Positions 1 to 32,784 of a DNA stretch of 32,784 nt are shown one piece after another; position 1 is the stretch's first letter, and each line of letters begins with the position of its first letter. Source of the DNA: Saprospiraceae bacterium (lineage in GTDB: Bacteria; Bacteroidota; Bacteroidia; Chitinophagales; Saprospiraceae). A program made the translations under genes and the position numbers. The DNA is taken from the NCBI GenBank assembly GCA_027488855.1, contig JAIYAV010000084.1:1-32784 (forward strand), given 5' to 3'. A model generated the notes under the pieces. It made no database searches. It saw only the letters and a program-made list of their open reading frames with translations, and was not told the DNA's origin.

Positions 1-495
1 GATCAAACTAACAAAACCAAACACCAACAAGCTGCCCGTACCAGGGCCCACAAAACCATTGTAAAACCCACAACTCATCCCAACCAGCAGCCCATAAACC
101 GGGATCAACTGCATACTGACCCGAAACTGTTCCTGGTGCCCCAAATCCTTTTTGAAATAGGTGTATACCGCTATAGCAACCATCAACACCAAAATGATCG
201 GCTTCAATACCTCTGAACTGACCAAACTGGAAAACCGTGCACCCAAAAAAGACATGGCCCCAGCACCAATGCCCCCATACAGCACCGTGCGCCAAGGGAT
301 CGCCACCTTGCGGGAGTATTGCCAAGCCGCTACAGCAGTACCCATGAAGGACGCAAAACGATTGGTGCCAATGATGCGTGGCACCGAAAAACTGGGAAAC
401 AGGATGAACATGGCCGGAGCCTGGATCAGTCCTCCTCCGCCCACGATGGCATCTACAAATCCCGCCAACAGCGCGGCTAAACAGGCGTAAATCAT
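1..495 (-). CDS. TauE/SafE family sulfite/organosulfonate exporter-type permease, 3' end cut by the window
   Basis: The reverse strand reads from the ATG at 495 without a stop to base 1, giving 165 residues; the C-terminal part lies outside the window. The N-terminus MIYACLAALLAGFVDAIVGGG is the hallmark first helix of TauE/SafE permeases, with the glycine-rich turn before the next helix. A typical family motif GTNRFASFMGTAVAAWQY follows at about residues 44-61, and a second repeat begins near residue 130 with NGFVGPGTG. Family members are inner-membrane permeases proposed to move sulfite, sulfonates or other small anions; the substrate cannot be read from the sequence. The gene is divergent from the subtilase-like gene. 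A TAACTTTG -7 box sits 24 bases upstream of the ATG. The forward-strand open frame at 161-490 is only its shadow. Confidence 0.9.
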   Translation of the reverse strand, partial: MIYACLAALLAGFVDAIVGGGGLIQAPAMFILFPSFSVPRIIGTNRFASFMGTAVAAWQYSRKVAIPWRTVLYGGIGAGAMSFLGARFSSLVSSEVLKPIILVLMVAIAVYTYFKKDLGHQEQFRVSMQLIPVYGLLVGMSCGFYNGFVGPGTGSLLVFGFVSLI

Positions 496-518
496 TGCTT
501 TTATTGCATTAGTCTTTG

Positions 519-526
519 CAAAGTTA
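519..526 (-). promoter_or_regulatory. Bacteroidota -7 box for the TauE/SafE gene
   Basis: On the minus strand this is TAACTTTG, a perfect match to the TAnnTTTG -7 consensus of the Bacteroidota primary sigma factor, 24 bases before the ATG at 495. No good TTTG -33 box lies at the usual 19-base distance, so the call rests on the -7 box and its position. Confidence 0.5.
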
Positions 527-555
527 AGAATAGCTACAAAAGCGTTACTTTTACC

Positions 556-586
556 TTGCATTTGTCATAAAATCGCTTTATATCTG
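556..586 (+). promoter_or_regulatory. probable promoter of the subtilase-like gene
   Basis: TTG at 556-558, 20 bases of spacer, and TATATCTG at 579-586 (one mismatch to TAnnTTTG). The expected transcript start, near 590-593, falls at or after the TTG codon at 591 that begins the open frame, which argues that translation starts at the ATG at 627. Confidence 0.45.
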
Positions 587-626
587 CACTTTGGCTTCGC
601 TCAGTGCCCCTGTAAAACCCTATATC

Positions 627-1577
627 ATGACACAATTCGACTGGCAAGAACAACTAAAACCAATATTGCCCCCGGAATGGCTGAGTACCCAAGGTAAGGG
701 TGTGAAAATTGCCGTTTTGGACAGTGGTCTCAATCTGGATCACCCTGCCTTCAAACATTTTAACAAAGGCATCGGACACCGCTACAATGCCGCCTTAGCG
801 GGTGATCGCATCCTGTTTGGGGGGAATGATGATGTGAGTGAGCAAAAAACGGACAATACCGACCATGGCACTCCTTGCTTGAGCATCATCAGTGGGCTTC
901 AGGAGGGTGTTTTTAGAGGGATCGCGCCCTTGGCCGAAATTTTTGTGATCAAAGTATCCCGCAAAGTAGCCGGCACTCCCTTCGAGCTTTTTCAGGCACC
1001 CGATTTCATCAATGGGCTTAAAATTGCCAAGGCGCTGAAGGTCGATTTTGCCGTGGCTGCGCTGACTTTTAGCCAAATGAAACTGAGTGATTTTAGCATC
1101 ACCAAACCTGCTGCCAATCAAGCGATTGATGATTTTTTGACCACTGGCACCGAACTGTTCAACTCCGTCAAAAACTACCACGTATTGACCGATGGGGTTT
1201 TGTTGTCCGCAAAATACTTTCCTACCTGGCATCCCCAAGGGATCAATTGTGGCTACGTGCCAGCCCCTGATTTGTTCGAAAAACTACAACAGGATGCTGG
1301 CATTCATTTCTTTTGGGACAATTTCAAACCTGTCGTTTACCGGGCTTCCGGTGAATTGGAAGAAGCGGATTTGTCAACCAGTTATGCCACTTACCTTACT
1401 GCCGGGGTGGCGGCCTTGGGGCTTGCCCACTTAAAAGCTGTGGAAAAAGACAACTTCAAACCGCGCAATCGTGCAGAGCTTTTGCAGATGATGCAAAGTG
1501 TGTCCAAGCCCCTGGAAACCGTAGGCACACAACCAACACTATGCTTATTACACAATAAACTGGAAATCAATCCCTAA
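627..1577 (+). CDS. divergent subtilisin-like (S8) serine peptidase
   Basis: 316 residues from the ATG at 627. The open frame extends to a TTG at 591, but that lies at the predicted transcript start. The three catalytic blocks of the S8 family are present in order: Asp32 in AVLDSGLNLDHPAF, His80 in DHGTPCLSIISG, and Ser252 in STSYATYLTAGVAAL. The last block is usually GTS, here STS. The AGN segment that supplies the oxyanion Asn between His and Ser was not found, and the middle of the protein is atypical. No signal peptide or transmembrane segment is visible, so it is probably cytoplasmic. The next gene, for an exported protein, begins 11 bases after the stop, so the two are probably cotranscribed. 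Activity is likely but not certain because of the missing oxyanion motif. Confidence 0.82.
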   Translation: MTQFDWQEQLKPILPPEWLSTQGKGVKIAVLDSGLNLDHPAFKHFNKGIGHRYNAALAGDRILFGGNDDVSEQKTDNTDHGTPCLSIISGLQEGVFRGIAPLAEIFVIKVSRKVAGTPFELFQAPDFINGLKIAKALKVDFAVAALTFSQMKLSDFSITKPAANQAIDDFLTTGTELFNSVKNYHVLTDGVLLSAKYFPTWHPQGINCGYVPAPDLFEKLQQDAGIHFFWDNFKPVVYRASGELEEADLSTSYATYLTAGVAALGLAHLKAVEKDNFKPRNRAELLQMMQSVSKPLETVGTQPTLCLLHNKLEINP

Positions 1578-1588
1578 AACCTAAACCG

Positions 1589-3577
1589 ATGAAACGACTG
1601 TGCTTAGTTCTTTTAGGCTGTTTTTCCATTTTTGGGCTGTCCGCTCAATCCTTAATTGACGATGCCCTGGCGCTCAAACCTTATTTTGCACCTAGTGGCC
1701 AGCGCCTCGCTCTGCTCAATGTATCTGCGGAGGATGCCCAAAAAGTAGCCAATATCCTGGCACGCTACACCAATGAAAGCAACATTGAATTGGCTTTTGA
1801 AGACAATGCTTTTTTCTCCACCGAGCGGGTACCCAATGCGGATATCCGAATGTTGGGCGATGCGGCCAAAGGGGCTTCACCGTCTTCTTTTGTCACGTAT
1901 TTTGCGGATGGTTTGGCCAAATTCATTGCCACCCGCACCAAGCAAGAGTTGACCAATGCCTTTTTCCGTCGTTTCAAATCTGACCTCGATAATTTTCCGG
2001 TTCTCGATACCCTTTTTCCGGCTACCGGGCTGTTGTTGCGGCGGATCGATACCGATATTTATTTTTTTGACAAATACATTGATGACTTGAGGATTCATTT
2101 CATCAAGGATTTAGAGCGTTTGCCCACGGGCCTGCGTGAATTGGTGGTGGCCGATCGTTCCCGTTTGCGGGCAGGAGAACGGCTGTGGATGGCCGATTTG
2201 TTGCAGGTATCTCAAATGTTTCTCGACGGTTTTGGCATCAAAGAATCCTTGGACTATTTGGCTTCGGATGAAACCCAGATGTTCAGCAAACTCCGCGAAA
2301 TCAGCGGTGATACCAGCGAATTCCGCAGAGTAGCCAACCTCTCCGCAGCTTTTCGCACCACCCGCCTGCTGATGCAAGCGGTAGAAGTACTGCCTGAAGC
2401 TGGAGCCCGGAATGGCGGTGAAAAAAGCCCCCCCAAGTGGGTTGCGTCCGATAAATTGTACCGGGCGCTGAACGACCCTATCGTTCGGGATTTGATTTTG
2501 GGCCTCTTGTTTCAGCAAGGGGTACACATCGATTTTTCCAACAATCAAGCCCAGCGGATTCCTTTCCGGGAAATATTGAGTTCGGTTAAAAATGAAGTGC
2601 CCAAACTGGAAATATTCAAGAACGCGCTCAATGATTTGGTGACCGACTTACGCCAGGCACAATCCAGCATCGGCGAAGTACAAGGGCTTGCACCGGATGA
2701 TGACAACAAAATGGCAACTTACTACCGCTTGTTTGATGCAGCCTTTGGCGCTTTTCAGGCGGGCATGAAAATCAAAAACCTGATTGCCGTTCCCAAAAAT
2801 ACCGAAGACAATAAAATGTTCTTTGTCATTCGTCAGCTCAGTGAGTTGAACATGCACTTGCGCAGCAAAGCGTATGGCTCGGCGGTGATCAACATGGGCA
2901 ATGTGATCGATACCTTGTCCTGGAAATTGCTGATGAACAAACGCAAGAGCCTCAAGGCTGGTCAACCTGTCATGGAGCAATCTTCGTTCTCCTCCTATTT
3001 CTGGCGTTACGGCAGCTTTATGGCCGCAGTAGCCGAAGCCAAAAACTCTGATGAAGTCGCTTATGCCATTGACCGCATTGCTTTACCTCCTGGCAGCGCA
3101 GCGATGAAAAAGAGCAGCGCATTCTCTTTGATGATCAACGCTTATGGAGGTGTCAGCGGCGGGGTTGAATTTTTAGGGCAAGGCATTGGACAAGGTCGCG
3201 ATGCCAAAACTTTACTTGCACCCTGGGCACCACTGGGCTTTGATTTTAGTTTCGGCAATAAAAAGGGCAATGCCAGCACAGGTTTATTTTTGCCCTTCAT
3301 CGACGTAGGTGCGCTGGCTGCTTTCCGCTTGGGGGATACGCAGTCAGCCGATGTTCCTCAACTCAAATGGAGCAACATCATCGCGCCGGGCGCTTACCTG
3401 GTGTTTGGCTTTTCAAAGGCTGCCCCGCTGAGTTTCAGCATTGGAGGCCAGTTGGGGCCAAACTTGCGCAAGGTGAACACCCAAGGCATTACCCTCGATG
3501 ACCAGCGTGGCTATCGGATTGGTGCAACCCTGGCGATAGATATTCCGGTATTGCGATTGGTCGGTGGACAAAAATAA
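1589..3577 (+). CDS. exported protein of unknown function, 662 residues
   Basis: No family is recognised. The N-terminus (MKRLCLVLLGCFSIFGLSAQ) is a clear Sec signal peptide with a likely cut after AQ at residue 20. Residues from about 25 to 520 look mainly alpha-helical, rich in Leu, Arg and Asp. The last 140 residues change character: Gly-rich segments such as GGVEFLGQGIGQGRD and an end alternating aromatic and small residues (FDFSFG, YLVFGFS, SFSIGGQLGPNL), which suggests a C-terminal beta-sheet domain, perhaps outer-membrane associated. It begins 11 bases after the subtilase-like gene and is probably translated from the same mRNA. A role as substrate or partner of that peptidase is possible but only inferred from position. 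Confidence 0.75.
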   Translation: MKRLCLVLLGCFSIFGLSAQSLIDDALALKPYFAPSGQRLALLNVSAEDAQKVANILARYTNESNIELAFEDNAFFSTERVPNADIRMLGDAAKGASPSSFVTYFADGLAKFIATRTKQELTNAFFRRFKSDLDNFPVLDTLFPATGLLLRRIDTDIYFFDKYIDDLRIHFIKDLERLPTGLRELVVADRSRLRAGERLWMADLLQVSQMFLDGFGIKESLDYLASDETQMFSKLREISGDTSEFRRVANLSAAFRTTRLLMQAVEVLPEAGARNGGEKSPPKWVASDKLYRALNDPIVRDLILGLLFQQGVHIDFSNNQAQRIPFREILSSVKNEVPKLEIFKNALNDLVTDLRQAQSSIGEVQGLAPDDDNKMATYYRLFDAAFGAFQAGMKIKNLIAVPKNTEDNKMFFVIRQLSELNMHLRSKAYGSAVINMGNVIDTLSWKLLMNKRKSLKAGQPVMEQSSFSSYFWRYGSFMAAVAEAKNSDEVAYAIDRIALPPGSAAMKKSSAFSLMINAYGGVSGGVEFLGQGIGQGRDAKTLLAPWAPLGFDFSFGNKKGNASTGLFLPFIDVGALAAFRLGDTQSADVPQLKWSNIIAPGAYLVFGFSKAAPLSFSIGGQLGPNLRKVNTQGITLDDQRGYRIGATLAIDIPVLRLVGGQK

Positions 3578-3592
3578 ACCTATGGATTTTAA

Positions 3593-3620
3593 ATTCATCA
3601 CTCATTATTCATCACTCATC
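3593..3620 (+). repeat. two tandem 14-bp copies of ATTCATCACTCATY
   Basis: ATTCATCACTCATT (3593-3606) is followed directly by ATTCATCACTCATC (3607-3620), 13 of 14 bases identical, in the gap before the DUF1330 gene. No function is evident. Confidence 0.6.
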
Positions 3621-3631
3621 ATTCTTTTACC

Positions 3632-3928
3632 ATGCCTGCATACGTCATCGTTCAAGTAAAAGTCAACGAACCCATTGAATACGAAATATACAAATCATTG
3701 ACCCCTGCATCCATTAATGCTTATGGGGGGCGCTTCATCGTACGGGGCGCTGCCGTAGAAACCTTGGAAGGAAGCTGGGCTCCCGGTCGTTTGGTCGTCC
3801 TGGAGTTCCCGGACAAAGCCACCGCCCAAGCCTGGTGGGATTCGGAAGAATACGCCCCCGCCAAAGCCATTCGGCAGCGTACCGCGGAAACGGAAATGAT
3901 TTTGGTGGAGGGGTTTATTCCCGCGTAG
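3632..3928 (+). CDS. DUF1330 family protein
   Basis: 98 residues, the usual length of this small ferredoxin-like alpha/beta family. Typical features are the start PAYVIVQVKV, the GGRFIVRG turn near residue 31, and the block RLVVLEFPDKATAQAWWDS followed by AKAIRQRTAE. The family has no firmly established reaction; structures show dimeric alpha/beta barrels. The gene starts 54 bases after the large exported protein and ends in a TAG inside a hairpin repeat cluster. No signal peptide, so cytoplasmic. Confidence 0.88.
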   Translation: MPAYVIVQVKVNEPIEYEIYKSLTPASINAYGGRFIVRGAAVETLEGSWAPGRLVVLEFPDKATAQAWWDSEEYAPAKAIRQRTAETEMILVEGFIPA

Positions 3929-4017
3929 GGACAACCCTACGTGGTTGTCCACATTCGCGCCGCATGGGCAAAACGGACACAGGGCAACCACGCAGGGCAA
4001 CCACGCAAGGGTTGCCC
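3924..4017. repeat. cluster of short palindromes built on GG(A/G)CAACC
   Basis: GGACAACC (3929-3936) pairs with GGTTGTCC (3943-3950); an alternative hairpin CGTAGGG/CCCTACG uses 3924-3930 and 3935-3941. A 13-bp tandem repeat GGGCAACCACGCA occupies 3982-3994 and 3995-4007, and GGGCAACC (3995-4002) pairs with GGTTGCCC (4010-4017). It looks like a REP-type intergenic repeat. The first hairpin overlaps the DUF1330 stop codon and could also slow or end transcription, though it has no T-run. Confidence 0.6.
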
Positions 4018-4053
4018 ATACGTGCGATAGGGTAAACCATTCATAAAAAAACA

Positions 4054-4068
4054 TTTGTTTAAACGAAT
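4054..4068 (+). promoter_or_regulatory. candidate MarR operator 1
   Basis: TTTGTTTAAACGAAT is a near-perfect palindrome around GTTTAAAC, the kind of site bound by dimeric MarR proteins. The reverse complement of 4555-4569, in front of the next gene, matches it at 14 of 15 positions. It overlaps the -33 box, so binding would repress the regulator's own gene. Confidence 0.55.
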
Positions 4069-4084
4069 ATCTCTATTAACTTTG
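4054..4084 (+). promoter_or_regulatory. consensus Bacteroidota promoter of the MarR gene
   Basis: TTTG at 4054-4057, exactly 19 bases, then TAACTTTG at 4077-4084: a perfect TTTG-N19-TAnnTTTG promoter. The ATG at 4089 begins only four bases after the -7 box, so the transcript should start at or within a couple of bases of the start codon. The MarR-site candidate at 4054-4068 covers the -33 box and part of the spacer. Confidence 0.8.
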
Positions 4085-4088
4085 CCCA

Positions 4089-4538
4089 ATGAAGATCGAA
4101 GAACTGATCAAGCAGACCAAGTTTGTTTCGCCACTGCAGAAGGCCATGCTCAATCTGATCTATACCTACCATTGGCATATGGATCAGGCTGCAGAGCTAT
4201 TCAAACCCTTGGGAATTACCATGCAACAGTTCAACGTATTGCGCATTCTGCGGGGGAAGTATCCTGAATTTGTGCCAGTAGGGGATGTCAAAGCAGTTAT
4301 GTTGGATAAAAACCCGGACTTGACTCGCCTCTGTGATCGATTGCAGGAAAAGGGCTGGATTGAACGGGAAACCAACGCTTGTAACCGGCGTCAGGTTTTA
4401 TTGCGCATTGCCAAACCAGGTTTGGAGCTGCTGGAAAAAATGGAGCCTCTCCTTCAACAACAGGCGAAAAAAATGGACCACCTCAGCGATGAGGAAGCAG
4501 AGTTGCTTTCCGATTTATTGGATAAAATACGAGGGTGA
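4089..4538 (+). CDS. MarR family winged-helix transcriptional regulator
   Basis: 149 residues, a typical MarR length. Helices 1-2 (residues 5-38) form the dimer arm. The winged helix runs from ITMQQFNVLRIL (43-54) through the recognition helix NPDLTRLCDRLQEKGWIER (75-93) to the wing NRRQVLLRIA (99-108). The C-terminal helices (111-149) complete the dimer interface. The protein is a cytoplasmic DNA-binding dimer, probably responding to a small lipophilic or oxidising ligand as in the family. ATG 4089 is used because homology begins there and it sits right behind a perfect promoter. It lies 58 bases before a small membrane protein gene that carries the same palindrome, so that gene is the likely target along with marR itself. 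Confidence 0.9.
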   Translation: MKIEELIKQTKFVSPLQKAMLNLIYTYHWHMDQAAELFKPLGITMQQFNVLRILRGKYPEFVPVGDVKAVMLDKNPDLTRLCDRLQEKGWIERETNACNRRQVLLRIAKPGLELLEKMEPLLQQQAKKMDHLSDEEAELLSDLLDKIRG

Positions 4539-4554
4539 TTTTTTTTACTCTAAA

Positions 4555-4569
4555 ATTCGTCTAAACAAA
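4555..4569 (-). promoter_or_regulatory. candidate MarR operator 2
   Basis: On the minus strand this is TTTGTTTAGACGAAT, 14 of 15 bases identical to the site at 4054-4068. It lies 28-42 bases upstream of the membrane protein ATG at 4597, where a promoter would be expected. A weak -7-like AAATTTTG (4567-4574) overlaps its end. Confidence 0.5.
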
Positions 4570-4596
4570 TTTTGTTCAACCATTAAAACAGCTAAA

Positions 4597-5016
4597 ATGT
4601 CAAGTATTGAAAAAATTGCGGCGAAAAAACTCCTTTGGGTTGCGCCATTAGCCGGGGCAATCGCTGCCGCCATCAACAGTGTATTGTTCCTGATTGGCTC
4701 GGCCATTGGCTTAATGGACGCGTCGGTATTGGTTCCTGGGATGGATACGCCCATTACGATTGTTCCAGTAATTATGTCCTCCATTATCCCCAGTTTGATT
4801 GCTGGATTGGTACTGGGAGTAATGAATTATTTTCTGAACAAGCCATTTAAAGTGTTCAGGATTGTTGCTCTGGTACTGCTGATTTTGACTTTTGCCAACC
4901 CCTTTATGGGTATCCCCGGTATTCCGTTGGGCATGGGGATTTGGCTGAATGTAATGCACGTAGTAGTAGCTGGGGCAGTGGTGTATTGCTTTGGTCGATT
5001 TACGGCAAAAGCTTAA
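4597..5016 (+). CDS. DUF6069-like four-helix membrane protein
   Basis: 139 residues from the ATG at 4597; the longer open frame starting at 4333 overlaps marR and is rejected. The sequence is almost wholly hydrophobic, with four predicted helices near residues 12-38 (LLWVAPLAGAIAAAINSVLF), 52-78, 87-103 and 112-133. It resembles DUF6069 proteins, which share the opening basic residues, LLW(V)xPLA and a four-helix plan; the function is unknown. It follows marR and has a copy of the same palindrome upstream, so it is probably controlled by that regulator. A strong terminator follows 24 bases after the stop. Confidence 0.8.
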   Translation: MSSIEKIAAKKLLWVAPLAGAIAAAINSVLFLIGSAIGLMDASVLVPGMDTPITIVPVIMSSIIPSLIAGLVLGVMNYFLNKPFKVFRIVALVLLILTFANPFMGIPGIPLGMGIWLNVMHVVVAGAVVYCFGRFTAKA

Positions 5017-5040
5017 CGCAGTAAAGAAATGATTTACAGA

Positions 5041-5086
5041 TTGTATTGAAAGCATTGATTTGGCTTTCAATACAATTTTATTTTTC
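5041..5086 (+). terminator. Rho-independent terminator after the marR/DUF6069 pair
   Basis: A perfect 13-bp stem (TTGTATTGAAAGC at 5041-5053 with its complement at 5063-5075) and a 9-base loop are followed by TTTTATTTTTC. It closes the transcript of the membrane protein gene. Confidence 0.85.
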
Positions 5087-5251
5087 GTAAAAACCGTTGA
5101 AATATAATTGCCACTATTTTAAAAAATTACCTAGTTTTACCCAATTGATTCAATCCAGCATCTTTAAATAGAGCGTATATATTTACTTCCTGCCCACTAA
5201 GAAGTGTAATCAAGTACTCATTAATTTCTTGGACACCAAATTGACTGAGTA

Positions 5252-5872
5252 ATGAAAATTCAGCCTAAAGTCGCTTTGTGCAGTTTGTTGATTGGACTGT
5301 TCTTCGTCCTCCCTCTTTTGGCTCAATCTCTAACGCCAGCAGAAAAAGCCAAAAAAGCCGCCGAAGAAAAGGTCAAAAAACAGGCCTACGTCAAAAAATA
5401 TTCCTGGCTCGCCATTGAAGAAATGCGCCGCACGGGCATTCCCGCCAGTATCAAACTAGCTCAAGCCATTGTAGAATCCCATTCTGGCACCAGCCCCTTG
5501 GCCAAGGAGGCCAACAATCATTTTGGCCTAAAGTGTGGCAAAGAATGGACAGGAAAAACCATGTTTCGCCTGGATGACGATCGGGATGCCAATGGCTTTC
5601 TGATTGAATCCTGTTTTCAATCCTACACCACCATTCGGGAATCCTATATGCGCCACTCCGACCATTTGTTGAATCCCGCTAAAATGGATCGCTACGGCTA
5701 TCTCTTTGCACTGGATGTGCTGGACTACCGCGCCTGGGCGGAGGGTTTGCAAAAGGGGGGCTATTCAACCAATCCATTGTATGCCCAAATCTTGGTTCAG
5801 ACCATTGATGAATTGGCTTTACGGGAGTACGATTTACGAGTACTCAATGAAATGAATGCTGGGCGAAATTAA
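5252..5872 (+). CDS. exported glucosaminidase (GH73-type peptidoglycan hydrolase)
   Basis: 206 residues. A signal peptide spans residues 1-25 (cut after LLAQ), then a Lys/Glu/Ala-rich helix (29-50), then a complete glucosaminidase domain (about 52-195). The catalytic Glu is expected at residue 75 in AIVESHSGTSPLA. Further family marks are NNHFGLKC (88-95), the SYTTIRESYMRHSDHL block (124-139) and the GYSTNPLYAQ segment near 170, which carries the conserved Tyr. Such enzymes cut the N-acetylglucosaminyl bond of peptidoglycan in the periplasm, for growth or cell separation. It stands alone, 128 bases before mlaE; no SH3 or LysM cell-wall binding domain follows, so this is the minimal form. Confidence 0.9.
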   Translation: MKIQPKVALCSLLIGLFFVLPLLAQSLTPAEKAKKAAEEKVKKQAYVKKYSWLAIEEMRRTGIPASIKLAQAIVESHSGTSPLAKEANNHFGLKCGKEWTGKTMFRLDDDRDANGFLIESCFQSYTTIRESYMRHSDHLLNPAKMDRYGYLFALDVLDYRAWAEGLQKGGYSTNPLYAQILVQTIDELALREYDLRVLNEMNAGRN

Positions 5873-5999
5873 GGGAGACCTATCAAATGTAGTGACAAAA
5901 ATCATTGACAGTCAATTTATTCCTCATTTTGTGGGCATTTGAATTATCTGCATTTTGGTACTGAGCTAAACAAACATTCCTTAGCTCCGTGCCAGAACC

Positions 6000-6773
6000 A
6001 TGCTACATTTACCACCACTCCCTGAAAGCACCCGGCTCTTTTTGCGAGATACGGGTGAAATGAGCCGGTTCATTGGCCGTTTTTTTGTAGAGGGCCTACG
6101 TCCGCGTTACGAAGTGGCGGAGTTCATTCACCAGTGTTTTGTCATTGGTTACAAGTCATTGCCTTTAATTGCGCTAACCGCATTCATTATTGGGCTGGTA
6201 CTCACCATGCAATTGCACCCCACGATGGTGTTTTACGGGATTGAAGCCCAGATCCCGGCGATGGTGGGGATTGCCATCATCCGCGAAATAGGCCCGATTT
6301 TGACTGCCTTGATCTTTGCGGGGAAAATTGGCTCCAGCATCGGCGCAGAACTGGGTTCGATGAAAGTAACCGAGCAGATCGATGCCATGGAGGTTTCGGG
6401 CACCAATCCTTTCAAATACCTGGTGGTAACCCGCACCTTTGCTGCCATGCTCACCCTTCCTTTTCTCGTCATCATTGCCGATGCCATCTCTTTGTATGGC
6501 TCTTATTTGGGGGTCAACATTTACGAAAACCTGAGCTTCCACCTCTTTTACGAAAAAATCCTGGACTACCTCTTTTTTATGGACATCCTGCCTGCATTCA
6601 TCAAAACCTTCTTTTTTGGCTTTGCGGTAGGCATTATTGGTTGTTTCAAGGGGTATTATTCCAATAAAGGCACCGAAGGGGTAGGCCGCTCCGCCAATTC
6701 GGCGGTGGTGGTATCCTCCGTGGCCATTTTTATCCTGGACCTGATCGCTGTACAGGTCACTGACTTATTGTAA
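6000..6773 (+). CDS. mlaE: MlaE-type permease of a phospholipid/lipid ABC transporter
   Basis: 257 residues with the permease fold of the MlaE/YrbE family: an N-terminal amphipathic helix (residues 5-30), then about five transmembrane helices. Diagnostic segments are IREIGPILTALIFAGKIGSSIGAELG at about 96-121, which contains the conserved Glu-Ile-Gly-Pro turn, followed by MKVTEQIDAMEVSGTNPF, and GxxxGCFKGYYSNKGTEGVG near 215-233, the coupling region towards the ATPase. It sits in the inner membrane as a dimer with MlaF and MlaD and moves phospholipids between inner and outer membrane. The gene is separated from mlaF by one base, so they are cotranscribed and probably translationally coupled. 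Confidence 0.95.
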   Translation: MLHLPPLPESTRLFLRDTGEMSRFIGRFFVEGLRPRYEVAEFIHQCFVIGYKSLPLIALTAFIIGLVLTMQLHPTMVFYGIEAQIPAMVGIAIIREIGPILTALIFAGKIGSSIGAELGSMKVTEQIDAMEVSGTNPFKYLVVTRTFAAMLTLPFLVIIADAISLYGSYLGVNIYENLSFHLFYEKILDYLFFMDILPAFIKTFFFGFAVGIIGCFKGYYSNKGTEGVGRSANSAVVVSSVAIFILDLIAVQVTDLL

Positions 6774-6774
6774 G

Positions 6775-7524
6775 ATGAAAAAGCAAACTGATTCAGCCGT
6801 GGCGGTTATTCAGATTCACGATCTTTGTAAGTCTTTCGGGACCAACCAAGTACTGGATCACTTTAACCTGGAATTGCACCAGGGCGAAAGCCTGGTGGTA
6901 CTGGGCCGCTCTGGCTCGGGTAAGTCAGTTTTGATCAAATGTATCATTGGTTTGATTGAACCGGATCGCGGCAGCGTTGAGGTACTTGGGCAAAATGTAA
7001 AGGATTTGGACCATGTCGGACTGGATAAAATGCGTACCCAGGTAGGTTTTTTGTTCCAAAGCAATGCCCTGTACGATTCGATGACGGTACGGGAAAACCT
7101 TGAATTTCCACTGCGGAGACATTCCATCAACCTGAGCCAGGAAGAAGTAAACAAACTGGTCATGGAAGCCCTGGAGAGTGTGGGCCTGGAACATACTGTG
7201 GACCTGATGCCTGCTGAACTTTCCGGCGGCATGCGCAAACGCATCGCCCTGGCCAGAACCCTGATCCTCAAACCCGCGATCATCCTCTACGACGAACCCA
7301 CCACTGGCCTGGATGCCATCACTAGCCTGGAAATCATTGCACTGATGAAATCCATCAATGAACGTTACCAGACTTCCTCCATCATCATTACGCACGACAT
7401 GAAATGTGTACAACTGGCCGCCGATCGAGTTGCCATCCTGATCGATGGAAAATGTTACGCTGAAGGGACTTACGATACACTGCGACAGTCTACTGATGAA
7501 AAAATTCACCCATTCTTTCAATAA
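6775..7524 (+). CDS. mlaF: MlaF-type ABC transporter ATPase
   Basis: 249 residues. Walker A is GRSGSGKS (44-51), the Q-loop is FLFQSNALYDSMTV (92-105), the signature is LSGGMRKRIALAR (149-161), and Walker B is ILYDEPTTGLD (170-180), followed by the switch His in IITHDM. The LSGGMRKR form is typical of the MlaF branch. It is the cytoplasmic motor of the lipid transporter. Six bases separate it from mlaD. No MlaB (STAS) gene is adjacent, as is common in Bacteroidota. Confidence 0.96.
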   Translation: MKKQTDSAVAVIQIHDLCKSFGTNQVLDHFNLELHQGESLVVLGRSGSGKSVLIKCIIGLIEPDRGSVEVLGQNVKDLDHVGLDKMRTQVGFLFQSNALYDSMTVRENLEFPLRRHSINLSQEEVNKLVMEALESVGLEHTVDLMPAELSGGMRKRIALARTLILKPAIILYDEPTTGLDAITSLEIIALMKSINERYQTSSIIITHDMKCVQLAADRVAILIDGKCYAEGTYDTLRQSTDEKIHPFFQ

Positions 7525-7530
7525 CAGACC

Positions 7531-8508
7531 ATGAAAACTCAAACTACGGATTCGGTAAAACTGGGCATGTTTGTATTAACTGGAATTGTAGTGCTTATCC
7601 TGACCCTGTACATGATTGGCAAAAACCGGGGCATGTTCACCGACAGTTTTGAGCTCAAAACCCACTTCAGGGCGGTCAATGGATTGATCTCCGGCAACAA
7701 CGTCCGTTACGCCGGGATTGAAATCGGCGCAGTGGAAAGTGTCGTTTTTTTGAATGACACCACCATTGAAGTGAACATGAACATTCAAACCAAAATGCGC
7801 AACATCATTCGGCGCAACGCAACAGCCAGCTTGGGTACCGATGGATTGATTGGCAACCGAGTGGTCAATATTTTTCCAGGGCTGGGCGAGGCGCCTTTGG
7901 CCAAGGTTGGAGACGTATTGCCCTCCCAAGAGGAAGTGAACACCGACGCGATGTTGCGCACGCTGTCTCACACCAATGACAACATTGCTGTCATCGCCGA
8001 GGACTTGCGCCTCACCATACACCACGTCAATACCAGTGCACAATTGACCCGCTTGCTGGATGACTTGTCCTTGAGCAACAACCTTAAAGCTTCGCTGCAA
8101 CACTTGCACGAGACGACGGAACAAACCTCAGCCTTGATGTCGGATCTTACCCAGACTTTTGCGAAAGCCACTAAAAATGAAGGAACCCTGGCGACCTTGT
8201 TCACCGATACAACCATCGCCGGGCAGCTCAAACAAACCTTGCAAAACATTCAAACCGTAGAGGGCAATGCCGGACGTTTGGTACAAAACCTGAACCAAAC
8301 CATCTCCTCGATTGACAAAGACCTCAATCAAAACAAAGGGACGCTTGGTCTACTCTTGAAAGACACCACCTTAAGCAACAGCCTACGCCATACCCTCAAT
8401 AATGTAGAAGAAAGTACCGATGCCTTGAAGTTGAACATGGAAGCCTTGAAGCACAATTTTTTATTCAGAGGGTATTTCAAAAAAATGGAGAAGCAGAAAA
8501 CGCAATGA
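7531..8508 (+). CDS. mlaD: MlaD-type MCE-domain substrate-binding protein
   Basis: 325 residues. One N-terminal membrane anchor (about 12-30, LGMFVLTGIVVLILTLYMIG) is followed by a single MCE domain (about 36-115) with FRAVNGLISGNNVRYAGIEIG and ATASLGTDGLIGNRVVNI. The remaining 200 residues form a long helical tail with repeated units of the type NEGTLATLFTDTTIAGQLKQT and NKGTLGLLLKDTTLSNSLRHT. In MCE proteins such tails help build a hexameric tube across the periplasm. The predicted role is to bind lipid and hand it over to or from MlaE. It is last in the mlaEFD operon; the next gene has its own start 116 bases later. Confidence 0.94.
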   Translation: MKTQTTDSVKLGMFVLTGIVVLILTLYMIGKNRGMFTDSFELKTHFRAVNGLISGNNVRYAGIEIGAVESVVFLNDTTIEVNMNIQTKMRNIIRRNATASLGTDGLIGNRVVNIFPGLGEAPLAKVGDVLPSQEEVNTDAMLRTLSHTNDNIAVIAEDLRLTIHHVNTSAQLTRLLDDLSLSNNLKASLQHLHETTEQTSALMSDLTQTFAKATKNEGTLATLFTDTTIAGQLKQTLQNIQTVEGNAGRLVQNLNQTISSIDKDLNQNKGTLGLLLKDTTLSNSLRHTLNNVEESTDALKLNMEALKHNFLFRGYFKKMEKQKTQ

Positions 8509-8624
8509 TTTACCCAGACTGGAAAGCAAGCGGATATATGCCATTTGGTAGGCTGACTTTTGTCACTATGAACCCGTCGCAATGGGTCGAACTTGTACTG
8601 TACACTTCTTTAAAGCTAAATGTC

Positions 8625-9041
8625 ATGAAAAAACAAACGGGAATCTGGCTTGACCTACGCGGAGCGTGGATGATTAATCTTCCAATCACGGAGGACGCTG
8701 AGGTAGAAATGCAACACATCAGCTCAAAAATCGATGAAAACGGTTCAAGGGGGGAAAACGCACAGGATGGCGACAATGACAGCCATCGGGATGAGCGCCG
8801 CCACCACGAAGAACACCATTACTTCGAGGCTATTGTAGCCCTGATCCAACCTGACACGGACGAGTTGGTCATTTTTGGTCCTTCCAAAGCGAAATTTGGT
8901 CTCCAAAATCTACTAGAAAAACAGCATCACGCCCCAAAAATCAAAGGGGTAGAAGGTGCAGACCAAATGACCGAAAACCAGATGAAAGCCTGGGTACTTG
9001 ATTTTTTTGGTCGCTCAGCGCTTAGGGAACAAGCAGAATAG
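8625..9041 (+). CDS. small acidic protein of unknown function, possibly eRF1/VLRF1-like fold
   Basis: 138 residues from the ATG at 8625. The open frame begins earlier, at 8505 inside the end of mlaD, but the first 40 codons are unlikely coding and the MKKQTGIWLDLRGAWMI start is typical for this protein type. Beta-strand (IWLDLRGAWMINL), a charged linker rich in His, Glu, Arg and Asp (residues 34-60), then EAIVALIQPDTDELVIFGPSKAKF and a C-terminal MTENQMKAWVLDFFG. The GPxxAK segment after a beta-strand recalls the eRF1 domain-2 fold of stress-linked bacterial proteins; this is an inference from pattern only. No signal peptide, so cytoplasmic. It faces the hydrolase gene tail to tail. Confidence 0.7.
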   Translation: MKKQTGIWLDLRGAWMINLPITEDAEVEMQHISSKIDENGSRGENAQDGDNDSHRDERRHHEEHHYFEAIVALIQPDTDELVIFGPSKAKFGLQNLLEKQHHAPKIKGVEGADQMTENQMKAWVLDFFGRSALREQAE

Positions 9042-9091
9042 GTTTATCCACGCCCTGGGGTCAATGGCAATATTTTCAGGTTCGAACCAAA

Positions 9092-9109
9092 GAATTTTTG
9101 AAAAAATTC
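9092..9109. terminator. possible bidirectional terminator between convergent genes
   Basis: GAATTTTT (9092-9099) and AAAAATTC (9102-9109) form a short AT-rich hairpin with T-rich flanks on both strands, between the convergent genes ending at 9041 and 9108. The stem is weak. A separate 10-bp palindrome GGTTCGAACC lies at 9079-9088. Confidence 0.35.
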
Positions 9110-9953
9110 ACCCCAACTCCTCCATAAACACCCCAATCTCCGCCGCCACCGCTTTCCCATTCACACTATGCCCCAGCCCCTCAAACCCCACAAAGCGGCT
9201 ATTTTTCCACACTTCTGCCAACTGTTGCCCTTCCGAAAAATCAGCAATTTGATCTCCCGCATCGAACAGCAGCAGCCCTGGAACTTCCGTATTCCTGGCG
9301 AAATCGAACAAATCGAAAGCTTCGGTGGGTTGGGCGAATTTTTCTAGGATGGCCAGATCCATGCCCAGGATGGCCCGTGGGCTGAGTTGCATAATTCCGT
9401 AAAAGTTCTTGAGGATTTTGCGCAAACTGCTCGGTGCAGCGATCACCACGCCGCCACGTACAAAACTGGGCTTGAAAGTAGCAAGGTAATACAAAACCGA
9501 CATGCCCCCGGCCGAATGGCCAATGATGAAAGCAGGCTCAAAACGCTCTGCTACCGCTTTCATGGCCAAACCATACGAATGGGCATCAAAACGATCACTG
9601 CTCGTAGCGCCATGTCCAGGTGCATCCAATGCCACAATTTTGTAGCCTTTTTTCCTGAAAACATTGATGAAGGTTCGCCAGCGCGCCGAGTTGCTTTCCC
9701 AGCCGTGGGCCAATAAAATGGTGGGGCCGCTGCCTTCCCAGAGGTAGGTCTGGATGTCGAGCCCTTCGGCTTGTAAGGTTTCCCATTTTGCGCCCGCCAA
9801 AAAGGTTTTGTCTTGCTCGCGCAGGCGGCCTTTGCGGGGAGTCCGGAAAATGTCCAGGGCCATTCGGCCAGCCTTGAGTGGCGAAAACAAGGCAATGGTA
9901 TTGATTTGAAAACGCAAGAGGCCGATGATCAGGTTGCGGAAAAATGGACGCAT
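9108..9953 (-). CDS. alpha/beta hydrolase
   Basis: 281 residues. The fold begins near residue 65 after an N-terminal lid-like extension. Oxyanion loop LAHGWESNSARW (81-92), strand and turn VALDAPGHGAT (107-117), and nucleophile elbow IIGHSAGGMSVL with Ser147 are all in place. The acid is probably Asp234 in LLFDAGDQI and the base His262 in EGLGHSVNG, so the catalytic triad is complete. No clear signal peptide; the first 30 residues are hydrophobic and basic and might associate with membrane. The substrate is unknown; probably an ester or lipid hydrolase. It stands alone and its leader contains a 12-bp hairpin (9960-9992). Confidence 0.9.
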   Translation of the reverse strand: MRPFFRNLIIGLLRFQINTIALFSPLKAGRMALDIFRTPRKGRLREQDKTFLAGAKWETLQAEGLDIQTYLWEGSGPTILLAHGWESNSARWRTFINVFRKKGYKIVALDAPGHGATSSDRFDAHSYGLAMKAVAERFEPAFIIGHSAGGMSVLYYLATFKPSFVRGGVVIAAPSSLRKILKNFYGIMQLSPRAILGMDLAILEKFAQPTEAFDLFDFARNTEVPGLLLFDAGDQIADFSEGQQLAEVWKNSRFVGFEGLGHSVNGKAVAAEIGVFMEELG

Positions 9954-9959
9954 GGTGGT

Positions 9960-9992
9960 AAATTAAGGCGAGCGCAAATATCGCCTTAATTT
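9960..9992. repeat. 12-bp inverted repeat in the leader of the hydrolase gene
   Basis: AAATTAAGGCGA (9960-9971) and TCGCCTTAATTT (9981-9992) form a perfect stem with a 9-base loop, seven bases upstream of the hydrolase ATG at 9953. In the mRNA it would fold just before the start codon and may limit translation, or be an operator. Confidence 0.55.
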
Positions 9993-10015
9993 TCACATTT
10001 CTAAGCTGTAATTAC

Positions 10016-10188
10016 TAGACTTGTGCCAAGTTGATTACCAAATAATTAGTAGGCATATGCACGATCTCAAACCCCGACCCGAAAGTTTTAGACTTTCGGG
10101 TCGGTCGAGTAAAGCACTGTTTCGATGCTTTACCTCCCCGAAGGTTTGAAACCTTAGAGAAGGGGTTCTAGATTTGTGCACAAGTCTA
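10016..10188. mobile_element. MITE-like element A with TAGACTTGTGC ends
   Basis: The 173-bp stretch is bounded by perfect 11-bp inverted repeats, TAGACTTGTGC (10016-10026) and GCACAAGTCTA (10178-10188). Inside are three hairpins: a 13-bp stem CCGACCCGAAAGT (10074-10086 with 10092-10104), an 8-bp stem GTAAAGCA (10109-10116 with 10126-10133), and AAGGTT (10141-10146 with 10150-10155). No protein is encoded. The right end supplies the TAG stop codon of the YHS gene. The ends match those of element B at 10784-10947. If the outer TA is the target duplication, the ends begin GACTTGT. Confidence 0.65.
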
Positions 10189-10641
10189 TTTTTTTTCCGC
10201 AACCGTTGGCCAGTTCACATCCGCTTTTTTGATGTACCCAGGTTTATCCTCGCTCCAGGTTTTTTGCACCTTCAGGCTGTAGTTCAGGTACAATTTTCCG
10301 TCTACAATCGACCAGGCATCCGGGTCAATGCCCACTGCATAGCCTTTGGATACACCGTAGGCACAAAAGCCGCCGTACTCAGGAACGTATTTTTTTGGAT
10401 TTTTCTTAAAAGTGTTCAGGTGTGCCTGAGACGCAAATTGGTAGACCGCATTTTCAAATTTGAACTTGAAATTATCCGAACCTTTAATAGGCTTGTGGTC
10501 TTCAAAATAAGCTACCGGGTCATAACCTTCAATAGCCAATTGGTTTTTGTCAACGTTGATTTTCTGGGTATTTTGGGCCAACAGAGAAAGGCCGTTGAAC
10601 ACTAGCCCTAGAACCAAAATGGATTGCAATAGCATTTTCAT
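10186..10641 (-). CDS. exported YHS-domain protein
   Basis: 151 residues from the ATG at 10641. The open frame continues upstream to 10806, but the first 55 codons are not protein-like and precede a clean signal peptide MKMLLQSILVLGLVFNGLSL (cut after LAQ, residue 23). The YHS domain lies at about 32-130: AIEGYDPVAYFEDHKPIKG (36-54), FKFENAVYQFASQAHLNTF (60-78) and the NPKKYVPEYGGFCAYGV segment, with Cys93. In other proteins YHS domains bind metal ions such as copper, but the exact role here is unknown. The protein should be periplasmic or secreted. The gene stands alone between two palindromic elements with the same end sequence, and its stop codon lies inside one of them. Confidence 0.88.
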   Translation of the reverse strand: MKMLLQSILVLGLVFNGLSLLAQNTQKINVDKNQLAIEGYDPVAYFEDHKPIKGSDNFKFKFENAVYQFASQAHLNTFKKNPKKYVPEYGGFCAYGVSKGYAVGIDPDAWSIVDGKLYLNYSLKVQKTWSEDKPGYIKKADVNWPTVAEKK

Positions 10642-11027
10642 TATCTTGAATTTTGCAGTAGAACGGCTTGCTCCCCCCTTGTGGTTTAGTTGAATGGGCA
10701 GAAAGCCTGCCAAATGTTTCTGTGCGGACGAATTGGATACTTCAGCATCCGGATCAGGACCTTTATTCTGGATGCGCAGACAATAGACTTGTTGTAACGG
10801 GAGCACTTGAGATCAAAAATAAGGGATTTTTTTCCTGATTGAGGCTTATTTTAGAGTGCGTAGCAGCGCTACGGACGAAAAAATAAACGAAAAGCAGGGA
10901 AAAAAGACCATTTTTGAGCCAAGTAGTCTCCCGTTACAACAAGTCTAACAGGTGATCTTTTTCAAGGTTAAAGCGTAGAACAATAGAGCAACATTCATTC
11001 GGGTACTTTCTCTCAAATTTCATTCAA
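10642..11027. other. 386-base gene-free stretch holding palindromic element B
   Basis: Between the divergent YHS and GH63-like genes. The first 140 bases are the leader of the YHS gene, with no clear promoter. Bases 10784-10947 are element B, described separately. The last 80 bases precede the glycosidase start and contain no convincing TAnnTTTG box; GTACTTTC near 11001 is the nearest. Confidence 0.6.
10784..10947. mobile_element. MITE-like element B, a 164-bp near-complete palindrome with TAGACTTGT ends
   Basis: AGACTTGTTGTAACGGGAG (10785-10803) is a perfect 19-bp inverted match to 10928-10946; with the flanking T and A this gives TAGACTTGTTG and its complement. The inside continues as an imperfect palindrome: a CAAAAAT(A)AGGG...TTTTTTCCTG arm on the left answers CAGGGAAAAAAGACCATTTTTGAG on the right, centred on GTAGCAGCGCTAC. 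The whole element could fold into one long hairpin. It encodes nothing and shares its TAGACTTGT ends with element A on the other side of the YHS gene. Confidence 0.65.
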
Positions 11028-13664
11028 ATGTCAGCATCTAATCCAAACCAGGAAGCAATCAGGCTTCAAGAGCAATACAGTGGCGGTAAAAAATGGCTAA
11101 AATGGGGCCCCTATTTGAGTGAACGCCAGTGGGGAACGGTACGGGAGGATTACAGTGAGTTGGGCAAGGTTTGGGAGTATTTTCCGCATGACCATGCCCG
11201 ATCCCGGGTTTACCGCTGGGGTGAAGACGGGATTGCGGGCATTTCTGACAACCTTTGCAATCTCTGTTTTGGCCTGGCAATGTGGAATGGCAAAGACCCC
11301 ATTTTGAAAGAAAGACTCTTTGGCCTTAGCGGCCCGGAAGGCAATCACGGCGAGGACGTCAAGGAATTGTACTACTACCTCGACAGTACGCCGACGCATT
11401 CCTACATGAAACACCTGTACAAGTACACGCTTGAAGCCTTCCCATATCAGGATTTGGTGCAGGTCAACCGTCAACGTTCCAAGGATGAAACAGAATTTGA
11501 GCTGCACGACTCTGCGGCATTCGACGAAGGGTGTTACTACGACGTTTATACCGAATACGCAAAAGTAGACGTAGATGACATCTGTGTGCGCATTACGGCC
11601 CAGGTACGCGGCCACAAGGACGGCCAACTTTCACTGCTCCCAACCCTGTGGTTTCGAAACCTTTGGTCTTTTGGACTGGTAGCAGAAAAACCCATTATCC
11701 GAACCGAACCTTCAGCGGACGTAGTGCGTGCCCATCACCCCAAACTAGGGGATTATTACCTGTATTTTGATCCCCCTCAACAATTGTTGTTTACGGAAAA
11801 CGAAACCAATACCGAACGAATTTTTGGTACCCCGAATGCGAGTCCATTTGTCAAGGATGCATTTCATCGGGCGCTGATTCAGGACGATAATTTTCTGGAG
11901 GGCAATACGTCCGGCACCAAATTTGCGCCACATTACCGTTTTGACCTCATTCCCGGGGAAAAAGTGGAAATCAAGTTGCGTTTGACCAAAAAAGCGAAGC
12001 TGGAAGATCCCCTTGGGGCATCCTATGCGACGACCTTTCAAGACAGGATTGCTGAAGCAGATGCTTTTTATGAGCAGTTTAAAAAAGGCGACAACGCCGA
12101 TTTGGCCAACATCCAACGCCAGGCTTTTGCCGGAATGCTCTGGAGCAAACAGTATTACAACATCGACGTCCCACGTTGGCTCAATGGTGACCCCGGAACC
12201 CCTCCACCGCCCAGCAGTCGCAAACATGGGCGCAATCACCATTGGAAAACCCTCAACAACGAAGACATTATTTCCATGCCCGACAAATGGGAGTACCCCT
12301 GGTACGCGGCCTGGGATTTGGCTTTCCATTGTGTACCTCTGGCGATGGTGGATGTCGAGTTTGCCAAACAACAGCTCATTTTGTTTTTGCGCGAGTGGTA
12401 CATGCACCCCAACGGGCAACTCCCTGCATACGAGTGGAATTTTGGGGATGTCAATCCTCCTGTGCACGCCTGGGCTTGTTTGCAAATCTACAAAATGGAC
12501 AAAGCCAGGAATGGCAATGACGACAAGGTTTTTCTCAAACGGGTGTTCCAAAAACTGCTCATCAATTTTACCTGGTGGGTAAACCGCAAAGACCATCAGG
12601 GAAACAACGTTTTTGAAGGTGGATTCTTGGGATTGGACAACATCGGCGTTTTTGACCGCAGCAGCTACATCCCCGGCGGCGGCTATCTGGAGCAAGCGGA
12701 TGGTACCGCCTGGATGGCTATGTATTGTTTGAATATGCTGGAAATGGCCCTGATTTTAGGTGAAGACGACCTGGCTTATGAAGATGTAGCAACCAAGTTT
12801 TTTGAACACTTCACCTACATTGCCGCCTCCCTGAACGACATCAGTGAACACTGGACGGGGTCCTGGGATCCGGTCGAAGGTTTCTTTTACGACATTCTGG
12901 CCTTGCCCAATGGGGAGTTCATTCCAATGAAAATCAGATCTTTGGTCGGTTTGACCACCCTTTTTGCAGTGATGGAACTGGATCGCGAGAAACTGAAAAA
13001 ACTGCCCAATTTTTACACTCGTTTGAAGTGGTTCCAAAAATACCGGGAAGCCAACCATGAATACCTGGTGATTGACGAGTTGGAAGATCATGGCAATATT
13101 TTGTTGTCACTGGTACCCAAGGATCGTTTGCTGCGTTTGCTGCAAGCTTTATTTGATGAAAATGAATTCCTGAGTAAAGGCGGCATTCGTTCGGCGTCCA
13201 AAATCCATAAAACGCCCTATGTGGTCAATATTGCCGGGCAGGAATTTGGCTTGACCTACGAACCGGGAGAGTCTACCACGGGTTTGTTTGGTGGCAACTC
13301 CAATTGGCGTGGCCCCGTTTGGATACCCATGAATTACCTGATTGGCCATTCTTTGCGCGCCTATGCCCAGCATTATGGTGATGGCCTTAAAGTGGAATTC
13401 CCTACCGGATCGGATCACTGGATTACCCTGGAGCAAGCGGCGGATGAAATCTCCAGGCGGCTAGTGTCCATTTTCCAACGCGACGAATTGGGCCAACGCC
13501 CAGTACATGGTGAAAACGAACGCTACCATTCCGACCCTCAGTTCCGCGATTTGTTGCTCTTTTATGAATATTTCCACGGGGATACTGCCCATGGTCTGGG
13601 CGCATCGCATCAAACTGGCTGGACGGGTTTGGTAGCTGAATTGATTGATAAATCTATGTGGTGA
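11028..13664 (+). CDS. MGH1-like / GH63 family glucosidase
   Basis: 878 residues, a usual length for bacterial GH63-type proteins. No signal peptide, so cytoplasmic. The N-terminal beta-sandwich (about 30-300) starts with LSERQWGTVREDYSELGKVW. The (alpha/alpha)6 barrel follows (about 360-875) with family marks WEYPWYAAWDLAFH (421-434, Asp430 a likely catalytic acid), GQLPAYEWNFGDVNPP, GYLEQADGTAWMAMY, the GNSNWRGPVWIPMNYL block, and the C-terminal DTAHGLGASHQTGWTGL. Members remove glucose or related sugars from small alpha-glycosides such as glucosylglycerate or kojibiose-type compounds; the substrate here cannot be read. It stands alone, 76 bases before the SDR gene, and may be cotranscribed with it. 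Confidence 0.92.
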   Translation: MSASNPNQEAIRLQEQYSGGKKWLKWGPYLSERQWGTVREDYSELGKVWEYFPHDHARSRVYRWGEDGIAGISDNLCNLCFGLAMWNGKDPILKERLFGLSGPEGNHGEDVKELYYYLDSTPTHSYMKHLYKYTLEAFPYQDLVQVNRQRSKDETEFELHDSAAFDEGCYYDVYTEYAKVDVDDICVRITAQVRGHKDGQLSLLPTLWFRNLWSFGLVAEKPIIRTEPSADVVRAHHPKLGDYYLYFDPPQQLLFTENETNTERIFGTPNASPFVKDAFHRALIQDDNFLEGNTSGTKFAPHYRFDLIPGEKVEIKLRLTKKAKLEDPLGASYATTFQDRIAEADAFYEQFKKGDNADLANIQRQAFAGMLWSKQYYNIDVPRWLNGDPGTPPPPSSRKHGRNHHWKTLNNEDIISMPDKWEYPWYAAWDLAFHCVPLAMVDVEFAKQQLILFLREWYMHPNGQLPAYEWNFGDVNPPVHAWACLQIYKMDKARNGNDDKVFLKRVFQKLLINFTWWVNRKDHQGNNVFEGGFLGLDNIGVFDRSSYIPGGGYLEQADGTAWMAMYCLNMLEMALILGEDDLAYEDVATKFFEHFTYIAASLNDISEHWTGSWDPVEGFFYDILALPNGEFIPMKIRSLVGLTTLFAVMELDREKLKKLPNFYTRLKWFQKYREANHEYLVIDELEDHGNILLSLVPKDRLLRLLQALFDENEFLSKGGIRSASKIHKTPYVVNIAGQEFGLTYEPGESTTGLFGGNSNWRGPVWIPMNYLIGHSLRAYAQHYGDGLKVEFPTGSDHWITLEQAADEISRRLVSIFQRDELGQRPVHGENERYHSDPQFRDLLLFYEYFHGDTAHGLGASHQTGWTGLVAELIDKSMW

Positions 13665-13740
13665 AATGTGTATTTTTAGCACCTGATTAGTGGGGCAAAA
13701 ATGAGTACTTATTTTTTTATCGCCCATAAACCAAAAATCC

Positions 13741-14415
13741 ATGCAAAAATCAATCCTGATCACCGGAGCTTCCGGCAACCTTGGCCACGCTGTGCTCCAA
13801 AAATTTGTCAACGAAGGATTTAAAGTATACGGAACGGATCGCTCCGCTTCCCCCAGAACCGATGCAGAAATTGGCGCAGTTGACCTGACCGACGAACAAG
13901 CCACGCAGGCTTATATTGAAGACATTTGTAAAAAAAGCCCGGACCTGAATGCGGCGGTGCTGCTGGTTGGGGGCTACGCTCCGGGAGGTTTGATGGCTGC
14001 CGATGGAGCTGCTTTGCAAAAGATGTACAAGCTCAATTTTGAAACGGCCTATTTCGTGGTACACGCCCTTTTGCCCCATTTTGAAGCCAATGGTGGCGGG
14101 CATATTGTGTTGATCGGTTCTCGGGCAGCCATTGATGCACAGGCAGCTTTGTACAATGTAGCCTACGGATTGTCCAAGTCCTTGTTGATCGCGCTGGCCA
14201 ACATCATCAATGCCTACGGAAAGGACAAGGGCATTCGCGCTTCAATGATCATACCCAGTACCATCGATACGCCGCCCAATCGGGAGGCCATGCCAGATGC
14301 TGATTTTGAAAAATGGACAACACCCGAGGCGATTGCCGATAACATCCATTTTTTGTTTACTGAGTCGGGGCAACACCTGCGGGAAACGGTGTTGAAAATT
14401 TACAATGAAGCTTAA
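13741..14415 (+). CDS. short-chain dehydrogenase/reductase (dihydropteridine reductase-like)
   Basis: 224 residues, short for an SDR. The nucleotide-binding motif is TGASGNLG (8-15), an acidic Asp residue in strand 2 (GTDRSAS) is followed by a shortened region, and the catalytic pair is Tyr142-x3-Lys146 in AYGLSK. The central block LLVGGYAPGG replaces the usual NNAG, as in dihydropteridine reductase-like members. It should be a cytosolic NAD(P)H-linked reductase of unknown substrate. Its last 11 bases overlap the start of the next gene (ATG at 14405), showing an operon with the small membrane protein and, before a MITE insertion, with the redox genes further on. Confidence 0.88.
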   Translation: MQKSILITGASGNLGHAVLQKFVNEGFKVYGTDRSASPRTDAEIGAVDLTDEQATQAYIEDICKKSPDLNAAVLLVGGYAPGGLMAADGAALQKMYKLNFETAYFVVHALLPHFEANGGGHIVLIGSRAAIDAQAALYNVAYGLSKSLLIALANIINAYGKDKGIRASMIIPSTIDTPPNREAMPDADFEKWTTPEAIADNIHFLFTESGQHLRETVLKIYNEA

Positions 14416-14629
14416 ATCCTTGCACATGTACTGGTTGCAAATCCTGCTTTACGGAGTGTACGCCTACCTGGCCCTGGGTCTGATTTTTGGGCTTTGGTTT
14501 GTGTTCAAAGGCGCGGAGCAAATTGATGGAAACATGCATGGGGCGAGTTGGGAAACTCGTTTGTTGCTTTTACCTGCCACCATCGCTTTGTGGGTAATCT
14601 TGCTCAACAAATGGTTAAAACAAAGGTAA
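14405..14629 (+). CDS. small two-helix membrane protein with a C-terminus altered by a MITE
   Basis: 74 residues, no family recognised. Two transmembrane helices at about 9-32 (YWLQILLYGVYAYLALGLIF) and 48-66, with a short loop containing DGNMHGASWETR. It overlaps the SDR gene by 11 bases; a start at Met8 (14426) is also possible. The last codons are AAA CAA AGG TAA, where AGG TAA comes from the left end of a 213-bp element. Removing the element and one copy of the 11-bp duplication gives the ending KQKRHGS and a TGA that overlaps the next gene's ATG by 11 bases, the same overlap as at its own start. So the present stop is a by-product of the insertion. Confidence 0.72.
   Translation: MKLKSLHMYWLQILLYGVYAYLALGLIFGLWFVFKGAEQIDGNMHGASWETRLLLLPATIALWVILLNKWLKQR
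14614..14624 (+). repeat. left 11-bp target-site duplication of the MITE
   Basis: GTTAAAACAAA, identical to 14838-14848, directly flanks the left end of the element. Confidence 0.8.
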
Positions 14630-14837
14630 ATTTTGAATTAATTGCGCAACATGTGCGACTTCTCCGAAGTCGTAATGCCTTAATTACGATCATTTTCTAC
14701 AAATGTGAGACCTCTCCGAGGTCATCAGATCGACTTCGTAGAAGTCGTTCATTTGTAGAAATGTTTCAAATGAGTTTTTTACGACTTCGGAGAAGTCGCA
14801 CAGTATTGATTATCAATGCAATTAATTCAAAATTCAC
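14625..14837. mobile_element. 213-bp MITE built of nested palindromes
   Basis: The ends are inverted repeats of 20 bp with one mismatch: GTAAATTTTGAATTAATTGC at 14626-14645 and the complement of GTGAATTTTGAATTAATTGC at 14818-14837. Inside are four short hairpins with 3-base loops: CGACTTC/GAAGTCG at 14656-14672 (loop TCC), GACCTC/GAGGTC at 14709-14723, CGACTTC/GAAGTCG at 14731-14747 and again at 14782-14798 (loop GGA). The first and last are reverse complements of each other. TTCTACAAATG (14695-14705) pairs with 14750-14760. Identical 11-bp direct repeats flank the element. It has no open frame of its own, so it must have been mobilised by a transposase elsewhere. Confidence 0.85.
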
Positions 14838-14848
14838 GTTAAAACAAA
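14838..14848 (+). repeat. right 11-bp target-site duplication of the MITE
   Basis: GTTAAAACAAA, identical to 14614-14624, immediately follows the right end of the element and lies six bases before the ATG at 14855. Confidence 0.8.
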
Positions 14849-14854
14849 AAAGAC

Positions 14855-15271
14855 ATGGTTCCTGAATTGCGCAAACGACATCGCAGGATCTGGCAAATTG
14901 GCGGCGTTTTGCTCTGCTTGGGTTTTGCTGCGGCAATCTGGGTATTACCGAAACCTGTTCCAGCGGGGCAATGGCCAGGTAACGAGTTGCCTCCTTTTCC
15001 AAAAGTTTTGGCCAGCAAAACCAAAGGCAATTTGAGTTTTCAATTGCGCCAAGGGGCAAATGATCTGAAACAGATCGAAATCACCCAGCAGCGGGTCATG
15101 GAGCAAACATTCGTTCAGGTGTTCTGCAACAATGCCCTGCAAGGCGTGTTGGGCCCCGCAGGGGTTCGACGGTTTAGCCTGAGCGACACCTTATCTGCCG
15201 AGCCGCCTTACTTAATTGAACTTGTCGATGGAATCAACCATAAGACCATTCATCAAATCGTCCTCCCATGA
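14855..15271 (+). CDS. single-pass membrane-anchored protein of unknown function
   Basis: 138 residues, no family recognised. A basic start MVPELRKRHRR precedes one transmembrane helix (about 12-31, IWQIGGVLLCLGFAAAIWVL), so the remaining 105 residues probably face the periplasm. That part begins with a Pro-rich stretch (PKPVPAGQWPGNELPPFP) and is otherwise beta-like, with LSFQLRQGANDLKQIEITQ and FVQVFCNNALQGVLGPAGVRRFSL. Its last bases overlap the start of the cytochrome b-Rieske gene by four (ATGA), so the two are translationally coupled and the protein is probably part of the same redox complex. In the pre-insertion arrangement its ATG overlapped the end of the small membrane gene. Confidence 0.75.
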   Translation: MVPELRKRHRRIWQIGGVLLCLGFAAAIWVLPKPVPAGQWPGNELPPFPKVLASKTKGNLSFQLRQGANDLKQIEITQQRVMEQTFVQVFCNNALQGVLGPAGVRRFSLSDTLSAEPPYLIELVDGINHKTIHQIVLP

Positions 15272-16311
15272 GTGTCAACTACACCACTGTACAATGGAAC
15301 CGCCAAAAACGGCGCTACGACCGCATCATGCTTGGCATCATGGTTTTGTACTTGTTGACGTTTACATTTCTGCAATTGGTTTTTTACCCCCTGACTAGCC
15401 CGGAAACGCTGATCATTCGGGCCACTGGCACCTTGGCCTTCATCATGCTGCAATTCATCTTGTGCATCGGGCCATTGGCGCGTTTGGACCATCGGTTTTT
15501 GCCGCTGTTGTACAATCGTCGGCATTTGGGGGTGACTACTTTTTTGATTGGGGCGGTACATGGAGTTTTTAACGTCATCCAGTTTCATAGTCTGGGCTAT
15601 GTGGATCCCATATTTTCGGTGTTTGCTTCCAATACCCATTATGCCTCCTTGCAGGATTTTCCTTTTCAGGTTCTGGGCTTTTTTGCCCTGGTGATCCTGT
15701 TTTTGATGGCCGCTACCAGTCACGATTTTTGGTTGAAAAACCTGAGTCCGCGTTGGTGGAAAAGCCTGCACATGTTGGTGTATCTGGCCTATGGGCTGTT
15801 GGTTTTCCACGTGATGTTGGGGGTAGTGCAGTTGGAACAATCGCCCATGTGGATCGGCTTTGTGGGTTTTGGTCTCTTGACCCTGGTTTCGCTGCATTTG
15901 ATGGCGGCGGGAGTAGAGAAAAAACGGTTGTTGGAGCAAATGGATAAAGCAGCAGTGGGGGAGGGGTTCTACCAGGTCTGCTCAGCGGAGGATATCCCTG
16001 AAAACCGCGCTAAAATGGTTTATTTGGAAGGCCAAAACATTGCCGTGTTTCGTTACGATGGCAAGGTGTCGGCGGTCAACAACATTTGTCGCCACCAGCA
16101 TGGGCCAATCGGCGAAGGGAAAATTGTGGATGGCTGCATCACCTGCCCCTGGCATGGCTACCAATACTTGCCACAAAATGGGCAATCGCCGCCGCCTTTT
16201 ACCGAAAAATTGGAGACCTACGATGTGAAAATTGTGGATGGTATGGTATGGGTCAACCCAAGTCCTTACCCCGAAGGAACCGAACGCCCTGCGGCCATTA
16301 TTCAAGCCTAA
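15268..16311 (+). CDS. cytochrome b-type (ferric reductase-like) membrane domain fused to a Rieske [2Fe-2S] domain
   Basis: 347 residues. The N-terminal two thirds hold about six transmembrane helices with the ferric-reductase/YedZ-like heme plan: His86 and His98 in one helix (RRHLGVTTFLIGAVHG) and His168 and His181 in another (SLHMLVYLAYGLLVFHVML), enough for two b-hemes. The C-terminal part (about 233-335) is a Rieske domain: Cys274-x-His276, 16 residues, Cys293-x2-His296 in CPWHGYQY, the normal cluster ligand set. The Rieske domain begins right after the last helix with a basic segment (EKKRLLEQ), which favours a cytoplasmic side. The fusion should carry electrons across or along the inner membrane; donor and acceptor are unknown. 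It overlaps the preceding gene by four bases and precedes the next by ten. Confidence 0.92.
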   Translation: MSVNYTTVQWNRQKRRYDRIMLGIMVLYLLTFTFLQLVFYPLTSPETLIIRATGTLAFIMLQFILCIGPLARLDHRFLPLLYNRRHLGVTTFLIGAVHGVFNVIQFHSLGYVDPIFSVFASNTHYASLQDFPFQVLGFFALVILFLMAATSHDFWLKNLSPRWWKSLHMLVYLAYGLLVFHVMLGVVQLEQSPMWIGFVGFGLLTLVSLHLMAAGVEKKRLLEQMDKAAVGEGFYQVCSAEDIPENRAKMVYLEGQNIAVFRYDGKVSAVNNICRHQHGPIGEGKIVDGCITCPWHGYQYLPQNGQSPPPFTEKLETYDVKIVDGMVWVNPSPYPEGTERPAAIIQA

Positions 16312-16321
16312 TCACCGTGTT

Positions 16322-17134
16322 ATGAACGAAGAATTTTACATCGGCTGGCAAGACAAAGCGCCTAAAAGCTACGGTCAATCGGTCAAATACGTGGTTTGGA
16401 CGCTGGTGGTTTTAGTACCCCTCATCGCCGGATTATTGGTGCTCAGCCAACGCGGGTTTATCCCCTCCAAATACGAAATCGCCCATTTGCGCACCCTGGA
16501 AGGCATTTTGATTACTGAGCCGATTCCTTGTTTGAAAATTCCCTTGGGCATTGATGAAAAGGGAATTGAACACTTTCAGCGCATTCTATTGATTGGAATG
16601 GGCAAAAAAAGTGCCAACCCAGCACTGGAAGTTTTAGCTAAAAAAACGGGGAAGCCGCTGATGGGCAAAGGGATTCGTTTGAAAGGTAAATTGATTTATT
16701 ACGATGGGGTTGTTGCCTTTGAATTGGGGTCAGAAAAGGAATTGTTCCAGGGTTTTTCCACGCTGAAGGATGTTGCTTCAACACCCGTTCAGTTGGGCAA
16801 AGTTACCTTGCGTGGCGAAATCCTCGATCCGAAATGTTACCTTGGAGTCATGCGCCCCGGCGAAGGGAAACCGCACCGTTCTTGTGCCATTCGTTGTTTG
16901 GCGGGGGGGATTCCGGCGTTTTTTAAGGCGAAAACCAGCAATGGGGAGCAGCAATATTGTTTTGTGTTGGACCAGGATGGTCTGCCCATCAATGATAAAC
17001 TAGCGCCGTACGTGGCGGATGAGGTGCAGATTTGTGGGGTAGTAGAGCAGTGGGACAATTGGTATGTTGTTAAAGCAGACGAGTATAAGCAGTTGATGCC
17101 GCATTGGGGGAAGGGGATGGTGATGTGTAAGTGA
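16322..17134 (+). CDS. membrane-anchored protein with a Cys/His motif, partner of the Rieske-cytochrome b protein
   Basis: 270 residues from the ATG at 16322; the longer open frame from 16232 lies inside the preceding gene. One transmembrane helix at about 21-41 (VKYVVWTLVVLVPLIAGLLVL), then a soluble domain. The most notable block is Cys172 to Cys192: KCYLGVMRPGEGKPHRSCAI followed by RCLAGGIPAF. Cys172, His185, Cys188 and Cys192 could bind a metal or cofactor. I know this kind of block from unnamed membrane proteins near Rieske or oxidoreductase genes, but not a function. A second Cys pair (C213, C238) lies downstream. Last gene of the redox set; no terminator is visible, but a 143-base gap follows. 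Confidence 0.8.
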   Translation: MNEEFYIGWQDKAPKSYGQSVKYVVWTLVVLVPLIAGLLVLSQRGFIPSKYEIAHLRTLEGILITEPIPCLKIPLGIDEKGIEHFQRILLIGMGKKSANPALEVLAKKTGKPLMGKGIRLKGKLIYYDGVVAFELGSEKELFQGFSTLKDVASTPVQLGKVTLRGEILDPKCYLGVMRPGEGKPHRSCAIRCLAGGIPAFFKAKTSNGEQQYCFVLDQDGLPINDKLAPYVADEVQICGVVEQWDNWYVVKADEYKQLMPHWGKGMVMCK

Positions 17135-17277
17135 GGGAACGGAAAAGGCTTGGCGAAGGCTGGGTTTAGAAGAACATTGTCACTTTATTTCATTTCTGTT
17201 CCATAGAGGATCTTGGTGCGTGAACAATAAATCTGTTATCTGTCAAATACCATTTTTATAACCAGTTCTCCTAAAAC

Positions 17278-18438
17278 ATGAAAGGAATCATCGATTTTTT
17301 CAAAAGGCTCTTAAAGAGCATCATCAGTATCTTTTCTTCGAGCAGTGGGTCGCTGCCCCTGGAAGTCATTCCGAGCAGCCAAGTCCCCAATGTACCCGAC
17401 CCAGGATGGATAGGTGGCTTTGCAGCGTCTAACCACGCATTTGCATATCCGGATCCAGACCGCAGCGATCCGCATCCAGACCTCAGCTCACTGCCGATGC
17501 TCGACAACCTGGCCAACATCGACAAGCTCCAGCGCCAGCAGCCCGTCAAGTGGCCGGAGTTTAGTTGGGAGACCATTCCGGGCGACAGTGGCTCCAGATG
17601 CTACCAGATGTTCGCCCCATACATCTCCAGATTGGGCTACACCAATGAAGGAAGGGTCTATTCTATCATTTGCCCTCAACAAGGCGCATCCTCGCCAAAA
17701 TTCGGCACGATGAACGTAGAAGTGACCGTGACAGGCCAACGAGGATGGGTTGACGAGAATGCTAAACAGCCCTTGGCTGCGGATATGACGGTGGAAGGCA
17801 AAATATGGTTCAGCCCAAGCGCAATGCAGAGCGCAAAAGTGAAGTTGCTCTGGGCGGTATTCGATAGCTTTGGAATACAATTTCCTACCGATAAGTCAAA
17901 GGCCATCTGTGTAACTACCCACAAACCGGGGGAACCGAACCAGCCCATCTTCCCTCTTGCTTACGGTGAGACCAAGGCATTCCCGATTCCTGAATTTGCC
18001 AGACACGAAAACGAGGCTTGGGGCGTTGGGCACTTAGGTGTGGAGATAGGCCCCATCAAAAAGACTGGCCAGAAGATAGTGGACGACTTCAACGCTTTGG
18101 TCATGGATGTTTTCAACTTAACCTCGGGCAACATGCTCAAGGCGGGCAACGTGCTTACATGGAACGTATGGTTCACCGCCCCTTGCTATGTGGACAAGGT
18201 GGAATGGGCCACCCATGCCGAAAGATGGAGACGTTCCATCGAAGCCGACCACGGCAGTCCAGACGGCGAAGGCACTACGGCCAAGTATTTTGACGGAACG
18301 CCTTTCAAGCCGCTTAAAAGCGCCTTGGATCAAAAGATAGGCGGTCTGCCCAAAGCGGTGGCTCCAGCCCAAACGCATGAAGAGCTGGAGGAGGCTATGC
18401 TAAATACTTTCTTGCAAGAGCATGGATTGAGTATATAG
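17278..18438 (+). CDS. orphan protein of unknown function, 386 residues
   Basis: No family is recognised. The N-terminus MKGIIDFFKRLLKSIISIF is a cationic amphipathic helix, not a signal peptide. Then comes a Ser/Pro-rich linker (20-85), and a domain with beta-strand character from about 90 to 320: NVEVTVTGQRGWV, MTVEGKIWFSPSAM, VLTWNVWFTAPCYV. The C-terminal 60 residues are helical, ending in EELEEAMLNTFLQEHGLSI. The gene is visibly richer in G and C than its flanks and uses more AAG, AAC and ATC codons than the genes around it, a hint of transfer. It is an isolated gene, convergent with the catalase-like gene. Confidence 0.68.
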   Translation: MKGIIDFFKRLLKSIISIFSSSSGSLPLEVIPSSQVPNVPDPGWIGGFAASNHAFAYPDPDRSDPHPDLSSLPMLDNLANIDKLQRQQPVKWPEFSWETIPGDSGSRCYQMFAPYISRLGYTNEGRVYSIICPQQGASSPKFGTMNVEVTVTGQRGWVDENAKQPLAADMTVEGKIWFSPSAMQSAKVKLLWAVFDSFGIQFPTDKSKAICVTTHKPGEPNQPIFPLAYGETKAFPIPEFARHENEAWGVGHLGVEIGPIKKTGQKIVDDFNALVMDVFNLTSGNMLKAGNVLTWNVWFTAPCYVDKVEWATHAERWRRSIEADHGSPDGEGTTAKYFDGTPFKPLKSALDQKIGGLPKAVAPAQTHEELEEAMLNTFLQEHGLSI

Positions 18439-18528
18439 CGACGCTCCTTGATCGTTCTTTGATCCTAAAACACCCTATTCGCCGGAGCATAGATGCGATG
18501 CGTCGTGCAAATAGGGCGATAAAAAAAT

Positions 18529-18617
18529 AAGTGATCATTTTGCCAGAGGATTAGATAGACAAACGTTTCATTTCGAGTGCCTTATGTAATTTTTTGGCGT
18601 AGAAAAAATGATCACTT
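18529..18617. terminator. 13-bp inverted repeat with long loop between convergent genes
   Basis: AAGTGATCATTTT (18529-18541) and its complement (18605-18617) are followed by T-runs: TTTTTTT on the plus strand, and on the minus strand the stretch before AAAAAAATAAG. The 63-base loop is long for a classical terminator. It lies between genes ending at 18438 and 18645 and may end both transcripts, or be an unrelated palindromic repeat. Confidence 0.4.
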
Positions 18618-18644
18618 TTTTTTGTCCCGCTACTTAGTGATGGT

Positions 18645-19652
18645 TTACGCTTTACGCCCAAGCTGACTTTGAAAATACACCACCTTTCGTGCGCGCATCA
18701 CCTCCCCCAAGGGACGATGCTCGATTAAGGCATTCCAAGGATCAAACGCTGCGGCCTCAATGGTGGTAGCGAGTTGTGAACCTTCCGCACTTTCTGTATC
18801 CTGAGGAGGTACGGTTAATACCGCTACAGTGACAAAAGGAGCTATATCTTCTGGCCATTCATTTGTCGCGTCTTCAATTGGAGTCCTAGCTTCATCCACA
18901 TAAAACTGCAACTGAACTGCAAACTGCAAATCTCCTTTAGACAAGTGTGCAAGGAAGTCGCTTGACCAGCTTTCTTGGGCGTTTGGGTTTGCGTCGGTAC
19001 TTGCGGGCAACATGCGCATTCGAACTGCGTAAGGGCCACAAGCCAAAGGTACAGCGGTGTAGAATTTTTCGGTAGCAAAACCAGTAAATGGAGTTTTAAG
19101 CCCCTTGGCTAATTTGTTGAGTTTTCGGAAGCCACCGATCAATCCAAATGTGGAAAACAGGTACTTAAACAAAGAGCCGGGGCCAAGCGCAGCATGGTGC
19201 ACAAAGCCTACAAAATCTCGGCTAGTGGCGAAACCAAAAGCAGATCTTTGGATCATCAAAAAATCCTGGCAATCCGTATCGCCAGATCCCAATGCGCCTG
19301 GCCCCTTCAGTCCCAATATTTTAATTGAAAACCCGCGAATATCGGGTTTGCGATCTGATGCGCGATCCATGCCTCCATTGGACAATCGAATCCAGGCATC
19401 GTAGGTGGCAGGAGCAGCAAAAAGGCCAAACTTTGCATAGTCAGGCAAGCCAGACAGCACTTCAAAACGCCCGTGCAACCCAAGTTGAGCCTTGCGATGT
19501 AATTGTCGGCCCTTTCCGTACTTGGCATCCTTTATTTTACTGATTTCTTCAAAAGCCAACAGGTGATCAGCGTGAAGCTTCTCCTCATCTGGAAGAAGCT
19601 GTTCTTTCCAATTCGAGCTCGGTGCTGCTGTTGTATTGTTTTCTAAAGCCAT
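18645..19652 (-). CDS. catalase-related heme protein
   Basis: 335 residues, the length of the short catalase-like (minicatalase/SrpA) group. The distal block RKAQLGLHGRFEVL (residues 49-62) carries the expected His; RLSNGGMDRASDRKPDIRGFSIKIL follows, and the C-terminal heme-side segment is LGEVMRARKVVYFQSQLGR, in which the Tyr should bind the heme iron, with an upstream Arg as in catalases. These proteins act as weak catalases or peroxidases or, fused to lipoxygenases, as allene oxide synthases; here there is no fusion partner. No signal peptide. The gene stands alone and converges with the orphan gene at 17278. Confidence 0.88.
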   Translation of the reverse strand: MALENNTTAAPSSNWKEQLLPDEEKLHADHLLAFEEISKIKDAKYGKGRQLHRKAQLGLHGRFEVLSGLPDYAKFGLFAAPATYDAWIRLSNGGMDRASDRKPDIRGFSIKILGLKGPGALGSGDTDCQDFLMIQRSAFGFATSRDFVGFVHHAALGPGSLFKYLFSTFGLIGGFRKLNKLAKGLKTPFTGFATEKFYTAVPLACGPYAVRMRMLPASTDANPNAQESWSSDFLAHLSKGDLQFAVQLQFYVDEARTPIEDATNEWPEDIAPFVTVAVLTVPPQDTESAEGSQLATTIEAAAFDPWNALIEHRPLGEVMRARKVVYFQSQLGRKA

Positions 19653-19699
19653 AATTTTAGCTGTTATTGGTTAAGTGGGTGTTGGAAGTTGTGGCCAAT

Positions 19700-19770
19700 C
19701 GGTTATGCGTGCTGCTAACGGACACCGCTTGGCGATGTGGCGGCATTTGAAAATCGTATGCCTGTAACCG
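19700..19770. repeat. structured 71-base element with CGGTTA/TAACCG ends
   Basis: CGGTTA at 19700-19705 and TAACCG at 19765-19770 enclose imperfect inverted arms (GCTAACGGACACCGC and GGCGG). GTTATGC at the left end resembles the R' core of integron attC sites, but the second core does not fit well. It lies between the catalase-like and the exported unknown gene, beside a broken SUKH gene. Confidence 0.3.
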
Positions 19771-19916
19771 AAGCTAAATTTATAAATAAAAGTTCATTGT
19801 TTGTTCTATTGCATGGTGTTATTCGTCGGCAGCGACTGAAACCAAATAGCGAACAAAAAGTTGAGAATATATTCTTCGTCCCGCCAAATGGTCAAACCAC
19901 CTGTTGAATAACGTAC

Positions 19917-20498
19917 TTATTCTTTGTGGTCAGACCAGCCAGCATAACTTAAAATATTTTTATTAATGTTATAAATCATGATTGTGAGAACATCAACAAA
20001 AGTTTCTCCAGCAATTGTATAGTGTCTTATTTTATGAGGGTCAAACCTGATAAGAATAAGTTTTTCATTGTCTGCATTGCGATAGCCCCAAAAATAGCGA
20101 TCAAAAGTTTGAATTTTATTCTTCTGGTCTTTTTGTTGTCGTTGGATAATTTTTGGTCGTCTCTCTTGATAAGTGTTATAAGCTCTTTGCCATTCGATTG
20201 TATCAGTACGGGCTGAAAAATTATAGAATTGCTTATCCCATTGTCGAAGTGCTGCATTGGCATATTGTGTTTGAATTGCATTGTCGGCCACAATAGCTTC
20301 GGATTTGTCGGGGGTAAATCGGTCGTTGTAAGAAATTTGTCTGCCGATAAAATCTATATCAAAATCTTTTGAAACAATGAATGTTTTATACTTTTTGAAT
20401 TCTATTGTATCTAAAAAAGAACTGTCAATATGTAATGTTTTTTGAGCAAAGGACATTGCTGAAATGATGACTGACAAAAAGGTTAATAGTATTCTCAT
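19917..20498 (-). CDS. exported protein of unknown function
   Basis: 193 residues from the ATG at 20498; the frame opens 11 codons earlier but the signal peptide MRILLTFLSVIISAMSFAQ starts here. The mature part is rich in aromatic and charged residues (FDIDFIGRQISYND, FYNFSARTDTIEWQRAYNTY) and ends in YTIAGETFVDVLTIMIYNINK. No family is recognised. The gene is lower in G and C than its neighbours. Immediately upstream is a truncated SUKH gene whose homology stops 14 bases before this start, so the two were probably joined by a recombination event. It should be periplasmic or secreted. Confidence 0.7.
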   Translation of the reverse strand: MRILLTFLSVIISAMSFAQKTLHIDSSFLDTIEFKKYKTFIVSKDFDIDFIGRQISYNDRFTPDKSEAIVADNAIQTQYANAALRQWDKQFYNFSARTDTIEWQRAYNTYQERRPKIIQRQQKDQKNKIQTFDRYFWGYRNADNEKLILIRFDPHKIRHYTIAGETFVDVLTIMIYNINKNILSYAGWSDHKE

Positions 20499-20649
20499 AG
20501 TCGCATCTAGTTTGAATTTTGAGTACATCAATGAAAAGGATCGGAAGTTTTACATTCAACGTTGTCTCAGCAACTGCAACCATGCTGTCGGTCAAAGGGG
20601 GGGTGTTATAGTAATTGTCACCCCAAAAGTCATTCATATTAATTGTCAT
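20425..20649 (-). pseudogene. truncated SUKH (SMI1/KNR4) family gene
   Basis: The first 46 residues after ATG 20649 fit the start of SUKH proteins: an N-terminal Trp-Gly block (MNDFWGDNYYNTPPLTDSM) followed by VAVAETTLNVKLPILFIDVLKIQ, where the family normally continues with NGG and about 100 more residues. After KIQ (base 20512) the frame runs into unrelated sequence and stops at 20425 inside the next gene. The 5' end is thus intact and the rest is lost. SUKH proteins serve as immunity proteins to nuclease and other toxins in polymorphic toxin systems and also as cell-wall regulators in yeast. No toxin gene remains near it. Confidence 0.65.
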
Positions 20650-20702
20650 AGTCTGTCGGTCTATACACTAATGGACATTTTCATTTCGCGCAGATGCTAC
20701 AC

Positions 20703-20758
20703 AGATTGAATCGCAGATTTGACGCAGAAAAATCTGTGTGAAATCTGCGATTCAATCT
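20703..20758. repeat. 18-bp perfect inverted repeat downstream of rapA
   Basis: AGATTGAATCGCAGATTT (20703-20720) and its exact complement (20741-20758) enclose a 20-base loop that itself contains GACGCAG and CTGTG. Flanks continue the theme (ACGCAGATGC, GCGTCGAATCTG). It shares the core CGCAGATT with the tandem hairpins at 29168-29260. No T-run follows, so it is more likely a dispersed palindromic repeat than a terminator. Confidence 0.65.
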
Positions 20759-20896
20759 GCGTCGAATCTGTATGAACAAAGATTAAAAGTTAACCTGCAT
20801 TTTCAACATCCTTCATTTCAGGGGGTGGCATAAATGACATTGCTTGAAACAGATAAAATGAAGGCCTTGTTTCATTTACCCCGCTCGTCTAAGCCT

Positions 20897-23746
20897 TCAA
20901 CGCTCAACGCCGGCGCAAAGTATAAGTTGAATGGCGTCCAACCTTACGCGTGCATCTTTAATGAGCGAAGTTAGGGTCAGCTGTTCATGGAGTGCTGTCT
21001 GAATTTCTGCTGGTCTGATGTTTTTATTTTTTTGCTGTAATATTTTTAGTCTATCTATTTCATGATTCAGGGTGAGGTTCATGCGTTGCAATCCATTTTT
21101 TATTTCTTTTGTACTTTGTTCTTCAACCATTTTCGTGGCTGCTGAAATCATCTTGGGCAGGGTCGTTTCCATTAACGTTTGATTATCCAGCAAAGCGTCC
21201 ATTTGCCCAGGAATCATTTTTTTGTCTAATGTTTCCACAGAATACCGATCTGTTACATCGTTGCCAAGATGATCAACTACAATTCTTAATAGTGTATTTG
21301 GAAGGAACCGGTCTACATATATGCTTCGGTCTCTCGATGTTTCAAGAACAAAAAGTAGTTCAAGCAGAATACCGCGGCTGTTGGTTCCTCTAAGAACGCC
21401 AAAACTAGCGCTCCCTGTCCCAGAACTTAACACCATGTCGATAGCGCCCGTTGTGATGGGATGATCCCAACTAAGGAAACCAATATCTTCCCGACTAAGC
21501 GCGCGTTGTCGATCGAATGTAACACTTATACCTTCAGGCGGAATAGCGGGAAACACCTCAGTGATTGTAGAAGCAGGATGCAAAAAGTAGGTTCGGGCAG
21601 AAAGATCTTCCATTTCTATATCAAAATGGCTAAAGACTTTTGTGAAATAATTTTCAAGGCTCTTATCGCAGTCTTCTCTTTTAATTTGCTCCACTAGTTT
21701 TGCTGCTATCCTGGGGCGAAAAGAATTCATCTCCAACAATCGATCACGTCCTTCAGCGAGGCTTTTCTGAAGTTCTTTTTGAAAAATGGACGTTTTGGTA
21801 ATCAATGCTTCTAGTTCCGGGCTAAAATCTGAGAAGGAGGGAGCGTTGGATAAGGTTAGCAGTTGGTCACGAAATAGTTTCGATAGTTCATTTCCACCCT
21901 CAAGGTTCTCTTCAAAGGCATTTAACCCTTCGTGATACCACCTTACCAGCACATGCTGTGGGCTGTTGGCCAGGTAAGGGACATGAATATGTATATCTTC
22001 TGTTTGACCAATCCTGTCGAGGCGCCCGATGCGCTGCTCCAACAATTCGGGATGAAGCGGCAAGTCGAAGAGTATGAGGTGATGGGCGAATTGAAAATTT
22101 CGCCCCTCGCTGCCAATTTCAGAACAAAGGAGGATTTGAGCGCCATCTGATTCTGAGAACCATGCCGCATTTCTATCGCGTTGGACAATGGTAAGGTCTT
22201 CGTGAAAAACACTCACTTTGAGATTGGCACGCTTCACTAAAAATTTTTCCAATGCAAGCACCTTTTCTTTGCTCTTGCAGATGAGCAGTACTTTTGCAGG
22301 ATACAGTTTCTTCATTGTAGTTAAAAGCCAATGAACTCGAGGGTCTTCGGCAAACCAAAATTCCTGTTTATTTGCAATAGCTCCGGGCTCCATATCGTGG
22401 GCAAACTCATTCGCCAGGCGCTGAAGCCAAAGGGCCTTATCTTTGGTTGTGTTTATGGGAATTAGATGCGCCTTTCGCTTTGGGAAACCGCTCATTGCAG
22501 ATCGGGTATTTCGGAACAACACTCGGCCTGGGCCATGCTGGTCCAATAAATCTTCAATAAGATTATCCTTGGCAACATCTCCTCCTTTTGTTAAGGATAG
22601 TATTCTTTCCTTTGGGAAAAAGGATGCTAATATTTTTGTATCGTTAGGTTGCAATTTTTTTCCGGAATACAGTTTTTCCACAATAGTGGCAATGTTTCTA
22701 TGGTCAGAAGGCTCATTGATGAAATCATGATAATTCGAATACCTGTTTGGATCTAGTAATCGAAGTCGTGCGAAATGGCTTTCTTCACCTAGTTGTTCCG
22801 GGGTAGCAGTGAGGAGCAGTAATCCTTTGGCTGCTTTACTCAATAGTTCCACCATCCCATACTCCGGGCTCACTTTGTCAACAGACCATTCCAAATGATG
22901 TGCTTCGTCTACAACGAGCATGTCCCAACCAGCAGTCAGTGCTTGTCTGGTTCGTTTCGCTGAACCGGCCAAAAATGAAGTACTGCAAATAATCAGTTGA
23001 TCGTCGAGAAAGGGGTTACCATCTGGAGCATTGCCATCGAGTGAGGCACAGCGATCTTCATCGAAAATGTTAAACCACAGGTTAAACCGACGTAGAACTT
23101 CTATAAACCATTGATGTACCAAAGACTCAGGAACGAGAATGATTACCCTCGAAATTCGTCCACTTAACAACAAGCGATGAAGGATTAAGCAAGCTTCAAT
23201 GGTTTTTCCAAGACCAACCTGATCTGAAAGTAAGACACGAGGAGCATATCGTGAACTCACCTCATGAGCAATGTATAGTTGGTGAGGAATAAGATCGATT
23301 CTACCGCCCACAAATCCATTTACAGGAGATAATCTCCGCTTGTAATCGTGTTGTAGTGTCTCTCTGCGTAAGGCAAAGACTTGTGGAGCATCTACATCAC
23401 CCATCAAAAGTCTGTCGTCGGCACCATGTCTTGCTGACACATCGCCGAGTTCGGCCTCAGACAATTTTCTGTCTTTCCCGCAATACAGATACAACTCACC
23501 CTCTAGTTCAACCTGTTTAATCAGCAATGATTGTTTTTTTGTATCAATGATGATATCGCCGGATTTAAACACAACTCGACGTAAGGGAGCACTTTCCAAT
23601 GCATATAGTCGTATTTCATTGGATCTGGGAAAATACAGCTTGACCTTTCCTTTGCTGGTTTCTGTTACAATACCAATACCTAGTTCAGGTTCACCTTTGC
23701 TGGTGTATCTTTGATTGGGAAAAAAGCGCTCCATATAACGTTTCAA
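20897..23746 (-). CDS. rapA: RapA-type SNF2 ATPase, RNA polymerase recycling factor
   Basis: 949 residues, against 968 in E. coli RapA, and collinear with it. A start at Met5 (23734) fits the E. coli N-terminus better than 23746. The two Tudor-like N-terminal domains (about 5-115) carry ELGIGIV and VKLYFPRSNEIRLYA. The SWI2/SNF2 core has HQLYIAHEVSSRYAPRVLL, Walker A GLGKT (178-182), DEAHHLEWS (280-288), TATPEQLG (313-320) and ESHFARLRLLDPNR. Motifs V-VI are in SEIGSEGRNFQFAHH and QRIGRLDRIGQ. RapA binds RNA polymerase and frees it from post-termination complexes. RapA is best known from Gammaproteobacteria, so its presence here suggests transfer or an overlooked Bacteroidota branch. The gene stands alone; a TAACTTTG box lies about 40 bases upstream. 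Confidence 0.95.
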   Translation of the reverse strand: MKRYMERFFPNQRYTSKGEPELGIGIVTETSKGKVKLYFPRSNEIRLYALESAPLRRVVFKSGDIIIDTKKQSLLIKQVELEGELYLYCGKDRKLSEAELGDVSARHGADDRLLMGDVDAPQVFALRRETLQHDYKRRLSPVNGFVGGRIDLIPHQLYIAHEVSSRYAPRVLLSDQVGLGKTIEACLILHRLLLSGRISRVIILVPESLVHQWFIEVLRRFNLWFNIFDEDRCASLDGNAPDGNPFLDDQLIICSTSFLAGSAKRTRQALTAGWDMLVVDEAHHLEWSVDKVSPEYGMVELLSKAAKGLLLLTATPEQLGEESHFARLRLLDPNRYSNYHDFINEPSDHRNIATIVEKLYSGKKLQPNDTKILASFFPKERILSLTKGGDVAKDNLIEDLLDQHGPGRVLFRNTRSAMSGFPKRKAHLIPINTTKDKALWLQRLANEFAHDMEPGAIANKQEFWFAEDPRVHWLLTTMKKLYPAKVLLICKSKEKVLALEKFLVKRANLKVSVFHEDLTIVQRDRNAAWFSESDGAQILLCSEIGSEGRNFQFAHHLILFDLPLHPELLEQRIGRLDRIGQTEDIHIHVPYLANSPQHVLVRWYHEGLNAFEENLEGGNELSKLFRDQLLTLSNAPSFSDFSPELEALITKTSIFQKELQKSLAEGRDRLLEMNSFRPRIAAKLVEQIKREDCDKSLENYFTKVFSHFDIEMEDLSARTYFLHPASTITEVFPAIPPEGISVTFDRQRALSREDIGFLSWDHPITTGAIDMVLSSGTGSASFGVLRGTNSRGILLELLFVLETSRDRSIYVDRFLPNTLLRIVVDHLGNDVTDRYSVETLDKKMIPGQMDALLDNQTLMETTLPKMISAATKMVEEQSTKEIKNGLQRMNLTLNHEIDRLKILQQKNKNIRPAEIQTALHEQLTLTSLIKDARVRLDAIQLILCAGVER

Positions 23747-23786
23747 ATTAGACTAACCCTGAATGAGCCTTTACTTTATTTTTTTT

Positions 23787-23794
23787 CAAAGTTA
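23787..23794 (-). promoter_or_regulatory. -7 box of the rapA promoter
   Basis: TAACTTTG on the minus strand, perfect for TAnnTTTG, 40 bases before the rapA start. No TTTG box at 19 bases; the -33 region is weak. Confidence 0.45.
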
Positions 23795-23830
23795 ATGGAT
23801 AGTGTTCATAGTTCATCACTAAACAAGTTT

Positions 23831-23932
23831 TTACAGCACATCCCGAAACTCCGGCATCCGATCAAACAGGATAGTGGCTGCTTCCCCACCGATTTCATAC
23901 GCAGGTTGGGTGATGATGCTAAGGGAATTCAT
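23831..23932 (-). pseudogene. remnant of a LacI-family regulator C-terminus
   Basis: A 33-codon open frame, from an ATG at 23932 to the stop at 23831, reads SIITQPAYEIGGEAATILFD and ends RMPEFRDVL. It matches the conserved C-terminal block of LacI/GalR regulators, in which TTxxQPxxxxGxxAxxxL is the last helix of the sugar-binding domain. A stop in the same frame lies six bases upstream, so nothing more of the gene survives here. It marks a lost regulator gene between rapA and the SDR gene. Confidence 0.6.
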
Positions 23933-24026
23933 CTTCTAATTGCGCAGTACAGTTCAACTTATGAGTTAACGCACTAGTTCAAAAGGCTTTGAAAAGAAGA
24001 GAAAATAAATAGAGGAAATATAGCTT

Positions 24027-24884
24027 CTATTTTTTCCCAAACAAAAAACGCTCTTTCAACTGCCGCATCCATTTGATCGGGTGATTGCGGATAACTCTGC
24101 GCAGCAACCACGGAGAAATCCTGTTGAGCCAAAGGGTGATGACTTCCATTCCCCCAACGATAGCTTCCTCTTTTTCTTTTAAGATCGCGCTGATTATTTT
24201 TTGTGCAGCTTTTTCAACTGGATAGGCCGTTTCGAATGTCTTATCAATTCGCCCAACGATACTGCCAGTGCCAGTTACCGCATGGGCAGTTATGGCGGTC
24301 TTGATCATGCCTGGGATGATCATGGTGATCAGGATTCCCTGGTCAACGGTTTCACTCCGCAGCGATTCAAAGAACCCGTGCAGGGCATGCTTTGATGCCG
24401 CATAAGCCGCAAGCCGGGGTACACCGTATTTACCCGAAAGGCTACTCATGACTACGATGTGGCCATGCCCCTGTTCAATGAAGTGGGGCAAGAGGCGTTT
24501 GGTAATGACGGTGGGCCCAAAGTAATTGATGTTCATGAGCTTTTGGTCGATGCGCAGCTCCGTGTTCAGGGCGTAATCCCGAACGGCCAGGCCGGCATTG
24601 CTGATGAAACAATCAATTTTATTGAAGCAAGACCAAGCCAAATCCGTTTTATCTGGCAATTGTTGCAGATCTTCCAGATCCAGTGGCAATACTTTTGCAC
24701 TACCCGGCTCGCGGGGTAGTTGTTTGTTTACTTGATTTAAGTCATCCTCATTTCTTGCAGAGAGGATCAAAGAAGCCCCAAGTTGAGAGAGCCGGTAAGC
24801 AAGGGCCTCACCAATTCCGGAAGATGCTCCCGTAATCCAAACCACTTTATTCAAGAATGGCAGATTGTGATGCTGGTCAGACAT
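24027..24884 (-). CDS. SDR family dehydrogenase, membrane-associated type
   Basis: 285 residues. TGASSGIG cofactor motif (18-25), NAG (96-98), Ser148 in VVMSSLSGKYG and the catalytic pair Tyr161-x3-Lys165 in YAASK are all present, so it should be active. The ARN after strand 2 favours NADPH. The C-terminal 60 residues, with KEEAIVGGMEVITLWLNRIS and WLLRRVIRNHPIK, form a hydrophobic and basic tail as in DHRS7-type SDRs that lie on membranes. The gene begins 22 bases after the acyl-CoA synthetase stop, so the two are an operon, consistent with a fatty-acyl or sterol-like substrate; this is an inference. Confidence 0.9.
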   Translation of the reverse strand: MSDQHHNLPFLNKVVWITGASSGIGEALAYRLSQLGASLILSARNEDDLNQVNKQLPREPGSAKVLPLDLEDLQQLPDKTDLAWSCFNKIDCFISNAGLAVRDYALNTELRIDQKLMNINYFGPTVITKRLLPHFIEQGHGHIVVMSSLSGKYGVPRLAAYAASKHALHGFFESLRSETVDQGILITMIIPGMIKTAITAHAVTGTGSIVGRIDKTFETAYPVEKAAQKIISAILKEKEEAIVGGMEVITLWLNRISPWLLRRVIRNHPIKWMRQLKERFLFGKK

Positions 24885-24906
24885 GATGTTGTGTTTAAAT
24901 CAATGC

Positions 24907-26559
24907 TTACTCCCAAGAAACCATTTCATCCCTTGCGTAGATTGCTTTCAGCGCGGATTCATATTTCTGGGAAAGTACATTGCGTTTCATTTTTAAAGTT
25001 GGAGTGAGTAGATCGTTTTCAATGGTCCACTCCTCTTTGACAACAATTGCTTTTTTCAATTTCTGGTATTCCATGGCATCGTGGTTGGCAGTATGCAGCA
25101 CTTCCTTTAGTCGTTTTTCCACTTCGACTTTACTCATGGCTTTGCCAATTTCAGAAAGCACAATCAGGACAAAGGGTTTTGAGTATTGAGAACCCATTAC
25201 GCAAGCCTGGTCAACAATGGACAGTCCTGAAAAATTCATTTCCAAGCCCGTCGGAGAGATGTATTCTCCTTTGGTTGTTTTAAAGATGTCTTTTACCCTT
25301 CCAGTGATGGTCAGGAAACCATCATCTGACAAATGCCCCATGTCTCCTGTATAGAGGAAACCGTTCACGATGGTCTTTGCGGTAAGCTCGGGGTTGTTGT
25401 AATACCCTTGCATCAACCAATTGCATTTTTGCCGGATTTCATGTGTGTCGGGATCAAGGTAGACTTCTTGCTTGTCGAACAATTTACCAACTGTTCCAAT
25501 TCTGATGTCATCTTTTGGGTGGATGGACAGGACACTAAAGTCTTCGGACAGCCCATAGGCTTCACAAATGGAGATGCCCAGTTTTTGAAACCAGCGCAAC
25601 AATTCCTGTGCAATAGGAGCAGCTCCGGAGACAATTACATCCGCTTGTTGCAGACCCAGTGATTTTTTGATTCTGGATCGGATCATTCCTGCTACAAGCG
25701 GAATTTTTAGCAAGAAGCTTAAGCTGGGTTGGGAAATTTTTCCCAAAATCTTCGCCTGGAATTTTTCCCAAATCCTGGGTACGCCAAAAAAGTGGGTAGG
25801 TGCAACGGCTTGCAGGTTTTCGGCAAAAGTATCGGCAGATTCAACAAAAGCGATGGTACCTCCACAATAAATCCCTCCCGATTCAATTAAGCCCCTTTCC
25901 GCAGCATGGCTCAGCGGCAGATAAGAAATGAACCTATTGCCTTTTCTATTCAGCTGAAATGCGTTGGAGGCAATCGCTACCGCATTCATGATTGACCCGA
26001 AGGTGTGTACTACGCCCTTGGGGTCTCCGGTGGTGCCCGATGTGTAGATGATCGTCACAACGTCTGGTGAGGAGGGGGTAATCGACGTTGGTTCAGTGGC
26101 GTTTTCGAGGAATTCCTGCCAGGATTGTATTCCTTCTTTGGTGTAGCCATCCAGCGTAGCGGTTTGTACCGATTTCGGAATAGCAGGTTTAAGGTTGTTC
26201 CAGTCTTTGGGCAAAAGTTTACCTAAAAACAGCGCACGCGCTCCAGCATTCTGAAGGATTTTTTGCATGGCATTGGCGTTCACATTGGCGTATAAAGGCA
26301 CCGAAATGTACCCACCCATCATCAATGCCAAATCAAAAATGATCCATTGGGCGCAATTTGCCGACATTAAGGCGATTCTGTCTCCGGGCTGATAACCATG
26401 ATGTTGCAATGCGCCTAAAGCTTTTCTCGCTTCAATACCAACTTGCTCCCAGGTATAATTTGTCCAAGTTTTGCCATTGGGTTGTCTTAAAAAAATTTCC
26501 CCAGGCGTTTCTCTTTCCCACTTTAGAAAATAATCAAGGATTGTCATGGCCATATTCAT
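24907..26559 (-). CDS. long-chain fatty acid-CoA ligase (AMP-forming)
   Basis: 550 residues. The AMP-binding P-loop is YTSGTTGDPKG (172-182); the acyl-side block SYLPLSHAAERGLIE follows, then a FFGVPRIWEKFQAKI segment typical of long-chain synthetases, YGLSEDF (usually YGxTE; the Glu is kept), YTGDMGHLSDDGFLTITGRVKDIFK and an EYISPTGLE segment. It activates fatty acids to acyl-AMP and then acyl-CoA in the cytoplasm or at the inner membrane. ATGs at 26559, 26553 and 26547 are all possible starts; homology begins around residue 6. First gene of an operon with the SDR. A weak -7-like TATCATTG is seen upstream. Confidence 0.93.
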   Translation of the reverse strand: MNMAMTILDYFLKWERETPGEIFLRQPNGKTWTNYTWEQVGIEARKALGALQHHGYQPGDRIALMSANCAQWIIFDLALMMGGYISVPLYANVNANAMQKILQNAGARALFLGKLLPKDWNNLKPAIPKSVQTATLDGYTKEGIQSWQEFLENATEPTSITPSSPDVVTIIYTSGTTGDPKGVVHTFGSIMNAVAIASNAFQLNRKGNRFISYLPLSHAAERGLIESGGIYCGGTIAFVESADTFAENLQAVAPTHFFGVPRIWEKFQAKILGKISQPSLSFLLKIPLVAGMIRSRIKKSLGLQQADVIVSGAAPIAQELLRWFQKLGISICEAYGLSEDFSVLSIHPKDDIRIGTVGKLFDKQEVYLDPDTHEIRQKCNWLMQGYYNNPELTAKTIVNGFLYTGDMGHLSDDGFLTITGRVKDIFKTTKGEYISPTGLEMNFSGLSIVDQACVMGSQYSKPFVLIVLSEIGKAMSKVEVEKRLKEVLHTANHDAMEYQKLKKAIVVKEEWTIENDLLTPTLKMKRNVLSQKYESALKAIYARDEMVSWE

Positions 26560-26761
26560 TTAGCGGTTTACGAGTATATGGCAATGATAGGATAAAAGCT
26601 TTGGAAAAGGGATGAGGCATATCATCGGGATTGGATGACTCAAGTCACAACTACTTGTTCCCACAATTGATTTAGGGACGGAACGTAGTGTGATTGGCAC
26701 ATTCCACCAGAAATACAACGATTGTACTACTCGATGCTGAAGATAGGAGATTGGAAAAAAA

Positions 26762-26801
26762 TAAGCACAGAAGCTTGCTCGACCAGAACCTTCTGTGCTT
26801 A
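26762..26801 (-). terminator. Rho-independent terminator of the esterase-like gene
   Basis: TAAGCACAGAAG (26762-26773) pairs over 12 bp with 26790-26801; on the minus strand the stem is followed by ATTTTTTTCC. It lies 48 bases after the esterase stop at 26849 and is the right way round for that gene. Confidence 0.75.
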
Positions 26802-26848
26802 AAGTCAAATGACAAAAGATGCGCTCAAGGTTCACCCTGAGCCAGGTT

Positions 26849-27631
26849 TCATTTACCCGCTTTAGCTACAAAGAGCAAGCCCTCTTTAAAGCCCGGATAT
26901 GGCGATATGCCCCAATCGTCAAAAGCTTGGTACTTACTCGCAATTTTATTGCCGGATTTGCTGGCCAATAACTTAGCGAAGTTGGTCATGTTTTCGTTCA
27001 CTTCGGGGATGTTGCTGTTGCTGTAAGCCCCGTTCAAGGAAGCCAGGAAGATTTTCCGATCCTTGTATTTGTCAGGCGTTTGCAAAGCCTTGTTGGCCAA
27101 TCCCGTGAAGAAATCATTGTTGTCTTCATACCATTCCTTGGTTGCAGCGATGTAGCCGTTGAATAAGGTCGGCTTGCTCAGCAGGGCGTACAAGGTAAAG
27201 GAGCCCGACAGCGATCGGCCATGCAATACCCTCTGCCCACTACAGCGGTACTTTTTTTCGATGGAGGGGATCAATTCTTGTTCCAGGTAGGACAGGTATT
27301 TGTCGTACACGGCGTTTCCCAGCTCCCTTTCCAGTTTGTCTTCAACGTTGATGCCAACCACGATCATTTCGGGCGTGCCGTTTTCTTTGTGCAGTTTTTG
27401 GGTTAACACCGCAATTTCTTCTACCATCTCATCCGTCACCTGCAAGAAGTACAGCACCGGGTACTTTTGTTGGGAAGCAGCATAGCTGTCCGGTAAACGA
27501 ATCATCTGTTTGACGTTTTTTTTCAAAATGGATGATGCGGGATTACTCGCCACCACCTTGGGCGTTTGGGCCTGGAGGAATCCGGCTGAGCATAGGCTCA
27601 AAATGAGCAGGGTTGCTAGGTTTTTAGGCAT
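26849..27631 (-). CDS. exported esterase-fold protein without a catalytic His
   Basis: 260 residues with a signal peptide (cut after LQAQ, residue 22). The fold is that of the esterase D/enterochelin esterase group: YPVLYFLQVTDEM (57-69), PEMIVVGINVEDKLERE (87-103), the nucleophile elbow LHGRSLSGSFTLYAL with Ser140, and the C-terminal DDWGISPYPGFKEGLLF. In active relatives the last block has a His where this protein has Trp240, and there is no His at all after Ser140. The acid segment (FLASLNGAY) is also changed. It is probably a non-catalytic or altered enzyme in the periplasm, perhaps a ligand-binding protein. It stands alone with its own terminator. Confidence 0.85.
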   Translation of the reverse strand: MPKNLATLLILSLCSAGFLQAQTPKVVASNPASSILKKNVKQMIRLPDSYAASQQKYPVLYFLQVTDEMVEEIAVLTQKLHKENGTPEMIVVGINVEDKLERELGNAVYDKYLSYLEQELIPSIEKKYRCSGQRVLHGRSLSGSFTLYALLSKPTLFNGYIAATKEWYEDNNDFFTGLANKALQTPDKYKDRKIFLASLNGAYSNSNIPEVNENMTNFAKLLASKSGNKIASKYQAFDDWGISPYPGFKEGLLFVAKAGK

Positions 27632-27734
27632 TGTATTCGGTTTTTATTGGTTATCGACTACCCTAAGGAGCAGTCAAGCGAATAAACGTTGAACTTGGTA
27701 AGTTATGGTGCATGTGCTGAGCGATATTTTCCCT

Positions 27735-29156
27735 TTAAAACAGAGCATTCATGTCCAGAACATTGTCCACTAGACCCAAACTGTGTTTGTTGTGCATTAA
27801 GCCAAAAGTTGTGATCACTACAATGAAAATTTGTTTTTTAGTACTCGTTACGTGACGGAAAATGCTCTTTTTTCGGCGCAAACTATCAGCGTCGGCTTTC
27901 GTTAAAACCAGCTCATCGTTGTAGAATTTTACTTCACACAAAGAGATCACATTATCCTGTCGGTCAATCAAAAGGTCAATTTGTGTGCCTTCGGTTTCGT
28001 CGCTTGGTTTTGACAAAAAACTGTATTGATTGGTGTGAACACCTGCTATGCCCAAAGCTGCTTTAATGTTATCAATGTGATGAAAGCAAATATTTTCAAA
28101 AGCATAACCACTCCAGGTTATCCAGGTTTGGGTTTGACTCAATGATAGCCAAGCAATTGTTTCTTTGGCGGGAATGTCCCGAATGAATTTCAAATAAAAC
28201 AAAGAATAACAATCCGTTAACCTAAAAAGTGTATCCTTTTTCTTTTTTCCAAAAGGAATATAGGACGAAATAAAACCCGACTGTTCGAGCTCTTGCAACA
28301 TCATGGTCAAACCTCCGCCATCTAAAATCTTTGTCTTTGCGATAATCTCCATGCGGCTCATACCTTTCCAAGTGGACGAAAGCGCCGAAATAATCGATTC
28401 ATAGCGCTCAGGATTGGCAAATAGGGAACTGTACAGATTGTCAAATTCTGTCCGCAACAAACCATCGGTGTGAAAACATATTTCATCAATATTTTGAATG
28501 GCGCTTTTGCCTCCCTTAACCTGGTCTAAATAGTGTGGGATACCACCCATTGTCATATAAAGCAAGAGCAATTGGTAACGGTCAAAAACGATGTGTTTTT
28601 CTAAAAAATAGGCTTCTGTTTCTGCCAATGTGAAAGGTCGCAAGTGAATACGGCAGGTGACCCGGTTGTGCAAACCACCTTTGTCATTGATGATTTTTTG
28701 AATCATCCATGCCGTAGCCGAGCCACAAATCACCACAACGATATTCGTTTTTGCTGCATAACTATTCCAGAAATAACTAAAGCCCGTCAAAAAATCGGAT
28801 TTTCCACTTGCCATCCAGGGCACTTCGTCGATGAAAACAACCTTTCGTTTTTCGGGATTGCCCAAGGATTCAAGATGTGTTTTCAATTGGTGAAACGCTT
28901 CCAACCAATCAATCGGCGGCGGCGGTAATGTCGCTGATTTTTGAGCATCTTTGAGGCTGTATGCAAAGTTTCTCAATTGCTGTTCTTTCGTACCATCTTT
29001 CAAACCCGTCAACTCGAAGTCAATTTTTCCTTCAAAAAATGACCCAATCAAATACGTTTTTCCTACCCGTCTTCTGCCAAAAACGGCTACTAATTCAGGC
29101 TTTTTAGCAGCATAAACGTTAGCCAAAACCTCCATTTCTTTTTTGCGTCCGATCAT
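27735..29156 (-). CDS. AAA ATPase with C-terminal PD-(D/E)XK-like domain (DUF234 group)
   Basis: 473 residues. Walker A is GRRRVGKT (27-34), Walker B VVFIDEVPWM (106-115) with Asp110/Glu111, and an SATAWM sensor segment follows. Winged-helix parts come next (MGGIPHYLDQV, MSRMEIIAKTKI). The C-terminal 90 residues hold GTQIDLLIDRQDNVISLCEVKFY, the D...ExK arrangement of the PD-(D/E)XK nuclease fold (DUF234). Such ATPases are frequent in Bacteroidota and archaea and are patchily distributed; their role is unknown and a defence or mobile-element link is often suspected. It stands alone behind two tandem hairpins. Confidence 0.9.
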   Translation of the reverse strand: MIGRKKEMEVLANVYAAKKPELVAVFGRRRVGKTYLIGSFFEGKIDFELTGLKDGTKEQQLRNFAYSLKDAQKSATLPPPPIDWLEAFHQLKTHLESLGNPEKRKVVFIDEVPWMASGKSDFLTGFSYFWNSYAAKTNIVVVICGSATAWMIQKIINDKGGLHNRVTCRIHLRPFTLAETEAYFLEKHIVFDRYQLLLLYMTMGGIPHYLDQVKGGKSAIQNIDEICFHTDGLLRTEFDNLYSSLFANPERYESIISALSSTWKGMSRMEIIAKTKILDGGGLTMMLQELEQSGFISSYIPFGKKKKDTLFRLTDCYSLFYLKFIRDIPAKETIAWLSLSQTQTWITWSGYAFENICFHHIDNIKAALGIAGVHTNQYSFLSKPSDETEGTQIDLLIDRQDNVISLCEVKFYNDELVLTKADADSLRRKKSIFRHVTSTKKQIFIVVITTFGLMHNKHSLGLVDNVLDMNALF

Positions 29157-29532
29157 ATTTTTGGTTTAATCTGCGGAATGTGGGTAAAAATACATAGATT
29201 CCGCAAATTATAGGTCTTTGATCTGCGGAATGTGGGTGAAAATATACAGATTCCGCAGATTAGGCTTTGAAAGGGTTTTATTGTTTGAAAAAATTGAGGG
29301 GGGGCAAACGCAAAATGGCCGTTTTATCTTTGTCTGTAGCTCACTGCGGGAATTGCTGAAAAAACCCACGAAAACAGGAAGGATTCTTTCCGTTTTTGGA
29401 GAAATATCCGATATTACAGGATGTTTGGAGTAGCTCAATTTTTTAAATTGTTTAGTTATAATTTCCAAGTTTGCTTGCCTCAAAGATACGCACGGTTCTC
29501 TATTTTTTAATTCCCTGACAAGTTCTAATCCG
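29157..29532. other. 376-base gene-free stretch with tandem hairpins
   Basis: Between the divergent AAA ATPase and AraC-type genes. Bases 29168-29260 hold two hairpins (separate entry). The remaining 270 bases are AT-rich. A perfect -7 box TATCTTTG appears at about 29326-29334 on the plus strand and another on the minus strand near 29486-29493, neither with a -33 box at a normal distance. No protein in this stretch can be supported; the open frames on both strands look random. Confidence 0.5.
29168..29260. repeat. two tandem CTGCGGAAT hairpins
   Basis: Copy 1: AATCTGCGGAAT (29168-29179) with ATTCCGCAAATT (29198-29209). Copy 2: ATCTGCGGAAT (29221-29231) with ATTCCGCAGAT (29250-29260). Each has a GTGGG(T)xAAAAAT(A) loop of 18 bases, and the two copies are about 52 bases apart with nearly the same sequence. 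They lie 12 to 105 bases upstream of the AAA ATPase start and could be its operators or a dispersed repeat. Confidence 0.6.
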
Positions 29533-30294
29533 ATGATGTATAATCTCTACCCTGTCTCTGGCAAATTATCTGTTTTTGTTGATTGTTATTGGGAGAGTAA
29601 CTTTAAGGATATAGTTGGAGAGTGTTATAGCGAATTATTCGTAGCCCAATTAAATCCAAATATCATTGTTAACTTGTCTGATACTTATGTGCGCAATAAT
29701 GTGACGATAGGTCAAAGCGCGCTCAATACCATTAATACCGCTGCTATCAATTTTCTTCATCAAGCCAGCAATCATCTTTTTGGAATTCGATTCAAGCCTG
29801 CAGGTCTTGTCATGTTCACTTCAATTGGGCTGGATGAGTTACGAGATGCGACTATTGATTTGAAAGATATTTTCAGAGAAGATACAGAACGGTTTGAAAA
29901 CAAAATGTTTGAGTGTAAAAATACAAAAGAGAGAATAGCAGTAACCGAAAGTTTTTTAATATTGAAACTGATAGAAAAAAACCTGGAAAAGTACAAATTC
30001 AGTGTAGCCGTACAAAACGGAATCGTAAAGTATTTTGATGATTCCAACTGTGTATCTAAAGTTGTAGAACACCTCAATATAACCCATCGTACATTTGATC
30101 GCAACTTTAAAAATATTTTAGGGGTATCTCCCAAAAAATTACAACGATTGATTCGTTTCCAAAAGGCTTTTGAAATGATGCACATGTCTTTTCAAAAAGA
30201 TAAATTCTTTAATTTTTATATGTTTGGGTACTTTGATCAAGCCCATTTTAGCAAAGAATTTAAAGAGTTTGTAAGTATGTCCCCACAAAAATAG
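29533..30294 (+). CDS. AraC-type transcriptional regulator
   Basis: 253 residues. The first 150 residues form the sensor part of the kind found in many Bacteroidota AraC regulators (YPVSGKLSVFVDCYWES, then FGIRFKPAGLVMFTSI). The C-terminal HTH pair is at about 170-253: VSKVVEHLNITHRTFDRNFKNILGVSPKKLQRLIRFQKA is helix-turn-helix 1 with linker, and FNFYMFGYFDQAHFSKEFKEFVSMSPQK is helix-turn-helix 2. The end is abrupt at SPQK, where relatives usually continue for some residues. The gene is much richer in A and T than the rest of the window, suggesting recent acquisition. The secreted glycoside hydrolase starts 78 bases later and might be its target. Confidence 0.88.
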   Translation: MMYNLYPVSGKLSVFVDCYWESNFKDIVGECYSELFVAQLNPNIIVNLSDTYVRNNVTIGQSALNTINTAAINFLHQASNHLFGIRFKPAGLVMFTSIGLDELRDATIDLKDIFREDTERFENKMFECKNTKERIAVTESFLILKLIEKNLEKYKFSVAVQNGIVKYFDDSNCVSKVVEHLNITHRTFDRNFKNILGVSPKKLQRLIRFQKAFEMMHMSFQKDKFFNFYMFGYFDQAHFSKEFKEFVSMSPQK

Positions 30295-30372
30295 TTGGAT
30301 TCACCCTATTTTGTCCAAATTCTACAAGATAATCATTTTTCATAGCGGTAATTTTGATGAAAACCTATTGCT

Positions 30373-32784
30373 ATGCAAAAACTGTTGTCCTTTTTCCAAA
30401 AACTTGCTATTTGCGGGCTTTTGCTCTTATCAAGTCATTTTGGCCGTGCTCAACAATCGGCTTCTTTGGTTACCGACCGTGCCAGAATCACAGTAGCGAG
30501 TATTCCAGACTACTACGGCGGCCCCAATTTGAAAGTATTACGTACCGATGCAGGTACACCGCTGCGAGCAGGTACTGCTTGGATTTGGGAAAAAGATCGC
30601 CAGGAAGAACCGGCTTCCTATTATGCCTCTATGCGTCAGAAAGGATTGAATGCCGTTCGGATGATTTTGTTTGATGCTTGGGAGGTAGAAGCCTATCAGC
30701 CATCGGCTCAGTTTACCCCTACTGACTGGAACGACCCCGTCTATCGGGCCAGACAATTGGCTCGCATGGAGCGATCTGTCAACTATGCTTCGGCACAAGG
30801 AATGTACATTATCATCAATGCCCACAACAAAATCCCCAATTACAATGAGACGTATTGTAATGCTTTGTGGACTTATGTAGCGCCTTATTTTGCCAACCGT
30901 ACCCATGTGATTTATGAAGCCGCTAATGAACCAATGAGTGGGATTGGCAACAACGGAGATATGGATATGGGTGCTGCTGGGGCAACCAGTAGTCCACGCC
31001 TCCAGGCACTCAAACGCACTTTCAACATTATACGCAATGGCGCTCCCAATACACACGTGATGATTCTTACCCCGCCAGGTATCAACGACTATGCTGTCGG
31101 AACAGGTATGGGTAATCTCGCTGCCAGTTTTGCACAGTTGCCAGGAGCAGCAATCGATTGGACTAAAACCTCCGTGGCTTATCATTTGTATAATAATGAC
31201 AGTGGGTTTGGGAATGTAGCTGTCAATGCCGCCAATTTGCGCAATCTTCATTCTCGTTACCCTGGCTGGCCTTCCGAAAACAATTTCCCTGCTTCGGTTT
31301 CCAATGCGACCCTTGGTATTAATGATACCTGGCGTTCTGCCCAATTTGATAATGACATTTATGTCAATCAAACCTGTGAAAAGCTTGGTTTGGGATGGAG
31401 TATGTGGAACATAAACGGACAAACCCAACTTGACAGCAACTGGCCTATCATGTGGGCGGATGCAGTGGCCAAAGGCTGGAATTGGATACCAGACCCGACC
31501 ATACCGGATACCCAAGCCCCAACTGTACCGACGGCTTTGGTGGCTACCAATGTTACCGCAAACAGCCTAACCCTCTCTTGGGCAGCTTCTACCGACAACA
31601 TTGCCGTGACAAACTACGAGCTGTTTAGAGACGGAGTGAACATAGGAACTACAGCTACGGCAACTACTACTTTCAGCGTAGCAGGGCTTGTTTGTGCCAC
31701 AAACGCAAATTTTACCGTAAACGCAAAAGATGCCGCTGGCAATACGAGTGCCGCCAGTAATGCACTGAGTGTGACAACCGCCAACTGCCCCACGAGTTTT
31801 GTAGTAGAAGCCGAAACCAATTATACGACCGTTGCCGATGTGGGGAGTAATTGTACGGTAGGCCCCTCCAGTTATGGTGCAACTACGGCGAGCAACGGCT
31901 TGGCGGTAGGGCTGTGTGATATCGGTGATGAGATAAAAATTGCTGTTAATGTGTTTGTATCGGGAAATTACGACATACAAGTGAGATTAAGAAGCGGCTG
32001 GTCGGGTTCGCCTATGCACTTTATCAACAATAGCAAATACGAGTATCGGTTGAATGACATATTGCGAACTTTCACTTACGTACCGGGCAGTGTAACTTCA
32101 ACGATTGACGTGGATTCTTACTACGCAACGGTAAAATTGGCAAGTATGCCCTTAACGGCAGGTGTAAACTATATTAGAGTAAAAGCTCTTGAGAATTGGG
32201 CCAAAGTCGATTATGTACGATTGGATCTCATCACCGACACTCAAGCCCCATCTACTCCTAACAACCTAAGCACGTCGGTCATTACCGGCAGCGGTTTCAT
32301 GCTTGCTTGGGCGGCTTCGAGCGACAATGTGGGGGTAACCGGCTATGAAGTATTTAGAAATGGCATTAGCCTTGGCACTACTGCAACCGCTTCTTTCAGT
32401 ATAACCGGGCTGTCGTGTGGTACTAATTCAGCTATGACGGTGAGAGCCAGGGATGCCGCTGGAAACTGGAGTACAAGCAGTAACACACTAAATGTCAGCA
32501 CAACTCCACTTCCCAACGCCGGGACCATTTCAGGAACGACAACCTTATGCGCAGGCTCAACCTCAGCCCTGACTTCCAATGGTACAACGGGCGGAACCTG
32601 GAGCAGCAGCAACGCGGCCGTGGCCACGGTCAACGCATCGGGCGTGGTTTCGGGCGTGTCGGCAGGAACGGCAAGCATAACTTACAGCGTTTCGGCCAAT
32701 GGCTGTTCAGCAACTACCAGTTCAACAGTAACCATCAATGCCCTGCCCAACGCCGGGACCATTTCAGGAACGACAACCTTGTGC
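30373..32784 (+). CDS. large secreted multidomain glycoside hydrolase, 3' end cut by the window
   Basis: An uninterrupted reading frame of 804 codons runs from the ATG at 30373 to the last base, with no stop. Residues 1-27 are a signal peptide. Residues 40-375 resemble a GH5-type (alpha/beta)8 glycosidase: YIIINAHNK, then YEAANEP with the probable acid/base Glu186, and PGWPSENNFP with Glu302 as candidate nucleophile. Residues 379-472 are an FN3 domain (DTQAPTVPTALVATN), 475-621 a CBM6-like module (FVVEAETNYTT), 623-712 a second FN3, and 714 onward a Big2-type repeat (GTWSSSNAAVATVNASG) of 78 residues, with a second copy begun at 792. Likely a cell-surface or secreted polysaccharide degrader; the end probably carries more repeats and a sorting signal. 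Confidence 0.88.
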   Translation, partial: MQKLLSFFQKLAICGLLLLSSHFGRAQQSASLVTDRARITVASIPDYYGGPNLKVLRTDAGTPLRAGTAWIWEKDRQEEPASYYASMRQKGLNAVRMILFDAWEVEAYQPSAQFTPTDWNDPVYRARQLARMERSVNYASAQGMYIIINAHNKIPNYNETYCNALWTYVAPYFANRTHVIYEAANEPMSGIGNNGDMDMGAAGATSSPRLQALKRTFNIIRNGAPNTHVMILTPPGINDYAVGTGMGNLAASFAQLPGAAIDWTKTSVAYHLYNNDSGFGNVAVNAANLRNLHSRYPGWPSENNFPASVSNATLGINDTWRSAQFDNDIYVNQTCEKLGLGWSMWNINGQTQLDSNWPIMWADAVAKGWNWIPDPTIPDTQAPTVPTALVATNVTANSLTLSWAASTDNIAVTNYELFRDGVNIGTTATATTTFSVAGLVCATNANFTVNAKDAAGNTSAASNALSVTTANCPTSFVVEAETNYTTVADVGSNCTVGPSSYGATTASNGLAVGLCDIGDEIKIAVNVFVSGNYDIQVRLRSGWSGSPMHFINNSKYEYRLNDILRTFTYVPGSVTSTIDVDSYYATVKLASMPLTAGVNYIRVKALENWAKVDYVRLDLITDTQAPSTPNNLSTSVITGSGFMLAWAASSDNVGVTGYEVFRNGISLGTTATASFSITGLSCGTNSAMTVRARDAAGNWSTSSNTLNVSTTPLPNAGTISGTTTLCAGSTSALTSNGTTGGTWSSSNAAVATVNASGVVSGVSAGTASITYSVSANGCSATTSSTVTINALPNAGTISGTTTLC
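32512..32784 (+). repeat. 234-bp tandem repeat in the hydrolase gene
   Basis: Thirty-nine bases from 32512 recur at 32746-32784 with one mismatch (TTA versus TTG), both beginning CCCAACGCCGGGACCATTTC. The period is 234 bases (78 codons). The second copy is cut by the window end. Near identity at the third codon positions indicates recent duplication. Confidence 0.8.

Follow-up and report, generated by a model that had tools for sequence, protein, structure and literature searches.

A high-copy MITE family with IS982-like ends and an insertion between two genes of a Saprospiraceae genome

A probable IS982-type MITE and its relatives

The passages of the Cardinium cOegib report that deal with MITECca01 describe an element of about 240 bp without a transposase gene, bounded by IS982-like ends and present in high copy number at mostly intergenic positions (PMC9769881). 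For the IS982 family itself, the parts of the source concerned with its general features give ends that mostly begin with AC and follow the consensus AC(N)6T(N)5TT, target duplications of 2-10 bp, and element lengths of 845-1282 bp (PMC7335449). The element described here, from a 32,784-nt stretch of DNA that was analysed whole (the window; contig C56 of genome G000), resembles MITECca01 in size, in the lack of a transposase gene, in its ends, and in the copy number and mostly intergenic placement of its family. With IS982 it shares the end consensus and duplications within the reported range, but measures only 216 bp and lacks a transposase gene. It differs from MITECca01 in that intact copies of the parental ISCca4 accompany the latter in the same genome, whereas no parental IS982 was found in G000, and in that the passages describing MITECca01 make no mention of interior palindromes like those of the window element (PMC9769881). 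The element is of a known kind, an IS982-type MITE; the near-invariant stems of its palindromes are an unexpected and unexplained feature.

The boundary shared by 66 family copies (ACGTG...CACGT) places the window element, a type-A copy reading AGGTA...CACGT, at 14624-14839. The original prediction, made from the window alone, had described a 213-bp element between 11-bp repeats; the direct repeats GTTAAAACAAA are present at 14614-14624 and 14838-14848, and the inverted ends and four palindromes lie where they had been placed, but the element becomes 216 bp long and the duplication 8 bp (TAAAACAA, at 14616-14623 and 14840-14847). The terminal inverted repeats span 23 nt at 91% identity. The left one, AGGTAAATTTTGAATTAA (14624-14641, forward strand), has two mismatches to ACGTGAATTTTGAATTAA, which is exact at the right end (14822-14839, reverse strand); the end of the family is ACGTGARTTYTGAATTAA, for which the forms ACGTGARTTTTGA and ACGTGARTTYTGA are also written. 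Inside lie the palindromes H1 (CGACTTC-TCC-GAAGTCG, 14656-14672), H2 ((A)GACCTC-TCC-GAGGTC(A), 14708-14724), H3 (CGACTTC-GTA-GAAGTCG, 14731-14747) and H4 (CGACTTC-GGA-GAAGTCG, 14782-14798); palindromes, duplications and the element as a whole are given without strand. The only open reading frames of at least 60 aa that cross the element, of 105 and 97 aa, run into its flanks, and no transposase gene is present. Chance does not account for these repeats, ends and palindromes, since the element has 85 BLAST matches in its own genome and its strand folds with z = -14.3 relative to shuffled sequences.

Searching the genome and its relatives for the element and for its ends, the latter as the original prediction had suggested, uncovered a family. 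The 85 matches, obtained with a 235-bp query in the draft genome G000 (8.37 Mb, 422 contigs), were counted by hand as 40 places, one of them matched only through an end and several being pieces cut at contig ends; many of the matches are one copy hit twice, once per strand, a consequence of the near-palindromic sequence of the element. The genus is represented by five genomes (G000-G004), and further copies occur in G001, which we infer to be Haliscomenobacter hydrossis, as well as in G002 and G004; the similarity search returned no type-A match in G003. Small size, terminal inverted repeats, duplications, the absence of a transposase gene, some 40 places in one genome, and empty and filled sites (see below) all agree with the original identification as a MITE. 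Among the titles listed by searches of the open-licence literature, none reports this MITE family.

Several interiors occur between these ends. Nine copies of a second type, 248-249 bp long and marked by CTGCC/GGGCAG palindromes, lie in G000 (L041, L077-L083 and L086), with further loci in G002 and G004 (L222-L227), and other types measure 303-329 bp. Because the second type carries the same ends, a single mobiliser probably serves these different interiors. Both ends are also found on very short versions, of 90 bp with a single palindrome (L039) and of 81 bp (L247). Copies sit at the ends of contigs C200, C216, C252, C300, C337, C359, C394 and C411 of G000, and the family seems to break the assembly.

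Target duplications were counted at 100 loci from G000, G001, G002 and G004, of which 66 distinct copies with at most five mismatches at each end were kept; 31 loci had no usable end pair, owing to contig ends, decayed ends or repeat fetches of one copy. The 66 include L034, probably a false pairing (10 mismatches), and at least six orthologous G000/G004 site pairs. Exact duplications of 7 bp flank 16 of the 66 copies, against 0.37 expected from swapped flanks, and exact 8-bp duplications flank five (0.03 expected); those of 6 bp and 5 bp number two (0.23 expected) and one (0.06 expected). With one mismatch allowed, 24 copies have a 7-bp duplication (3.37 expected), and the 42 that lack one even then are as expected of old copies, though this is not proof of age. 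Leaving out seven likely G004 orthologs, the exact counts are 15 of 59 for 7 bp and 4 of 59 for 8 bp. The window copy and its G004 ortholog are both 8-bp cases, and among five copies with the left end AG, the duplication is 8 bp in four (exactly, or allowing one mismatch) and 7 bp, with one mismatch, in the fifth. The 11 identical bases of the window thus consist of the 8-bp duplication and three chance matches: GT, which belongs to the target on the left and to the element's CACGT end on the right, and an A with which the element begins on the left but which on the right is part of the target. With two mismatches in its left end (AGGTA), the window copy cannot separate an 8-bp duplication from one of 7 bp plus an A inserted at that end.

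The insertion site with and without the element

The element lies at the 3' end of a small gene (14426-14629, forward strand; listed as an open reading frame from 14405) and upstream of a gene for a 138-aa protein (14855-15271, forward strand), neither of which has a Pfam match; that the small gene encodes a membrane protein was a reading of the original prediction. Genome G002 lacks the element. There the small gene ends in KKYLKHQRHGS*, compared with the NKWLKQKRHGS* predicted for the pre-insertion state, its TGA lies inside ATGGTTCCTGA and creates an 11-nt overlap with the ATG of the next gene, and the stretch has the length predicted once the element and one duplication are removed. The pre-insertion state had thus been read correctly, and one relative provides the empty site. 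This evidence comes from one genome because in G001, G003 and G005 the SDR gene is present without the small gene behind it; G007, G009, G018 and G020 gave no SDR match at 1e-40.

The site is polymorphic: G002 is empty, and G000 and G004 are filled, with the same gene order on both sides in all three. The element in G004 agrees with the window copy at 207 of its 216 positions, compared with 705 of 800 bases just upstream. Because G004 carries the same insertion, the insertion is not recent and was in this sense not caught in the middle of an operon, as the original prediction had put it; it is older than the split between G000 and G004, unless it was passed later between the lineages.

The last codons and the stop of the small gene have been replaced by the element, as the original prediction held: KRHGS is lost and R gained, so that the pre-insertion form is four residues longer, and the stop now comes from the element's own end (TAA in G000, TGA in G004). 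In the window, 225 nt separate this stop from the downstream start. The 11-nt overlap between the SDR gene and the small gene, at 14405-14415, had been offered as corroboration of the ancestral overlap; it is absent in G002 and G004. Both relatives have ACG in place of the ATG at 14405, and the small gene therefore more likely starts at 14426, a start common to them.

The insertion is very probably that of a non-autonomous IS982-type MITE moved by an IS982-family transposase acting in trans, which split two overlapping genes. Such a transposase would have recognised the ends ACGTGARTTYTGAATTAA and placed the 216-bp element in AT-rich sequence at the small gene's 3' end, where 8 bp were duplicated; in most sister copies whose duplication is clear, it is 7 bp long. 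The small protein would until then have ended in KRHGS, and the 11-nt overlap between its TGA and the next ATG would still have been intact; the end of the element would since have supplied the stop and opened the gap between the two genes. The locus thereby documents the state before and after a MITE came between two overlapping genes, one relative having the empty site and another sharing the insertion.

Two other accounts of the event itself seem most improbable. The original prediction had proposed a transposase that makes 11-bp duplications, and such an enzyme from outside the IS982 family would explain why the window copy has 11 identical bases on both sides; it is alone in this, however, as none of the 66 copies has a duplication of 9, 10 or 11 bp at the family boundary, lengths of 7 and 8 bp dominate, and the three extra bases derive from the element ends and the target. 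We therefore reject an 11-bp duplication in favour of 8 bp at the window and 7 bp in most copies with a clear duplication. The imperfect left end would likewise be consistent with a deletion derivative or a recombination scar instead of a transposed element, an account that sits just as poorly with an empty site of the expected length in G002 and with flanking gene order that is the same in G000, G002 and G004.

The original prediction also held that the operon is cut in two, which may or may not apply to its transcription. A sigma-70-type scan gave no promoter-like site anywhere in 14400-15000, and the promoter consensus TTTG/TAnnTTTG likewise gave none inside the element. Two terminator-like sites were found in the same interval, against a mean of 0.7 in shuffled sequences, and the only one within the element coincides with H3. 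The 138-aa protein was searched in 25 genomes including its own and matched in four (G000, G002, G004 and, at 26%, G026); its identity to the G004 and G002 counterparts is 41-44%. At the DNA level, 249 of 404 aligned bases of this gene are identical to G004, compared with 901 of 1000 in the next gene and the 705 of 800 upstream, and by this comparison it looks like a replaced allele. The gene that follows, at 15268-16311, encodes a ferric-reductase-like membrane domain and a Rieske [2Fe-2S] domain.

Candidate IS982 mobilisers

IS982 was considered because the ends begin with AC and the duplications are of about the size found in that family. The family end ACGTGARTTYTGAATTAA fits AC(N)6T(N)5TT as given in the end description of PMC7335449; the window's own left end starts with AG. 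The profile NF033520 gave matches in 30 of 120 genomes of the bacterial family, above the cut-off in eight, and none in the 422-contig draft G000. When inverted ends were sought by script around the 30 IS982-family loci returned, seven gave terminal-repeat pairs with duplications of 6-9 bp and the other 23 gave no such pair. Four of the seven resolved elements begin with ACGTGA: L169 (duplication TTTATTA), L170 (TGAATC), L172 (TAGAATTA) and L173 (TAGTTTA), with L172, L169 and L173 above the profile cut-off. The remaining three, L171 (ACGTGT, 9 bp) and L179 and L182 (other ends), have pairs with duplications and no ACGTGA start.

The closest ends are those of L172, a 1026-bp element of G357 that matches the MITE at 16 of 18 terminal bases at each end (two mismatches) and has, like the window copy, an 8-bp duplication; a single one among 4,891,200 mononucleotide-shuffled windows matches the MITE end as well. 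It differs from the MITE in encoding a 301-aa transposase, in belonging to another genus and in having been seen as one copy. The original prediction had anticipated a full-length insertion sequence with the same ends and 11-bp duplications; the end-matched element is instead this IS982-type sequence with 8 bp. Mismatches to the MITE end, out of 18, rise to four in L173, five in L170, six in L169, 8-10 in L171 and L176, and 12-13 in L175, the ends of which were placed by hand. The exact pattern ACGTGARTTYTGRATTA occurs in 10 of 398 genomes of the bacterial family (G000, G001, G002, G004 and six others), compared with one of 398 for the reversed control, and outside the genus G357 alone among the 398 carries two exact ends, those of L172. 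The single ends in G341, G250, G602, G297 and G174 have no transposase match next to them. In G297, which belongs to another genus, an exact MITE-type end faces a two-mismatch end 67 bp away (L256, 1501-1567), perhaps a very short relative.

Within the genus, a search with an alignment of three IS982 transposases gave no match in G000, G002 and G004 at E <= 1, and G003 has one weak fragment with stops (E 0.003). The H. hydrossis genome G001 contains seven copies of an IS982-family element (loci including L200, L203 and L204). Three copies were compared and do not differ over the length of the element, and the one inspected for its ends is flanked by a 7-bp duplication, TATGATA; the ends of this element, ACTCAAGTTGTGACC, are unlike those of the MITE, and it was rejected as direct partner for this reason. 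The 18-bp ends listed in G000-G004 include no inward-facing pair 800-3000 bp apart, and 20 regions around mostly unpaired ends yielded no autonomous copy. Exact ends in wider genome contigs amounted to 33 loci, where the best partners at insertion-sequence distance have four mismatches (L138, L146 and L155) and the L172 transposase has no match (best E 0.09). An order-wide search found the exact end in three of 298 genomes, all of this genus, G002 being outside that list.

No IS982 with MITE-type ends was thus found in the five genomes of the genus, and the MITE family may for this reason be stranded without its mobiliser, although the draft assemblies of G000, G002, G003 and G004 may hide a partner, the four-contig G001 less so. 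A parental element in the same genome is not strictly needed for a MITE, which may have outlasted it. We infer that the transposase was of IS982 type and is no longer in the G000 genome; an IS982-family transposase acting in trans is the most likely and best-supported mover, its actual partner not having been found. These results tie a high-copy Haliscomenobacter MITE family to IS982 transposases; as the five genomes of the genus yielded no transposase that matches, the family lends itself to asking how MITEs can outlast the loss of their mobiliser.

Conservation of the palindromes

The interior was compared among 33 of 38 full-length type-A copies from G000, G001 and G004, leaving out five G004 orthologs and copies outside 205-225 bp; the copies had been found by whole-element similarity or by their ends, so that some bias to well-kept ones is possible. 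Mean pairwise identity is 0.975 in the stems, 0.855 in the 3-nt loops, 0.839 in the ends and 0.746 in the spacers, and between G001 and the others 0.969, 0.811, 0.813 and 0.62, respectively. The H1 and H4 stems are unchanged in all 33 copies. H2 reads GACCTC/GAGGTC in 25 and GACTTC/GAAGTC in eight, always in both arms; the eight are seven G001 copies and L237, the middle of which looks inverted. At 15 places in G000 the ends have decayed (L034 and 14 that lack an end pair), and each of these retains two to four perfect palindromes, ten of them four. In seven orthologous G000/G004 insertions, substitutions number 5 of 385 in stems, 3 of 81 in loops, 44 of 1109 in the rest of the element and 246 of 3036 in the flanks; stems differ from the other element positions at p = 0.012 by a Fisher test that ignores dependence between sites.

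These patterns would be consistent with palindromic repeats that serve the host as regulatory or terminator-like sequences and merely carry old transposon ends, with the palindromes and not mobility maintaining the family. The high stem identity, the unchanged H1 and H4, the slower stem change in orthologous pairs and the palindromes kept by end-decayed copies all speak for such a role. The ends and the 7-8-bp duplications, however, show that the family spread by transposition; the pair test is weak, as it depends on five stem events in non-independent sites, four of them at the outermost stem pair; the switch in H2 may be one event in the seven G001 copies, plus L237; and Rfam gave no match at the gathering threshold. 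We consider this account rather unlikely, and selection for mobility among source copies would explain most of the stem pattern. Slower change of the stems after insertion, if real, would in addition need a host function or palindrome-guided repair.

A related and tentative suggestion, doubtful as well, is that palindromes of the CGACTTC-NNN-GAAGTCG type form a constrained module and that the stranded MITE family may owe its retention to some function besides movement. It draws on near-perfect stems in three genomes compared with 62% identity in the spacers, on the retention of palindromes in end-decayed copies, and on similar palindromes in G005. The palindromes may be binding sites for a transposase or a protein of the host, or may function at the level of RNA or as cruciforms. 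Because the stems hardly vary, a possible second function can be put to the test, and it is the palindromes of this family that deserve to be pursued.

The repeat in G005, a genome of another genus, has similar palindromes and different ends, with 21 matches of about 72 bp at 74-79% identity to the window element. Its loci L098, L103, L107 and L111 contain CGACCTC-TCC-GAGGTCG palindromes together with TCTACAAAT, as in the MITE interior, between ends that differ from those of the MITE.
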